Source: Thiohalorhabdus denitrificans
Lineage (GTDB): Bacteria; Pseudomonadota; Gammaproteobacteria; Thiohalorhabdales; Thiohalorhabdaceae
Length of the DNA stretch: 64,000 nt
Direction: 5' to 3'
Assembly: GCF_001399755.1 (NCBI RefSeq)
Contig: NZ_LJCP01000008.1
Span: 62,001 to 126,000, forward strand
In this document: positions 1-64,000 of the stretch, piece after piece
How positions within the stretch are numbered: the stretch's first letter is position 1
How the letters are laid out: the number at the start of each line of letters is the position of its first letter
The notes under the pieces: generated by a model
The model's database searches: none
Seen by the model: the letters and a program-made list of their open reading frames with translations, nothing else
What the model was told of the DNA's origin: nothing
Translations under genes and position numbers: made by a program

Positions 1-392
1 ATCACCCAGTCGCCGTCGAGGATGCCGTCCTCGGCCATGGAGTCGCCCCGCACTTCGAGGGCGTAGGTCTCGCCGCTGCCGAGGAAGGCCTCCGGGATCT
101 GGATGGCCTCCGGATCCTCCACGGCGTCGATGGGCCGCCCCGCGGCCACCCGTCCCAGCAGCGGCACGGTGGCCAGCCCGGGGCCCGCCTCGTCCACCAG
201 CTCCAGGCCGCGCGCCCGGCCGGGCCGGGTGCGGATCGCCCCCGCCGCCTCCAGGGCGGCGAGGTGCTTGTGCACCGTGGCCTTGGAGGCCAATCCCGCG
301 TCCCGGGCCAGCTCCTCCAGGGTGGGCGCCACCCCGTCGCGGGCGACGGCGGCGCGGATCAGCTCGAGGATCTCCCGCTGGCGTGGCGTCAT
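1..392 (-). CDS. lexA: LexA repressor (partial, 3' end off window)
   Basis: SOS-response repressor and self-cleaving serine/lysine protease; the first 130 residues are visible. An N-terminal winged helix-turn-helix spans about residues 1-65. The Ala84-Gly85 cleavage pair lies in the sequence RVAAGRP, and the catalytic serine is Ser118 in RGDSM, all at the positions expected from E. coli LexA. The catalytic lysine lies beyond the left edge. The ATG at 392 gives the canonical MTPRQREIL start. A palindrome 28-46 bases upstream is a candidate autoregulatory operator. The divergent neighbour is metK. Confidence 0.95.
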   Translation of the reverse strand, partial: MTPRQREILELIRAAVARDGVAPTLEELARDAGLASKATVHKHLAALEAAGAIRTRPGRARGLELVDEAGPGLATVPLLGRVAAGRPIDAVEDPEAIQIPEAFLGSGETYALEVRGDSMAEDGILDGDWV

Positions 393-419
393 GGCCGGCG
401 CTCCCGTTCCGTTCGTTCT

Positions 420-438
420 CTATATGTTCTCAATATAG
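420..438. promoter_or_regulatory. Candidate LexA operator
   Basis: A perfect inverted repeat, CTATAT-N7-ATATAG, stands out as AT-rich in 70% GC DNA. It sits directly upstream of lexA, in the position of an autoregulatory operator. It does not match the E. coli form (CTGT-N8-ACAG) or the GTTC/GAAC types. The assignment rests on position and symmetry only. Confidence 0.5.
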
Positions 439-577
439 GCAAACAGGAGGCGAACGGCAAGGGCGCGGCACGCCCCGGCCCGTACGTCCCCGCGGGCCGG
501 GGAGAATCGCGCGGGCCGCCGATGGACACGCCCCCCGGCCGGTCCTACCCTGAAGGGCTCTACCCCCGGAGGGCGCC

Positions 578-1726
578 ATGGAGACCATCCACACCGCCGA
601 GTCGGTGGCCAGGGGCCACCCCGACAAGGTCTGCGACCAAATCTCCGACCGGATCCTCGACCGCCTGCTGGAGCAGGATCCCGGGGCCCGGGTGGCGGTG
701 GAGGCGGCGGTAAAAACCGGGCTGGTGGTGCTGCTCGGGGAGGTGACCGCCGACGCCCGGATCGACCTCTCCGCGTGGGCGCGGGAGATCATCGACGAGA
801 TCGGCTACCACCGCGAGGGCCTGGGGTTCAGCGCCGAGGCCGCGGGGGTGGTGGACGCCATCGAGGCCCAGAGCCCGGACATCGCCCGCGGGGTGGACCG
901 GGAGGGCGGCGCGCTCGGCGCCGGGGACCAGGGGATCATGGTGGGCTACGCCTGCGACGACACCGCGGCCCTGATGCCCGCCCCCCAGCATTACGCCCAC
1001 CGCATCATGGCCCGCCAGGCGGAGGCGCTCCGGGAGAACCGCCTGGCCTGGCTGCGCCCCGACGGCAAGTGCCAGCTCTCGGTGCGCTACCGCGACGGCC
1101 GGCCCGTGGGCCTGGACAAGCTCGTGATTTCCTTGCAGCACGCACCGGACGCCGACCCCGCAGCGGAGCGGGAGGCAGTGGTGGAGGAGCTGCTACGCCC
1201 CACCCTGCCGGAGGGCTGGCTGCCGCCCGCCGGGGACCTCCTCATCAACCCCACGGGCCGCTTTGTGGTGGGCGGACCCAAGGGGGACGCCGGGGTCACC
1301 GGCCGCAAGATCGTCCAGGACACCTACGGGCCGCAGCGCCCCCACGGCGGCGGCGGCTTCTCCGGCAAGGACCCCACCAAGGTGGACCGGGCCGCCGCCT
1401 ACATGGCCCGTTACACCGCCAAGAACCTGGTGGCCGCCGGGCTGGCGCGCTGCGCCGAGGTACGCCTGGCCTACGCCATCGGCGTGGCCGAGCCCGTCAT
1501 GGTGGCGGTGGACACTCTCGGCACGGGGGCTGCGGACGACCGGCGTTTGGCGGCGGCCTTACGCGCGGTCTTCGACTTCACCCCGCGCGGCTGCATCGAC
1601 GCCCTGGACCTGCGCCGACCCATCTACACGGACACCGCGCGCTTCGGGCACTTCGGGCGCGACGAGCCCGCCTTCACCTGGGAGCGCACCGACCGGACGG
1701 AGGAGCTGCGGTCGGCCCTGGGATGA
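578..1726 (+). CDS. metK: S-adenosylmethionine synthetase
   Basis: Makes S-adenosylmethionine from methionine and ATP in the cytosol. The protein is 382 residues, normal for the family. The ATP-binding HPDK is at residues 14-17, the signature GAGDQG at 114-119, and a glycine-rich GGGGFSGKDPTKVDR loop near residue 255; all are intact. The ATG at 578 follows GGAGG by five bases. It is transcribed divergently from lexA across 185 bp. I saw no SAM riboswitch in that gap. Confidence 0.97.
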   Translation: METIHTAESVARGHPDKVCDQISDRILDRLLEQDPGARVAVEAAVKTGLVVLLGEVTADARIDLSAWAREIIDEIGYHREGLGFSAEAAGVVDAIEAQSPDIARGVDREGGALGAGDQGIMVGYACDDTAALMPAPQHYAHRIMARQAEALRENRLAWLRPDGKCQLSVRYRDGRPVGLDKLVISLQHAPDADPAAEREAVVEELLRPTLPEGWLPPAGDLLINPTGRFVVGGPKGDAGVTGRKIVQDTYGPQRPHGGGGFSGKDPTKVDRAAAYMARYTAKNLVAAGLARCAEVRLAYAIGVAEPVMVAVDTLGTGAADDRRLAAALRAVFDFTPRGCIDALDLRRPIYTDTARFGHFGRDEPAFTWERTDRTEELRSALG

Positions 1727-1816
1727 GGCCCGGACGGGCCCGCCGTATCCCCAATTTGCCGCGGGATCCCGGCGCGCTACGGTCTACCGGTGACCATCCG
1801 GCACGGGAGAGGAGCC

Positions 1817-2839
1817 ATGCGTATCGCGGTGTTCGAGGTGGAATCCTGGGAGATGGCGGCCTTCGCCGACCTGGAAGCCGAGGGCCACCGGCTCAGCTAC
1901 CACCCGGAGCCCCTGGAGGCGGCCAACGCCGCCGACTTCGCCGACGCCGAGGCCGTCTGCACCTTTATATACTCGGCGGTGGACGCGTGCGTCCTCGATG
2001 CCCTGCCCCACCTGTGCCTGGTGGCCACCCGGTCCACCGGCTACGACCACATCGACCTGGAGACATGCCGGGAACGGGGTGTCACGGTCTGCAACGTGCC
2101 CAGCTACGGCGAGAACACCGTCGCCGAGCACGTCTTCGGCCTGCTGCTGACCATCAGCCACAACCTCACCGAGGCCGTCGACCGCACCCGCCGCGGCGAC
2201 TTCTCGCCCCAGGGCCTGCAGGGGTTCGATCTGCGGGGTCGCACCCTGGGTGTCATCGGCACCGGCGCCATCGGCCGGCACGTCCTGGAGATCGCCCGCG
2301 GCTTCGGCATGGAGCGCGTAGCCTACGACAAGTATCCCGATCCGGCGGCCGCCGAGCGGCTGGGCTTCCGTTACCGCGACTTCGACAGCCTCCTGGGGCA
2401 GGCGGACGTGATCAGCCTGCACGTCCCGGAGACCCCGGAGACCCGCGGCATGATCGGCGAGGCGGCCTTCGCCCGCATGAGGGAGGGGGTGGTGCTCATC
2501 AACACGGCCCGGGGCGGGTTGGTGGACGTCCACGCCCTGCTGCGCGCTCTGGCGGAGGGCAAGGTGCGGGCGGCCGGGTTGGATGTCCTGCCCGAGGAGC
2601 CGGTGATCCGGGAGGAGTCGGAGGTGCTCCGCTCCCTATTCCAACAGGAGTACGACTACCGCACCCTGCTGGCCGACCACGTCCTGCTGCGGATGCGCAA
2701 CGTCTTCATCACCCCGCACTCCGCCTTCAATACCCGCGAGGCCCTGCAGCGCATCCTCGACGTGAGTGCGGCCAACCTGCGCGGCTTCGCCCGGGGCCAG
2801 CCGCGGAACGTGGTGGCCGGCCCCTCCGCGGGGGGTTGA
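1817..2839 (+). CDS. NAD-dependent D-2-hydroxyacid dehydrogenase (D-lactate dehydrogenase-like)
   Basis: A 340-residue member of the D-isomer-specific 2-hydroxyacid dehydrogenase family, which interconverts 2-oxoacids and D-2-hydroxyacids. The Rossmann motif GTGAIG is at residues 148-153. The catalytic triad is visible as Arg232 (in ARGGLVD), Glu260/261 (in LDVLPEEP) and His301 (in TPHSAF). The overall pattern (YDHIDL, VPSYGENTVAEH) fits fermentative D-lactate dehydrogenase best, but the substrate is not proven. I chose the ATG at 1817 because GAGGAG precedes it by three bases; an in-frame ATG at 1790 has no such site. It lies 90 bp after metK and may be cotranscribed. Confidence 0.88.
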   Translation: MRIAVFEVESWEMAAFADLEAEGHRLSYHPEPLEAANAADFADAEAVCTFIYSAVDACVLDALPHLCLVATRSTGYDHIDLETCRERGVTVCNVPSYGENTVAEHVFGLLLTISHNLTEAVDRTRRGDFSPQGLQGFDLRGRTLGVIGTGAIGRHVLEIARGFGMERVAYDKYPDPAAAERLGFRYRDFDSLLGQADVISLHVPETPETRGMIGEAAFARMREGVVLINTARGGLVDVHALLRALAEGKVRAAGLDVLPEEPVIREESEVLRSLFQQEYDYRTLLADHVLLRMRNVFITPHSAFNTREALQRILDVSAANLRGFARGQPRNVVAGPSAGG

Positions 2840-2930
2840 GCAGCCCGCCCCGGGACAGTGCGGACACCCCCGGACAGTCCCGGGGATCCCCCAATTGGCC
2901 GGGGGGCGCGGGGCGTGCTAAGCGGTTGGA

Positions 2931-4442
2931 ATGGAAGCTACTACCGCGTCTCGCTCCGCCGCGCCGGCACTCAGCGCACCCGCCGCGCTGGGCCTGCTCG
3001 TCCTCATCCTCGCCGGCCTCACTGCCTACCGCCTCCTGGTCCTGCTCGGCCTGGACCTGGGCCTGTACGGCGATGAGGCCTACTACTACACCTGGTCCTG
3101 GGAGCCAGACTGGGGCTACTACTCCAAGCCGCCCATGGTGGCCTGGCTCATCAAGGCCACCACGGCGGTGGTGGGGGACACCGCCCTGGGCGTGAAGGCG
3201 GGCTCGCTGCTGCTCTACCCCGCCACGTCCCTGGTGCTGTTCGCCCTCGCCAACCGGCTCTACGGGCCCACGGCGGGCCTGGCCGCCGGGGTGGCCTTCG
3301 CCACCCTGCCGGGGGTCTCCTTCGGCTCCATGGTCATCAACACCGACGTCCCCCTGCTGTTCTTCTGGGCCCTGGGCCTGTGGTTCTTCCTGCGCGCCCT
3401 GGAGACCGACACCCACCGGTACTGGCTGGGAGCGGGCGCGGCGCTGGGGCTGGGGCTGCTCAGCAAGTACACCATGGCCGCCTTCGCCGGCAGCGCCTTC
3501 CTGTACCTGCTGGCCGTGCCCGCCCTGCGCGGCCACCTGGCCCGGCCCGGCCCCTATCTGGCCCTGGGCGCGGGCCTGTTGCTGTTCCTGCCCAACCTGA
3601 TCTGGAACGCCCGCCACGGCTTCGTCTCCTTCGTCCACACCGGCGAGATCTCCCGGCTGGACGAACCCCTGTTCCACCCCGAGGAGCTGGCCGCCTTCGT
3701 CGGCGCCCAGTTCGGGGTCTTCGGGCCCGTGCTCATGGGGGTGCTGGTGGCGCTCATCGCCGGCAAGGGCGGGGGATACCGGCACGAGCCGGACCGCATG
3801 CTGCTGGCCTTCGCCGTGCCGCTTCTGGCGGTGACCGCCCTGCAGGCCTTCCTCGCCAAGGCCAACGCCAACTGGGCGGCCCCGGCCTACCTGTCGGCCA
3901 CCGTCCTGGTAGTGGGCTGGCTGCTCCGGGGCCACCATCGGCGCCTGCTGGCGGCAGGGCTGGCGGTGAACCTCGTCCTGGGCGGGGCCCTGTACCACTA
4001 CCAGGACGCGGCCCGGGCCTTGGGGGTGGAGGAGGTCCCCGAGGTCCTCGACCCGCGGGCCCGCATCCGCGGCTGGGACCAGCTGGCGGCGGCGGTGGAA
4101 GGCGCCCGCCAGCGCCATCCCGAGGCCCGGCTGCTGGCCGACAACCGCTTCGTTCTGGCCGAGCTGCTGTTCCACCTGCGGCCCCACCCGGAGGGCTACG
4201 GCTACTGGAACCCCCGAGGCCGGATCAAGGACCACTACGCCCTCACCGCCGACATCCGCGGACGCCGGGGCGAGGACTTCCTGCTGGTGACGGAGGACGA
4301 ACGGGCGGGGGAACGGCTGGAGCCCTATTTCGAGGAGACCGGGCCCGCGGGCCTGGCCTACGTGCGGCGCAGCGCCGAGGAGCGGGAGGGCTACTACTTC
4401 TGGATCCTGCGGGGGTTCCGCGGCTACGAGGCCGGCTCCTAG
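2931..4442 (+). CDS. GT-C membrane glycosyltransferase (ArnT/PMT family 39-like)
   Basis: A 503-residue multi-spanning inner-membrane protein of the dolichyl-phosphate-mannose mannosyltransferase / ArnT superfamily, which moves a sugar from a polyprenyl-phosphate donor onto a lipid or protein at the periplasmic face. After the first membrane helix (about residues 20-42) comes the family's acidic motif GDEAYYY (Asp48-Glu49) and a W-x-YYSKPPM segment. Further hydrophobic helices run to about residue 345, followed by a soluble C-terminal domain. The acceptor cannot be read from sequence. The ribosome-binding site is weak, and the gene meets the DUF2970 gene tail to tail. Confidence 0.85.
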   Translation: MEATTASRSAAPALSAPAALGLLVLILAGLTAYRLLVLLGLDLGLYGDEAYYYTWSWEPDWGYYSKPPMVAWLIKATTAVVGDTALGVKAGSLLLYPATSLVLFALANRLYGPTAGLAAGVAFATLPGVSFGSMVINTDVPLLFFWALGLWFFLRALETDTHRYWLGAGAALGLGLLSKYTMAAFAGSAFLYLLAVPALRGHLARPGPYLALGAGLLLFLPNLIWNARHGFVSFVHTGEISRLDEPLFHPEELAAFVGAQFGVFGPVLMGVLVALIAGKGGGYRHEPDRMLLAFAVPLLAVTALQAFLAKANANWAAPAYLSATVLVVGWLLRGHHRRLLAAGLAVNLVLGGALYHYQDAARALGVEEVPEVLDPRARIRGWDQLAAAVEGARQRHPEARLLADNRFVLAELLFHLRPHPEGYGYWNPRGRIKDHYALTADIRGRRGEDFLLVTEDERAGERLEPYFEETGPAGLAYVRRSAEEREGYYFWILRGFRGYEAGS

Positions 4443-4470
4443 TGGCCGGCCCCGGGGCCTGCCGCCGCCG

Positions 4471-4680
4471 TCAGGCAGCCAGCCCCAGCACCAGCTGCAC
4501 CACGGACCAGATCGCCAGCACGAAGAGCAGGGTCATCACCAGCCCCGCCACGATGTAGGGCGCGGCCCGGCCGCTGCCGAAATCGCGTTCCTGATTGCGC
4601 CGGCTCTGGACGCCGAACATGGCGGCCAGGACGCTGCCGATCACCTGGGGGAGGCTGGGTCGCTTCCGGCTTTCCTCCAT
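4471..4680 (-). CDS. DUF2970 small membrane protein
   Basis: A 69-residue protein. The N-terminal half carries the family pattern SLPQVIGSVLAAMFGVQS, and one transmembrane helix fills residues 44-67. This fits DUF2970, a small proteobacterial family of unknown function. It lies downstream of the CysZ-like gene on the same strand, with 81 bp between them. Confidence 0.8.
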   Translation of the reverse strand: MEESRKRPSLPQVIGSVLAAMFGVQSRRNQERDFGSGRAAPYIVAGLVMTLLFVLAIWSVVQLVLGLAA

Positions 4681-4761
4681 GGGAATTCCCCTTCGCTGGG
4701 CTCGAACGGTGGTATGCCTCTTCCGTTTCTACCCCCCTGCCCCCGGACAGGGCAAGGCCAT

Positions 4762-5517
4762 TCAGCCCGCCCCCTGAGGCGCCTCGGCCCGCGGGGCGAT
4801 GGACCCGCCGCGCTCGGCGAACAGCCGGGTGGCCCCGGCCACCGCCGCCGGCATGGCCACCAGATTGACCACGGGGATGCTGGTGACCAGGAGGGCCGCC
4901 AGCCCGAAGCCGAGGGCGGCGGGGCGCTCCCCCGCCACCACCGCCCGCTGCTCGCGGAAGGCCAGCCCGCGCGCCGCCAGGGGGTAGTCGGCATACTCCA
5001 GGGCCAGGAGCCAGGCGTTGAAGACGAGCCAGAGCACGGGCGCAACCACGTTCAGGCCCGGGATGAGGGTAAGCAACAGGAGGGGCACCGCCCAGCGCAG
5101 GGAGTAGACCAGCACGGCCACGGTGTTGCCTACGGCCCGCGCCCCCTCGCGCAGGATCTGGGCCCAGCCCCCCTCCGCCGGAGGTGCGCCTCCCGACTCC
5201 GCCAGCACCCGCTCGGCGAGCAGGTCGTTGAAGGGAGCGCCGATGAGGTTGGTGAGATGGACGTAGGTGAACACCCACACCAACAGGATCCCGAGGGCGA
5301 ACAGCGGCCACAGCAGCCACTCCAGCCAGTCCCAGCCGCCCGGCAGGAGGGCCGCCATCCAGGTATCGAAGCCCCACCCGAGCAGCGCGGCCAGGGCGAC
5401 GAAGACCACCAGGCTGACCAGGACCGGGGCCGCCGCGTAGCGGCGCATGCCGGGGCGCGCGATGGTGCGGAAGCCGCCCCACAGGTAGCCCATTCCCGCG
5501 AAGAAATCGCGAATCAT
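4762..5517 (-). CDS. CysZ/EI24-family inner-membrane protein
   Basis: A 251-residue protein with several long hydrophobic segments and the EI24/CysZ signature of an early LTNLIGAPFNDLLAERVE-like stretch (residues about 88-105). CysZ of E. coli is a sulfate permease, but many family members have no tested role, so sulfate transport is only a possibility. I chose the ATG at 5517 because GGGAGG lies six bases upstream. An in-frame start eight codons earlier lacks a comparable site. Confidence 0.8.
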   Translation of the reverse strand: MIRDFFAGMGYLWGGFRTIARPGMRRYAAAPVLVSLVVFVALAALLGWGFDTWMAALLPGGWDWLEWLLWPLFALGILLVWVFTYVHLTNLIGAPFNDLLAERVLAESGGAPPAEGGWAQILREGARAVGNTVAVLVYSLRWAVPLLLLTLIPGLNVVAPVLWLVFNAWLLALEYADYPLAARGLAFREQRAVVAGERPAALGFGLAALLVTSIPVVNLVAMPAAVAGATRLFAERGGSIAPRAEAPQGAG

Positions 5518-5545
5518 GCTGCCTCCCGTTGCTGTACCCAAACCC

Positions 5546-6748
5546 TTACCCGTTGCCCTCCCCGGCCCCCGCCTCCCCGGCGCGGAGCAGGGCCAGGCGC
5601 GTCATTACCGGCCCGGCCAGCTCGAAAACCACCGTGGAGCCGATCACCAGGGGCAGGATGGCGTCCCCCAGCTGGGGGAAGGCGTTGCTAGCCACCAGGG
5701 CCATGCCCAGGGCCACCCCGGCCTGCGGCATGATGGCCGGGCCCATCCAGCGCCGGATGCGGGGAGGAGCCCCGGCCAGGCTTCCCCCCAGATAGGCGCC
5801 CCCGAGCAGCCCCAGGACCCGCCCGCCGATGTAGGCCAGGCCCGCCAGGCCGATGTGGGCCAGCTCGCCCAGCTCCAGGGAGGCCCCCGCCAGCAGGAAG
5901 AACAGGATCATGAAGGGCCATTCGATGTGCTCGATCTCGGCGAACGGCCGGTCGTGGTGGGAGGCCAAGTTGACGATGGTGGCCCCTACCACCAGGGCCG
6001 TGAGCAGGAAGGAGACCTCCAGCCACCGGGCCAGCCCGCCGGCCAGCAGCACCACACCAAGCGCCTCCGCCTGGGTGGGGCGCCCGGGACTCAGCCGCCC
6101 CGTGAGGTAGGCGGCGGGGATGCCCACCAGCAGGCCCAGCAGCAGGGCGCCCCCCACCTCCCGGAGCCCGCGCCAGGCCACCTCCGCCGCCAGCACCTCG
6201 CTTCCCGCCGCGAAGGACTGGGCCACGGCCAGCAGCAGGGAGAAGAGGATCAGTCCCCAGGCGTCGTCGATGGCCACGATCCCCAGCAGGGTGTCGGAGA
6301 ACCGGCCCCGGGCTTCCAGCTCTTCCACCACGTTACTCACCGCCGCCGGCGCCGAGGCCGGGGCGACCCCCGCCAGCACCAGGGCCAGGGGCAAGGGGGC
6401 GCCCACCAGGAGCAGGGCGAACAGGACCAGGAGCGAGGCGCCGAGGACCTCGAACACAGAGATCACCAGTACCGGCCGACCCACCTCCCGCAGGTTGGCC
6501 AGGGACAGCTTGCCGCCCAGGAGGAAGCCCACCATGAGCAGGGCCAGGTCGCTGATGAAGGGATACCACGTCTCGGCGGCCTCCGGCAGCAGCGCCAACC
6601 CGGCCGGACCGATGGCGACCCCGAAGACCACCAGGAGGGTCACCCGCGGCAGGGGCAGCCACCGCGCGAGGAGATCCCCGCACAGGCCCAGCAGCAGGAG
6701 GGCGCCGAGGGTGGTGATTACCAGACCGGGGCTTTCCATGCCGTGCAT
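5546..6748 (-). CDS. CPA2-type cation/proton antiporter
   Basis: A 400-residue integral membrane protein with about 12 hydrophobic segments, of the Kef/NapA-like CPA2 family that exchanges Na+ or K+ for H+. The paired acidic residues in the ion-binding helix are Asp161-Asp162, in VAIDDAWGL. It has no cytosolic RCK/TrkA domain, unlike KefB/C, and ends just after the membrane part. The first ATG of MHGMES (6748) has AGAGG seven bases upstream and was preferred. It is divergent from the CPA1 antiporter at 7072 and ends 28 bp before the start of the CysZ-like gene, so the two are likely cotranscribed. Confidence 0.87.
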   Translation of the reverse strand: MHGMESPGLVITTLGALLLLGLCGDLLARWLPLPRVTLLVVFGVAIGPAGLALLPEAAETWYPFISDLALLMVGFLLGGKLSLANLREVGRPVLVISVFEVLGASLLVLFALLLVGAPLPLALVLAGVAPASAPAAVSNVVEELEARGRFSDTLLGIVAIDDAWGLILFSLLLAVAQSFAAGSEVLAAEVAWRGLREVGGALLLGLLVGIPAAYLTGRLSPGRPTQAEALGVVLLAGGLARWLEVSFLLTALVVGATIVNLASHHDRPFAEIEHIEWPFMILFFLLAGASLELGELAHIGLAGLAYIGGRVLGLLGGAYLGGSLAGAPPRIRRWMGPAIMPQAGVALGMALVASNAFPQLGDAILPLVIGSTVVFELAGPVMTRLALLRAGEAGAGEGNG

Positions 6749-7071
6749 CCGGACCTCTGCTTCCAAGTGGTTAGCCGTTGCTCTCGCCGCCCCCATCCGG
6801 GATCGGGTCAAGGCGAATAGGGCCGCACCCCCGGGTCCGGGTCTGCTGCCTCCCGATCCCCCGGGCGATGGTACACCCGAAACTAGGGGATTACCCGGTG
6901 CCGTAAGGACTTCGGGATTGTTATAGTCCCCCGTTCTTTTTCGACGCCCCTCCGCGGGGCCATCCGCGCCACGGCTGACGACCCCCGAGAGCCCCCCGGC
7001 CCCGTACCGGAAGGCCCTCGGGACACCGCCAAATGCCCACGTTTCGCGCCTCATCCAAGGAAGCGGGTCCC
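6749..7071 (+). promoter_or_regulatory. Divergent antiporter intergenic region with extended -10 promoter and structured leader
   Basis: This 323-bp stretch has no gene. An extended -10 element (TG-T-TATAGT, 6919-6927) points to the CPA1 gene. The leader after it would be about 135 nt and can fold: GCCCC/GGGGC (6946-6950 with 6956-6960), and CCCGAG/CTCGGG (6984-6989 with 7017-7022) enclosing a smaller CCG/CGG hairpin. I cannot match it to a named riboswitch. I saw no clear -35 box. Confidence 0.4.
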
Positions 7072-8901
7072 ATGGTCCAAACCCTAGAAGTCGGCATTAC
7101 CCTGGCCGTGGTCCTCGGCATCTTCGCCCAATGGATCGCCTGGCGCTTCGGCTTTCCGGCCATCGTCCTGCTGGCGGGCTGCGGGCTTCTGCTCGGCCCC
7201 GGGCTGGGGGTCCTGAACCCCACCACCGATTTCGGGCCCCTCTACCACACGCTGGTGGGCCTCGCGGTGGCCATCATCCTCTTCGAAGGGGGATTCAGCC
7301 TCAAGCGCAAGGAGATCGAGGGCGTCACCCGGGGGGTGATCCGCCTCATCTCCGTGGGGGTGGTGCTCGCCTGGATCCTCGGCTCCCTCGCCGCCCACTA
7401 CATCGCCGGGCTGGCGTGGCCCCTGGCCATCACCATCGGGGCCATCCTGGTGGTCACCGGCCCCACGGTGGTCGGGCCGCTGCTGCGCCACGCCAAGCTG
7501 CAGCCCCGACCCGCCTCCCTGGTGAAATGGGAAGGCATCATCAACGACCCCCTGGGCGCCCTGCTGGCCATTCTCAGCTTCGAGTACGCCCTGGGCCTGG
7601 GCAGTGGCAGCGGGGAGGGTACCGTCTGGGAGCTTTCCATCCAGCTCCTGGGGGCGCTGATCTTCGCCTCCGTGCTGGGAGGCGGAGCGGGCCTGGCGCT
7701 GGGTCGGCTGTTCCGCACCGGCCTGGTGCCCGAGTTTCTCAAGGCCCCGGGCCTGCTGGCCTTCGTCATGCTGGTCTACGTGCTGGCCAATACCCTGCTG
7801 CACGAGGCTGGCCTGCTGGCCGCCACCGCCATGGGGCTGGTCATGGGCAACATGGAGCTGGCCGACGCCCTCGACCTGCGGCGCTTCAAGGAAAACATCG
7901 TTGTCTTCCTGGTCACGCTGCTGTTCGTGCTCCTTACCGCCGACATCGACCCCGACACCCTGGCCCGCCTGGATTGGCGCGCCGCGGCCTTCGTCGCCGC
8001 CATGCTGTTCGTGGTGCGCCCCCTGGCCGTGCTGCTGTCCACCGTGGGCTCGAGCATCCGCGGCCAGGAGCGCGTGCTCCTGGCCTGGGTGGCGCCGCGC
8101 GGCGTGGTGGCGGCGGCCATGGCTGGGATCCTGGGCGAGAGCCTCTCCCAGGCGGGCTACCAGCACGCGGACCTGATCTTTCCCCTGGTGTTCGCCATCA
8201 TCCTCACCACGGTGCTCCTCCACGGGCTCACCATCCGGCCCCTCGCCAACCGCCTGGGCCTGACCGCGGGCAGTCCCAACGGCCTGCTCCTGGTGGGGGC
8301 CAGCCCCTGGTCCATCCAGCTGGCCCAGCGCCTGCACGAGGAGGGGGTACGGGTGATCCTGGCGGACCCCTCCTCCCACCGGCTGAGCGCCGCGGACGCG
8401 GTGGGCGTCCCCACCCACGTGGGCGAGGTCCTGTCCGACCTCGGCCGGCAGCAGCTGGACCTAGCGGGGATCGGCAACCTACTGGCGGCCACCGACAATT
8501 CCGCCTACAACGCCCTGGTCTGTACCCGCTTCGCCCACGAGCTGGGCCGCAACCACGTCTTCCAGCTGCCCGCGGGCAAGGGCACCGAGGAGGAGACGCC
8601 GGAGTTCAGCCACGAGGTGCGCGGCCGGACCGCCTTTAGCGACGACGCCACCTACGACGAGATGACGCGGCGCTACTACCTGGGCTGGCACTTCGACGAG
8701 CTCCACGTCACGGGCACCCGCTCCGGCCAGCAGTGCCCGGAGGGAAGCGAAACGCTCCTCATCCTGCGCCGCAACGGCGACCTGACCCTGCACTCGCCCG
8801 GCTGGACCGGCGAGCCCCGGCTGGGCGACCGGGTGTTCTGCTACATCCCGGCCCCCGAGGAGGAGGACACCCTGGAGCAGGCCGCGCTGGGCGCCCAGTA
8901 G
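7072..8901 (+). CDS. CPA1/NhaP-type Na+(K+)/H+ antiporter with C-terminal TrkA/RCK-like domain
   Basis: A 609-residue antiporter. The membrane part (to about residue 400) has the CPA1 signature: FEGG near residue 71, and EGIINDPLGA, in which Asn158-Asp159 are the transport pair. It is followed by a cytosolic Rossmann-like TrkA-N domain (about residues 402-520; ligand loop LLVGAS near the start) and a small TrkA-C-like end. Such tails gate transport by nucleotides or ions in relatives. I chose the ATG at 7072 because AAGGAAG precedes it; an in-frame ATG at 7033 lacks a site. Confidence 0.9.
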   Translation: MVQTLEVGITLAVVLGIFAQWIAWRFGFPAIVLLAGCGLLLGPGLGVLNPTTDFGPLYHTLVGLAVAIILFEGGFSLKRKEIEGVTRGVIRLISVGVVLAWILGSLAAHYIAGLAWPLAITIGAILVVTGPTVVGPLLRHAKLQPRPASLVKWEGIINDPLGALLAILSFEYALGLGSGSGEGTVWELSIQLLGALIFASVLGGGAGLALGRLFRTGLVPEFLKAPGLLAFVMLVYVLANTLLHEAGLLAATAMGLVMGNMELADALDLRRFKENIVVFLVTLLFVLLTADIDPDTLARLDWRAAAFVAAMLFVVRPLAVLLSTVGSSIRGQERVLLAWVAPRGVVAAAMAGILGESLSQAGYQHADLIFPLVFAIILTTVLLHGLTIRPLANRLGLTAGSPNGLLLVGASPWSIQLAQRLHEEGVRVILADPSSHRLSAADAVGVPTHVGEVLSDLGRQQLDLAGIGNLLAATDNSAYNALVCTRFAHELGRNHVFQLPAGKGTEEETPEFSHEVRGRTAFSDDATYDEMTRRYYLGWHFDELHVTGTRSGQQCPEGSETLLILRRNGDLTLHSPGWTGEPRLGDRVFCYIPAPEEEDTLEQAALGAQ

Positions 8902-8925
8902 GACAGCGGGCACCCGCGGCCCGGC

Positions 8926-8952
8926 AACGCCCCCCGCACCGCGGGGGGCGTT
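8926..8952. terminator. Bidirectional hairpin between convergent genes
   Basis: A perfect 12-bp stem, AACGCCCCCCGC / GCGGGGGGCGTT with loop ACC, fills the gap between the CPA1 antiporter and mnhG and abuts the mnhG stop codon. The U-tract is poor on both sides, so termination may be incomplete. Confidence 0.65.
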
Positions 8953-9276
8953 CTACCGTTCGGGCTCCTCCCCTTGTTTGGACCCCTGGCTCCGACCCTC
9001 CAGGTGGAGGGCCGCCTTGGCCATCAGGTGGGCGCTCACCGGCGCGGTCAGGAACAGGAACAGAATCACCAGCAGCTCGTGGAGGCTCCACCCGGAGGCG
9101 GTGCTGAAGTGGACCATGGAGGCGATGAGCATGCCGCCCACCCCGAGGGTGGTGGCCTTGGTGGGGCCGTGGAGACGGGCGTAGAAGTCGGGGAACCGGG
9201 CCAGGCCGAGGGAGCCGATGAAGGCGAAGCCCGCCCCGATCAGCAAAAAGGCCGCCACGATGAGCTCGATAACCAT
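8953..9276 (-). CDS. mnhG: Mrp-type Na+/H+ antiporter subunit G
   Basis: A 107-residue subunit of the multi-protein Mrp/Mnh cation/proton antiporter. It has three hydrophobic segments and the conserved RFPDFYARLHGPTKATTLG block (residues 27-45) that defines MnhG/PhaG. It is the last gene of the operon, 9 bp after mnhF. Confidence 0.93.
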   Translation of the reverse strand: MVIELIVAAFLLIGAGFAFIGSLGLARFPDFYARLHGPTKATTLGVGGMLIASMVHFSTASGWSLHELLVILFLFLTAPVSAHLMAKAALHLEGRSQGSKQGEEPER

Positions 9277-9285
9277 TACCCCCTC

Positions 9286-9558
9286 CTATTCGATGATGTC
9301 GCCGCGCAGCAGATACTTGCTGAAGGAGATGGTGGTCACGAAGCCCAGCAGGGCGATCAGCAGGGAGGCCTCGAAGAAGGCCGTCCCGCCGCGCAGGACG
9401 CCCAGCAGGATGAGCAGGGAGATGGTGTTGATGAACATGGTGTCCAGCCCCAGGATGCGGTCCGGCAGGGTGGGCCCCCGCAGGATCCGCCACAGGCTCA
9501 GGACCATGGCCACCACCATGAGGGCCGCCGCCGTCCAGCCGGCATACACCAGGATCAT
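9286..9558 (-). CDS. mnhF: Mrp-type Na+/H+ antiporter subunit F
   Basis: A 90-residue subunit with three membrane helices and the family motif RGPTLPDRILGLDTM (residues 28-42). The ATG at 9558 has GAGGAGA upstream and overlaps the mnhE stop codon by four bases. A longer reading frame exists but would run into mnhE. Confidence 0.92.
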   Translation of the reverse strand: MILVYAGWTAAALMVVAMVLSLWRILRGPTLPDRILGLDTMFINTISLLILLGVLRGGTAFFEASLLIALLGFVTTISFSKYLLRGDIIE

Positions 9559-10052
9559 GGGAAGATCTCCTCGATCAGCGTCTCGTACCGTTGCCGGATG
9601 CGTTCGATGAGGGCCGCCTCGTCCTCCAGGTCCAGGCAGTGGATCCACAAGCGGCCCCCAGCGCGGTCCACGTCCACGGTCACGGTACCGGGGGTCAGGG
9701 ACAGGAGACTGGAGAGGACCGTAACCGGCACCTCCCCGCGCACTCGCAGGGGATAGGCGACGAAGGCGGAGCGCGGCCGCCGGCCGAAGCGCAGGATCAG
9801 CGCCGCCACCGACAGGTTGGCCACCACGATGTCCGTCAACAGCCGCCCCAGAAGCCGCGCCACCAGCAGGGGGCGGCGGGGGTAGGCCGTGGGCCGGGAC
9901 CAGAAGCGGTCCGTGAACAGGGCCACCAGCCAGCCCACCACCAGCCCCGCCGCCACCACCCCGAGGCTCAGGTGGTTGTTCAGCAGGACCCAGAACCCGG
10001 CCAGCACCAGCACCAGCCAGGGCCGGGGCAGCAGACGTTCCACCACGCTCAC
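9555..10052 (-). CDS. mnhE: Mrp-type Na+/H+ antiporter subunit E
   Basis: A 165-residue subunit with N-terminal helices and the cytosolic segment typical of MnhE: SLLSLTPGTVTVDVD near residues 114-128, then ending IRQRYE. The GTG start at 10052 has a strong GGGGAGGGGAG site and overlaps the mnhD stop codon as GTGA, so translational coupling is likely. The open frame extends far upstream inside mnhD, but that part reads as low-complexity shadow. Confidence 0.92.
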   Translation of the reverse strand: MSVVERLLPRPWLVLVLAGFWVLLNNHLSLGVVAAGLVVGWLVALFTDRFWSRPTAYPRRPLLVARLLGRLLTDIVVANLSVAALILRFGRRPRSAFVAYPLRVRGEVPVTVLSSLLSLTPGTVTVDVDRAGGRLWIHCLDLEDEAALIERIRQRYETLIEEIFP

Positions 10053-11560
10053 GGCCGGCTCCCCTCCCCAGTAGCGGCCCCCTGCCCCAGCACCGCCCCC
10101 ACGTAGGCGGCGGGCTGGCGGAGATCCGCCGCCGCCCGCTCCGCCCATTGGGCCGTGGGGCCGGCCGCCAGGGCCAGGATCAGGGTAGTGAAGACCAGGG
10201 CCACGGTGGGCCCCAGGGTGCGCGGGCCCGCCGCCCGCACCGGGCCGGGATCCAGCCCCTGCTTCCAGAACAGCGTGGAGCCGGCTCGCGCCAGGGCCAC
10301 GATCACCAGCAGGCCGCCCACCAGCACTCCGACGAAGACCGCGACCATGTGCGGCTGCTCGACGAAGGCTCGCAGGATCAGCAGCTTGCCGAGGAATCCG
10401 CTGAAGGGCGGCAACCCGGCCACGCCGATGGCCCCCACGAAGAACAGCAGGCCCAGGGCGGTGGGCTGGGCCAGCGCCGCCCCGGCCTGCAGGCGGTCCC
10501 CCAGGGGCGCGCGCTGCCGAGCGATCACCCCCACCAGCAGAAACAGGCCCGCGCTGAGCAGGGTGGTGTGGAACAGGTAGTACAGGGCGGGCCCCGTGCC
10601 CTGCCCCTCCCGTCCGCCGAACCCCAGCAGCAGGGTGCCGATGGAAACCAGCATCAGGTAGCCCGCCATCGTATTGAGGCGGGCGGCGCCCAGGGTCCCG
10701 AGGGCCCCCACCAGCAGGGTAGCCAGGCCGGCGTAGAGCAGCAGGGGCTCCAGGCCGGGACCCTCCAGCATTCCGAACAAGAGGCTGTCCAGGCGGAGGA
10801 TGGCGTAGATGCCCACCTTGGTCATCACCGCGAACAGGGCGGCCACCGGCGCCATGGCCGCCCCGTAGGCGGCGGGCAGCCACATGTACAGGGGGAAGAC
10901 GGCCGCCTTCAGGGCGAACACGGCGAGCAGCACCATGCCGCCCGCCCGCGCCAGGTCGGCGCTCTCCGGCCCCAGCAGGGGCACGCGACGGGCCACGTCC
11001 GCCATGTTCAGGGTGCCCGTGGCGCCGTAGAGCACCGCCAGGCCCACCAGGAACACCAGGGAGGCGGCCAGATTCAGGGTGACGTAGTGGAAGGCCGCCT
11101 TGCTCCGCCGGCCCCCGCCGCCGTGGAGCAACAGCCCGTAGGAGGCGATCAGCAGGATCTCGAAGAAGACGAACAGGTTGAAGAAATCGCCGCTGAGGAA
11201 GGCTCCGTTGAGCCCCATCAGCTGGAACTGGAACAGGGGGTGGAAGGCCCGGCTGTGGGTGTCCGTCCCCGCCGTGGCGTAGATCAGGCTGCCCAGGCCA
11301 ATTACCGCGGTCATCCCCAGCAACGAGGCACTCAGCCGGTCGAGGACCAGAACGATGCCCAGCGGCGGGCTCCAGCCCCCCACCTGGTACACCTGGGGCC
11401 CCTGGGCGGCGGCCTGCAGCAGCCAGACGCAGATCCCCGTCAGCAGGAGCGTGGCGGCGATGCCGAGGGCACGCTGCCCCCGCATGCCGCGCAGCCCCAG
11501 CTGCAGGGCGGCCACCGCCAGGGGAAGGACCACCGGGGCGATGATCAGGTGCTCGCTCAT
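10049..11560 (-). CDS. mnhD: Mrp-type Na+/H+ antiporter subunit D
   Basis: A 503-residue proton-channel subunit related to complex I NuoM/NuoN. It has about 14 membrane helices and the proton_antipo_M core; FALKAAVFPLYMWLPAAY (near residues 210-230) holds the key lysine. It starts with ATG at 11560, overlapping the mnhC stop (ATGA), with GGGAG upstream. Confidence 0.94.
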   Translation of the reverse strand: MSEHLIIAPVVLPLAVAALQLGLRGMRGQRALGIAATLLLTGICVWLLQAAAQGPQVYQVGGWSPPLGIVLVLDRLSASLLGMTAVIGLGSLIYATAGTDTHSRAFHPLFQFQLMGLNGAFLSGDFFNLFVFFEILLIASYGLLLHGGGGRRSKAAFHYVTLNLAASLVFLVGLAVLYGATGTLNMADVARRVPLLGPESADLARAGGMVLLAVFALKAAVFPLYMWLPAAYGAAMAPVAALFAVMTKVGIYAILRLDSLLFGMLEGPGLEPLLLYAGLATLLVGALGTLGAARLNTMAGYLMLVSIGTLLLGFGGREGQGTGPALYYLFHTTLLSAGLFLLVGVIARQRAPLGDRLQAGAALAQPTALGLLFFVGAIGVAGLPPFSGFLGKLLILRAFVEQPHMVAVFVGVLVGGLLVIVALARAGSTLFWKQGLDPGPVRAAGPRTLGPTVALVFTTLILALAAGPTAQWAERAAADLRQPAAYVGAVLGQGAATGEGSRP

Positions 11561-11892
11561 GCGCGCTCCCGCCGACCATCCACGTGGTCGCTCTTCAGGG
11601 CGCGCCGGTTGCGCAGGGCCAGGATCAGGACGAAGGCGGTCATGGCGAAACTGATCACGATGGCCGTGAGCACCAGCGCCTGCGGCAGGGGATCGGCGTA
11701 GGCCTCCGGCTCCCCGCCCACCAGGGGCGGCGCCACCTCCAGCGGGAGGCCGCCCGAGAAGAACAGCATCAGGTTGGCGGCGTGGGACAGCAGGGTGATC
11801 CCCAGGATCACCGAGAAGGTCCGGGCCCGCAGCAGTAGGTAGACCCCGCAGGCCGTCAGCCACCCCACCATCAGCGCCACTACCAGGGCCAT
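11557..11892 (-). CDS. mnhC: Mrp-type Na+/H+ antiporter subunit C
   Basis: A 111-residue NuoK-like subunit with three helices. LLSHAANLMLFF (residues 34-45) and DPLPQALVLTAIVISFA (67-83) are family signatures. The start at 11892 lies inside the end of mnhAB (13-base overlap) and has AGGAGAGGGT. Confidence 0.93.
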   Translation of the reverse strand: MALVVALMVGWLTACGVYLLLRARTFSVILGITLLSHAANLMLFFSGGLPLEVAPPLVGGEPEAYADPLPQALVLTAIVISFAMTAFVLILALRNRRALKSDHVDGRRERA

Positions 11893-14714
11893 TCGCTACC
11901 CTCTCCTTCCTGTTGGTCGTGGGCGGGGAAGAAGCGGTCCTCCAGCTTCTGGCCAAGGCGACCCAGCTCCGCCAGGATCAGGGTCACCGCCCCCACCACG
12001 GTCAGGTACACGCCGATGTCGAACAGCAGCGTCGTGGACAGGGCGATGTCGCCGAGCAAGGGCGGATGCAGGTGGCCGTGGGCGGCGGCCAGGAACGGCT
12101 GCCCCCAGGCCCAGGCCAGCAGCCCGGTGGCGGTGGCCACCCCCAGACCACCGGCCAGCAGGGGCCGGTAGCGGAGGCGCAGGCGATCCCGGGTCCACCG
12201 GCTGCCGCTGGCCAGGTACTGCAGGATCAGGGCCACCCCGGTGACCAGGCCCGCCACGAAACCGCCGCCCGGCTCGTGGTGGCCACGCACCAGCAGGAAC
12301 AGCGACACCACCAGCGCCAGGGGCAGGAGCCCGCGCGAGATGGTCACCAGTACCAGGGGATGGACGTCCGGGTCCCAGCGCATGCCGCGCAGGTCCGGCC
12401 CCGGCGGGACCAGGAAACCGCGCAGCATGGTCAGGATGCCCACCGCCGCGATGGCCAGCACCGTAATCTCCCCGAGGGTGTCGAAGCCCCGGAAGTCCAC
12501 CAGGATGGTGTTGACCACGTTGGCGCCTCCGGCCTCGGGGAGGCTGCGCTCCAGGAATTCCGGGCCGATCCGCCCCGGTTCGGAGGCCAGGGTGCGCCAC
12601 AGAAGCCCGCCCACGGTGGCCCCCGCCAGCCCGGCCACGGCGGCGTCCCGCAGCCGGCGCGGCGTGGCCGAGTCAACGGGGCTGCGCTGGGGAAGGAAAT
12701 ACAGCGCCAACAGGAGGAGCACGCCGGTCACCAGCTCCACGGTGAGCATAGTCAGGGCCAGATCGGGGGCGGCGAAGCGCACGAAGAGCAGGGCCACCCC
12801 GAGGCCCACCACCCCCAGCCAGAGCACCGCCAGGAAGCGTCGCCGCCGCAGGACCACGGTGGCCCCGGCGCCCAGCGACAGGCCCAGGGCGATCAGCACC
12901 GCCGAGGGGCCGGGGCCGGGCCCCGCATCCGGAACCAGAAAGGGCCGCGTGGCCGTCGCCCACCCCGCCCCCACCAGCGCCAGCACGGCCAGCAGGAATA
13001 GGAGCTGGTAGCGCTGCAGGGAGCCGTTCTCCAGCCACCGGGTCACGCGCCCTCCACCCCGCACCGCCGCGGCCTCGGCGCGCACGAACCAGGCCTGCAT
13101 GTCAAGCTGCGGGACCAGGCGGTCGTGCCAGCGGTAGACCCGCTGGCGCGCCGCGTAGAGCAGGACCCCGCCCACCAGCGCCGTCAGGCTCATGAAGAAG
13201 GGCGGGGTGAAGCCGTGCCAGATGGCCAGGTCGAAATCCGGCAGCCTGCCGGGCACCACCTGCTCGGCGGCCATCGCCAGCCAGGGGGCCACGGTCAGCC
13301 CCGGCAGGATGCCCACCAGCAGGCACAGGGCCACCAGCACCTCGATGGGCACCCGCATGTAGCGCGGTGGCTCGTGGGGGGTCTTGGTAAGCCCCACCGG
13401 CTCGCCGTTGAAGAACACGTCGTGGATGAAGCGCAGGGAGTAGGCCAGCGCGAACACCCCGGACAGCACCGCCCCTGCCGGCAGGAGCAGGCCCCAGGCG
13501 GCATGCAGGCCCGTCTCCAGGGTCTCGGCGAAGAACATCTCCTTGCTCAGGAAGCCGTTCAGAAGCGGCACCCCGGCCATGGCGGCGGCGGCCACCATGG
13601 CCAGCAGGGCCGTATACGGCATGTAGCCGAACAGGCCGTTGAGCTTGCGCATGTCCCGGCTGCCGGTCTCGTGCTCGACGATGCCCGCGGCCATGAACAG
13701 CGAGGCCTTGAAGATGGCGTGGTTGATGATGTGGAAGACCCCGGCGACCGCCCCCAGGGGCGTGCCCAGCCCGAACAGCATGGTGATCAGGCCCAGGTGG
13801 CTGACGGTGGAGTAGGCCAGCAGCCCCTTGAGATCGTGCCGAAACAGGGCGAAGAAGGCGCCGAACAGGAGGGTCAGCAGGCCCGCCCCGGTCACCAGGA
13901 CGAACCACAGGTCGGTCCCCGCCAGGGCGGGAAACAGCCGGGCCAGCAGGAAGACCCCGGCCTTCACCATGGTGGCCGAGTGGAGGTAGGCGCTTACCGG
14001 GGTGGGGGCGGACATGGCCCGGGGCAGCCAGAAGTGGAAGGGGAACTGGGCCGACTTGGTGAACACCCCCAGCAGGATCAACCCCAGGATCCAGGGATAG
14101 GCGGGGTCGGCCCGCACCGCCTCCCCCGCCGCCAGCACCGTGGTGAGATCGTAGCCGCCGGCCACCGACCCCAGCAATAGCACCCCCGCCAGCAGGGCCA
14201 GTCCGCCGCCTCCGGTCACCACCAGGGCCATGCGCGCCGACTGGCGGGCCGCCGGATCGAGGTTCCAGAAGCCGATGAGGAGGAAGGAGCTTAGGCTGGT
14301 GAGCTCCCAGAACAGCACCAGCAGGAGGAGGTTCTCCGACAGCACCACCCCCAGCATGGAGGCCGCGAACAGCAGGAACAGGACGTAGAAGCGGTGGAGC
14401 GGGGCGCGCTCGGGCAGGTAGTAGAAGGCATAGAGCACGATCAGCAGACCGATGCCCAGCACCAGGAACACGAACAGCAGGCTCAGCCCGTCCAGGCGCA
14501 GCGCCAGGTCGAGCCCGGCGGCGGGCACCCAGGACCAGCGCTCCACCAGGACCCCGCCGTCCTGGACCGCCCCGGCATGGGGCAGGACCGCCGCCACGGT
14601 CGCCCCCAGCACGGCCGCGGCCCAGCCGGCGGTGGCCCGCAGGCGGCGGTGCCCGCCGATCAGGGGCAGCAGGGACCCCAGCAGGGGCAGAAGGATCAGG
14701 GCGAGCAAGCTCAT
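11880..14714 (-). CDS. mnhAB: Fused Mrp antiporter subunits A and B
   Basis: A 944-residue protein, first gene of the operon. Residues 1 to about 620 are the NuoL-like proton-channel part (for example EHETGSRDMRKLNGL near residue 345, FKASLFMAAGI before it). About 640-710 is the DUF4040 segment. About 770-944 is a full MnhB domain (VNTILVDFRGFDTLGE, HEPGGGFVAGL, DIGVYL). Fusion of A and B is known from the PhaAB-type group of proteobacteria. The ATG at 14714 follows GGGAG. Together with C-G it forms one complete antiporter. Confidence 0.95.
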   Translation of the reverse strand: MSLLALILLPLLGSLLPLIGGHRRLRATAGWAAAVLGATVAAVLPHAGAVQDGGVLVERWSWVPAAGLDLALRLDGLSLLFVFLVLGIGLLIVLYAFYYLPERAPLHRFYVLFLLFAASMLGVVLSENLLLLVLFWELTSLSSFLLIGFWNLDPAARQSARMALVVTGGGGLALLAGVLLLGSVAGGYDLTTVLAAGEAVRADPAYPWILGLILLGVFTKSAQFPFHFWLPRAMSAPTPVSAYLHSATMVKAGVFLLARLFPALAGTDLWFVLVTGAGLLTLLFGAFFALFRHDLKGLLAYSTVSHLGLITMLFGLGTPLGAVAGVFHIINHAIFKASLFMAAGIVEHETGSRDMRKLNGLFGYMPYTALLAMVAAAAMAGVPLLNGFLSKEMFFAETLETGLHAAWGLLLPAGAVLSGVFALAYSLRFIHDVFFNGEPVGLTKTPHEPPRYMRVPIEVLVALCLLVGILPGLTVAPWLAMAAEQVVPGRLPDFDLAIWHGFTPPFFMSLTALVGGVLLYAARQRVYRWHDRLVPQLDMQAWFVRAEAAAVRGGGRVTRWLENGSLQRYQLLFLLAVLALVGAGWATATRPFLVPDAGPGPGPSAVLIALGLSLGAGATVVLRRRRFLAVLWLGVVGLGVALLFVRFAAPDLALTMLTVELVTGVLLLLALYFLPQRSPVDSATPRRLRDAAVAGLAGATVGGLLWRTLASEPGRIGPEFLERSLPEAGGANVVNTILVDFRGFDTLGEITVLAIAAVGILTMLRGFLVPPGPDLRGMRWDPDVHPLVLVTISRGLLPLALVVSLFLLVRGHHEPGGGFVAGLVTGVALILQYLASGSRWTRDRLRLRYRPLLAGGLGVATATGLLAWAWGQPFLAAAHGHLHPPLLGDIALSTTLLFDIGVYLTVVGAVTLILAELGRLGQKLEDRFFPAHDQQEGEGSEWPW

Positions 14715-14783
14715 TCCATCGCGCTCCCACCACCGCAGGGGCCGTCGCGGAACGGCCCCGCCGGGAAATTCCGAGGCCTATAC

Positions 14784-14799
14784 CGTGCCTCGAGGCACG
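14784..14799. promoter_or_regulatory. 16-bp perfect palindrome upstream of the mnh operon
   Basis: CGTGCCTCGAGGCACG is a perfect inverted repeat 70 bp before mnhAB. On the minus strand it is followed immediately by a TATAGG that could be a -10 box. That placement suits a repressor or activator site, but no regulator is known here. Confidence 0.35.
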
Positions 14800-14884
14800 C
14801 CCGGGCCACCCCTGGGCGATCCACAGGGCTGCGGCCCCTGTCCCCGGCCTGGCCCCGGGAGGATCCGGCGCGACCGTCAGAGCC

Positions 14885-14909
14885 TAAAACGCCCCCGCCT
14901 GTGGGGGCG
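14885..14909 (-). terminator. Rho-independent terminator after the leftward cbbQ-side gene cluster
   Basis: On the minus strand a CGCCCCC / GGGGGCG stem with a short loop is followed by TTTTA, 29 bp after the stop of the unrecognised gene at 14938. The U-run is short. Confidence 0.55.
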
Positions 14910-14937
14910 GAGGCGCGGACAACAGGCCTCTACCACG

Positions 14938-15438
14938 CTAGATGAGGCCGTAGGGCGTGTCCACCAGATTGTCCTCGGGGTCCAGGACCCAGTCCACGGA
15001 GAAGCCGCCCCCTTCCGGGTAGAGCAGGACGTGGGGACGCTCGGTCATGTCCCCCAGGATCATGCCCACCTCGGCGGGGTCGCAGATGCCGCCGTGGCGG
15101 CGCAGGTGGCGGGCCCGCAGGTGGTCGCGGCCCTCCACCTTCACCAGCACCGGCCGCGGCAGGTCCAGGGGCAGGATGTGCTCGCGCACCAGCCACTGGA
15201 CGGGATACAGCCGCCGCGCAGGGGTGTCCGGCCGGAAGGCGGGCTGGGTGGCATCGATGCGGAAGTGGCCCCCGCCGCCGGGCTCGTGCACCAGCTTGCC
15301 CAGCCAGCCCTCGGGGAAGCCCTCGTGCACGATGAGGCTCCGCCCCGCGTAGCGGTCGAAGAAGCCCCGCTGCAGGGCCTGGGGATCGGGCTCGGGGGCG
15401 AGGCGATCCCACGCCCGGCGCATCCATACGGTGACCAT
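14938..15438 (-). CDS. Hypothetical protein, 166 residues
   Basis: I do not recognise this family. The protein is soluble, with no signal peptide or membrane helix. It is rich in Arg, Pro and Asp, with a HEGFPEGWLGKLVHEPGGGGHFRID segment near residues 38-62 and a C-terminal LYPEGGGFSVDWVLDPEDN segment. The sensible composition, a plausible ATG with an upstream AGGTGG, and a terminator behind it argue that it is real. It is the last gene after cbbQ, cbbO and fmdB. Confidence 0.7.
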   Translation of the reverse strand: MVTVWMRRAWDRLAPEPDPQALQRGFFDRYAGRSLIVHEGFPEGWLGKLVHEPGGGGHFRIDATQPAFRPDTPARRLYPVQWLVREHILPLDLPRPVLVKVEGRDHLRARHLRRHGGICDPAEVGMILGDMTERPHVLLYPEGGGFSVDWVLDPEDNLVDTPYGLI

Positions 15439-15486
15439 GCCCCACCTACTCCATCGGCTGTTGGGCGCCCGGCTCGGGAGCCGTTG

Positions 15487-15732
15487 TCAGGAGTCGGCCG
15501 CCGGGCAGGTCCCGGTGGAGCAGGAGGGGGCGCTCTCGCGCTCCTTGGCGCTGGAGTAGCCGTCCTTGTACCACCCGCCGCCCTTGAGCACGAAGGAGCC
15601 GGCGTTGTTGAGCTGCTTGCGCAGGGAAGGCTCCTTGCATTCGGGGCATTCGGTGAGGGGATCCTCGCTGATGCGCTGCTTCACCTCCAGCTGGTGGCCG
15701 CACGACGCGCAGGCGTACTCGTAGGTCGGCAT
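15487..15732 (-). CDS. FmdB-family zinc-ribbon protein
   Basis: An 81-residue regulatory-like small protein. The zinc ribbon is Cys8-x2-Cys11 and Cys29-x2-Cys32, within the family start MPTYEYAC. An additional CSTGTC pair lies near the C-terminus. FmdB proteins are putative regulators of unknown target. It lies 102 bp after cbbO on the same strand. Confidence 0.88.
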   Translation of the reverse strand: MPTYEYACASCGHQLEVKQRISEDPLTECPECKEPSLRKQLNNAGSFVLKGGGWYKDGYSSAKERESAPSCSTGTCPAADS

Positions 15733-15834
15733 GGATCACTGTCCTCCGTTGGGCGATGGCGTTGGGTAATCGGTGTCTATATAGGGGCTACGGGGCCCGA
15801 TTACAAGCCTCGGACCATCCGGGCCCGGCCGAGT

Positions 15835-18351
15835 TCATCCCGCCCGCAGGCGCAGGTACACCTCCGGAAGCCGCTGCGGCAGCTCGTCCACCCGGTCCAG
15901 GACCAGATAGTGGCCCGGGCCGAAGATGGCCGGCAGGTAGTCGGAGCCCGAGGGGTCCAGGGTCAGGCAGAAGGGATGGATGCCCCGATCCACCGCCTCC
16001 TTCACCGCCATGCGGGTGTCCTCGTGCAGGTAGCGGGGGTCGCCGCCGTCGTCGTAGTCCGCGGGCCGGCCGTCGGACAGGATCAGCAGCAGCCGGCGCT
16101 CGGCGTTCACCCCCGCGAAGCGGCCGCTGGCGTGGCGGATGGCCGCCCCCATGCGGGTGGCCAGGCGGCCGTTTATGCCGGCGATGGTGCCGCGCACCTC
16201 CGCGTCCAGCGCCTGCCCAAACTCCTTGATGGGGTAGTAGCTTACGCTGTCCCGGTACTTGGAGGCGAACCCGGCCAGGGCGAAGGGGTCGCCCAGGGTG
16301 TCCAGGGCCTCGGCGAACAGCAGCATGCCCGCCCGCAGGCGGTCCACCACCCGGCCCTCCCCCGACTCGCAGGGCGCCATGATGGAGGTGGACAGGTCCG
16401 CCAGCAGCAGAACCGCCGTGTCGCGCTCCACCCGGGCTCGGTGCTGGTAGACGTAGGGCTCCGGCGCGTTGCCCGCGCGCTTCTCGGTGACGAAATCCAT
16501 GGCCGCCTCCACGTCCAGCTCCTCGCCGTCGAGCTGGCGGCGCAGGGGCGCCGGGCGCTGGGGCTTCTGCATCTGCAGGGCGCGCTTGAGGCGGGTCAGG
16601 GTGTCGCCGTGGGCGGTCAGCATCTCCGCGGCCGCGGCGGGATCCACCTCCGCCAGGCCCTTTTCCTGAATCCAGGCCCAGTCGGGCTTGTAGTCCCGAT
16701 CGCGGTAATCCCATTCGGGATAGCCCACCCCCACTTGGTCGGCCCGGCGCTGGCGGCGCTTGCCGGACACCGCCGTGGCGGTGTTGATGCCAGCGCCAAT
16801 TCGGCCGCCGCTGCCCCCGGTCTCCTCCGGCGGCATGGACCAGTCGGGGTCCTCCTGGGTCTCGCCGCCTTCCTGCTCCTCCTGGTTGGCCGCCTCCTCG
16901 CCGCGGCTCTCCTCCAGGTCGTCGGAGGCGGAGGGGTCCTGGTCCTCCTCGCCGCGGCTGCGGGGATACACGGGGCGGGAGGCATTGGGCCCGCGCCCGG
17001 GCAGGTAGGCTTCGTCGCGGGCGGCCAAGTCCGGCGTGGGCAGCCCCGTCTCCTCCTCGTAGAGGCGGTTGGCGATGCGGAAGGCGTCGAGCAGGGTGGC
17101 CCCGGGCTCCAGCAGCGGCCGCAGGCGCTCGTCCAGCTCCGCCTCGCCGAGGGCGCCGCGCACGCTGGCCCGGGCCAGGCGCCAGTAGGCTGCCGCCGCC
17201 CCCTCGGGCTCCCCGTTACGTTCGGCCAGGGCCTTCAGGCGCCGCAGATGCCCCGGGATGATGCGATCGAGGGCCGCGTCCACCCGCAGGTCCTCGCACA
17301 GGTCGAACAGCAGCTGGAAGCGGAACAGCTCGTCGCCGTAGGCGGCGTAGAGCGGCCGCCAGGTGACGCGCTGGTCGTCCTCCAGGGGCGGATGGGCCAT
17401 GCCCGCCTCGGCGAACAGGGCGTCGATGGCGTCCCGTTGGTAGGTGCCCAACTCGAGGTGGCCGGCCACATGGAAGACGGCCAGCAGGGCCTCGTCGCGG
17501 CTGGGGAACACCGCGGGCAAGAAGATTGCCTCGCCGTCGGTGTCCGCCAGGGGCCGGCCTTCGCCCGGGATCCACTCGCTCTCGGCGAAGGGATGGGCCC
17601 GGCCGAACCAGGCCGCCTGCAGCATCTGCAGCAGCCGGGCGTGCTCCCGCACCCGATAGCCGGGCACGGCCTCCAGCAGCAGGCCCACGCTCTCGGCGCT
17701 CTCCAGCCGGAAGTAGGCCTCGCCGCGCTGGCGGGAGGCCTGCAGGATATCCGCGCCCCGGCGCGCCCACTGGTCCAGCCCCTCGGGGCCCACCAGGTCG
17801 CGCACCCGCATAGCCCCGGTGACGTAGCTGCCCAGGGCCACCCGGCGCTCCTGGAACAGCTTCTCGGCGGGGGCCAGCAGCTCCTCCATGCCCGCGGCGC
17901 CCTTGCCGCCGGCGAGGTCGCGCCAGGGGGTACGGAAGTAGCTGGTGCCCGAGTCCAGGTGGCGATCCAGCCAGCGGATGCCGAGCTCGAACCAGGTGCG
18001 CTCGCCCTCCGGGCCCAGCTCGGCGTAGACCTCGCCCACCTGGGGCATGAAGGCCTCCAGGGCCTTGTAGGAGCCGCGCCAGCGCAGGAACTCCGCCGCC
18101 TGCTCCACCCAGTCCAGGCAGTCGCAGGCGGCGATGGCCTGCTCCGTGTTGCGGATGAAGGCCTTGCCCGCCTCGCGGTCGTGGAAGAACAGGTCGCGGG
18201 CGTGCTCCAGCCAGTGCAGCGCCGCCTCGGCGCCGAACCGCTCCTGGACCGTGGGCAGCACCTGGGTGGAGTCGCGGTGGGCGACGAAGCTCACCCCTTC
18301 CAGGTGCTGGCGGATCTCCTCGATCTCGAGGAGGGCTTCGTTCTCGGTCAT
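15835..18351 (-). CDS. cbbO: CbbO-type von Willebrand factor A protein (RuBisCO activase partner)
   Basis: An 838-residue cytosolic protein. The C-terminal VWA domain (about 640-838) has an intact metal-ion adhesion site: DLSTS at 652-656, a Thr near 732 and LSDG near 759. A long helical N-terminal region precedes an acidic, Glu/Asp-rich linker (about 455-510). CbbO docks the CbbQ AAA+ ring onto RuBisCO to remove inhibitory sugar phosphates. The length suits CbbO better than the related NorD (around 600 residues). No rubisco genes lie in the window, so the role is inferred. The start at 18351 has no recognisable ribosome-binding site. Confidence 0.83.
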   Translation of the reverse strand: MTENEALLEIEEIRQHLEGVSFVAHRDSTQVLPTVQERFGAEAALHWLEHARDLFFHDREAGKAFIRNTEQAIAACDCLDWVEQAAEFLRWRGSYKALEAFMPQVGEVYAELGPEGERTWFELGIRWLDRHLDSGTSYFRTPWRDLAGGKGAAGMEELLAPAEKLFQERRVALGSYVTGAMRVRDLVGPEGLDQWARRGADILQASRQRGEAYFRLESAESVGLLLEAVPGYRVREHARLLQMLQAAWFGRAHPFAESEWIPGEGRPLADTDGEAIFLPAVFPSRDEALLAVFHVAGHLELGTYQRDAIDALFAEAGMAHPPLEDDQRVTWRPLYAAYGDELFRFQLLFDLCEDLRVDAALDRIIPGHLRRLKALAERNGEPEGAAAAYWRLARASVRGALGEAELDERLRPLLEPGATLLDAFRIANRLYEEETGLPTPDLAARDEAYLPGRGPNASRPVYPRSRGEEDQDPSASDDLEESRGEEAANQEEQEGGETQEDPDWSMPPEETGGSGGRIGAGINTATAVSGKRRQRRADQVGVGYPEWDYRDRDYKPDWAWIQEKGLAEVDPAAAAEMLTAHGDTLTRLKRALQMQKPQRPAPLRRQLDGEELDVEAAMDFVTEKRAGNAPEPYVYQHRARVERDTAVLLLADLSTSIMAPCESGEGRVVDRLRAGMLLFAEALDTLGDPFALAGFASKYRDSVSYYPIKEFGQALDAEVRGTIAGINGRLATRMGAAIRHASGRFAGVNAERRLLLILSDGRPADYDDGGDPRYLHEDTRMAVKEAVDRGIHPFCLTLDPSGSDYLPAIFGPGHYLVLDRVDELPQRLPEVYLRLRAG

Positions 18352-18371
18352 GGCTTATTCACGGATTATTG

Positions 18372-18530
18372 AACCGCCAAGTACGCCAAGGCCGCCAAGA
18401 AAGGGACTCAAAGAAAAACCCTCCGGAAGCGCGCCCCAAAAGCCGGAGATAGCCAACCTCGCTTCCTTTTTTGGGATCTTCCTTGTTGCCGTTTTCGCCG
18501 TCCTTGGCGTTCTCGGCGTCCTTGGCGGTT
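18372..18530. repeat. Inverted-repeat element with 9-base units, copy A
   Basis: The left arm begins AACCGCCAAGTACGCCAAG and the right arm is its near-complement, ending CTTGGCGGTT. Each arm has about three 9-base units of CGCCAAGGA type. The core between the arms is unlike that of copy B. It fills nearly all of the gap between cbbQ and cbbO and lies 21 bp from the cbbO start. Confidence 0.85.
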
Positions 18531-18543
18531 GGATTCCTGCCCT

Positions 18544-19404
18544 TCAGGCCGTCGCCTCGGCGCCGAAGTGGGTGCGCATGATCTCCATCAGCGCCTCGGA
18601 AAGCTCCGGGTCGTCGGTGATAGGGGCGACCATGGCGGCCCGGCAGGCCTCCAGGGGCGCCATGCCGGCGTGGATGAGCTGGCCGGCGTACACCAGGGCG
18701 CGGGTGGAGGTCACCTCGTCGAGGCCGTGGTCCTTGAGGTTGCGGGCCTGGCGGCCGGCGGCCACCAGCTTGTCCAGCAGCTCGCCGTCGAGGCCCTCGG
18801 ACTCCTTGGCCACGATCTCGCGCTCCACCGCCTCGGAGGGGTAGTCGAAGTTGTAGGCCACGAAGCGCTGCTTGGTGGAAGGCTTCAGGTCCTTGAGGAC
18901 GGTCTGGTACCCCGGGTTGTAGGAGATCACCAGCATGAAGTCCTCGTGGGCGTCGATGATCTGGCCCTTCTTGTCCAGGGGGAGCTGGCGGCGGTGGTCG
19001 GTGAGGGGATGGATCACCACCGTGGTGTCCGTGCGGGCCTCGACGATCTCATCCAGGTAGCAGATGGCCCCTTCCTTCACCGCCTTGGTGAGCGGGCCGT
19101 CCTGCCACACCGTCTCCTCGCCCTGCAGCAGGAAGCGGCCCACCAGGTCGGAGCTGGTGAGGTCCTCGTGGCAGGAGACGGTAACCAGAGGACGGCCCAG
19201 CTTGTGGGCCACGTGCTCCAGAAAGCGGGTCTTGCCGCACCCGGTGGGGCCCTTGAGCATCACCGGCAGGCGCTCGTCGTAGGCGGCCTGGAAGAATTCG
19301 ATCTCGCCACCCTGGGCGGCGTAGAAGGGCGCGTCGCCGTCCTCGGGGGCCTGGATCACGTCCCGCTCCACGCCCCGCAATCTATCGATGAACTTCTTTA
19401 CCAT
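18544..19404 (-). CDS. cbbQ: CbbQ-type AAA+ ATPase (RuBisCO activase motor)
   Basis: A 286-residue MoxR-family ATPase of the CbbQ/NirQ/NorQ group. Walker A GPTGCGKT is at residues 52-59, Walker B ICYLDE at 114-119, and the family loop [13 protein letters not shown] at 83-95. With CbbO it would form a RuBisCO activase. NorQ for nitric oxide reductase is the main alternative, but the partner gene is CbbO-sized. The ATG at 19404 has GAGGAG eight bases upstream. A longer open frame extends upstream without a site. Confidence 0.85.
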
Positions 19405-19522
19405 GATCGGGCTCCTCGTCTCGCCCCGCGCCGGACCAACGCCCGCGGATTTCCGAGCTTCAGTATCAGGAAACACGCTAATATACCAGTCCGGACCTCG
19501 GGGGGCGAAACGAGTTTCGGGG

Positions 19523-20884
19523 CTATTCCCCGGCCTCCGCGACCCCGGCATCCCCGCCGGGCGCCGCGGCCAGCGCGCCCACGGTCACCGACCCGAGCTC
19601 CTGCTCCAGGGCCCGGTCCATGCGCTCCATGAGGCGATCGGCCACGGGATCGGGGCGCAGGCGGTAGCGCGGCGGGCCGGCCCCGCCGGAGGAGCGGGTC
19701 ACCGCATCGATCACCTCCTTGACCGTGACGGTATCGGGATCCCGGGCGGGCAGATAGGCCGGGGGGCTCTCCCCGGTGGGCGCGATCAGGCCCGCCCCGT
19801 GGAGGTCCTCGAGGACCCCCAGCAGGGGATTTCCGGGGATCCCGAGGCGGGCCTGCAGGGCCTCCAGGGTCCAGGGGGACCGGCCCAGCTCGAATTCCCG
19901 GCACACCAGGAGCATGGCCGTGAGGGCCGCCCGCTGCCGGGGCCGGCCGCGCAGCGGCGTTCCCTGCTCGGGCTGGCCCAGGTACTCGGGGTGCTGGAAG
20001 AAGAAGGTGATCCGCGCCCCCACCAGTAGGATCAGCCAGCTCAGATAGAGCCAGATCATGAACAGCAGGCCGATGGCGAAGCCGGAGTAGATGGCCGCGT
20101 AGCGGGCCGAGCTGGCCACGAAGCTCCCGAAGACCCAGCCGGAGAGCTGCCACAGGAGACCAGCCACCACGCCTCCGGTGAGGGCGTTGAGGGAAGGTAC
20201 CCGGGTGTTGGGCACCAGGAGGTAGAACAGGGTGAAGGCCCCCACCACCAGGGCCACCGGGAGCAGCTGGGACAGCAGGACCAGCACCGTACCGAAGGGC
20301 TCCAGGCCCCAGATGACCCGGAACCAGGGGGACTCCAGGGCCCGGGCGGTCATGCCGATGGTGGTGAAGATCAGGATGGGGCCGCCGAAGATCACGCTCA
20401 GGTAACCGCTGACGCTCTGCGGCCAGCTCCGGGCCTCCCGGATGTCCCAGATGTAGTTGAAGCTGGTCTCGATCTTGTAGATCAGGGAGCCCACGGTGAA
20501 CAGGAGGAAACCCAGCCCCATGGTGCCGAGCACCCCCACCTCGATGTTGTCCACGAATTCGAGGATGCGCTCGGCGAAGCCCCGGCCCTCGGGCCCCAGG
20601 GGGGCGAGGAAGCCGAGGAGGAGCGGCTCCAGGCGGTTCTGCATACCCAGGGCCGTGAGCACCGAGAAGCCGAAGGCCAGCATCGGCACCAGGGACAGCA
20701 GGGTGGTGTAGACCAGGCTGGTGGTGTGACGGGTCAGAGCGCCCTCGTAGAGGTCCAGGGCGAGGGCCCAGAGGATCTGTCCGGAGCGGACCAGGACGCG
20801 GCGCCTCCAGGGGAGGCCGCTCACCTCCTGGCCCCAGAGGGCCCGGTTCAGCCAACGGGTTAACCGCTCCCAGCGACTCGCCAT
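19523..20884 (-). CDS. YihY/BrkB-family membrane protein with winged-helix-like tail (copy 1)
   Basis: A 453-residue protein. Residues about 45-300 form the YihY membrane domain ([20 protein letters not shown] near 54-73; the typical six helices; [25 protein letters not shown] near the end). The last 150 residues are soluble, and a segment near 345-375 ([11 protein letters not shown]...[11 protein letters not shown]) looks like a winged helix. Function of the family is unknown. The ATG at 20884 follows GGGAGGGG. A paralogue lies directly upstream. Confidence 0.87.
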
Positions 20885-20921
20885 TACCCCTCCCGGTCCG
20901 ACCTAATTAGCCGCCGCCGGT

Positions 20922-22250
20922 TCAGGATGGGCCCGCCGGCCCCGCCAGGTCCACCAGCGTGGCCCCGGCCAGGCTTTCCCCGCAGGCCTGCTCACAGGCC
21001 CCCAGGTAGCGCTCCACCCGCGGGTCCTCGGGCAGGTAGTAGGGCGGCACCACCTCGTAGCCGCCGGCGGCCCGGACCGCCCCCAGGAACTCCTCCAGGG
21101 GGACCCGCTCCGGGCTGCGCCCCGGGACAAGGCCCGGGGGCTCCCCCCGAGTGGGTAACAGGAGCCCCGCCTGCTGGAGGTCCTCCACCACCCGCTCCAC
21201 CACCTCCACCGGCACCTCCAGCCAGTGGGCCAGCCGATCCGCGGTCCATGGGGCCTGGGCGCCCGCGAGGTAGTCCCGAACGATGGACGCCATCAGGAGC
21301 AGGGCCAGACGCTCGGCGAGACGGGCGCTCACCCGCGCCCGCCCTCCGTACCGGCGCAGGGACTCGGGGTGCTGCACGTAAAAGGCCAGGCGCGCCCCCA
21401 GCAGGAGGATCAGCCAGCTCTGGTACACCCAGATCATGAACACCACCAGGATGGCCAGGCCCGAGTAGACCGCCGCGTAGCGGGTCGATCCCACTGCCAC
21501 GGCGCCGAAGATCCAGCCCACCGTTTCCCACAGGATCCCCGCCACCAGGCCGCCCACCAGAGCCGCGCGCACCTGGACCCGGGTATGGGGAATGATGTAG
21601 TAGACGAAGGCGAAGGCCAGGATCACCAGGGCATAGGGGAGGAGGGCCAGGGCCGCAGCCACGATGGTACCCAGCGGGCCGAGGGCCAGGACGGCCTGCA
21701 CGCGCTCGCTGGCGAACAGGGAGGCGGTCAGGGCCAGGGCCCCCACCACCAGCAGGGGGCCCACGGTGATGATGGCCAGGTAGCCGACGATCCGCTGACC
21801 CAGCCCGCGCAGGCGCCGCACCGCCCAAAAATCGTTCAGGGCGCCCTCCACCTTCTGCGCCAGGGAGATGGCCGTGTAGAGCAGGAACACTACACCCGCC
21901 GCGCCCAGCACCCCCGTGTTCACCCCCTCCACGAAGCCCTGCAGGCGGCGGGCCATGCGGTCCCCCGCCTCCCCCAGGGGATCGAAGGCGCCGGCCAGCA
22001 GCGGGAAGAGCTGCTCGTGCAGGCCGAACCCCTTGAGCATGGAAAAGCCCACCGCCAGGAGGGGAATAAGGGCCAGGAGGGTGGTATAGACCAGGCTGGT
22101 GGCCTGGTCGGGGATCCGCCCCTCCCAGGCCAGCTCCCGCCCCAGCACGTGCAGCACGCGCAGGATGCGGACGGCGGCCCGGCGTAGCCGGCTCTCTCCG
22201 GGATCGGACTCCCAGGCGAACCGGACCAGGGACTGGAAGGGGTGCCCCAT
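20922..22250 (-). CDS. YihY/BrkB-family membrane protein with winged-helix-like tail (copy 2)
   Basis: A 442-residue paralogue of the neighbour at 19523, with the same layout: a membrane domain ([20 protein letters not shown] near 46-65, [26 protein letters not shown]) and a soluble tail with [13 protein letters not shown]...[11 protein letters not shown]. The two are clearly related but well diverged, so the duplication is old. The spacing is 37 bp, and one transcript is likely. Confidence 0.87.
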
Positions 22251-22362
22251 TTCCGTCCAACCTTTTCTTACCGCGAGGGCTTCGTCCCCCCCTCATTCCA
22301 CCCTACAATACCTCCTGCCCACTCCATCCCTTTCCGGGGGCCCCCGACGCAAGGAGCGCGCA

Positions 22363-23717
22363 GTGCAAACCAAGATCCTCCTCGACGAGTCCGAAATCCC
22401 CCGCCATTGGTACAACGTGGTGGCGGACATGCCCAACCCGCCCGCGCCGCCGCTCGGCCCCGACGGCCAGCCGGTGGGTCCCGAGGCCCTGTCGGCCATC
22501 TTCCCGCAAGGGATCATCGAGCAGGAGGTTGCCACGGACCGCTGGATCGAGATCCCGGAGCCGGTGCGCGAGGCCTACGCCCTGTGGCGCCCGCCCCCTT
22601 GTACCGGGCGCACCGGCTGGAGGCGGCCCTGGGGACGCCGGCCCGCATCTACTACAAGTACGAGGGGGTCAGCCCCGCCGGGTCGCACAAGCCCAACTCC
22701 GCCATCGCCCAGGCCTACTACAACAAGCGGGAGGGCTTCACCCGCCTGGCCACGGAGACCGGGGCCGGTCAGTGGGGCTCCTCCCTGGCCTTCGCCGGGG
22801 AGATGTTCGGCCTGGACGTGCGCGTCTACATGGTCAAGGTCAGCTACGAGCAGAAGCCCTTCCGCCGCTCCATGATGCAGACCTGGGGCGCGGAGGTGCT
22901 GCCCAGCCCCACCGACCATACCGAGGCCGGGCGCAAGGCCCTGGCCGAGGACCCGAACAACCCCGGCTCCCTGGGGCTGGCCATCTCGGAGGCGGTGGAG
23001 GACGCCGCCGGGCGCGAGGACACCAACTACGCCCTGGGGTCGGTGCTCAACCACGTGCTGCTGCACCAGACCGTGATCGGGCTGGAGGCCAAGAAGCAGT
23101 TTGATCAGGTTGGCGACTACCCGGACATGGTGTTCGCCCCCTGCGGCGGCGGCTCCAACTTCGGCGGCGCCGCCTTCCCCTTCCTGGCCGACAAGGCGGC
23201 CGGCAAGGGGGTCCGCCTGGTGGCCGTGGAGCCCACCTCCTGCCCCACCCTCACCCGCGGCCACTACGCCTACGACTACGGCGATTCCCAGGGCCTCACG
23301 CCGCTGTCCCTCATGTACACCCTGGGCCACGACTTCATGCCGCCCTCCATCCACGCCGGGGGCCTGCGCTACCACGGCGACTCGGCCCTGGTCTCCCAGC
23401 TCTACCACGAGGGCGTCCTGGAGGCGGTGGCCGTGCCCCAGGTGGAGACCTTCCAGGCCGGGGTCACCTTCGCCCGCGCCGAGGGCATCATCCCCGCCCC
23501 GGAGACCAACCACGCCATCCGCGCCTGCATGGACGAGGCCCTCCGCTGCAGGGAGAGCGGCGAGGAGAAGACGCTGTTCTTCAACCTCTCCGGGCACGGC
23601 CACTTCGACATGGCCGCCTACGACCGCTACTTCTCCGGGGAACTGGAGAACTACGAGTACCCCGCCGAGGAGATCGATGCCGCCCTGCACCGGCTGCCCA
23701 AGGTCGCCGGGACCTGA
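22363..23717 (+). pseudogene. trpB2: TrpB2-type tryptophan synthase beta chain, interrupted by a one-base frameshift
   Basis: A PLP-dependent TrpB-like enzyme that would join indole and serine. The first part, from GTG 22363 (AAGGAG six bases upstream), reads [18 protein letters not shown] to LWRPP. The rest continues in the next frame from [13 protein letters not shown] through GSHKPN (PLP lysine), [10 protein letters not shown] and the GGGSNFGG phosphate loop, to the stop at 23717. Family alignment from memory needs LWRP(T/P)PLYR exactly at the join, so one base is missing at the C5 run 22594-22598. This could be a sequencing error, a real inactivating change or slippage. Everything else is intact. 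Confidence 0.85.
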
Positions 23718-23740
23718 CCGGGGGCTCCGCCCAACCGCGC

Positions 23741-23774
23741 AAAAAAACCCCGCTCCAGGAGGAGCGGGGTTTTT
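23741..23774. terminator. Bidirectional Rho-independent terminator
   Basis: A nine-bp stem CCCCGCTCC / GGAGCGGGG with loop AGGA is flanked by A7 on the left and T5 on the right, between the convergent trpB2 and petC genes. It can serve both strands. Confidence 0.92.
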
Positions 23775-23801
23775 CTTGCCGCGGCGAAGGCTACGGACGG
23801 G

Positions 23802-24527
23802 TCAGTGGATATCCCGCCAGTATTCCTTCTTCACCAGGAAGGTGACCAGGCCGAGGATCACCAGGAACAGCAGGACCCAGGGACCCATGGAATGGCGCGC
23901 CTTCACCGAGGGATCGCCCACGTAGGACATGAAGGACACCAGGTTCTGGACCTTCTGATCCAGCTTCTCCGGCACCTCCGGGTACTCCAGCTCGCCCTCC
24001 CCTTCACCATGGTGGGGCTGGGGCATGGCGTCGTAGTACGCCGGGGCCTCCGCGGTCATGTTGTAGAGGACGTTGGGCATGCTGACCTGCGGGAACACGT
24101 GGTTGTTCCAGCCGGTGGCCGAGCCCCCGTCCCGATGGAAGCGCAGGAGGTAGGTGTAGATCCAGTCCTCCCCGCGGACCCGGGAGGTCAGGGAAAGGTC
24201 CGGCGCCGCGGCGCCGAACCACCGGTTGCCCTGGTCCTCCGTCATGGCCGATTCGAGATGATCGTTGACGCTTGCGAGCCCGTACATCAGCTCGTCCTCG
24301 ATCACCTCCTTGGACATGCCGAGGTCGTTCTCCAGGTTCTTGAGGCGGAAGAACTCGGCGGAGTGGCACCCCATGCAGTTGTCGATGAAGGTCTCCGCCC
24401 CGTCGCGCAGGGCCTCGTTGGAGTAGTCCGCCTCCATGTGCATGAGGTCCGCCCCGCCGCCGGCGGCATGGGCGACGCCCGGAAGGGCGACAAGGCCCGT
24501 CACGATAGCTGCGATCCAGTTCTTCAT
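23802..24527 (-). CDS. petC: Ubiquinol-cytochrome c reductase, cytochrome c1
   Basis: A 241-residue haem c subunit of the bc1 complex that passes electrons from the Rieske protein to soluble cytochrome c. It has a signal peptide (1-21), the haem site CMGCH (51-55), the axial-ligand region MPNVL near residue 150, and a C-terminal membrane anchor (about 215-233). The ATG overlaps the petB stop by one base (TGATG). Confidence 0.96.
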   Translation of the reverse strand: MKNWIAAIVTGLVALPGVAHAAGGGADLMHMEADYSNEALRDGAETFIDNCMGCHSAEFFRLKNLENDLGMSKEVIEDELMYGLASVNDHLESAMTEDQGNRWFGAAAPDLSLTSRVRGEDWIYTYLLRFHRDGGSATGWNNHVFPQVSMPNVLYNMTAEAPAYYDAMPQPHHGEGEGELEYPEVPEKLDQKVQNLVSFMSYVGDPSVKARHSMGPWVLLFLVILGLVTFLVKKEYWRDIH

Positions 24528-25735
24528 CACTTGGTCACCCTTTCCGGAACCGGTTTCGGCTTTTCCCACTTGGACACGAACGGCAGCGCGATAAAGAACG
24601 CGAAGTAGATCACCGTGAAGATCCGCGCGAACATGGTGTAGGTCGCGGTTGCCGGCTGTCCGCCCAGCCACATGAGCACCACGAAGCTGATGCCGAACAG
24701 GATGACCATCTGCTTGTAGATGGGCCGGAACCGCCAGGACTTGGCCTTGGAGCGGTCGAGCCAGGGCAGCAGGAACAGGAAGGCGATAGCCAGGACCATC
24801 AGCACCACCCCGGTCAGCTTGTCGGGCACCGCGCGCAGGATGGCGTAGAAGGTGCCGAAGTACCACACCGGCTTGATGTGGGCCGGGGTCTGCAGGGGAT
24901 TGGCTTCCTTGAAGTTGTCGTGCTCCAGGACGTACCCGCCCGCCGTCGGCAGATAGAAGATGATCACCGCCGCCACGAACAGGAAGACCACCGCACCGAA
25001 GATGTCCTTGACGGTGTAGTAGGGATGGAAGGGAATGCCGTCCACCGGCTTGCCGCTTTCATCCTTGTTCTTCTTGATGTCCACCCCGTCCGGGTTGTTG
25101 GAGCCCACCTCGTGCAGGGCGATCAGGTGCACCGCCACCAGGGCCAGCAGCACGATGGGCAGGGCCACCACGTGCAGGGCGAAGAAGCGATTCAGGGTGG
25201 GGTCCGAGATGGAGAAGCCGCCGCGGATCCACTCCGCCAGGTCCGCTCCCACGTAGGGGACGGCGGTGAACAGGTTCACGATCACCTGCGCGCCCCAGTA
25301 GGACATCTGGCCCCAGGGCAGCACGTAGCCCATGAAGGCCTCGGCCATGAGCACCAGGAAGATCAGCATGCCCACCAGCCACACCAGCTCCCGCGGCTGT
25401 TTGTAGGACCCGTACATGAGGCCGCGGAACATGTGGAGGTAGATGACGATGAAGAAGGCCGAGGCCCCGGTGGAGTGCATGTACCGGATCAGCCAGCCGA
25501 ACTGCACATCGCGCATGATGTGCTCGACGGAAGCGAAGGCCAGCTCGGCGTCGGGCTTGTAGTGCATGGTGAGCCAAATCCCGGACAGGATCTGCACCAC
25601 CAGCACCAGCAGGGCCAGCGAGCCGAAATAATACATGAAGTTGAAATTCTTCGGCGCATAGTACTCGGTCAGATGCTCGCGGATGTTCCGCATGAGCGGG
25701 TAGCGGGCATCGACCCAATCGATAACTCGGTTCAC
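24527..25735 (-). CDS. petB: Ubiquinol-cytochrome c reductase, cytochrome b
   Basis: A 402-residue, eight-helix core subunit binding two b haems. Conserved blocks include GYVLPWGQMSYWGA, and AHIKPVWYF with the PVWY form of the Qo motif. PVWY, as opposed to PEWY, is, to my knowledge, usual in gammaproteobacteria. The start is GTG at 25735 with GGGGGAG upstream, 12 bp after petA. The gene is complete and not fused to c1. Confidence 0.97.
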   Translation of the reverse strand: MNRVIDWVDARYPLMRNIREHLTEYYAPKNFNFMYYFGSLALLVLVVQILSGIWLTMHYKPDAELAFASVEHIMRDVQFGWLIRYMHSTGASAFFIVIYLHMFRGLMYGSYKQPRELVWLVGMLIFLVLMAEAFMGYVLPWGQMSYWGAQVIVNLFTAVPYVGADLAEWIRGGFSISDPTLNRFFALHVVALPIVLLALVAVHLIALHEVGSNNPDGVDIKKNKDESGKPVDGIPFHPYYTVKDIFGAVVFLFVAAVIIFYLPTAGGYVLEHDNFKEANPLQTPAHIKPVWYFGTFYAILRAVPDKLTGVVLMVLAIAFLFLLPWLDRSKAKSWRFRPIYKQMVILFGISFVVLMWLGGQPATATYTMFARIFTVIYFAFFIALPFVSKWEKPKPVPERVTK

Positions 25736-25747
25736 GTTCGCTCCCCC

Positions 25748-26338
25748 TTAGCCCACGGGCTCGCCGATGCGAAGCTCGCTATCGGAGAGGAATTCATAAT
25801 AGGGAACCGCCATGTTCAGCGGCGCGGGACTGCCTTCCATGACCCGTCCGGCCAGGTCGTAGCCGGAGCCGTGGCACGGGCAGAAGAAGCCGCCCTTCCA
25901 GGCGCCCGACCAGAAGTTGCCGCCGGATTCGGGATGGTAGGAGGGGATGCAGCCAAGGTGGGTGCAGATGGCGATCATCACCAGCCATTCGGGTTCGCGG
26001 GACCGGAACTCGTTGGCGGCGAACTCGGGCTGCTCGGACTGCTGGGAATCCGGGTCCTTGAGCTGGCCCGTGACCTCCGGATCCTCCAGGGTCTCCAGCA
26101 TCTCGTCGGTCCGACGCACCACCCACACCGGCTTGCCCTGCCACATGACGGTGATGCGCTGGCCCTTGTCGACCTTCGACAGGTCCACCGTGGTGGTGGC
26201 CTCGGCCATGACCGCCGCGCTCGGCGACATGCTCCGGATGAATGGGACAGCCGCGTAGCCCACGCCAACGGCCCCAACCACGCCGGCGGTCCAGTTCAGG
26301 AACCGTCGGCGGTTGGGGTTCACACTGTCCGTACTCAT
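25748..26338 (-). CDS. petA: Ubiquinol-cytochrome c reductase, Rieske iron-sulfur subunit
   Basis: A 196-residue subunit with a [2Fe-2S] cluster. A Tat-type N-terminus (RRRFLN at 10-15) precedes one membrane helix. The cluster ligands are in CTHLGC (125-130) and CPCHGS (153-158). Tat export fits the tatABC genes 1.3 kb away. The first gene of the pet operon has AGGAGGAG before its ATG. Confidence 0.97.
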
Positions 26339-26456
26339 AGCTCCTCCTAGGACGGGAAAGGCATCAATCGCGGGAACGGGACTTCAAAATGTTCGGCGCG
26401 GAGTGTGGAAACGCTATTGGTCTCCGGAATCCGCAGAATTCGGTCCTGACCAGGGC

Positions 26457-26487
26457 AAAAAAAACGAAAGCCGGCTTCTCGGCCGGC
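26457..26487 (-). terminator. Rho-independent terminator between nif3 and petA
   Basis: On the minus strand a GCCGGC/GCCGGC stem (26487 to 26470) is followed by eight uridines. It lies downstream of the Nif3-like gene and upstream of petA, so pet needs its own promoter after it or readthrough. Confidence 0.85.
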
Positions 26488-26573
26488 ATAGGTTCCTGCA
26501 TGCAGGGCCGTCCGGTCAAGGCCAGCCCTTTCTGTCCAGGCATAAAAGAATTTAATAATTTTTTTTAATTATA
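26457..26573 (-). ncRNA. Possible small RNA or pet leader ending in an intrinsic terminator
   Basis: On the minus strand a perfect TATAAT (26573 to 26568) in a very AT-rich tract is followed, about 80 bases on, by GCCGGC-loop-GCCGGC (26487 to 26470) and TTTCGTTTTTTTT (to 26457). Between them lies a CCTGCATGCAGG palindrome. The terminator is convincing and would end nif3 transcription. A separate short RNA is a guess, because the -35 box is weak (3 of 6). Confidence 0.35.
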
Positions 26574-26587
26574 GTTCCGGAATAAGT

Positions 26588-27349
26588 CTATGCCGGATTC
26601 GGAATATCGATGAAGCGGTGCCCCAGGCCGAAGCGCTCCGCCAGGTGCTGGCCCAGGGCCCGCGCCCCGGCCCGCTCGGTGGCGTGGTGGCCGGCGGCCA
26701 CAAAGTGGATGCCGAGCTCGCGGGCCATGTGGGTGGCGCGCTCGTTGGACTCCCCGGTCAGATAGCAGTCGTAGCCCGCCGCCGCGGCCTCCTCCACCAG
26801 GTCCGGGGCACCGCCGCTGCACACCGCCACCCGCTCGATGCGCGCCTGGGGTCCGGCCACGTGCAGGGTCCGGGTTTCCAGCCGCTCCTCCACCCGTTCC
26901 AGGAAGGCTCCGGGCTCCAGGGGCCCCGCCAGGCTTCCGCCCAGGCCGATGGTGGTCCCGCCCAGGGCGCCGAAGGGCTCCGTGCCCCGCACCTCCAGGG
27001 CCTCCATCAGTCCGGCGTTGTTGCCCACGGTGGGGTGGCGGTCGAGAGGCAGGTGGTAGGCTACCAGGGAGAGGTCGTTCTTCAGGAGGGTGCGGAGGCG
27101 GCTCCCCTTCATCCCCACCACGCGGGGATCCTCCCCCTTCCAGAAATACCCGTGGTGGACCAGCACCAGGTCGGTCCCGTCCCCCACCGCCTCGTCCAGC
27201 AGCGCCTGGCAGGCGGTGACCCCGGAGACGATCCGCTGGACCCGTCCGCGGCCCTCCACCTGCAGGCCGTTGGGGGTGAAATCCGCCACGGCGTCCACTT
27301 CCAGGAAGTCGTCGCAATAGGCCACCAGCTCGTGCAGATCCACCGCCAT
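26588..27349 (-). CDS. Nif3-like dinuclear metal-centre protein
   Basis: A 253-residue member of the Nif3/YbgI family, often annotated as GTP cyclohydrolase I type 2 homologue; the true activity is unsettled. Metal-ligand segments are visible: VLVHHGYFW near 67-75, a central ATHMARELGIH, and GHHATE near the C-terminus. I chose the ATG at 27349 with GGGAGG upstream over a frame opening nine codons earlier. The neighbourhood with petABC is common in gammaproteobacteria. Confidence 0.88.
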   Translation of the reverse strand: MAVDLHELVAYCDDFLEVDAVADFTPNGLQVEGRGRVQRIVSGVTACQALLDEAVGDGTDLVLVHHGYFWKGEDPRVVGMKGSRLRTLLKNDLSLVAYHLPLDRHPTVGNNAGLMEALEVRGTEPFGALGGTTIGLGGSLAGPLEPGAFLERVEERLETRTLHVAGPQARIERVAVCSGGAPDLVEEAAAAGYDCYLTGESNERATHMARELGIHFVAAGHHATERAGARALGQHLAERFGLGHRFIDIPNPA

Positions 27350-27630
27350 TTCAGCCTCCCGGGGTGTCTGGGGCACGATTTATTAACCACGGAGTGCGCG
27401 GAATACACGGTAGAAACAGGATCGGGCTAGCTGCCCAATTCGAGGAAAGCGCTTGCGGGACGGGCTATCGGCCCCGACCCGGGCCGGAGGTCCTTGCTGT
27501 CGCGGCCATTGGCCGCTCCCTCAGGAAACGCGCCAGGATTCGTGAATACCTTCCGAGCAAAGCGGGCAGCCACTTTTCCGGAATCCTCCATGACCTCCTT
27601 GGTCCATCCCAAGCTTAGGCTCACTCCGGC
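27350..27630. other. Gene-free spacer between nif3 and tatC
   Basis: No convincing gene in 281 bp. A segment at 27384-27412 (AACCACGGAGTGCGCGG...) resembles one arm of the 9-base-unit repeats seen elsewhere, but no opposite arm is present. Short open frames here look like chance. Confidence 0.5.
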
Positions 27631-28392
27631 TCAGGATTCCTCCTCGGCCGATTCGCTATCCGCTGCCTCCTGCGGGGTGACGTAGCGGGACAGCACGATC
27701 CCCAGCTCGTAGAGCAGCCATACCGGGAAGCCCAGGAGGACCTGGGAGATGATGTCGGGCGGGGTTATCAGGGCGGCCAGGATGAAGGCGCCGGCAAAAA
27801 CGTAGCGGCGCTTGGCCCGCATGCCCTCCACCGTAACCATGCCCAAGCGCACCAGGGCCATGCAGACGATGGGGATCTCGAAGGAGGCGCCGAAGGCCAG
27901 GATCAGGGTCAGCGAGAAGCCCAGGTACTCCTTCATGGTGGGCATGGCCATGATCTCTTCGTTGGCGAAGCTCACCAGGAACTGGAACGCCAGGGGAAAC
28001 ACCAGGAAGAAGCTAAAGGCCGCCCCGAACAGGAACAGGAAGATGGACAGGATCAGAACCGGGAAGAACACCCGGCGTTCGTTCTTGTACAGGCCAGGCG
28101 CCACGAAGGCCCAGAACTGGTACAGCACCACGGGGATGGCGAGCAGGAAGCCCGTAAGCAGGCTGATCTTGAGGTAGGTGAAGAAGGCCTCGCCGGGGTT
28201 GGTGAAGATGAAGGAGGACCGCTCGGGCAGGGCCCGGGTCATAGGCTCGATGAAGAAGCTGAAGATCCGCTCCTTGAACGGATAGGCGGCCAGGAAGCCC
28301 ACCAGCACCCCCGCCAAGGCCCGGGTCATGCGGGACTTCAGCTCCAGGAGATGACCGACCAGGGTATCCGATTGCTCTCCGGGGTCAGCCAC
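27631..28392 (-). CDS. tatC: Sec-independent protein translocase TatC
   Basis: A 253-residue, six-helix receptor for twin-arginine signal peptides. The family start LVGHLLELKSRM is at residues 10-21, then YQFWAFVAPGLYKNERR in the first periplasmic/cytosolic region and FGASFEIPIV later. The likely start is GTG at 28392, which overlaps the tatB stop by eight bases, with AAGG upstream. Another GTG four codons earlier is possible. Confidence 0.93.
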   Translation of the reverse strand: MADPGEQSDTLVGHLLELKSRMTRALAGVLVGFLAAYPFKERIFSFFIEPMTRALPERSSFIFTNPGEAFFTYLKISLLTGFLLAIPVVLYQFWAFVAPGLYKNERRVFFPVLILSIFLFLFGAAFSFFLVFPLAFQFLVSFANEEIMAMPTMKEYLGFSLTLILAFGASFEIPIVCMALVRLGMVTVEGMRAKRRYVFAGAFILAALITPPDIISQVLLGFPVWLLYELGIVLSRYVTPQEAADSESAEEES

Positions 28393-28870
28393 GGTCCTTG
28401 TCACCCTTCGGTTGGTCCTTCTCCAGCTCCCGCTCCATGTCCTCGGCGGCTTCCCGCTCTGGATCCGCCTCCGGCTCCGGGACCTCGCCCTCGCCCGCCG
28501 GGGCCGCGGAAGCCTCACCCCCGCCCTCATCGGCGGTCGCGGGCTCCTCCTTCTGCCCCTCGGCGCCCGCTTCCTGGCCCCCCGTAGAGCCCTTTTCGGC
28601 CTTCCGGGAAGGGTCGGTGGCCTCGCGGGTCTCGCGGTCCACATCCTGCACGGACTTCCGGGTCTGCTCGAAGGATTCCCGCGTCTCGCGCTGGAGCTCG
28701 CTAAGGTGCAAATCCCGGTCCAGCTCGGACTTCATGCCGTCCAGATACTGCTTGGCCTGATGGAACCAGCCGCCCACCATCCGGGCCACCTCCGGAAAGC
28801 GCTCGGGACCCACCACCAACAGGAGGATGAGCCCGATCACCAGCATCTCGATGAAGCCGATATCAAACAT
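28385..28870 (-). CDS. tatB: Sec-independent protein translocase TatB
   Basis: A 161-residue protein with one N-terminal membrane helix (MFDIGFIEMLVIGLILLLVVGPERFP), an amphipathic helix, and a long charged tail. The tail is unusually rich in Glu, Gly and Ala after residue 90, consistent with a disordered end. It forms the receptor with TatC. Confidence 0.93.
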   Translation of the reverse strand: MFDIGFIEMLVIGLILLLVVGPERFPEVARMVGGWFHQAKQYLDGMKSELDRDLHLSELQRETRESFEQTRKSVQDVDRETREATDPSRKAEKGSTGGQEAGAEGQKEEPATADEGGGEASAAPAGEGEVPEPEADPEREAAEDMERELEKDQPKGDKDRG

Positions 28871-28942
28871 GGCCCGAGGGGAACCTCAATAGGCGTGGAC
28901 CGGGGCCGGCGGCCCCGAAGCCCGGGGGGTGCATGGGAGGGG

Positions 28943-29185
28943 CTACTTCTTCTCTTCTTCCTTCTGCTCCACCGTGCTGCCCTCGATGGTCTCGCCCTGG
29001 TTGTGCTCCAGGCCCTCCGGCTCCTTCTTCTCGTCCTTGGGACCACCGTCGTCCATGGACTGCCGGAAGCCGCGGATGCCCTTGCCCAGAGCGCTGCCGA
29101 TCTCGGGCAGCTTGCCGGCGCCGAAGAACACCAGCACGATCACCAGAACGATCAACAGCTCGGGAATGCCGAATCCACCAAACAT
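28943..29185 (-). CDS. tatA: Sec-independent protein translocase TatA
   Basis: An 80-residue pore-forming subunit. A short membrane helix (residues 7-21) is followed by [22 protein letters not shown], the FG hinge and amphipathic helix, and a charged tail. Together with tatB and tatC it gives a full Tat system that could export the Rieske protein. Confidence 0.94.
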
Positions 29186-29228
29186 GGCCCATCCTCATGA
29201 AGTTTCGTTTGCGAATGCGGGCGGGCGC

Positions 29229-29944
29229 CTAGCTTCCGGTCCCGCCCCGGGCCGCCTTCTCCGTGTGCCCCGAGGTGCCGAAGCGGCGGTCCAGCTCGGC
29301 CAGCACCTCGTCCGGCCCCAATCCCTGCTCGGCCAGCATGATAAGGCAATGGAACCAGAGATCGGCGGTTTCCGAAACCACGGCGTTCCGGTCCTGCTCC
29401 CCGTCCTTGGCGGCCAGCAGGACCTCCGTGGCCTCCTCCCCCACCTTTTCCAGGATCTTGTTGCGCCCCTTGGCGTACAGGGAAGCCACGTAGGAGCTGC
29501 CGGCGGAGGCCCCCTTGCGCTCCTCGAGGACCGCCGCAATGCGCCGCAGGGTGTCACCCCCGTCCGGATCGGACTCCTTCGCGCCCCCCGGGGCGGGCTG
29601 CGTCTTCACCCAGGCGTCGCCCTCCAGGCGCTGGAAGAAGCAGTTGGCGCGCCCGGTGTGGCAGGCGGGCCCGGTCTGTTGCACGCGCAGGAGGACGGCG
29701 TCGTTGTCGCAGTCCAGGCGGACCTCCTCCACGGCCTGCAGGTGGCCCGAGCTCTCGCCCTTCCGCCACAGCTTGGACCGGGAACGGGACCAATAGGTTG
29801 CATAGCCGTCGCGAACCGTGGCCGCCAGGGCCTCCCGGTTCATGTAGGCCTGCATGAGGATCTCGCCCGACCGCGCCTCCTGGGCGATGGCCACCACCAG
29901 GCCGTTGTCGTCCCACTGCACCGCGTCCAGCCAGGCTTCCTCGC

Positions 29945-29948
<4 letters not shown>
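29229..29948 (-). CDS. hisIE: Bifunctional phosphoribosyl-AMP cyclohydrolase / phosphoribosyl-ATP pyrophosphatase
   Basis: Catalyses steps two and three of histidine synthesis. Residues about 1-120 are HisI, with the metal-binding LDCDNDAV and CHTGRANCF segments. About 130-225 is HisE, with [19 protein letters not shown] and [14 protein letters not shown] fused form is the rule in enterics; separate genes are usual in Pseudomonas. It starts with ATG overlapping the hisF stop by four bases. Confidence 0.94.
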
Positions 29949-30692
<744 letters not shown>

Positions 30693-30703
<11 letters not shown>

Positions 30704-31430
30704 GGTCTTCCGCCACCTCATTGGCCTCGACGAAGTCCAGGGTGCCCTCGTAGATGGCCCGCCCGGTGATGGCGCCGGTGATCCCCTCCCCCTCCACACC
30801 CTTCAGGGCGCGGATATCCGCCAGGGTGTGGATTCCGCCGGAGGCGATCACGGGGATGCGCAGGGAGCGCGCCAGCGCCGCCGTGGCCTCCACGTTGGGG
30901 CCGGTGAGCATGCCGTCGCGGCCGATGTCCGTGTAGACGATGGCCTCCACGCCGTAGTCCTCGAACTTCCGCGCCAGATCGGCCACGTCGTGGCCGGTCA
31001 TCTTGGACCAGCCCTCCACCGCCACCTTCCCGTCGCGGGCGTCGAGGCCCACCATCACGTGGCCGGGGAACTCGGTGGCCGCCTGACGCACCAGGCCCGG
31101 ATCGCGCACGGCGGCCGTGCCAAGGATCACGTAGCTGACCCCGGCGTTCAGGTGGGCCTCGATGGTCTCCAGGTCGCGGATGCCGCCGCCGAGCTGCACC
31201 GGCACGTCGCCGGCCTCGGCGGTAATGGCGCGGATGGCCGGCTCGTTCTCCGGCCGGCCGGCGAAGGCGCCGTTGAGGTCGACGATGTGCAGGCGCCGAG
31301 CCCCGGCCTCCAGCCAGCGCCGGGCGGTGGCCGCGGGGTCCTCGGAGTAGACCGTGGAGTCCTCCATCTCGCCCTGGCGCAGGCGCACGCAGGCGCCGTC
31401 CTTGAGGTCGATGGCGGGGATCAGCAGCAT
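30693..31430 (-). CDS. hisA: ProFAR isomerase
   Basis: A 245-residue TIM barrel that isomerises ProFAR to PRFAR. It has [14 protein letters not shown] at the start, a GGGIR phosphate loop near 80 and YTDIGRDGM near 170. It overlaps hisH by 10 bases and hisF by 11. Confidence 0.96.
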
Positions 31431-32092
31431 TGGCCCGCCTCCTTGGCGCGCGCGGGGTCCCAGGCGATGAAGTTGGCCAGCAGCTGCAAGCCGTGCCCGG
31501 AGCTCTTCTCCGGGTGGAACTGCGTGGCGAAGACGTTCTCCCGGGCCACCGCCGAGGTGAACTGGATGCCGTAGATGGTGGCCCCGGCGATGAGGTCCGG
31601 ACCCGCCGGCTCCACGATGTAGGAATGGACGAAGTAGAACTGGCTGCCGTCGCCGATGCCGGCCCACAGGGGGTGCTCCGCCTCCATGAAGTGGACCCGG
31701 TTCCAGCCCATGTGCGGGACCTTCAGCCGGTGGCCGGCGTCGTCCACCATGGCCTCCTCCGGGAACGGCACCACCCGGCCGGGCAGGATGCCCAGGGCAG
31801 GGTGCTCGCCGTGCTCCAGGGAGGTCTCCATCAAGGCCTGCATGCCCAGGCAGATGCCGAGGAAGGGCTTGCTGGCGGCGGCCTCCGCCACCGCCTCGCG
31901 CAGGCCCTGCTCGTCGAGGGCCGTCAGGCAGTCGCGGATGGCGCCCACGCCGGGGAACACCACCCGGTCGGCGACCGCCACCTCGGCCGGCGTGGTGGCG
32001 ATGGTTACGTCACCCCCCACGTGCTCCAGGGCCTTGGACACCGAGCGCAGGTTCCCCATGCCGTAGTCGATGACGGCGATGCGGTTGGCCAT
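31421..32092 (-). CDS. hisH: Imidazole glycerol phosphate synthase, glutaminase subunit
   Basis: A 223-residue class I glutamine amidotransferase supplying ammonia to HisF. The nucleophile is in GICLGMQAL (near residue 82), and the catalytic His-x-Glu is in TQFHPEKS. The ATG at 32092 forms TGATG with the hisB stop; a GTG one codon earlier is also possible. Confidence 0.96.
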
Positions 32093-32685
32093 CACAGGCT
32101 ACCCTTGGTGGAGGGCACGGCGCCCCCGGCGCGCGGATCCTCGGTCACGGCGAAGCGCAGGGCCCGGCCGAAGGCCTTGAAGGCGGACTCACTGATGTGG
32201 TGGGCGTTCTCGCCGCGCAGGTTATCCAGGTGCAGGGTCATCGCGGCGTGGTTCACCAGCCCCTGGAAGAACTCCTTGAGCAGGTCCACGTCGAAGTCGC
32301 CGATCCAGCCGCGCGCGAACACCAGGTGGTACTCCAGGCCGGGCCGCCCGGACAGGTCCACCACCGCCCGGGACAGGGATTCGTCCAGGGGGCAGTAGGC
32401 GTGGCCGTAGCGATAGATGCCCCGCTTGTCGCCCACCGCCTGGGTGAGCGCCTGCCCCAGGGTGATGCCCACGTCCTCCACCGTGTGGTGGGCGTCGATC
32501 TCCAGGTCGCCCTCGGCGCGCACCATCAGGTCCATGGCGCCGTGACGGGCGATCTGGTCGAGCATGTGGTCGAGGAACGGCACGCCGGTGGCGACGTCGC
32601 ACTGGCCGGTGCCGTCCAGCTCCAGGGTGATGCGGATGTCCGTCTCCGCAGTGGTGCGGGTGACCTCGGCGCGGCGCGCGCTCAT
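32092..32685 (-). CDS. hisB: Imidazoleglycerol-phosphate dehydratase
   Basis: A 197-residue monofunctional enzyme. Manganese ligands are in [15 protein letters not shown] and [11 protein letters not shown], repeated later as ESAFKA-type segments. It lacks the N-terminal histidinol-phosphatase domain of the enteric HisB, so the phosphatase is encoded elsewhere. The start overlaps the hisD stop as ATGA. Confidence 0.96.
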
Positions 32686-34016
32686 TCGTCCTTCTCCCCG
32701 TCGCTCTTCTCCGGGCCGCCCGCCCGCACGCGATACTCCGCGGAATGGGCGTGGGCGGTGAGCCCCTCGGCGCGTGCCAGCACGGCGGCCATGGCCCCCA
32801 GCTCGCGCGCGGCGTCGGGGCTGCAGCCGATGAGGCTGGTGCGTTTCTGGAAATCGTAGACGCCGAGCGGCGAGCTGAAGCGGGCCGTGCCCTCGGTGGG
32901 CAGCACGTGGTTGGGCCCGGCCACGTAGTCGCCCATGGCCTCGGCGGTGTGCCGGCCCAGGAACACCGCCCCGGCGTGGCGCACCTCCTCCAGCAGGGAG
33001 TCGGGCTCGGCCACGGACAGCTCCAGGTGCTCGGGGGCGATGCGGTTGGCCACCGCCACCGCCTCCTGGAGGTCCGCCACCCGGATCAGGGCGCCCCGGT
33101 CCTCCAGGGAGCGCCGGGCGATCTCGGCGCGGTTCAGGGTCTCCAGCAGGCTGCGCAGGCTGTCGGCCACCTTGTCCAGGTGCTGGGCGTCGGGGGTGAT
33201 GAGGATGGCCTGGGCGTTCTCGTCGTGCTCCGCCTGGGAGAGCAGGTCCATGGCCACCCAGTCGGGATCGGTATGCCCGTCGGCCACCACCACGATCTCG
33301 CTGGGCCCGGCGATCATGTCGATACCCACCCGGCCGAACACCAGGCGCTTGGCGGTGGCCACGTACCGGTTGCCCGGCCCCACGATCTTGTCCACCGCGG
33401 GCACGGTCTCGGTACCGTGGGCCAGGGCCGCCACCGCCTGCGCGCCGCCGATGGTGAAGGCCAGGTCCACGCCGGCCACCGCGGCGGCGGCCAGGACTAG
33501 GTCGTGCACCTCGCCGCCGGGGGTGGGCACGGTCATCACGATCTCGCCCACCCCCGCCACCTTGGCGGGGATGACGTTCATGAGCACGGTGGAGGGATAG
33601 GCGGCGGTGCCGCCGGGGATGTAGACCCCCACCTTGTCCAGGGGGGTCACCTGCTGCCCCAGCCGCGTGCCGGAGTCGTCCACGTAGGACCAGCCGCGAT
33701 CCTTCTGCCGGGCGTGGAAATCGCGTATGCGCGCCGCCGCTCCCTCCAGGGCCTCGCGCTGCTCGGCGGGGATCCGCTCCAGGGCCGCTTCCATGCGATC
33801 CCGGCTGATCTCCAGGGAGGCCATGGTGGAGTGCTCCACCCGATCGAACTGGTGGGTGTAATCCAGCACCGCCGCGTCGCCCTCGTCGCGCACCCGGTCG
33901 AGGATGGCGCGGACCGTGGCCTCCACCTCGCGGTCCGCCTCCTCCTCCCAGGCCAGCAGGGCGTCCAGGTCGCGGGAAAAGTTGCTGTCCGTGCTGTCCA
34001 GGCGGCGGATGTTCAT
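32682..34016 (-). CDS. hisD: Histidinol dehydrogenase
   Basis: A 444-residue zinc enzyme oxidising histidinol to histidine with two NAD+. Recognisable blocks: [41 protein letters not shown] and GPNHVLPT, the last near the zinc site. The ATG at 34016 follows GGAG. No hisC lies between hisD and hisB, although it often does in gammaproteobacteria. Confidence 0.96.
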
Positions 34017-34040
34017 GGCTCGCTCCGGCTTTTATCCCGT

Positions 34041-34067
34041 TGTAGGAGGGGCGCCCTCGCCCCGCCC
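34041..34067. repeat. REP-like half palindrome between hisG and hisD
   Basis: TGTAGGAGGGGCGCCCTCGC followed by CCCGCC resembles one arm of the GTAGGAGCGG palindromes found at 40.0 kb. No matching opposite arm is visible. It lies in the 135-bp gap between two genes of the histidine operon. Confidence 0.5.
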
Positions 34068-34151
34068 CTTACCCGGCCTGCGCGGTGCATCGCGGCGGCC
34101 ACGCCGCTACCTCGGGCCCTACGGCCCTGAAATCGTGGCTTCGCGTGCGCC

Positions 34152-34808
34152 TCAGGAGGCCTTGTCCTCCAGCACCCCGGCCAGGCTGTCGATCAGGTCG
34201 GAGACCAGGGGATGCTTGAGCTTGAGGGCGGCCTTGTTCACCACCAGGCGGCTGGAGATGCCGAACAGGGTCTCCACCTCCACCAGGCCGTTCTCCTCGA
34301 GGGTTCGGCCGCTGCTCACCAGGTCCACGATGCGGTCCGCCAGCCCCACCAGGGGCGCCAGCTCCATGGAGCCGTAGAGCTTGACGATCTGGGTCTGGAC
34401 CCCCTGGCGGGCGAAGAAGTCCCGGGTAATGTTCGGGTACTTGGTGGCGATCCGCACCCGGTCCCAGCGGCTCGGGTCGTCCCCCGCGGCCATCCCCTCG
34501 GGCTCGGCCACCACCATGCGGCACTTGCCGATGCCCAGGTCCAGGGGCTCGTAGAGGTCGGCCCCCTGCTCCAGGAGCACGTCCCGCCCCGCCACGCCCA
34601 CATCGGCGGCGCCGAACTCAACGTAGGTGGGCACGTCGGTGGCGCGGACGATGACCAGCTCCACCCCGGGGCGGTTGGTGCCCACCACCAGCTTGCGCGA
34701 GGCGTCCGGGTCCTCGCTGGGACGGATGCCCACCCGCTCCAGCAGGGGCAGGGTGTCCTCCAGGATGCGGCCCTTGGACAGGGCGATGGTCAGCTTGGCA
34801 TCGAGCAT
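34152..34808 (-). CDS. hisG: ATP phosphoribosyltransferase, short form
   Basis: A 218-residue enzyme for the first step of histidine synthesis. [23 protein letters not shown] opens the protein, and ESG-type phosphate binding is replaced by the [14 protein letters not shown] segment near residue 165. The short form lacks the regulatory domain and normally needs HisZ, which is not in the window. I chose the start at 34808 by family length. A 9-base-unit repeat lies 31 bp upstream, between hisG and murA. Confidence 0.94.
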
Positions 34809-34838
34809 GGGGAGGCTCTTTTTAGTGAGAAACATTCT

Positions 34839-35007
34839 AACCGCCAAGTACGCCAAGCGCGCCAAGAACGGCACAAGCGAAAAACAAAAAAGAAGTTTAA
34901 ATTCGTTTGAAAATCAGGCTATAGCATTCCTGGAAAGCGGCCTCTCCAAAAAAGATGGATAGCCTTTTTCTGTTTTCTACTTGGCGTTCTTGGCGTCCTT
35001 GGCGGTT
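34839..35007. repeat. Inverted-repeat element with 9-base units, copy B
   Basis: Left arm AACCGCCAAGTACGCCAAGCGCGCCAAG (34839 on) and right arm CTTGGCGTTCTTGGCGTCC...GGCGGTT, ending 35007. The arms match copy A at 18372 almost base for base. The AT-rich core differs. Length is 169 bp, close to 159 bp for copy A. Confidence 0.88.
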
Positions 35008-35023
35008 CAATCCGTGACGTTTT

Positions 35024-36780
<1,757 letters not shown>

Positions 36781-36809
36781 CGCCTGCTCTCCTCCTTCCC
36801 GGTTCCCAT

Positions 36810-37064
36810 CTAGCTGGGATTGTTGGCCTCGACCATGGCCCGGTACTGCTCCGGGGTGAACGTCTTCACCTCCAGGGCGTGAAGCTCGCTCTTGAGCTCC
36901 TCGCCCAGGGCGCCGTAGACCTTCCGGTGCTGTTTGACCCGGGGCATGCCCTCGAATTCCTCGGCCACCACCAGCACGCCGAAGCGGTCCCCTTCGCCTT
37001 GGACGACCACCTGGGCCTCCGGCAGCTCGGCCTGGATCTTGGCCTTAACCGTTTCCGCGTCCAT
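36810..37064 (-). CDS. ibaG: BolA/IbaG-family protein
   Basis: An 84-residue BolA-like protein with the conserved HRKVYGAL (histidine ligand) and HALEVKTFTPEQY segments. It partners CGFS glutaredoxins in iron-sulfur trafficking. The position next to murA matches IbaG of E. coli. It is divergent from the Fur-box operon across 298 bp. Confidence 0.9.
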   Translation of the reverse strand: MDAETVKAKIQAELPEAQVVVQGEGDRFGVLVVAEEFEGMPRVKQHRKVYGALGEELKSELHALEVKTFTPEQYRAMVEANNPS

Positions 37065-37256
37065 TGAATCGCATTCCTTGAGTCATTTACTCGGATTTTC
37101 CAATCCTACCTGATTTCCCCCAGGGCGGGGAACCTTATATTACCGACTTCTTATGCCTTCCGGAAACGCCCCCCCTGGCCGCGTGGATGTTCTCCGGTTG
37201 CTGCCATCCCATTCGGATACCTTCACCCGGACCCGAGGGGCTTCCTACCCGGTTTC

Positions 37257-37339
37257 GAGAATTATTCTCATTTGTATTGACACCCGGGCGAGCCCCGGGT
37301 AGAGTTTTGCTTAAATTAAATGGTAAGCGTTCTCATTTA
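37257..37339 (+). promoter_or_regulatory. Sigma-70-like promoter flanked by two Fur-like boxes
   Basis: TTGACA (37277-37282), a 17-base spacer and TAGAGT (37300-37305) form a good promoter. A GAGAATTATTCTCATTTG box (37257-37274) abuts the -35, and GGTAAGCGTTCTCATTTAA (37322-37340) lies just after the start site. Both match the Fur consensus at about 12 and 10 of 19 positions. The spacer itself holds an ACCCGGG/CCCGGGT repeat. Iron repression of the porin operon is inferred. Bases 37065-37256 show nothing else clear. Confidence 0.65.
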
Positions 37340-37362
37340 ATACCCCACAAAGGAGAACCCGC

Positions 37363-38676
37363 ATGCGCAAGGTACCCGCGATCATGGCCTCGGCCCTGGC
37401 CGCCTCGGGCCTCGCCCTGCCCGCCCAGGCCCAGGACAGCGCCGACCAGCAGCGGCTGGAGGAGCTGGAGCGGAAGGTGGACATCCTCTCCGAGGAGATC
37501 GAAGGCCAGCGCCGCGAAGGCCTCGTCTCCGAGGAGTACGACTACCAGCCCGCCTACGGAGTCGGACCCGCCGGCGCCAAGATCTACTCCGTGGACCAGG
37601 GCCTGTCCATCGGCGGCTACGGCCACGGCTTCTACAAGAACTCCTCCATCGACGGCGCCGACGAGACCGACTTCTACCGCCAGATCTTCTACTTCGGCTA
37701 CCGCTTCAACGACTGGATCCTACTCAACACCGAGATCGAGATCGAGCACGTCGAAGAGATCTACGTGGAGTTCGCCTACCTGGACTTCCTCCTTCACGAA
37801 AAGGCAAACCTGCGCGCCGGCATGATGCTGTCGCCACTGGGCTTGGTGAACGAGATCCACGAGCCGCCGACGTACTTCGGCAACATCCGCCCCGAGGTGG
37901 AGAAGCGCATCATCCCCACCACCTCCCGGGAGAACGGCGTGGGCCTGTGGGGCAACCTCACCGACACCCTGGAGTACCGGCTCTACGTGCAGAACAGCTT
38001 CAACGCCATTAACGGTAATGGTGAGTCCACCATCGGCGCGGGCGACATCCGGGGCGTGCGCCAGAAGGGCGCCGAGGCTCAGGCCGACGACCTGGCCGTC
38101 ACCGGGCGTCTGGACTGGAAGCCGATTCCGGGCGTGATCCTGGGCGGCTCCTTCTGGAGCGGCGACATGGGCCACGAGCAAACATTATTCGCAGACGGTC
38201 AAGGCCCCGACTCAGACAATCCCAACCCCCTTGGAAGCCCCGACGTGCACATGGACCTCTACGAGGCCCACGCCCAGTACAAGCGCCACGGCTGGTGGCT
38301 GCGGGGCATGTTCGCCCAGGCCAAGATCGACGACACCCAGGCGCTCTCCGACTCGCTCGGCAGCGGCGTGAGCGACACCATGACCGGCTGGTATGCTGAG
38401 GCGGGCTACGACATCATGCCGCACATCGCCGACCTCCCCGAGCAGTCGCTGTATCCCTGGGTGCGCTACACCGACCTGGACACCAACTCCGACGTGCCCT
38501 CGGGCTACCCCGAGGACCCGGCCCAGGACCGCGTCATCACCGAGGCCGGCCTGCACTACATGCCCCACCCCAACGTGGCGGTGAAGGCCGAGGTCAAGAT
38601 GTTCAACAGCGAAGCACCGGCCGAGGACGCGAACAACCAGACCGAGTACCTGGTGGGTATCGGCTATAACTTCTGA
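37363..38676 (+). CDS. Outer-membrane porin-like beta-barrel protein
   Basis: A 437-residue secreted protein. It has a signal peptide (1-24, ending AQAQ), a short coiled coil (about 27-50: RLEELERKVDILSEEIEGQ), then many alternating beta strands, and a C-terminal Phe (GIGYNF) typical of outer-membrane barrels. The AAGGAG site is seven bases before the ATG. It is the first gene of a possible three-gene operon under two Fur-like boxes, so iron uptake is suggested. The substrate is unknown, and it is not a TonB-type receptor (no plug domain). Confidence 0.82.
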   Translation: MRKVPAIMASALAASGLALPAQAQDSADQQRLEELERKVDILSEEIEGQRREGLVSEEYDYQPAYGVGPAGAKIYSVDQGLSIGGYGHGFYKNSSIDGADETDFYRQIFYFGYRFNDWILLNTEIEIEHVEEIYVEFAYLDFLLHEKANLRAGMMLSPLGLVNEIHEPPTYFGNIRPEVEKRIIPTTSRENGVGLWGNLTDTLEYRLYVQNSFNAINGNGESTIGAGDIRGVRQKGAEAQADDLAVTGRLDWKPIPGVILGGSFWSGDMGHEQTLFADGQGPDSDNPNPLGSPDVHMDLYEAHAQYKRHGWWLRGMFAQAKIDDTQALSDSLGSGVSDTMTGWYAEAGYDIMPHIADLPEQSLYPWVRYTDLDTNSDVPSGYPEDPAQDRVITEAGLHYMPHPNVAVKAEVKMFNSEAPAEDANNQTEYLVGIGYNF

Positions 38677-38703
38677 GCCCGGCCGCATAGCGGGCAATGC
38701 GAG

Positions 38704-38726
38704 CACGCCCGGCCCCGCCGGGCGTG
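38704..38726 (+). promoter_or_regulatory. Intercistronic hairpin after the porin gene
   Basis: A perfect 10-bp stem, CACGCCCGGC / GCCGGGCGTG with a CCC loop, lies in the 73-bp gap between the porin and the FMN-protein gene. No U-tract follows. It may limit readthrough or protect the porin mRNA end, giving more porin than downstream product. Confidence 0.5.
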
Positions 38727-38749
38727 TACCTATTGGGAGGATCCAGCCA

Positions 38750-39316
38750 ATGGCGAACCGAACGAGGCTGAGCCGGCTGCCGGCCGCCCTGCCCCTGGTT
38801 TTGGCGCTGCTGGTGGGCGGCCTTTCCGCCGGCCGCGCAGAGGTGCTGATGGGCAAGGAGGAGGCGCTGGCCGCCGGCCTGCCGGGGGCGGCGGAGGTGG
38901 AGAAGGAGACCCTGTATCTCTCCGAGGAGGAGCGTGCGGAGATCCAGGAGCGCGCCGACGCCAAATTGGAGAGCCGGCTGTTCACGGTCTACAAGGGCCT
39001 GGACGGCGACACCGTCACCGGCTACGCCTTCATCGACACGCGCACCATCCGCACCAAGCCCGCCACCTTCATGGTGGTCCTGAGCCCGGAGGGCAAGGTC
39101 CGCCAGGCCCGTGTGCTGGCCTGGGAAGAGCCGCCGGAATACAAGCCCGGTGAGCGCTGGCTGGCCCAGTTCGAGGGCCACGGCCTGGAGCCGCACACCC
39201 GGCTGGGCGGCGAGATCCAGTCCATGAGCGGCGCCAGCCTTACCTCCCGGACCCTTACCGACGGCGTGCGCCGGGCCCTGGCCGTGCACACGGTCAAGCT
39301 GGCGGAGTACCGCTGA
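38750..39316 (+). CDS. Exported FMN-binding domain protein
   Basis: A 188-residue protein with a signal peptide (about 1-29) and a C-terminal FMN_bind domain. The covalent flavin site is probably SGASLTS (about residues 160-166), where the fourth position is Ser where Thr is more usual, as in RnfG- and NqrC-type proteins. It would carry a phospho-linked FMN in the periplasm, attached by an ApbE enzyme that is not in the window. GGGAGG lies before the ATG. The next gene starts at the following base. Confidence 0.8.
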   Translation: MANRTRLSRLPAALPLVLALLVGGLSAGRAEVLMGKEEALAAGLPGAAEVEKETLYLSEEERAEIQERADAKLESRLFTVYKGLDGDTVTGYAFIDTRTIRTKPATFMVVLSPEGKVRQARVLAWEEPPEYKPGERWLAQFEGHGLEPHTRLGGEIQSMSGASLTSRTLTDGVRRALAVHTVKLAEYR

Positions 39317-39826
39317 ATGCGCTTCACCGTCACCGGCGAGCAGCGCAAGAACGACTTCCTGCGCACCGTGATCCTGCTGTTCCTCGGCTACATCCTGCTG
39401 CACTGGGTGAGCAACGGCGCCATGTACTTCCTCAACATGACGCTCACCTACGACTCGGTGGTGCACTACTACCTGGGCAACCCCGACGAGTTCAGCAAGC
39501 CCCGCAGCTACGAGGGCATGCTGGAGGTGGCCCACTTCCACCTGTTCGCCATGGGAATCCTGCTCATCACCCTGGTCCATCTCATGCTGTTCGCGCCGCT
39601 GTCGGACCGGGCCAAGCAGATGGGCATCTGGCTGCCGTTCCTGTTCGCCGTGGGCAACGAGGGCGCCGGCTGGCTGGTGCGCTTCGCCGCCCCGGAGTTC
39701 GCCTACCTGAAGATCGTCACCTTCCTGGGCCTGGAGCTGAGCCTGCTGTGGGTCATGGGGGTGACCATGTGGTCCCTGGCCACCAACCGGCGCGGCGGCT
39801 ACCGGGTGCGCACCACCTCCGGCTGA
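39317..39826 (+). CDS. Four-helix membrane protein, possible b-haem carrier
   Basis: I do not recognise this 169-residue family. Helices lie near residues 16-39, 73-93, 98-117 and 124-148. His75 and His88 sit 13 residues apart in helix 2, a spacing used for haem b ligands, and His29 and His73 are also in or next to helices. It starts directly after the FMN-protein stop. A membrane electron carrier feeding the periplasmic flavin is an inference. Plain structural membrane protein is the alternative. Confidence 0.75.
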   Translation: MRFTVTGEQRKNDFLRTVILLFLGYILLHWVSNGAMYFLNMTLTYDSVVHYYLGNPDEFSKPRSYEGMLEVAHFHLFAMGILLITLVHLMLFAPLSDRAKQMGIWLPFLFAVGNEGAGWLVRFAAPEFAYLKIVTFLGLELSLLWVMGVTMWSLATNRRGGYRVRTTSG

Positions 39827-39905
39827 GACGGCCACGGGCGCCAACCGCGGAGACGCGGAGAGCGCCGAGGGGAAACACCAGGGACAACGGCGCCGGGAGC
39901 GGGAT

Positions 39906-39974
39906 TGTGGGAGCGGCTACCAGCCGCGACTTCCCCTAGCTCCCGTTTATCGCGGTCGCGGACCGCTCCCACAG
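39906..39974. repeat. REPIN-like palindrome 1
   Basis: Two REP arms in inverse orientation: TGTGGGAGCGGCTACCAGCC at the left and CGGACCGCTCCCACA at the right. The inner arms also pair. The pattern matches the GTGGGAGCGG REP sequences common in gammaproteobacteria. Confidence 0.75.
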
Positions 39975-40018
39975 GGGCGCGGAGGACGGCAACGGCGGTG
40001 AATGCTGGGGTCAGGCTA

Positions 40019-40094
40019 TTGTAGGAGCGAAGGTTTCCGCCGCGACAATTGCCCAAATAAGCCGAGGTCGCGGCGGGCGCCGCCGCTCCTACAG
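40019..40094. repeat. REPIN-like palindrome 2
   Basis: Left end TTGTAGGAGCG and right end CGCCGCTCCTACA, with a CGCCGCGAC / GTCGCGGCG pairing inside. It belongs to the GTAGGAGCGG family and lies 44 bp from palindrome 1. Confidence 0.75.
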
Positions 40095-40162
40095 GAGGCT
40101 CCGATCCGGATTCCTGTTTGCCTGCTCCGCAGTCTCCGCGCCTCCTCGGTCCCCCCGGGAGA

Positions 40163-40933
40163 CTAGCTCCGCATCTTGTAGCCCGTGCCCAGCATCCACA
40201 ACGCCGCCGCCGAGAGCAGCACCAGGAAGCCCACCACGAAGGCGAAGCTGAAGGCCAGGGAGACGTCCGAGTGGCCGATGAAGCCCGCCCGGAAGCCATC
40301 GATCATGTAAAAGAAGGGGTTGAGGTGGGAGACGCCGCGCCAGAAGGCGGGCAGGTCGTTGATGGAGTAGAACACCCCGGAAAGGAAGGACAGGGGCACC
40401 ACGAAGAAGTTGGTGAAGGCGGCGATCTGGTCGAACTTCTCCGCCCAGATGCCGGCGATGACGCCGAACGCGCCCATCACCGAGCTGGCCAGGAACGCGA
40501 ACAGCAGGATGGCGCCCAGGTGGTCCAGGCTCAGGTCCACGAAGAAGATGGCCACGATGTAAACGCTCACCCCCACCAGCATGCCCCGGATGGCTGCGGC
40601 CAGCACGAAGGCCAGGTAGAACTCCAGGCTCGACAGGGGCGGCAGCAGGATGAAGACCACGTTGCCGGTGACCTTGGACTGGATCAGGCTCGACGAGCTG
40701 TTGGCGAAGGCGTTCTGGATGATGGACATCATCATCAGGCCGGGCACCAGGAACTCCGTGTACGACACCCCCGGGTAGACGTTGACCCGGTCCTCCAGCA
40801 CGTAGCTGAAGATGAGCAGGTACAGGAGGGTGGTGACCATGGGGGAGAACACGGTCTGTACCCCCACCTTCCAGAAGCGCATCACCTCCTTGCGCAGCAG
40901 GGTCAGGAAGCCGGTGAGGTTGAACTCCATCAT
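40163..40933 (-). CDS. ABC-2 type transporter permease (YadH-like)
   Basis: A 256-residue, six-helix permease of the ABC-2 family. It has an N-terminal cytosolic helix (LRKEVMRFWKVGVQTVF), the central FLVPGLMMMSIIQNAF block and LSGVFYSINDLP. It pairs with the ATPase just upstream, overlapping its stop codon. An exporter is likely, but the substrate is unknown. The ATGs at 40933 and 40930 are both possible. Confidence 0.88.
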   Translation of the reverse strand: MMEFNLTGFLTLLRKEVMRFWKVGVQTVFSPMVTTLLYLLIFSYVLEDRVNVYPGVSYTEFLVPGLMMMSIIQNAFANSSSSLIQSKVTGNVVFILLPPLSSLEFYLAFVLAAAIRGMLVGVSVYIVAIFFVDLSLDHLGAILLFAFLASSVMGAFGVIAGIWAEKFDQIAAFTNFFVVPLSFLSGVFYSINDLPAFWRGVSHLNPFFYMIDGFRAGFIGHSDVSLAFSFAFVVGFLVLLSAAALWMLGTGYKMRS

Positions 40934-41862
40934 GTGACATCCTCGGGGCTGAGCTGCTCGCCGGTGAGGCGGCGGAAAACGTCCTCCAGCGAGGGGCTAC
41001 CGGTCTGCAGGTCCGTGACGGCGATGCCGGCGTCCTGGAAGCGGTTGAGCAGCTCCACGGGATTGTGCTCTTCCTTGTCGAACCGCAGGCGCACCTGCCT
41101 GCCCTCCCGCTCCGCCACGAAGGGCGCCAGGATCTCCGGAACCTCCGCGCCGGCGTCGGCCAGGGTGACGCACAGGGAGCGGGTGGTGTCCCGGGCCAGC
41201 AGCGCGTCCTTGGTGTCGAGGGCCTGCACCTCGCCGTGGTGGATGATGGCGATGCGGTCGCAGAGCTCCTCCGCCTCCTCCAGGTAGTGGGTGGTGAGCA
41301 CTACCGTCATGCCCTCGTCGTTCAGGCGCTGGGCGAACTCCCAGAGGCTGTGGCGCAGCTCCACGTCCACCCCCGCGGTGGGCTCGTCGAGGATGGCGAT
41401 GGAGGGCCGGTGGGCCAGGGCCTGGGCGATCAGGACCCGCCGCTTCATGCCGCCGGAGAGCTGGCGCATGTTGGCGTCCCGCTTGTCGTCCAGCTCCAGG
41501 GCATTCAGCAGCTCGTCCAGCCAGCCGCCCATGTTCCGCACGCCGAAGTAGCCGGCCTGGTTGCGGATCACCTCCTCCACGGTGAAGAAGGGATCGTAGA
41601 CCACCTCCTGGGGCACCACGCCGATGCTGCGGCGGGCTTGGCGAAAGTCCCGGACGGTGTCGTGGCCGAGCACCTCCACCCGGCCGCCGTCGGGCACCAC
41701 CAGGCCGGCGATGGTGCTGATAAGGGTGGACTTGCCCGCCCCGTTGGGTCCAAGCAGGCCGAAGAACTCGCCCTTCTGGACCTCCAGGTCGATGCCCTTC
41801 AGGGCCTGGAGCCTGCCGAAGCTCTTGCGGATGCCCTGGATGCTGATGGCTGCCTGGCTCAT
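40930..41862 (-). CDS. ABC transporter ATPase (YadG-like)
   Basis: A 310-residue ATPase. Walker A GPNGAGKST is near residue 38, signature LSGGMKRR near 139, Walker B IAILDEPTAGVD near 158 and the switch His in TTHYLEE near 191. A regulatory C-terminal domain follows. It is the partner of the permease at 40163. The ATG at 41862 has AGGGAG upstream. Confidence 0.93.
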   Translation of the reverse strand: MSQAAISIQGIRKSFGRLQALKGIDLEVQKGEFFGLLGPNGAGKSTLISTIAGLVVPDGGRVEVLGHDTVRDFRQARRSIGVVPQEVVYDPFFTVEEVIRNQAGYFGVRNMGGWLDELLNALELDDKRDANMRQLSGGMKRRVLIAQALAHRPSIAILDEPTAGVDVELRHSLWEFAQRLNDEGMTVVLTTHYLEEAEELCDRIAIIHHGEVQALDTKDALLARDTTRSLCVTLADAGAEVPEILAPFVAEREGRQVRLRFDKEEHNPVELLNRFQDAGIAVTDLQTGSPSLEDVFRRLTGEQLSPEDVT

Positions 41863-42063
41863 GCAGGCGCTCCCTGAGGTTTCTGTTCGAGAAAAAGCGG
41901 ATATGCTAACGCAAAAGGGCCGCTGCGGGCACGGGCCCCCAGCCGTGCGGGCCGGGGGCCGGCTTGCGGGCCACCCGGTTTGGCCTTATGGTTGCACCCC
42001 CGTCAATCCCGAGCGATCGTCTGCGGGAATCTCCAGGCTAACGGTAACGGAAGGAGTCGGCTC

Positions 42064-42342
42064 ATGGCGCGCACGGTGCACTGTGTCTACCTGGGACGGG
42101 AGGCCGAGGGCATGGACCGCCCGCCCCTGCCGGGGGAGCTCGGCCAGCGCATCTACAACAACGTCTCCAAGGAGGCCTGGCAGCAGTGGCTGCAGCACCA
42201 GACCATGCTGGTGAACGAGATGCGCCTGAACCTGATGGACCCCAAGGCCCAGCAGTACCTCCAGGCCCAGATGGAGCACTTCTTCTTCGGCGAGGGCGCC
42301 GAGATGCCCGAGGGGTACGTGCCGCCGGACGAGAAGTCCTAG
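42064..42342 (+). CDS. yggX: Fe(II)-trafficking protein YggX
   Basis: A 92-residue YggX-family protein linked to protection of iron-sulfur clusters from oxidation. [19 protein letters not shown] (residues 7-25) and [10 protein letters not shown] are family hallmarks. The ATG at 42064 has AAGGAG nine bases upstream; a frame opening earlier lacks a site. It is usually next to mutY, but here mutY is 3 kb away. Confidence 0.95.
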
Positions 42343-42387
42343 CCAGTCGGTCGGCGAAGCCCACTCCCGGCATCGTAAAGCGGCGCC

Positions 42388-42469
42388 GTGGGAGCCCGCT
42401 TCAGCGGGCGATCCCAGACCGGGCCCTTATCCTCTCTACTGCGGTCTGCCCGCTAAAGCGGGCTCCTAC
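42388..42469. repeat. REPIN-like palindrome 3
   Basis: GTGGGAGCCCGCTTCAGCGG and its inverted partner CCGCTAAAGCGGGCTCCTAC flank a short unrelated loop. It lies between the convergent yggX and hemF genes. Confidence 0.78.
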
Positions 42470-42512
42470 GGGAGGAACGGGCATCGGCGGGAGCCGCCCC
42501 TGCGGCTAGCCG

Positions 42513-43424
42513 CTACCCCTTCTCCCCCACCCAGTCCCGGGGCTTCAGGAACCGCTCCTGCAGCTCCGCCTCGGGGCTGCCCGGCTCCGGGCGCCAGTCG
42601 TACTGCCAGGCGGCGAGGGGCGGCATGGACATGAGGATGCTCTCCGTGCGGCCCCCGCTCTGCAGACCGAACAGGGTGCCCCGGTCGTAGACCAGGTTGA
42701 ACTCCACGTAGCGCCCCCGCCGCATGAGCTGGAACTGCCGCTCGCGCTCGCCGTAGGCGGTGTCCCGGCGCCGCTCGGCGATGGGCCGGTAGGCCGGCAG
42801 GAAGGCGTCCCCCACCGCCCGGGTGAAGCCGAAGGTCTGCTCCCAGCCGTCGTTCAGGTCGTCGTAGAAGATCCCGCCCACGCCGCGCATCTCGCCGCGG
42901 TGCTTGATGGTGAAGTAATCGTCGCACCACGCCTTGAAGCGGGGGTAATAGTCGGGGTCGTAGCCGTCGCAGGCGTCCTTCAGGGTACGGTGGAAGTGCG
43001 CGGCGTCCTCCTCGAAGCCGTAATACGGGGTCAGGTCCGCCCCGCCACCGAACCACCAGGCGGTACCGGCATCGAAGAAGCGCACGTTCATGTGCACCGT
43101 GGGCACGTAGGGATTGCGGGGATGGAGCACCAGCGAGACCCCGGTGGCCAGGAAGGGCTGACCGGCCAGCTCGGGCCTGCGGGCGCTGGCGGACTCGGGC
43201 AGTCGGTCGCCGTGGACGGCGGAGAAGTTGACCCCCCCGCGCTCGATGAGGTTGCCCTCCTCGATGACCCGGGTGCGGCCTCCGCCCCCGCCCTCGCGGT
43301 CCCAGGCGTCCTCGCGGAAGGCGGCTCCGCCGTCCAGGGCCTCCAGGTCGGCGCAGATGCGGTCCTGGAGGTCCCGCATGTAGGCCTGCACCATCTCCGC
43401 CCGCGTCTGGTCACCTTCGCCCAA
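42513..43424 (-). CDS. hemF: Oxygen-dependent coproporphyrinogen III oxidase
   Basis: Makes protoporphyrinogen IX for haem using O2; 303 residues. Active-site blocks [17 protein letters not shown] and [23 protein letters not shown] are intact, so the organism makes haem aerobically. The start is TTG at 43424, chosen because AGGAGAGG lies directly upstream. Confidence 0.94.
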
Positions 43425-43567
43425 TCGCCTCTCCTGTTCCTTGGAAGTCCGTAAAAGCCATGCAAGGCCCCGCCTTGGGGTCTAAAATAGGGTTTCGAAA
43501 TTGGCAGCACCCGGCCCCGGCCAACGTCCGCCGGGGCGGGCGACGCAACCCAAGGAGCCGCATCCCT

Positions 43568-43882
43568 ATGCCGGAGAACGACCGCCCCACCGCCGCGGAG
43601 TGGGCCAAGCGCGCCGAGGAGGACCTAGCCGGCGTCACCGACGACCTTCGCTTCCTGGTGGAGGAGATCCTGGAGCCGCTGATCCAGTCCCAGAACGAGC
43701 GCCAGTGGGACGATGACGCCCGGGTCATCTACGAGGCCTCCGGGCGCCTCGGCCGGGCCGCCAACATCGCCGCGGAGATCGGCGGCATCTGGGAGTACCT
43801 GCAGGGGGAGGTGCAGCGCGCCGAGGACCAGTCTTCCTCTTCCTCCTCCGGCTCCGGCTCCGGCAACGGCTTCACCCACTGA
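43568..43882 (+). CDS. Small hypothetical protein, 104 residues
   Basis: I do not recognise this gene. It encodes an acidic, helical protein (DDLRFLVEEILEPLIQSQNERQWDDDARVIYEA near residues 20-50) that ends in a Ser/Gly-rich tail. It has no signal peptide or membrane segment. The ATG at 43568 follows AAGGAG by 11 bases. It is divergent from hemF. A REPIN-like palindrome follows. Confidence 0.7.
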   Translation: MPENDRPTAAEWAKRAEEDLAGVTDDLRFLVEEILEPLIQSQNERQWDDDARVIYEASGRLGRAANIAAEIGGIWEYLQGEVQRAEDQSSSSSSGSGSGNGFTH

Positions 43883-43914
43883 CGCCGAACCGTCGCTTAG
43901 GCCCTGCCCCTTGC

Positions 43915-43982
43915 CAGGAGCGGCCCCCGGTCGCGACGGCCTGTCCTGCCTCTCTGGTCGAGGCTGGTAGCCGCTCCCACAG
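43915..43982. repeat. REPIN-like palindrome 4
   Basis: CAGGAGCGGCCCCCGGTCGC at the left pairs with GGTAGCCGCTCCCACAG at the right, with a degenerate middle. It lies 36 bp before the thiG stop codon, at the tail-to-tail end of two genes. Confidence 0.65.
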
Positions 43983-44018
43983 GGCGGCTCCGAGCCCCCA
44001 GGCCCCGGAAAAGCTGTA

Positions 44019-44804
44019 TTAGAAAAAGGTCCCGTCCAGCGGCGAGGAGGCGGAGCCGTAGAGCCGCTTGCTCATGCGCCCCGCCAGGTAGGCGTTGCGG
44101 CCGGCCTCCACGCCCTGGCGCATGGCCGTGGCCATGCGCACCGGATCCCCCGCCTCCGCGATGGCGGTGTTGAGGAGTACCCCGTCGCACCCCAGCTCCA
44201 GGGCCACCGCCACGTCCGAGGCGGTGCCCACCCCCGCATCCACCAGGATCGGCACGTTGGCCTGCTCCAGGATGATGCGCAGGTTGTAGCGGTTCTGGAT
44301 CCCCAGGCCGGAGCCGATGGGCGCGGCCAGGGGCATAACCGCGGCGCAGCCCATCTCCTCGAAGCGCTTGCAGGCGATAGGGTCGTCCATGGTGTAGACC
44401 ATCACCTGGAAGCCCTCCGCGATCAGAGTCTCCGCGGCCTTGGCCGTTTCCCACAGGTCGGGATACAGGGTCTTCTCGTCGCCGAGCACCTCCAGCTTCA
44501 CCAGGTCCCAGCCGCCCAGCTCGCGGGCCAGCCGGCAGGTGCGCACGGCGTCCTCGGCGGTAAAGCACCCCGCCGTGTTGGGCAGGATGGTGTAACGGGC
44601 CGGGTCGAGGTAGTCGAGGAGATTGGCCTCGTCCGCCTGCTGGCCGATGTTGGTGCGGCGCACCGCCACGGTGACGATCTCTGCGCCGCTCGCCTCCACG
44701 GCCGCCCGGGTCTGCTCCAGGTCGGCGTACTTGCCGGTTCCCACCAGCAGCCGGGAGTAGAACTCCCGGCCGGCGATGATCAGGGGATCGCTGCTCTGCG
44801 TCAT
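44019..44804 (-). CDS. thiG: Thiazole synthase
   Basis: A 261-residue TIM barrel making the thiazole of thiamin from DXP, dehydroglycine and ThiS thiocarboxylate. The Schiff-base lysine region is [15 protein letters not shown], and [20 protein letters not shown] holds the phosphate site. It lies 52 bp after thiS. Confidence 0.95.
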
Positions 44805-44856
44805 GACGCTGTTCGCTCGGGTATTGGGTTCAAAGGCGGATTGGTGGGTAGCGGGC

Positions 44857-45063
44857 TCAGCGGGCCCCGCCCCCTATCGCGCGGACCACCTCCACGCGGT
44901 CCCCTTCCTCCAGGACGTGCCCGGCATGCGTGCTGCGGGGCACCACCTCGTGGTTCACCTCCACGGCCACGCCCTGGGGGTCCAGGCCCAGCTCCTCGAC
45001 CAGGGCACGCAGGGTGCTGCCCTCGGTAACGGTCCGGGCTTCCCCGTTCACCCAGATCTCCAT
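44857..45063 (-). CDS. thiS: Sulfur carrier protein ThiS
   Basis: A 68-residue ubiquitin-like sulfur carrier with the family core [33 protein letters not shown]. ThiF adenylates the C-terminal Gly-Gly. Here the predicted chain continues past the GG pair as GAR, so processing may be needed or another end is used. The ATG at 45063 has GAGGGAG upstream. I saw no TPP riboswitch between it and the tRNA. Confidence 0.9.
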
Positions 45064-45206
45064 GCATCCACTCCCTCGGCGGCGGTTTCGCGACGGGGCC
45101 GCGCGCCCGGCCCGGTTCCCCGGCATCCGGGAACGTGATCGGGAACGGCGCGCCGCGGCCACCCGAAAGGATATCAGACCCGTCCGGACGCCGGCAGGCC
45201 GGCCGG

Positions 45207-45234
45207 TTGCGTCTGGCGCGCAGCATGGTACATT
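45207..45234 (+). promoter_or_regulatory. Possible promoter of tRNA-Gly
   Basis: TTGCGT (45207-45212), a 16-base spacer and TACATT (45229-45234), 48 bases before the tRNA. Each hexamer matches 4 of 6 positions. Confidence 0.4.
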
Positions 45235-45281
45235 GTTGTTGTCTTGAAGGGAGGACGCCCCGGCGCCTTCCGGAGGACAGC

Positions 45282-45355
45282 GCGGGTGTAGTTCAATGGT
45301 AGAACCCCAGCTTCCCAAGCTGGTGATGTGGGTTCGATTCCCATCACCCGCTCCA
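45282..45355 (+). tRNA. tRNA-Gly (anticodon CCC)
   Basis: A cloverleaf: acceptor GCGGGTG / CACCCGC, D arm GTTCAATGGTAGAAC, anticodon stem CCAGC / GCTGG with loop TTCCCAA, T arm GGTTCGATTCC, and encoded CCA. It reads GGG codons. Length 74 nt. Confidence 0.97.
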
Positions 45356-45370
45356 GTTCCGAACCCCGAA

Positions 45371-45393
45371 GCGGCCATCCGGCCGCTTTTTTT
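45371..45393 (+). terminator. Rho-independent terminator after tRNA-Gly
   Basis: Stem GCGGCC / GGCCGC with loop ATCC, followed by seven T. It ends 18 bases before the mutY start, so mutY probably has its own start or relies on readthrough. Confidence 0.93.
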
Positions 45394-45410
45394 ACGCCCG
45401 GTAACCCGCC

Positions 45411-46451
45411 ATGCACCCCTTCGCCAAGGACCTGCTGGAATGGTACCGGCAGCACGGCCGGTCCCTGCCGTGGCGGGGTCTTGATGACCCCTATCCCGTC
45501 TGGGTCTCGGAGATCATGCTCCAGCAGACCCGGGTGGAGACCGTGCGCCCCTATTTCCGCCGCTTCCTGGAGCGCTTTCCCACCATCCGTGACCTCGCCG
45601 ATGCCGACGAGGACGAGGTCCTGGCCCTATGGTCGGGATTGGGCTACTACAGCCGCGCCCGCAATCTCCATGCCGCGGCCCGGCGCATTCGCAACGAGCA
45701 CGACGGAGTCTTTCCCCGGGACTACGCGGATGTGGTGGCCCTGCCGGGGATCGGGCCCTCCACCGCCGGAGCCATCCTGTCTAGCGCCTGCAACCAACCG
45801 CTGCCCATCCTGGATGCCAACGTTAAGCGGGTCCTCGCCCGGGTGGCGGTGGAGAGGGAATACCCCGGCCGTTCCCCCGTGGAGCGGCGCCTGTGGGAGG
45901 AGGCCCGGCAGCGCACGCCGGCCCGCAACGCGCGGGACTACAACCAGGCGATCATGGACCTGGGGGCCACCCTCTGCACGTCCAAACGGCCCCTCTGCGA
46001 CAGCTGTCCTGTGCGTAGGCACTGCGGCGCCCATGCGGAGGGGCTGGCCGAAGCCCTCCCAACCCGCGCCCCCCGCAAGGAGAAGCCCGTGCGGGAGGCC
46101 TGGCTGGCCCTGGTGGAGTCGGAGGATGGCCTGCTCCTGGAACGGCGCCCCTCCACGGGCTTCTGGGGCGGGCTCTGGTGTCCTCCCCTGGTGGAGAAGG
46201 ACGGCCACACCTCCGAGGACGCCCGCGCAACTTTGGAGGCACGGCTGGGTGCGCGACTGGAGCCGGAGGAACGGCTGCCGGCCTTCCGTCATACCTTCAG
46301 CCACTTCCACCTGGACCTCCATCCCCTTCGCCTCACATGGGGTGGACAGTCGGGCCTGGCGGACGCCGAACGGACCTTCGCCCGCCGAGGGGACCGGGAT
46401 CGGCTGGGCCTGCCCGCCGCCATCATCCCCTGGGTGGAAAACGTTCCTTGA
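45411..46451 (+). CDS. mutY: A/G-specific adenine DNA glycosylase
   Basis: Removes adenine opposite 8-oxoguanine; 346 residues. It has catalytic Glu34 in VSEIMLQQT, the helix-hairpin-helix LPGIGPSTAGAI, catalytic Asp in ILDANVKRV, a C-x6-C-x2-C-x5-C iron-sulfur cluster (CTSKRPLCDSCPVRRHC), and a C-terminal NUDT1-like domain that reads 8-oxoG. All key residues are present. Confidence 0.95.
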   Translation: MHPFAKDLLEWYRQHGRSLPWRGLDDPYPVWVSEIMLQQTRVETVRPYFRRFLERFPTIRDLADADEDEVLALWSGLGYYSRARNLHAAARRIRNEHDGVFPRDYADVVALPGIGPSTAGAILSSACNQPLPILDANVKRVLARVAVEREYPGRSPVERRLWEEARQRTPARNARDYNQAIMDLGATLCTSKRPLCDSCPVRRHCGAHAEGLAEALPTRAPRKEKPVREAWLALVESEDGLLLERRPSTGFWGGLWCPPLVEKDGHTSEDARATLEARLGARLEPEERLPAFRHTFSHFHLDLHPLRLTWGGQSGLADAERTFARRGDRDRLGLPAAIIPWVENVP

Positions 46452-46487
46452 CTTTGGAGCCGGATCGCGTTTGAATTTGGGGCCTTC

Positions 46488-46563
46488 GCCCGGGTAGCTC
46501 AGTCGGTAGAGCAGTGGCCTGAAAAGCCTCGTGTCGGTGGTTCGATTCCGCCCCCGGGCACCA
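46488..46563 (+). tRNA. tRNA-Phe (anticodon GAA)
   Basis: Acceptor GCCCGGG / CCCGGGC, D arm GCTCAGTCGGTAGAGC, loop CTGAAAA, T arm GGTGG TTCGATT CCGCC, encoded CCA; 76 nt. The anticodon stem GTGGC / GCCTC has a U-U mismatch at 28-42 where relatives pair fully. It is otherwise close to gammaproteobacterial tRNA-Phe. Confidence 0.94.
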
Positions 46564-46581
46564 TCCGCTGGACCTCGCCTC

Positions 46582-46615
46582 GGCCCGGATCCTTCCATGG
46601 GATCCGGGCCTTTTT
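46582..46615 (+). terminator. Rho-independent terminator after tRNA-Phe
   Basis: A perfect 11-bp stem GGCCCGGATCC / GGATCCGGGCC followed by five T. It ends tRNA-Phe (and perhaps mutY) transcription. Confidence 0.94.
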
Positions 46616-46719
46616 GCGTCCTGTCGCCCCGCGTTGACACCCCTTTGAGGGGGGTGGTTTAATCGCGTGGCTTCGGAACAACCCCCGGACCCCTCCAACG
46701 CGGGAAAGGTGCAGCAGTC

Positions 46720-47379
46720 ATGGACTTCGATAAGGCACGCCGGAACATGATCGAGTCCCAGGTCCGTACCTGGGAGGTGCTGGATGACCGCATCCTGAAC
46801 GCGCTGGACCGCGTTCCCCGCCACGAGTTCGTTCCGGAGGAGTCCAGGGAGTGGGCCTACATCGACTACCAGGTGCCGCTCGGGATCGGGGAGCACATGC
46901 TCTCCCCGCTGGTGGAGGCCCGCCTGCTCCAGGAGCTGCGCCTGAGCCCCGAGGACAAGGTGCTGGAGGTGGGTACCGGTACCGGCTACGTCACCGCCCT
47001 GCTCGCCGAGCTGGCCAAGGAGGTCTGGAGCGTTGAGGTAACCCCGGGCTTCAAGGTGGAGGCCGAGCAGCGGCTGGGCGCCCGTGGCTACGACAACGTC
47101 CGCGTGGAGGTGGGGGACGGCTCCCGGGGCTGGGAGCGCCAGGGGCCCTATGACGCCATCCTGGTCACCGGCGCCATGCCCTACCTGCCCGAGGAATTCA
47201 AGGAGCAGCTCAACCGGGGAGGTCGGCTGGTGTGCATCCTCGACAACGACCCTCCGGTCCAGGAAGCGTATCGAATCACCCGCCTCGGAGAGGACGCCTT
47301 CAGCGAGGAGGCCCTGTTCGAGCTGGAGGGGATCCCCCACCTGCGCGGGGTGGAGAAGAAGAAGGAATTCGTCTTCTAG
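46720..47379 (+). CDS. Protein-L-isoaspartate O-methyltransferase family protein
   Basis: A 219-residue class I SAM methyltransferase of the Pcm family, which repairs isoaspartyl residues. SAM motif I is VLEVGTGTGYVTALLAELA (about residues 85-103), with AILVTGA as post-II. The substrate-loop region reads IGEHMLSP rather than the SQPY of classical Pcm, so repair activity is uncertain. Its stop codon shares CTAG with the pilX stop from the other strand. Confidence 0.85.
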   Translation: MDFDKARRNMIESQVRTWEVLDDRILNALDRVPRHEFVPEESREWAYIDYQVPLGIGEHMLSPLVEARLLQELRLSPEDKVLEVGTGTGYVTALLAELAKEVWSVEVTPGFKVEAEQRLGARGYDNVRVEVGDGSRGWERQGPYDAILVTGAMPYLPEEFKEQLNRGGRLVCILDNDPPVQEAYRITRLGEDAFSEEALFELEGIPHLRGVEKKKEFVF

Positions 47380-47933
47380 TTGCTGGTGAAGTAGCGGGCC
47401 GCCGCCTGATACTGGCCCAACACCTCCCTGGGGCCCTCCGCCCAGACGGTGATCTCGAAGAGGTTCTGTACGGCCTGCTTGCCCTTCGCTCCCTGGGTGA
47501 ACACGGGCCCCGAACCGGCCCCGGCGACAATCCCCTTCTCCCGATGGTAGACGCAGGCCCGCACCTGAATGCCGCTCGCCGGATCCTGGTATTGGATGTC
47601 TGGATTCCCCTGGGTGCAGGGATCCGGCCCCCCACCACCCGATCGGGTCTCCGTCCCCCGCAGATAACTGGCGAAATCCGCAAGGCTGCTCCACTGGACC
47701 CCGGCCCCGGCGGGCGCATCGGGGAAGAAACCGAGCCGGCACACGGAGTCCGCCACGCTGGCCGCGTGCTGGAGGCCGGCGTTGGAGAGGCTGCGGGTGC
47801 TCTGGAAGTGAACATTGTCCCGGGCCGAGCGGGTCCCCTCCGTGACCAAGGAGTAGACCCCCGCTATCAACAGGGCTAAAGAGGCCAGCACCACCATCAC
47901 GGTGACCAGGGCCACCCCGCGCTCGGAGCTCAT
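47376..47933 (-). CDS. pilX: Type IV pilus minor pilin assembly protein PilX
   Basis: A 185-residue PilX-type protein. RG followed by VALVTVMVVLASLALLIAGVYSL is the class III leader and helix, lacking the Glu5 of major pilins as is usual for PilX. It takes part in the tip complex. The ATG at 47933 overlaps the pilW stop as ATGA and has no clear ribosome-binding site, so coupling is likely. Confidence 0.85.
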   Translation of the reverse strand: MSSERGVALVTVMVVLASLALLIAGVYSLVTEGTRSARDNVHFQSTRSLSNAGLQHAASVADSVCRLGFFPDAPAGAGVQWSSLADFASYLRGTETRSGGGGPDPCTQGNPDIQYQDPASGIQVRACVYHREKGIVAGAGSGPVFTQGAKGKQAVQNLFEITVWAEGPREVLGQYQAAARYFTSN

Positions 47934-48886
47934 CGGGGTATGTTGGGCAGGGGTACGGTCCATTCCACTACCTTCCATCGGTATTGCTGCTGTTCGGTGC
48001 TCAGTCCCACCCCGCCTCCCGTTTGCAGATCCGCGTCCGCGTATTCCACCGGGCTTTCGGTGCGCACCTCGTTGCGGTATTCGCTGCCCACCTGCACCAC
48101 CATCCCTACCTTCAGCGCGTCCGGCAGGAGATCGTCCACGCCGGAGGGTTCGTCGTTCGGATCCTCGCTGGAGAAGTCGATTTCCCCGTTGCTCAGCTGG
48201 AACCCGTACCTAACGCGGAAGTCCGCCACGCACTCCACCGCCGGCCCGGACCCTCCGTTGGTATCGTCGTAAATCAGGTCCGGAGTCCCGTCCGCGCACG
48301 ACCCGCAGTCCCCCGTTGTCTTCGAACAGGAGTCACTCAGTCGGTATTCCCGCTCGTAGTAGTTAGGGTTTGTCCGGCTCACGTAGAAGAGCTTGGGGCT
48401 CTTCAGGCTGACGTCGAGCTCGTGGAGCTCGTTGTTGGTGGTGTCGGTTAAGGTATCCGCCACGTATTCCCGGGCCGGGGTCAGCACCACGCCCGATGAA
48501 TTGTCCGGTAAGCCGTGGGCACTCGGCCCCGACTGCAAAACCGCCACCTGCCCGGCCGGGTTGTCGTTATCGTCGTCACGCCCGGAAACCCCGGTGGAGC
48601 GAATGGTTACCGCGGATGCGGTACCGGCTACTGCGTTTTCCATGTCCCCATCCGGGATGCCCATCCCGGCGGAGGCAAGGTCCCGATGGACATGGTTCAG
48701 CCCGGTGCGGACGTCGAGGCTCTGGGCGCTCAGGGAGGCCTGGTTTGCGCTCTCGGTCAGGAAGTTGGTAAAGGTCAGGAACACCGCCCCGAGCAGCAGG
48801 CCCACCACGGCCATGGCCACCAGCAGCTCGACGAGGGAGAATCCCCGCCCGGAGGAATCCAGGGAACAAGCCGGGCCACGGGTCAC
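47930..48886 (-). CDS. pilW: Type IV pilus minor pilin assembly protein PilW
   Basis: A 318-residue pilin-like protein. The prepilin site G-FSLVELLVAM is near residues 15-25, then a large C-terminal domain with several Cys. The GTG at 48886 overlaps the pilV stop (GTGA) and has GGAG upstream. It is part of the priming complex with PilV, PilX and PilY1. Confidence 0.87.
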   Translation of the reverse strand: MTRGPACSLDSSGRGFSLVELLVAMAVVGLLLGAVFLTFTNFLTESANQASLSAQSLDVRTGLNHVHRDLASAGMGIPDGDMENAVAGTASAVTIRSTGVSGRDDDNDNPAGQVAVLQSGPSAHGLPDNSSGVVLTPAREYVADTLTDTTNNELHELDVSLKSPKLFYVSRTNPNYYEREYRLSDSCSKTTGDCGSCADGTPDLIYDDTNGGSGPAVECVADFRVRYGFQLSNGEIDFSSEDPNDEPSGVDDLLPDALKVGMVVQVGSEYRNEVRTESPVEYADADLQTGGGVGLSTEQQQYRWKVVEWTVPLPNIPR

Positions 48887-49347
48887 AGGAGATCTCCGTT
48901 GCGCTGGAGGATACGGGAGGCGGTCTCCGTCCCCCCGCCTGGGGAGGTCCACTGGACCCTGACCCGCATGACGCGGCTGGCCACGTTGCCGGCGGTGTCC
49001 GTGACGCCCACCACCGCCGTTTCCACCTCGTAGGTAATGGGCATATCGGGGGGGGAGAACTGGTCCCATTGGGAATAGCTCACGGTTCCAAGCCCATTCA
49101 GGGCGTCATCGTAGCGATCATAGGTCTCCTGCGAGTCCCAGACCGCCCCGGAGGAATAGGTCAGGGTATCCTCGGCCCTGGTGAGCACCCGCATGGCCTC
49201 GTCCCGCTGGATGGACAGGCCGGTGGCCTCCACCCAGGTGTACATGGCCGGGAACAGCATGGCCGCCCCGATGGCGAAGACGCTCATGGCGATCAGGGCC
49301 TCGATCAGGGTGAAACCCGCTTCCCTAGTCGCAGTCTCCGGTACCAT
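48883..49347 (-). CDS. pilV: Type IV pilus minor pilin PilV
   Basis: A 154-residue pilin-like protein with leader EAG-FTLIEALIAM (cleavage near residue 11). The ATG at 49347 is preceded by GGAGGGGG; a longer frame has no site. It overlaps the FimT/FimU gene by 23 bases. Confidence 0.87.
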   Translation of the reverse strand: MVPETATREAGFTLIEALIAMSVFAIGAAMLFPAMYTWVEATGLSIQRDEAMRVLTRAEDTLTYSSGAVWDSQETYDRYDDALNGLGTVSYSQWDQFSPPDMPITYEVETAVVGVTDTAGNVASRVMRVRVQWTSPGGGTETASRILQRNGDLL

Positions 49348-49927
49348 CCGGCACCCCCTCCCGTATACGGCCCGAATTGGACACCACCACGCAGCGCTCC
49401 TGGCCGCCCGCCTGCAGGAAGATGGAGCCGGCACTGCCGGAGACCCGGCCTGCCTTGTCGAAGAAGAGGCCGTTGTCCAGGACGTTTGTCGCAGTATCCG
49501 TCTGGTCGATGCTCACGTACCGGCTGAACTCCTGATGCCATTCCACGGACCTCGAGGCCGTTGCCGACGTGGCCGTGGTGCCCTGGCAGATCTCCCCGTC
49601 GTCATCACAGAGCCTCATTAGCCGTACCCGGTTATTTACCGAGTCCAGCTCCACCCCGTACAGCCGGCTGGTGCAGCTTCCCTGTACCGCGCTGGCACCA
49701 CAGTTCCCGTTCTCCGCGACACCCGGCGGGCAGCCGCAGGTCAGGCCGCTCTGGATGCTCCGTGCGCGGGCCGCGGACAGGGCCGACTTCAGGTACATGG
49801 TGCCCTCGGTCAGGCCCTCCCGCTGCTGCCAAGCCGTGTAGCTCGGCCAGGCGATGGCCGCCAGGATGGCGATGATGGCCATCGCCACCAGGAGTTCAAT
49901 GAGGGTGAAACCACGCTGTTCCACCAC
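49325..49927 (-). CDS. Type IV pilus minor pilin FimT/FimU (GspH family)
   Basis: A 200-residue minor pilin with a short leader (VEQRG) and FTLIELLVAMAIIAILAAIAWPSY, then a GspH-like domain. It might bind DNA if FimT, but that is not shown. The start is GTG at 49927, immediately after the PilY1 stop, with AGGAG inside the PilY1 3' end. Confidence 0.85.
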   Translation of the reverse strand: MVEQRGFTLIELLVAMAIIAILAAIAWPSYTAWQQREGLTEGTMYLKSALSAARARSIQSGLTCGCPPGVAENGNCGASAVQGSCTSRLYGVELDSVNNRVRLMRLCDDDGEICQGTTATSATASRSVEWHQEFSRYVSIDQTDTATNVLDNGLFFDKAGRVSGSAGSIFLQAGGQERCVVVSNSGRIREGVPDGTGDCD

Positions 49928-52900
49928 CTACTGCTCCTGCCGATAGAGGATGCCCTTCTCCATCTGCTCCACCTGCTGCTTGAGCTGCTTAATCTCCCCG
50001 GTGCTGGGCTGCGTCATGGTATTCAGCTCGCCCTCGCTGCCCCCGGCGGAACCGGCGTAGCTCTCCCCTACCGGGGGCACCCCCTGGCCCAGGGACACGC
50101 CGGTCTCGATGGTCACCTGGTCGCTATCGGAGACCTCGGAGGTGCCCCCGGCGCTGAGGAAGGTGGGCCGGGGCGGAGCGGTCCCGGTGCGGTAGTCCAC
50201 AGCGTAGGACATGGTGGTGCCGCCGGGGGTGCAGATGTCGCTGGCCGGCGTGAATCCGGCCACGTTCACCAGCCCCGATAGCACGGCGGGCTGGCTGAAC
50301 ACCCGCTCGCCGCCCGTGAATTCCCAGTACCAACCGCCCCTCTCCTTCACCTTGGCGCGCATCTCGGCAGGCTTGTTGGTGCCGCAGTCCGTTCCCCAGG
50401 GGCAATCGCTGTACTCCACCGCCTTGGCCTCCTGGACCACCAAGTCCGAACCGTCGGGGCATTCGGTGGAGTCGCCACCGCTCGCGGTCTGGAAGAAGCT
50501 GCTACCGCAGCGGCATTCGTAGGAGACCGGCTCCGCCCGGACTTCCACGCCTTCCATCCTGGGTATGGAGTCCGGGCTAACGGTCATCATCTTGGGAAGG
50601 TCGTCCTGCACCGTGACGGTACCGTCGCAGTTCTCCCCGCCGTAGACGTCCCCCTCCTCGCTTCCGGAGCCGTCGCCCCAGCACCCGTCCACGAAGCCGA
50701 AGAAGTACTGGGACAGATCGTCGGTCTGGTCATCCTCGGAGAAGAACCGCCCCGTGGCGCCGTAGATCCAGAGGTCGCCTTCGGGGTCCAGGGCGCCGCC
50801 CGGCGCGGCGAAGAAGGGCCGGCCCGTGGAGGAGCCCACCTCGGCGGCCAGGGTGAGATCCCAGTCCTCCACGGCATCCGCCAGATGGAGCCGGTAGAGG
50901 CGGCCCTTCTCCTCTCCGGGGGCGCCGTAGGTACCGAAATACACCGCGTCGGTCAGGTTGTCCTGATCGGGGTCGAAGGGCAGGGGCTCCCCCACCGACG
51001 CCGGGCCAGCGGCCGGTTGGTCGTCCCGGAAGTTCGCCGAATCGGTAAGGTCCATGGTCCGGGCCAGCTCTCCCGTCCGGAGGTTGAAGGTATAGAGCTG
51101 CGGAGGATCCACGAAGGTTTCCGCCTCCGGATCCAGGGGCCCGCTGCCCAGGACCAGGTACCAGTCGCCCTGGTTGTTGGTATTACCTCGGCGTACCACC
51201 GCCGGGGTGGTCAGGGCCAGGGATTGGTCATCGAGATTGCGCTCCCACAGGAGCTCGGGATTCTCCGGCTCGGTGACGTCCAATACGAAGACGGACGAGC
51301 TGAGGGTATCGGCCTCCCCGTTCCCGTCCACGTCGTCGCAGGATATTGCCTGCCCGCCGAAGCCCATGGTGCCCACCAGCAGGGTCCGCCAATCGTCCTT
51401 GCTGGCCATGGCATCGCTGGCCTCGCCGGCAACGGCCGCGTCCACCAGCTGCACCCGGTAGTCCACCGTGGGGATGTTGCACTCGGGCCCCATCTCCCCG
51501 TACCAGCGCAGGTAGGGCAGGGCGTTCTGCGGGATGAAGGACCAGGCCTCCTTGCCCGCGTTGCCGTTGTCCGGCTCCTCCAGGGTGGCGGTGGCGTTAT
51601 CGTCGTCGGGAGCGCTCTCCACCGAACCGGCGTAGAAGGCGTGGAGCATGCCGTCGTTGGCGCCGACGAAGACCATGGGGGCCCGGTTCTGAATATCCGG
51701 GGCCTCGCCATCGGAGGTGTAGAAGTCGGTGTAACCGATGGCGCCTTCGTCGGCGTAGCTGGATACGGGGCCCGGCCGCAGCACGCGAGGGGTGGAGGTG
51801 ATGATGGCCCCCAGCTTCCACACTTCCTCCCCGGCGTCTTCGCCGTAGTCCGTCGCCGTAAGGTCCTCGGCCTGCCGTACCCGGTAGTCCTCGGTGTTGC
51901 CGTCGGGATTGTCCATTCCCCTGATGAACTTGATCAGCTCGGTGGGGACGAGGTCGGAGCTGTCCGCCTGCCAGTAGGGGGCCAGGATATCCGCCACCTC
52001 CGTTTCCACGTCGAGATCCCGCAGGCGGTCGTCGGAAGGATCGCCCGGATCGCCGTGGTTGAAGTAGATCTCCCGGGAGCTGGTTTCCACCCCGTCGTTG
52101 ACAGTGCCGGGGGTCCGCTGCTCCAGGCGGACACCCGCCTCCCACACCGGTGGCACTCCGGTGTTCAGGGTCTTCTTCACCCGGGAGCTCTCCGAGGGAT
52201 CCGCGCAGGTGTCGGGAATATTGTCCTTGGCCTCGGCGCCGTCGATCTCCCCGTCGTCGGGGTAGTGGATGACCTCCACTTCCCGACCTTCCGTGTCGTA
52301 CTCGAAGCTCAGGATGTGGTCGTCATCGAGAACCAGTTCGTCGTCCTGGCTGTTGTCGTCCCGGATGTTGCCCGCGGGGTCCGTCCACAGGGTGCGCAGG
52401 TGCCCCTGCCACGACAGGTTGTAGGTATCGCCCTCGGGGTCAATGACCGTCTTCTGAGGCTGGTAGTAGGCCTGCAGCAGGACGCCGCCGCTGCGGGTCT
52501 GGGTGGAGATTGTGGCCACGGTGGAGCCGGTGGAGACCCGCTCCAGGATGGCATTGATGGCCTTGCGCAGCTGGTTCTCCAGGTTGGTGCCCTTGCCCGC
52601 CTGGAAATAGGCGTCGGGGCTGTCGTCGAGGTTCTCGTCCCACTCCTCGCAGTTGACCCCCTCCTTGTTGTTGGTGTCGGGGTCCAGGTCACAGGCCCCG
52701 TCCTCTTCCACATAAGTAGGCAGCCCGTCCTTCTCGCCGTTCTCGTCCCTAAGGTCCTCGAAGGCGCCGTTGACGGCGCTGTTCTGCATGATCCGCTTGG
52801 CCTCGTCATTGTCCCCGAAGGCGTAGACGGGGTAGGTCATGATGTTCTGGGTCCCGTCGATATCCGGCCGGAAATCGTTTGCCCACATGTAGTACGCCAC

Positions 52901-53980
52901 GTTGTCCAGGCCGTAATCCCCATTGAGGGAGTTATCCGGGTCTACGAGGTCGTAATCCAGGTCACCCGCCCGATAGGTGGTCAGGTCGTCGGGGAGCTTG
53001 TCGTCGGCATCAGGCATGCCGTCCGAGATCAGCAGCACGTAGCTGTTGGCGCATTGGGGGTATTCGCCGTCGTAGTTGAAGGGGTCCTTGTTGTCCGTGG
53101 TGGGGATGTCGCCGTTGTTGTATTCCGGGCCGTCGCCGGATATATCCCCCGGCATGCCGCTGGCCTCGGTCTCTCGAGCGTAATACCCCGTCGCGGTCCA
53201 CAGGGCCTCCGCCAGGGGGGCATCACCACCCGCGGACCAGTTCTGCACGGTGCTTTCCACATCGGTCATGTTGTCCTTGCCGATGGGGGTGTCGATATAC
53301 GCACCGTCCTCCGCGTTGGTGCTGGCCACTCCCCAGCGGGCGTCGTCGGCAACCTCCTGCAGCACTCCGGTACGCGGGTCGGAATCGGGCGGCTCGAAGA
53401 CCTCACCGTGCTCCGTTTCGTACTTATTGGTGTCCTTCTGCCGTGAGGCCCCCTTGCCGCCCACCAGAACCACCCGCGCCATGTCCATGCGCGGCATAAG
53501 CAGGAAGTTCAGGAAGTTTCCGGAATACCAGGTGGTGGCTCCGGTGTTGTCATCATTGTCCGGGCCGAGGTAATCCCGCCAGTAGGGCTGTTCGGGGTCG
53601 CAGTGACCCCCGCTGGTGCAGTCCTGGACGACCTCCCAACCCCCGTTACTACCAATTTTGTACCAATAGTTGTTGTGGGCGTAGCCGGGGTACTTCTGGT
53701 TGGAGTCGTAGGAGTTCTGCAGCGCACCGTCTTTGTAGCAGCCCCAGAAGTCGTAATCGTCCAGGCCGTTGTCGGGGTCCGTCGGGCAGGCGCCGTAATC
53801 GGCGTAGGCGGCCCGGTTCATGCTCTCGGAGGTATCCAGGAGCACCAGGATGTTGGGCTTCAGGTCCGAGGCGATGGCGGGGTTGTCGTAGCAGTAGTTG
53901 TCCTTGACGGCAGCCCAGGCCGGACTGGAGGTCAGGACCAGCAGGGCGACGACGGCAAATGCGCGGACGGCGACGTTCAT
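49928..53980 (-). CDS. pilY1: Type IV pilus tip-associated adhesin PilY1
   Basis: A 1350-residue secreted protein. It has a signal peptide (1-23), an N-terminal VWA-like region with a metal site DTSES (50-54), then a C-terminal PilY1 beta-propeller with a D-x-D-x-N calcium loop (DPDQDNLTDAVY, near residues 1010-1021). Another loop, DVDGNGEAD, lies near residue 890. It is strikingly rich in Asp and Glu. Conserved cysteines lie in the C-terminal part. It anchors the tip complex and regulates retraction. It precedes the minor pilins. Confidence 0.93.
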   Translation of the reverse strand: MNVAVRAFAVVALLVLTSSPAWAAVKDNYCYDNPAIASDLKPNILVLLDTSESMNRAAYADYGACPTDPDNGLDDYDFWGCYKDGALQNSYDSNQKYPGYAHNNYWYKIGSNGGWEVVQDCTSGGHCDPEQPYWRDYLGPDNDDNTGATTWYSGNFLNFLLMPRMDMARVVLVGGKGASRQKDTNKYETEHGEVFEPPDSDPRTGVLQEVADDARWGVASTNAEDGAYIDTPIGKDNMTDVESTVQNWSAGGDAPLAEALWTATGYYARETEASGMPGDISGDGPEYNNGDIPTTDNKDPFNYDGEYPQCANSYVLLISDGMPDADDKLPDDLTTYRAGDLDYDLVDPDNSLNGDYGLDNVAYYMWANDFRPDIDGTQNIMTYPVYAFGDNDEAKRIMQNSAVNGAFEDLRDENGEKDGLPTYVEEDGACDLDPDTNNKEGVNCEEWDENLDDSPDAYFQAGKGTNLENQLRKAINAILERVSTGSTVATISTQTRSGGVLLQAYYQPQKTVIDPEGDTYNLSWQGHLRTLWTDPAGNIRDDNSQDDELVLDDDHILSFEYDTEGREVEVIHYPDDGEIDGAEAKDNIPDTCADPSESSRVKKTLNTGVPPVWEAGVRLEQRTPGTVNDGVETSSREIYFNHGDPGDPSDDRLRDLDVETEVADILAPYWQADSSDLVPTELIKFIRGMDNPDGNTEDYRVRQAEDLTATDYGEDAGEEVWKLGAIITSTPRVLRPGPVSSYADEGAIGYTDFYTSDGEAPDIQNRAPMVFVGANDGMLHAFYAGSVESAPDDDNATATLEEPDNGNAGKEAWSFIPQNALPYLRWYGEMGPECNIPTVDYRVQLVDAAVAGEASDAMASKDDWRTLLVGTMGFGGQAISCDDVDGNGEADTLSSSVFVLDVTEPENPELLWERNLDDQSLALTTPAVVRRGNTNNQGDWYLVLGSGPLDPEAETFVDPPQLYTFNLRTGELARTMDLTDSANFRDDQPAAGPASVGEPLPFDPDQDNLTDAVYFGTYGAPGEEKGRLYRLHLADAVEDWDLTLAAEVGSSTGRPFFAAPGGALDPEGDLWIYGATGRFFSEDDQTDDLSQYFFGFVDGCWGDGSGSEEGDVYGGENCDGTVTVQDDLPKMMTVSPDSIPRMEGVEVRAEPVSYECRCGSSFFQTASGGDSTECPDGSDLVVQEAKAVEYSDCPWGTDCGTNKPAEMRAKVKERGGWYWEFTGGERVFSQPAVLSGLVNVAGFTPASDICTPGGTTMSYAVDYRTGTAPPRPTFLSAGGTSEVSDSDQVTIETGVSLGQGVPPVGESYAGSAGGSEGELNTMTQPSTGEIKQLKQQVEQMEKGILYRQEQ

Positions 53981-54282
53981 CGGCGCTCTCCCAGCTCGTA
54001 ACCGAAGGGAAGGATGACGATCTTGGCAGCCCGGCGTTGGACCCCGCTGACACGCACGCGGTAGACGTCCTCCAGGTAGCGGGGCCGGTAGGGGCTGGGC
54101 TTCGCTTCGGGGCGGGTGGAGAAGAAGACCTTGGTCTGGTCATCCACCAGGAAGTGGGTGCCGCCCACCACCACGTGCTCATCGCCGCGCTCCTGGACCC
54201 GGCCGGTTACCGTCATAGCCGCGGCCCAGGTCGGCCCCAGGAGCAAGAGAGCCAGGAAGGAAAACAGGATGGTCGGACGCAA
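53977..54282 (-). CDS. Small exported protein upstream of pilY1 (PilY2-like position)
   Basis: A 101-residue protein with a signal peptide (about 1-21) and a small beta-rich domain (VTGRVQERGDEHVVVGGTHFLVDDQTKVFF). It overlaps the pilY1 start as ATGA, so the two are translated together. Position and size are like PilY2 of Pseudomonas, but the sequence match is not established. Confidence 0.65.
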   Translation of the reverse strand: MRPTILFSFLALLLLGPTWAAAMTVTGRVQERGDEHVVVGGTHFLVDDQTKVFFSTRPEAKPSPYRPRYLEDVYRVRVSGVQRRAAKIVILPFGYELGERR

Positions 54283-54392
54283 GAAGCTCCCCCTTCGGTC
54301 CGCATCGGAATATCCGGCTACAGCATACCTGTAGTGCCGGACAGGATCGACCGCAGGAGGAGCCCTGGCAGAGAAGTGACGTGCCCTGTCGC

Positions 54393-54426
54393 TAGAGCCG
54401 CTTTTTGTCCAACAAAAAACGCTCTA
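54393..54426 (-). promoter_or_regulatory. Hairpin covering the ispH stop codon
   Basis: On the minus strand TAGAGC-GTTTTTTG / CAAAAAGCG-GCTCTA can fold into a long stem with a TTGGA loop. It includes the ispH TAG. No U-tract follows. It may limit transcription toward the pil genes, which begin 141 bp on. Confidence 0.4.
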
Positions 54427-55368
54427 CAGAGATTCGGCCTGCCCCTTTTTGCGGAGCTCGACGGGGACCTGAAAGTGCACCCCTTCCTCGGGGCCTTCCA
54501 GGCTAACCGGCCCCTCCCCACCCAGCTCCCGGAGGCGGTCCACCACGCCCTGCACGAGCATTTCCGGGGCGGACGCACCTGCGGTCACGCCGACCCGGTT
54601 GCAATCTTCGAGCCAATCGGGGTCCACCTCTTCGGCGTTCTGGACCAGGTGTCCGGGGACGCCGAGCCGGGAGGCCACCTCAACCAAGCGGTTGGAGTTG
54701 GAGCTGTTCGGGGCGCCCACCACCAGGATCAGGTCGGTATGCTCGGCCAGCTTCTTAACGGCGTCCTGACGGTTCTGGGTGGCGTAGCAGATGTCGTCGC
54801 CCTTGGGCCCCACAATGTTGGGGAAGCGCTGCTGCAGGGCCCGGACCACGCCGATGGTGTCGTCCACGGACAAGGTGGTCTGGGTGACGTAGGCCAGGTT
54901 GTCCGGGTCCGCCACCTCCAGATGGGCCACCTCTTCCTCCGTGGCGAGAAGGCGGATGCCGCCGTCCACCTGGCCCATGGTTCCCTCCACCTCGGGGTGG
55001 TTGGCGTGGCCAATGAGCACCACCTCCCGCCCTTCCTTGTGGTGGCGGACCACCTCGATGTGGACTTTGGTCACCAGCGGGCAGGTGGCGTCGAAGACCT
55101 TGAGATCCCTTGCCTTTGCCCGCTCGCGCACTTCCTGGGAGACCCCGTGGGCGCTGAAGATGGCGGTCTCCCCGGCGGGGATCTCGTCCACCTCCTCCAC
55201 GAACACCGCGCCCTTCTCCCGCAGGTCCTCCACCACCTGGCGGTTGTGGACCACCTCGTGGCGCACGTAGATGGGCGCGCCAAAGCTCTCCAAAGCCCGC
55301 TCCACGATCTCGATGGCGCGATCCACCCCGGCGCAGAAGCCGCGGGGATTGGCGAGCAGGATTTCCAT
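54424..55368 (-). CDS. ispH: 4-Hydroxy-3-methylbut-2-enyl diphosphate reductase
   Basis: The last step of the MEP isoprenoid pathway; a [4Fe-4S] enzyme of 314 residues. The three ligand cysteines are visible: Cys12 (RGFCAGV), Cys96 (DATCPLV) and a third near 197. SAHGV and EVEGT segments are conserved. No FkpB isomerase gene lies between it and lspA, though one often does in relatives. Confidence 0.96.
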
Positions 55369-55411
55369 GGATCTATCTCCTCGGAGGCGGAGCCTCCAAT
55401 GGTAAGCGGAA

Positions 55412-55900
55412 TCAGCCGGCCCGATCCCGGCGGGCGGCGCGCTCCTCGCGGATCAGCACCCCCACCAGGACCACGGCCCCCACGGTGATGGCCGAGTCGG
55501 CAACGTTGAAGGCGGGGTAGTGGTAGACTTCCTGCCAGTGGACGTCGACAAAGTCCACCACGTAGCCCAGCCGGACGCGATCGATCAGGTTTCCCAGCGC
55601 GCCGCCGATGATCAGCCCCAGGGCCAGGCGGGTCCCGGCCTCGGTACGCCCCAGCCGGAACAGCCAGACCCCCAGGACCACGATCACTACCCCGGTAACC
55701 GCCGCCAGCAGCGGCACCTGCCATCCGCCGAGCCCGGACAGCATGCCGAAGGCCACGCCCCGGTTATGGGCGTGCACCAGGTTCAGGAGGTCAGGGACGA
55801 GCACGACCCCTGCCCCGGGGGCCAGAGCGGCCTGCACCAGAATCTTGGTCACCTGATCGGCAACCAGGATGACACCCGCCAACAGCCATGGCCAAGCCAT
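55412..55900 (-). CDS. lspA: Signal peptidase II
   Basis: A lipoprotein-processing aspartyl protease of 162 residues with four helices. Catalytic Asp are in [10 protein letters not shown] and FNVADSAI. I chose the ATG at 55900 with GAGG upstream; a TTG ten codons earlier is possible. It follows ileS by 43 bp. Confidence 0.94.
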
Positions 55901-55943
55901 TCGCACCGCCTCTTCCTTCAGGGCCGGCAAGGGGGCGGGCGGC

Positions 55944-58754
55944 CTAGATGGCCTGCCGCCGCTCCCCCTCGCCTTCCACGTTGGCGACGCAGCGGTCGCA
56001 CAGTTCCGGATGCTCGGCGTGGCTGCCCACCGACTCGCGCCGGTGCCAGCAGCGCCCGCACTTGGGCGCCCCGCTCACCCGCGCCGCTACCCGCAGGCCC
56101 TGCGGCTCCTCGGCGGCCACCGCCTCAGCCGGGGCCTCCGCGGCGGGTCGCAGGCGGGCCTCGGAGGTGAGCAGCATGAAACGTAGCTCCGGGGCGTAGG
56201 CCTCCAGCAGCTCCCGCAACTCACCGTCGGCGTACAGATCCACCTCGGCGTCCAGGGCGGATCCGATGGTCTTGTCGGCGCGCATGGGCTCCAGCACGCC
56301 ATCCACGGCGGCGCGCACCGCGCGCAGCCGCGCCCAGCGCTCGCGCAGGCCCTCGGGGTCCGCCACCTCGGGCAGCTCGTAGTAGGTCTCCAGCAGCACG
56401 CTCTCGGACCGCTTTCCGGCCATGTGCCGCCAGATCTCCTCGGCGGTGAAGGAGAGCACCGGCGCCAGCCAGCGCACCAGGGCCTCCAGCACGTGCTGCA
56501 TGGCGGTCTGCGCGGAGCGCCGCCCGCGCGACTCCGAGGGCATGGTGTAGAGCCGGTCCTTGAGGATGTCCAGGTAGAAGGACGACAGGGTCTCGGCGCA
56601 GAACTGGTGCACGCGGCTGTACACCTTGTGGAAGGCGTACTCGTCGTAGGCCCGGGCCACGTCCCGCTGCACCTCCGCCGCCTCAGCGAGGATCCAGCGG
56701 TCCATCTCCAGCAGGTCGGCGGGGGCTAGGGCGTCGCGCTTCGGCTCGAAGCCGGCCAGGTTGCCGAGGATGAAGCGGCCGGTGTTGCGGATGCGGCGAT
56801 AGGCCCCGGCGAGCTGGTCGAGGATCTCGTCCGAGATGCGGATGTCGCCGCTGTAATCCTGGGCCGACACCCACAGGCGTAGGATGTCGGCGCCGAGGCG
56901 CTCCATGACGTCCTGCGGGGCGATCACGTTGCCCGCGGACTTGGACATCTTCTTGCCCTCGGCGTCCACGGTGAAGCCGTGGGTGAGCACTCCCTTGTAC
57001 GGGGCGCGGCCGCGGGTCAGCACCGACTCGATGAGCGACGACTGGAACCAGCCGCGGTGCTGGTCCGAGCCCTCCAGGTAAAGGTCCGCCGGGGACTGCA
57101 GGTCGTCGCGCTTCTCCAGCACCGCGGCGTGGGAGACCCCGGAGTCGAACCAGACGTCGAGGATGTCCTCCACCTTGTGGAAGCTGCCCCCGCCGCAGTG
57201 GGCGCAGGTGCGGTCGCCGCTGACCACCTCGGATAGGTCCATGTCGAACCAGGCGTCCACGCCGCGCTCCTCCACGGCAGCGGCCACCGCCTCCATGACC
57301 GCCGGGTCCTCCACGGGTGCGCCGCAGCCGTCGCAGGCCACCAGGGTCAGCGGGACGCCCCACAGGCGCTGGCGGCTGATGCACCAGTCGGGACGGTTCT
57401 CCACCATGCCGTGAATGCGGTGCTCGCCGCTCGCCGGGATCCAGGTGGTCTCGCCGATGGCGGCCATCGCCTTATTCCGCAGGTCGTTCTCGGCAAGGCT
57501 GATGAACCACTGCGGCGTGGCGCGGAACAGCACCGGCGTCTTGTGGCGCCAGCAGTGGGGATAGCTATGGGCCAGGTCCTCCCGGTGGACCAGCATGCCC
57601 CGCTCCTCCAGCAGGGCCACCACGCCCTTGTTGGCCTTGAGGGCCTCCTGGCCGGCGAAGTGGGGGGTGTCCTCCTTGAAGCGGCCCGCCTCGTCCACGC
57701 GCGTGTCCACGGGGAGGTCGTAGCGCTGGCCCACCAGGTAGTCGTCCTGGCCGTGGCCGGGGGCGGTGTGCACGCAGCCGGTGCCCGCCTCGATGGTGAC
57801 GTGCTCGCCCAGGACCACCGCCACCACGCGATCCTCCAGGAAGGGATGGCGCAGGCGCACGCCCTCGAGATCGCGGCCCCGGCAGCGGGCCACCACCGCA
57901 GGCTCGCCCAGGCCCCAGCGCGCGGCCACCTCACTGGCCAGTTCCTGGGCCACCAGGTAGCGGCGGCCGTTGCCCTCGATGACCGCGTACTCCAGGTCGG
58001 GATGCACGGCCACGGCCCGGTTGGCGGGCAGGGTCCAGGGGGTGGTGGTCCAGATCACCGCCGCCACGTCCTCGCCGGCGCCCGGGCAGGCTGCCTCCAG
58101 GCCCTCGGCCACCGGGAAGGCCACGTCGATGGCCGGGTCGGTGCGGTCGTGGTACTCCACCTCCGCCTCGGCCAGGGCCGAGCCGCACTGCACGCACCAG
58201 TGCACGGGCTTGGCGCCGCGGTAGATGTTGCCCGCCTCCAGCACCTTGCCCAGCTCGCGCACGATCTGCGCCTCGTAGGCGTAGTCCATGGTGACGTAGG
58301 GGGCCTCCCATTCCCCCGCCACCCCGAGGCGCTTGAACTCCTCGCGCTGCACGTCGATGTAGGTCTGGGCGTACTCCCGGCAGCGGCGGCGGAACTCGGC
58401 GGCGGTCACCTCCTCCCCGGCCTCGGCCAGCTGCTCCTCCACCTTCTGCTCGATGGGCAGGCCGTGGCAGTCCCAGCCCGGCACATACGGGGCATCGAAG
58501 CCCGCCAGGTGGCGCGACTTGCAGATGACGTCCTTGAGGACCTTGTTCACCGCGTGGCCGATGTGGATGTGGCCGTTAGCGTAGGGCGGGCCGTCGTGGA
58601 GGATGAACTTGGGCCGTCCCTGGGCCGCCTCGCGGACCTTGCGGTAGGTGTCGTTCTCCGCCCAGCGGGCGAGCTGCTCCGGCTCCCGCTTGGGCAGGCC
58701 GGCCCGCATGGGGAATTCGGTCTTGGGGAGGTTCAGCGTGTCTTTGTAGCTCAT
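55944..58754 (-). CDS. ileS: Isoleucyl-tRNA synthetase
   Basis: A 936-residue class I synthetase. The HIGH motif is GHIHIGHA (61-69), KMSKS is in [11 protein letters not shown], an editing domain lies between, and a C-terminal zinc finger is CGRCWHR...CDRC. Start ATG 58754 begins [16 protein letters not shown], typical of bacterial IleS. The upstream site is weak. The in-frame extension to 58865 is not supported. Confidence 0.95.
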
Positions 58755-58888
58755 GGTCGCTGCCGGGATCGGAGGCGTATGGAACAGGGTGGCTCCGGTC
58801 CGGCCGCCGCGGGCGGCGCGGGGCGCCCGGGATCCGGCCGGACCGAAAGGCCCAAATGGTATCACTTAACAGAGGAAATGCGTCGCGC

Positions 58889-59824
58889 CTACTCCGCGGA
58901 CCGGCCGAAGTGCTCCCGAGCCTGGCGGACGTCGGCGGCGATCTGCTCCCGGAGGGCGTCCAGGCCGGGGAAATCCCGCTCCGCCCGCAGGCGGCGCTCG
59001 AAGACCAGCTCCACCCGGGCGCCGTAGAGGTCCCCATGGAAGTCCAGCAGGTGGGCCTCCACGCGCACGTCCACCCCCTTCACCGCGGGTCGCGTGCCCA
59101 CGTTCACCGCCGCCGGGTGGCCGTCGAGCCCCGCCCCGTGCACGCGGCCGGCGAACACCCCGGCCACCGGCAGGCGGAGGTGGTGCAGGTGGAGGTTCAG
59201 GGTGGGGAAGCCCAGCTCGCGGCCGATGCGGTCGCCGGGCACCACCCGCCCGCACAGACTATAAGGCCGGCCCAGCAGCCGCTCCGCCCGGTCCAGATCG
59301 CCCTCCGCGAGGGCCTCGCGGATCGCCGTGGAGCCCACCACCAGCCCGTCCTCGCGGTACTCCGCGATCTCCTCGGCGGCAAAGCCCCGCTGCTCCCCGA
59401 TCCGGCGCAGGTCCTCGACGGATCCCCGCGCCCCCTGACCGAATACGAAGTCGTGCCCCACCACTACGTGGCCCACGCCCAGGCCCTCCACCAGCACCCG
59501 CTGGACGAAGGCCTCCGGCTCCAGGGAAGCCAGGGACCGGTTGAAGGGCAGGACCAGAACCCGGTCGACCCCGTGCCGGCGCAGGACTTTCACCTTGCCG
59601 CGCAAGTCGGTAAGGCGCGCCGGGGCCCGCTCCGGGGCGAAAAACTCCTTGGAATGGGGTTCGAAGGTAACCACGCAGGAGGGCAGCCCGAGATCGGCGG
59701 CCCGCTCCCGGGCCCGTTCCAACAGACGCGCGTGGCCCCGGTGCACCCCATCGAAGTTGCCGATGGTGGCCACGCAGCCCCGGTGGCGGGGCTTGAGGTT
59801 ATGGATTCCGCGGATCAGCTCCAT
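58889..59824 (-). CDS. ribF: Bifunctional riboflavin kinase / FAD synthetase
   Basis: Makes FMN and FAD from riboflavin; 311 residues. The N-terminal nucleotidyltransferase has TIGNFDGVHRGH (residues 20-31). The C-terminal kinase has GFPTLN and a trailing metal-binding VNVGTRP. The ATG at 59824 gives the family start MELIRGIHNL. It is followed by ileS 134 bp on. Confidence 0.95.
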   Translation of the reverse strand: MELIRGIHNLKPRHRGCVATIGNFDGVHRGHARLLERARERAADLGLPSCVVTFEPHSKEFFAPERAPARLTDLRGKVKVLRRHGVDRVLVLPFNRSLASLEPEAFVQRVLVEGLGVGHVVVGHDFVFGQGARGSVEDLRRIGEQRGFAAEEIAEYREDGLVVGSTAIREALAEGDLDRAERLLGRPYSLCGRVVPGDRIGRELGFPTLNLHLHHLRLPVAGVFAGRVHGAGLDGHPAAVNVGTRPAVKGVDVRVEAHLLDFHGDLYGARVELVFERRLRAERDFPGLDALREQIAADVRQAREHFGRSAE

Positions 59825-59928
59825 GCTCCGGCCTTCTGCCCAGCCCGGTCGGTGCAACCGACGTGGGGATTCGGGGGGACTCTCGATCAAGCCTAACAAA
59901 CCGCCGCCCTCCGGAAGGCCCCGGGACC

Positions 59929-61503
59929 CTAGCGGCTCCCCGAGCGGCCCTCCAGGAGCCGGCCCGCCAGCCAGCGCGGCGCCCGGCGCACCTCCTCCAC
60001 ATCCAGCAGCCAGGCGATGGCCAGGTAGACGGCTCCGGCGAGCCCCACCGCCAGCGTCAGGTCCAGGGCCCGCTCCCCGGCGCCGGCCTGGTCCCAGGCC
60101 CCCGGCCCCGGCGCCATCCACCAGGCCACCGCCAGCATGACCGCCACCGCCAGAGCCACCTTGGCGAGATGCGCCGGCCAGCCCGGCTGGGGATGGTACA
60201 GGCCACGGGCCAGCAGCGCGCGCAGCAGCAGTCCCGCGTTCAGGAAGGAGGCCAGGCTGGTGGCCAGCGCCAGCCCGGCATGGGCCAGGGGGCCGATGAG
60301 GGCGAGATTCAGGACGATGTTGGCCAGCAACGCCACCACCGCGATCCGCACCGGGGTGCGCGTATCCTGCCGGGAATAGAAGGCCGGCGCCAGGACCTTG
60401 ACCCCGATGAAGGCCATAAGGCCCAGCGCGTAGGCCGCCAGGGCCCGGTAGGTGGCGGCGGTGGCCGGGGCGCCGAACTCCCCATACTGGAACAGGGTGG
60501 CCAGGATGGGGTAGCCCAGCAGCACCAGCCCGGCGGTGGCCGGGGCGCCGATGGTGAGGATCATGCGCAGCGCCCGATCGAGGGTGACGCCGTAGTCCGC
60601 ATCCCGCCCCTGGCTCACCAGCCTGGATAGGGTGGGCAGGATGGCCGTGCCCAGAGCGATGCCGAACAGCCCCAGGGGGAACTGCACCAGCCGGTCGGCG
60701 TAATAGAGATAGGACACGCTGCCCCCGGCCAACAGCGAGGCGAGTATGGTGTCGATGAGCACGCTGATCTGCGCCACGCTCACCGACAGCATGCTCGGCC
60801 CCATCAGCCGCGCGATGCGCCGCACTCCGGGGTGGCCCGGCCGGAAGCGGGGCCGCACCGCCATGCCGAGGCGGCGCAGGAAGGGCCACTGGAAGCCCAA
60901 CTGGAGCACGCCCCCGGCCAGCACCCCCCAGGCCAGGGCCGCGATGGGCCGCTCGAAGTAGGGCGCGGCCACCCCCGCCGCCACGATCATGGCCACGTTG
61001 AGGAGGACCGGCGTGAAGGCGGGCGCGGCGAAGCGACCGAAGGTGTTCAGCACCCCGCCGGCCAGGGCCACCAGGGAGATGAGGAACAGGTAGGGGAAGG
61101 TGACGCGCAGCAGGTCGGCGGTGAGGGCCATCTTCTCCGGGTCGTCGCCGAAGCCCGGGGCCAGGACCCACACCAGCAGGGGCGCGGCGACCATCCCCAA
61201 CAGGGTAACCCCCGCCACCACGGCGGCCAGCACCCCGGACACCGCCGCCAGCAGCCCTTGGAGCTCCTCCCCACTGCGCTGCTCACGGTATTCCGTGAAC
61301 ACCGGCACGAAGGCGGTGGCGAAGGCCCCCTCGCCGAACATGCGGCGGAAGAAGTTGGGCAGCTTGAAGGCGACGAAGAAGGCGTCGGTGGCCATCCCCG
61401 CCCCGAACACCCGGGCCAGCACCATGTCCCGGACGAAGCCCAGGATCCGGGAGATCAGGGTCATGGCGCTGATGGTGGCGGTGGAGCGGAACAGGCCGGC
61501 CAA
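59929..61503 (-). CDS. murJ: Lipid II flippase MurJ
   Basis: A 524-residue, 14-helix protein moving lipid II across the membrane. STATISAMTLISRILGFVRDMVLA opens it, and AFATAFVPVFTEY is a family block. It starts with TTG at 61503, supported by GGAG nine bases upstream. It ends 104 bp before ribF. Confidence 0.93.
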   Translation of the reverse strand: MAGLFRSTATISAMTLISRILGFVRDMVLARVFGAGMATDAFFVAFKLPNFFRRMFGEGAFATAFVPVFTEYREQRSGEELQGLLAAVSGVLAAVVAGVTLLGMVAAPLLVWVLAPGFGDDPEKMALTADLLRVTFPYLFLISLVALAGGVLNTFGRFAAPAFTPVLLNVAMIVAAGVAAPYFERPIAALAWGVLAGGVLQLGFQWPFLRRLGMAVRPRFRPGHPGVRRIARLMGPSMLSVSVAQISVLIDTILASLLAGGSVSYLYYADRLVQFPLGLFGIALGTAILPTLSRLVSQGRDADYGVTLDRALRMILTIGAPATAGLVLLGYPILATLFQYGEFGAPATAATYRALAAYALGLMAFIGVKVLAPAFYSRQDTRTPVRIAVVALLANIVLNLALIGPLAHAGLALATSLASFLNAGLLLRALLARGLYHPQPGWPAHLAKVALAVAVMLAVAWWMAPGPGAWDQAGAGERALDLTLAVGLAGAVYLAIAWLLDVEEVRRAPRWLAGRLLEGRSGSR

Positions 61504-61538
61504 GGGCGCGTTCTCCGGGGGTTATTCGGTTCCGGGTT

Positions 61539-61568
61539 TTGACACCGGGGCGCAAGGCAGGGGATAAT
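61539..61568 (+). promoter_or_regulatory. Sigma-70 promoter of rpsT
   Basis: TTGACA (61539-61544), an 18-base spacer and GATAAT (61563-61568). It lies 77 bases before the rpsT start codon, leaving room for an untranslated leader. Confidence 0.75.
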
Positions 61569-61645
61569 ACGCGTTTCCCCGAGCCCGGGGAAACCGCGAG
61601 TCCAGATCCAGTCGAATGCGAAGGCCCGAATAGGAGGAAGCGAGC

Positions 61646-61909
61646 GTGGCCAATACGCCCCAAGCCCGCAAGCGCGTGCGCCAGAACGAAGAGCGCCGGC
61701 TGCGCAACAAGCACCACAAGAGCCGCATGCGCACGGCCATCAAGAAGGTCGAGAAGGCCGTGGCCGAAGGCGACAAGCAGGCCGCCGAGAGCGCCCTGGA
61801 ACCGGCCGTCTCCATCGTCGACCATGTGGCCGGCAAGGGTGCGATTCACCGAAACACCGCGGCCCGCACGGTCAGCCGGCTCACCCGCAAGGTGCAGCAG
61901 CTCTCCTAG
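61646..61909 (+). CDS. rpsT: 30S ribosomal protein S20
   Basis: An 87-residue, highly basic helical ribosomal protein that binds 16S rRNA early in assembly. MANTPQARKRVRQNEERR and RMRTAIKKV are diagnostic. The start is GTG at 61646, preceded by TAGGAGGAAG. The less efficient start fits S20, which uses UUG in E. coli. Confidence 0.97.
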   Translation: MANTPQARKRVRQNEERRLRNKHHKSRMRTAIKKVEKAVAEGDKQAAESALEPAVSIVDHVAGKGAIHRNTAARTVSRLTRKVQQLS

Positions 61910-62024
61910 CTTCGGTCCCGCCGCGGGCCCCATTCCGCCTGGCACCCCGGTGCGGCGGAGCGGGGCCTGCGTGTGCGGAGCACAGCCCCCACCCTTCCGG
62001 TTCCTCCCCGCAAAGCCTGCCCCG

Positions 62025-62049
62025 ACCCGTTCGGGACGGGTTCCTTTTT
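62025..62049 (+). terminator. Rho-independent terminator after rpsT
   Basis: ACCCGT / ACGGGT stem with loop TCGGG, then TCCTTTTT, about 115 bp after the rpsT stop. Confidence 0.7.
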
Positions 62050-62134
62050 GCGTCCGCAGGCCGGACCAGCCTGTTTTGTGCACGGGCGTAGCGGGCGATG
62101 AGAGAACCGACCGTGGGACCCCACCCGCCGGGGC

Positions 62135-63265
62135 CTACAGAATCGCCAGGTCGTCCCGGTGGATGAGCTCCTCGGTATCCAGGTAGCCGAGCTCCTCGGC
62201 GATGCGCCCGGTGGGTAGGCCCTGGATCCGGCGCACCTCGTGGGCCGGATAGTTCACCAGCCCCCGGCACACCTCCCGGCCTTCCGGGTCCACGCAGGAT
62301 ACCACCTCCCCGCGGCGGAACTCCCCCTCCACCGCGGTGATTCCCACGGGCAGCAGGGAGCGCCCCTCCTCCCGGATGACCCGCGCCGCCCCGGCATCAA
62401 CGTGCAGGCGCCCGTGGACCTGGAGCTGATTGGCGAGCCACTGTTTGCGTGCCGTGAGGGCGTCCCGTCCCGGATGCAGGTAGGTCCCCAGGGGCTCCCC
62501 CTGCCGCAGTCGCAGGATGCCGTCCTCCTCGTAGCCCGAGGCGATCGCGGTGCCGGTTCCCGAGCGGGCGGCCCGCTGTGCCGCCAAAATCTTGGTGCGC
62601 ATGCCGCCGGTGCCCACGGCGCTACCGGCCCCGCCGGCCACCTGGAGGATGGCCGGATCCCCGGCCTCGCCCTCCCGGATCAGGGCGGCATGGGGGTCCA
62701 CCCGGGGGTCGGCCTGGAAGACGCCCTCCGAGTCGGTGAGGATCACTAGCAGGTCCGCCTCCACCAGGTTGGCCACCAGGGCCGCCAGGGTGTCGTTGTC
62801 GCCGAAGCGGATCTCCTCGGTGACCACGGTGTCGTTCTCGTTGACGATGGGAACCACGCCCAGCTCGAGGAGGGTGCGCAAGGTGTTGCGGGCGTTGAGG
62901 TAGCGGCGGCGATCGGAGAGGTCGTCGTGGGTGAGCAGCACCTGGGCGCTCAAAAGGCCGTGGGCGGTGAAGCGCTCCTCGTAGGCCTCCACGAGCCCGC
63001 TCTGCCCCACCGCCGCGGCGGCCTGCAGATCGTGGATGGCGGTGGGCCGATCCGCCCAGCCGAGCCGGCCCATGCCGGCGGCCACCGCCCCGGAGCTCAC
63101 CAGAATGGGCTCCACCTCCCGGCCCGCCAGCTCCGCAAGCTGGCGCACCCATTCGGTGATGGCCTCCAGGGCCAGCCCGCCCCCCGGCCGGGTCAGGAGG
63201 CTGCTGCCCACCTTGACCACCCACCGCCGGGCGTTGCGCTGCCGTTCACTCCGGTTCCGACTCAC
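62135..63265 (-). CDS. proB: Glutamate 5-kinase
   Basis: The first enzyme of proline synthesis; 376 residues. The kinase domain has [10 protein letters not shown] near residue 20, a central NENDTV block and [14 protein letters not shown]-terminal PUA domain (about 280-376) is present. The start is GTG at 63265, overlapping obg by 20 bases, with a weak site. Confidence 0.94.
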
Positions 63266-64000
63266 GTTCCAGCTCGCTCATGATGTCCGTGGTAAGACGA
63301 CGCAGGCCGATGCCCGCCTCCGCCGAGACCCCGTATACCGGCCCGGGCCAGCCCAGCTCCTCCGCCAGCAGGTCGAGCCAGTCCTGGCGGTCGGATTCCG
63401 GCACCAGGTCCATCTTGTTGGCCACCAGCCAGCGCTGGCGCCCGAGCAGCTCCGGATCGTACTTCTCCAGCTCCGCCTCCACCCGGCGCACGTTGGCGGC
63501 GGGGTCGCTGCCGTCCGGCGGGGCGATGTCCACCACGTGCAGCAGCAGCTTGTTGCGGGCGAGCTGGCGCAGGAAGCGGGTGCCCAGCCCGGCGCCCTCC
63601 GCGGCGCCCTCAATGAGGCCGGGGATGTCGGCCATGACGAAGCTGCGCTCTGGGTCCACGCGCACCACGCCGAGGACCGGCTGGAGGGTGGTGAAGGGGT
63701 AGTCGGCCACCCGCGGCCGCGCCGCGGAGACGGCCCGAACCAGGGAGGACTTGCCGGCGTTGGGCAGGCCCACCAGGCCCACGTGGGCGAGCAGCCGCAG
63801 CTCCAGGCGCAGGGCGTAGCGCTCCCCCGGCATGCCCTCGGTGCTCTGCCGGGGGGTTCGGTTGGTGCTGCTCTTGAAGTGGACGTTGCCCAGGCCCCCA
63901 CGGCCCCCGCGGGCCACCACCAGGCGCTGGCCGTCGGCCACCACGTCCCCCACCAGCTCCCCGGTCTCCTCGTTGAAGACCTGGGTGCCTACCGGAACGG
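63246..64000 (-). CDS. obg: GTPase Obg/CgtA (partial, 5' end off window)
   Basis: A ribosome-associated GTPase for late 50S assembly and stress signalling. The visible part begins inside the glycine-rich Obg domain ([23 protein letters not shown]). The GTPase domain follows: G1 [10 protein letters not shown]3 [10 protein letters not shown]4 NKMD, G5 SAEAG. The start lies beyond the right edge. Confidence 0.96.

Follow-up and report, generated by a model that had tools for sequence, protein, structure and literature searches.

An operon of three genes in Thiohalorhabdus denitrificans encodes an outer-membrane porin, an exported FMN_bind protein and a four-helix inner-membrane protein, and it appears to be controlled by Fur. 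We consider it somewhat more probable than its opposite that this is an iron-starvation operon delivering electrons to the periplasm, where Fe(III) would be reduced via a route of porin, flavin and membrane protein. The operon lies in a window of 64,000 nucleotides, which is the whole stretch of DNA analysed. The original prediction had proposed such an iron-starvation pathway. Its cassette, its Fur-type regulation and its electron-carrier role are largely upheld by gene conservation, by the boxes and by slot replacement, whereas the paired His helices that it expected are not found.

Two Fur-like boxes flank the promoter of the operon, all on the plus strand. Box 1 (CGAGAATTATTCTCA, 37256..37270) lies directly upstream of the -35 element of a sigma-70 promoter, TTGACA-N17-TAGAGT (37277..37305), and box 2 (TGGTAAGCGTTCTCA, 37321..37335) lies 3' of the -10 element. 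Scored against TGAKAATNATTMTCA, the boxes reach 13/14 and 11/14, respectively. Box 1 has the top plus-strand Fur score within the 64-kb window, and the best Fur score was never matched in 500 shuffles of the 400 upstream bases. The promoter scan returned TTGACA-N17-TAGAGT as the sole promoter-like site across 37065-40170 (0.4 expected). Scoring and scan thus confirm the two boxes and the good promoter noted earlier. The porin gene (37363..38676, plus strand, 437 aa) encodes a signal peptide, a short coiled coil and a 16-strand barrel. It is followed on the same strand by the gene of an RnfG-like, exported FMN_bind protein (38750..39316, 188 aa) and by that of the four-helix protein (39317..39826, 169 aa), the proposed electron carrier. 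Direct reading and the listing of open reading frames agree with the predicted gene content, including the SGASLTS site of the FMN_bind protein and the abutting four-helix gene, whose ATG follows the FMN_bind stop codon with a zero-base gap. Between the trio and convergent ABC transporter genes, two imperfect inverted repeats with arms of 24 and 34 nt and a REP-like look occur at 39906-40100. The genes ibaG (36810-37064) and grxD (36472-36780) are divergent from the porin operon, as had been read from the sequence. A functional link between them and the trio was considered and dropped; the adjacency is not used as evidence because it is found only in the window genus.

The second protein of the operon is a predicted covalent flavoprotein of the RnfG/NqrC type. 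It matches Pfam FMN_bind with 29.7 bits (cut-off 22), and its family profile finds RnfG in the PDB (9eri, E 1.7e-8; 7zc6, E 1.1e-4). SGASLTS corresponds to residues 160-166, with SGAS at 160-163 and Ser163 as the predicted FMN acceptor. SGAS fits the pattern [ST]GA[ST]; the motifs of the relatives' FMN_bind proteins are SGAT, VGAT, VGST and MGST. The SGA[ST] motif of the profile aligns on TGST/TGAT of RnfG, the 9eri protein having TGST. The window genome contains three FMN_bind genes and a single ApbE (G000:C6:241233, 236 bits), which is encoded away from the operon. Flavinylation is further supported because apbE adjoins the cassette in relatives: it lies directly downstream in four loci (L005, L006, L007, L008).

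These relatives were found by searching with the membrane protein alone as the query. They come from the window genus, Nitrococcus, Methylovulum, the genome G528 and metagenome-assembled genomes labelled Binatota, Wallbacteria, Myxococcota and Desulfurellaceae; the latter labels are the depositors' names, and gene transfer or misbinning might account for part of the spread. With the exception of the nearest genome, their membrane proteins are about 50-76% identical to that of the window. Plasmid records hold no relative. In all 11 loci, FMN_bind is directly upstream of the membrane protein and preceded by the porin, so that the trio is a conserved cassette, with gene content and order unchanged. 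The contig of L004 carries only the C-terminal part of the porin, and a small lipoprotein-like gene intervenes between porin and FMN_bind in G528.

Fur-box conservation, which had been proposed as a check, was observed in seven of the nine loci that reach upstream of the porin. The scores against TGAKAATNATTMTCA are 14/14 in L005 and L008, 13/14 in the window and L006, 12/14 in G001 and G528 and 11/14, twice, in L002. The box is weak in L007 and not above chance in L003. As a control, 22 haem-c relatives of the membrane protein score 8-11. G001, L003 and L006 have sigma-70-like promoters close to the boxes, and L002 a weaker one. With a box beside the promoter and conserved in relatives, the operon is, on sequence grounds, a predicted member of the Fur regulon. 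Moreover, iron genes occur in the surroundings: a fur gene upstream in L007, and ferritin and a Peripla_BP_2 protein downstream of the cassette in L005.

Judging by its sequence, the four-helix protein represents an unannotated and undescribed membrane protein family. It has no Pfam match, no NCBIfam match above cut-off and no PDB sequence match, and by the same three comparisons it shows no homology to PepSY, MsrQ, DUF4405 or FezC. The AlphaFold model, behind which stand nine sequences only, has long helices at 13-41, 65-90, 97-123 and 126-156 (mean pLDDT 77) and no fold match in the PDB. The protein contains His at 29, 50, 73, 75 and 88. His73 and His75 are invariant in 36/36 aligned relatives, as are Tyr52 and Lys100; His88 is invariant in 11/11 trio-type proteins and in that type only, and an acidic residue at 114/115 is conserved. 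The pair His75/His88 pointed out beforehand is thus present and conserved in trio-type homologues, and His73, equally invariant to His75, has to be added to it. All invariant His lie on helix 2, and neither the model nor the alignment places conserved His on facing membrane helices, so that paired His helices within one monomer are not supported. A haem would consequently need a homodimer or another ligand. We infer an N-in topology, with His73/His75 toward the periplasm and His88 toward the cytoplasm, for two reasons: the termini are basic, and the haem-c insert seen in distant relatives has to face the periplasm. The VAHFH of helix 2 has a likeness to helix X of haem-copper oxidases; it was set aside as coincidence, as the spacing of later residues misfits and there is no profile or fold match.

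The strongest argument for the four-helix protein as a membrane electron carrier is the replacement of its gene by others in the same slot. A second search used the porin and FMN families as queries. Homologous porin-FMN pairs also occur without the four-helix family in other Gammaproteobacteria. In L125, L126 and L127, the next gene after the pair encodes PepSY_TM (42-59 bits; cut-off 28.8). In L123 and L124, the pair is followed by apbE and then by a four-helix protein with weak likeness, below cut-offs, to DUF4405 or cytochrome b561. Haem b binding has been demonstrated for members of the PepSY and DUF4405 classes, and models of FezC and MsrQ have homodimeric haem sites (PMC11334425). The four-helix gene of the window thus occupies a membrane-carrier slot beside flavinylation genes, and its family probably plays, by analogy, the same part as the haem-b classes. 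The carrier role assigned to the third protein is supported because PepSY_TM or DUF4405-like proteins stand in for it next to porin and FMN genes that are homologous to those of the window. Similar FMN-apbE-four-helix clusters were seen in L128-L131 (L128 and L131 assigned partly by sequence resemblance). L129-L131 have barrels other than the homologous porin, which are of the DUF6662 type in L129 and L131. Fur-like boxes, some of them weak, lie 5' in L123, L124, L126, L128, L129 and L131. The clusters of barrel, FMN_bind, ApbE and small four-helix cytochrome-like protein in L123 and L128-L131 resemble a sister cassette.

In the tree of the membrane protein, the trio type forms one supported side. 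Profile searches extend to two further kinds. Type B, in the same phylum, comprises 250-residue proteins in which a CxxCH insert separates helix 1 from helix 2; type C is a small group that has a Met/His-rich loop. L013-L064 (e.g., L028:1090-1800, L068:5370-6197) hold unannotated 250-residue proteins, distantly related to that of the window, in which one helix is followed by a CxxCH domain in the periplasm and then by three more helices with HxH. Such type B-like proteins are common in two families that do not belong to the class of the window (f40, f60) and turn up here and there among Gammaproteobacteria. At L072:3352-4725 lies an exported protein that has no Pfam match, carries a single CxxCH at its N-terminus and is perhaps a haem-barrel fusion; a CusA-type gene and a haem-c relative of the membrane protein are close by. 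The haem-c-insert relatives were rejected as members of the same cassette, as they have neither the operon nor Fur boxes.

These relatives bear on a different, rather unlikely explanation, namely that the flavin cassette is an iron-sparing carrier replacing a haem-c version in a periplasmic redox task other than iron uptake, much as flavodoxin replaces ferredoxin. In the haem-c relatives, which have no Fur boxes, the haem domain links helix 1 to helix 2, just where the flavin protein would be at work; G528 carries both versions of the membrane protein. Swapping of flavins and cytochromes has also been described (PMC8238504). A carrier swap, however, would not need the porin that is always in the cassette, and the haem-c version lies outside such an operon. 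Furthermore, the window genome has the trio version only, by sequence and profile search, and the adjoining ferritin and Peripla_BP_2 protein in L005 speak for iron.

Type C relatives are found next to metal-transport genes. L071 adjoins genes of the CbiM/CbiQ/CbiO type, named by sequence resemblance, and L073 adjoins NikR (by resemblance) and DUF4198 (by Pfam), with no clear NikR-type site detected at L073. The neighbouring protein is FMN_bind-like by eye, without a Pfam match or a flavinylation motif. The combination of a Met/His-rich membrane protein and an FMN_bind-like protein beside metal ECF or NikR-like/DUF4198 genes is noted for L071 and L073:5156-8293 as an observation of its own.

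Could the four-helix protein itself be a Fe2+ permease or a permease subunit? The porin would then admit iron, the flavin would reduce it and the HxH protein would import Fe(II). HxH, Lys100 and the acidic residue at 114/115 are conserved, and the Met/His-rich-loop subgroup sits in ECF metal-transport operons. A transporter survey that covered FTR1, Nramp and FeoB found neither of the first two in the window genome, which is rated 99.9% complete, and no evident FeoB (best match 61 bits, in a 301-residue frame). Nevertheless, electron transfer is what the haem-c subgroup suggests, and sister cassettes fill the slot with cytochrome-type proteins, not permeases, which makes a permease improbable. 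Very doubtful, in our view, is a bolder combination in which the HxH four-helix protein founds a metal-linked redox superfamily whose periplasmic partner can be exchanged among three (a covalent-flavin protein, a haem c built into the protein, or a Met/His-rich loop by metal ECF transporters) and here both feeds a ferric-reducing flavin and passes Fe(II) inward.

The porin is conserved among the trio relatives. AlphaFold models it with 16 strands (mean pLDDT 63), and Foldseek matches it to OmpC/OmpF-type porins, with E down to 2.5e-14; Pfam matches are weak only. With its signal peptide and modelled barrel, it is predicted to be a general porin. The family is widespread (85/369 Gammaproteobacteria), and its commonness means that it tells nothing on iron by itself. 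Entry of Fe(III) through the porin is plausible from the context. The breadth of the family, and the window porin, in which no metal-binding signature was seen, would also suit reduction of another porin-admitted substrate, such as a siderophore ligand or an oxidised compound, organic or of sulfur, by a cassette merely regulated by Fur; flavinylated proteins indeed serve many acceptors (PMC8238504). On the other side, the cassette encodes no substrate-specific oxidoreductase, and distant relatives again show Fur-type control and iron genes. We regard this reading as quite unlikely.

For the preferred reading, iron reduction, the following sequence of events is proposed. When iron is scarce, Fur would leave both boxes and the operon would be transcribed. 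The four-helix protein would be reduced by the quinol pool or by a different donor in the membrane and would pass the electrons on via haem b held by the His of helix 2 (His73/75 on the periplasmic side, His88 on the cytoplasmic side), probably as a homodimer. The electrons would reach the periplasmic protein, to whose Ser163 the ApbE encoded away from the operon would have joined FMN. Once reduced, this flavin would in turn reduce Fe(III), free or chelated, admitted through the co-expressed porin. We infer the haem, the dimer, the topology, the donor and Fe(III) as the acceptor. Several points count against this reading: the lack of a second helix with an invariant His and of a fold match, the window genome without FTR1, Nramp and evident FeoB, the chance-level box of L003 and the weak one of L007, and the type C group in Co/Ni-type ECF operons, where iron reduction makes no sense. 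In its favor, flavinylation clusters have been tied to iron uptake and Fur (PMC8238504), and a link between flavinylation and iron/Fur is described in Caulobacter (PMC3751524).

Flavinylation-based electron export tied to iron uptake is known, but few membrane carriers have been recognised. A description of a membrane carrier working with an outer-membrane porin was not found, and the open-access papers searched contain no porin-FMN-membrane protein trio under Fur. The small unannotated family, which replaces cytochrome-type proteins in the slot, is a testable candidate for a further carrier. Fur-boxed cassettes of porin, flavin protein and cytochrome appear recurrent in Gammaproteobacteria and beyond. 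If iron reduction is true, porins would serve reductive iron acquisition more widely than is currently assumed.

The trio shares features with several known systems. RnfG/NqrC-type FMN_bind proteins have the domain and the flavinylation motif in common with the window protein, whose operon, in contrast, holds no other Rnf/Nqr subunit and whose motif is SGAS, not SGAT. The flavinylated MsrQ-like and NapH-like systems likewise join a transmembrane carrier to an FMN-binding domain (PMC8238504); the window membrane protein, however, is of a different family, and the word "porin" is absent from that paper. DUF4405/FezC cytochromes are small His-containing membrane proteins linked to apbE (PMC11334425). 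Homodimeric haem binding was proposed for FezC, and DUF4405-like proteins occupy the slot in L123 and L124, but homology is not detectable and the invariant His of the window protein are on one helix only. The flavinylation-associated PepSY-like systems, in which PepSY_TM occurs with ApbE, DUF2271 and DUF4198, are Fur-repressed in Shewanella and Caulobacter. The window differs from them in a membrane protein without PepSY_TM homology (no Pfam match), in a flavin domain that is FMN_bind and not DUF2271, and in an outer-membrane partner that is a general porin and not a TonB receptor. Nonetheless, both have a Fur-linked operon, a periplasmic flavinylated protein (predicted here) and an inner-membrane carrier, and in L125-L127 it is PepSY_TM that follows the homologous porin and FMN genes, in the slot of the window's third protein.
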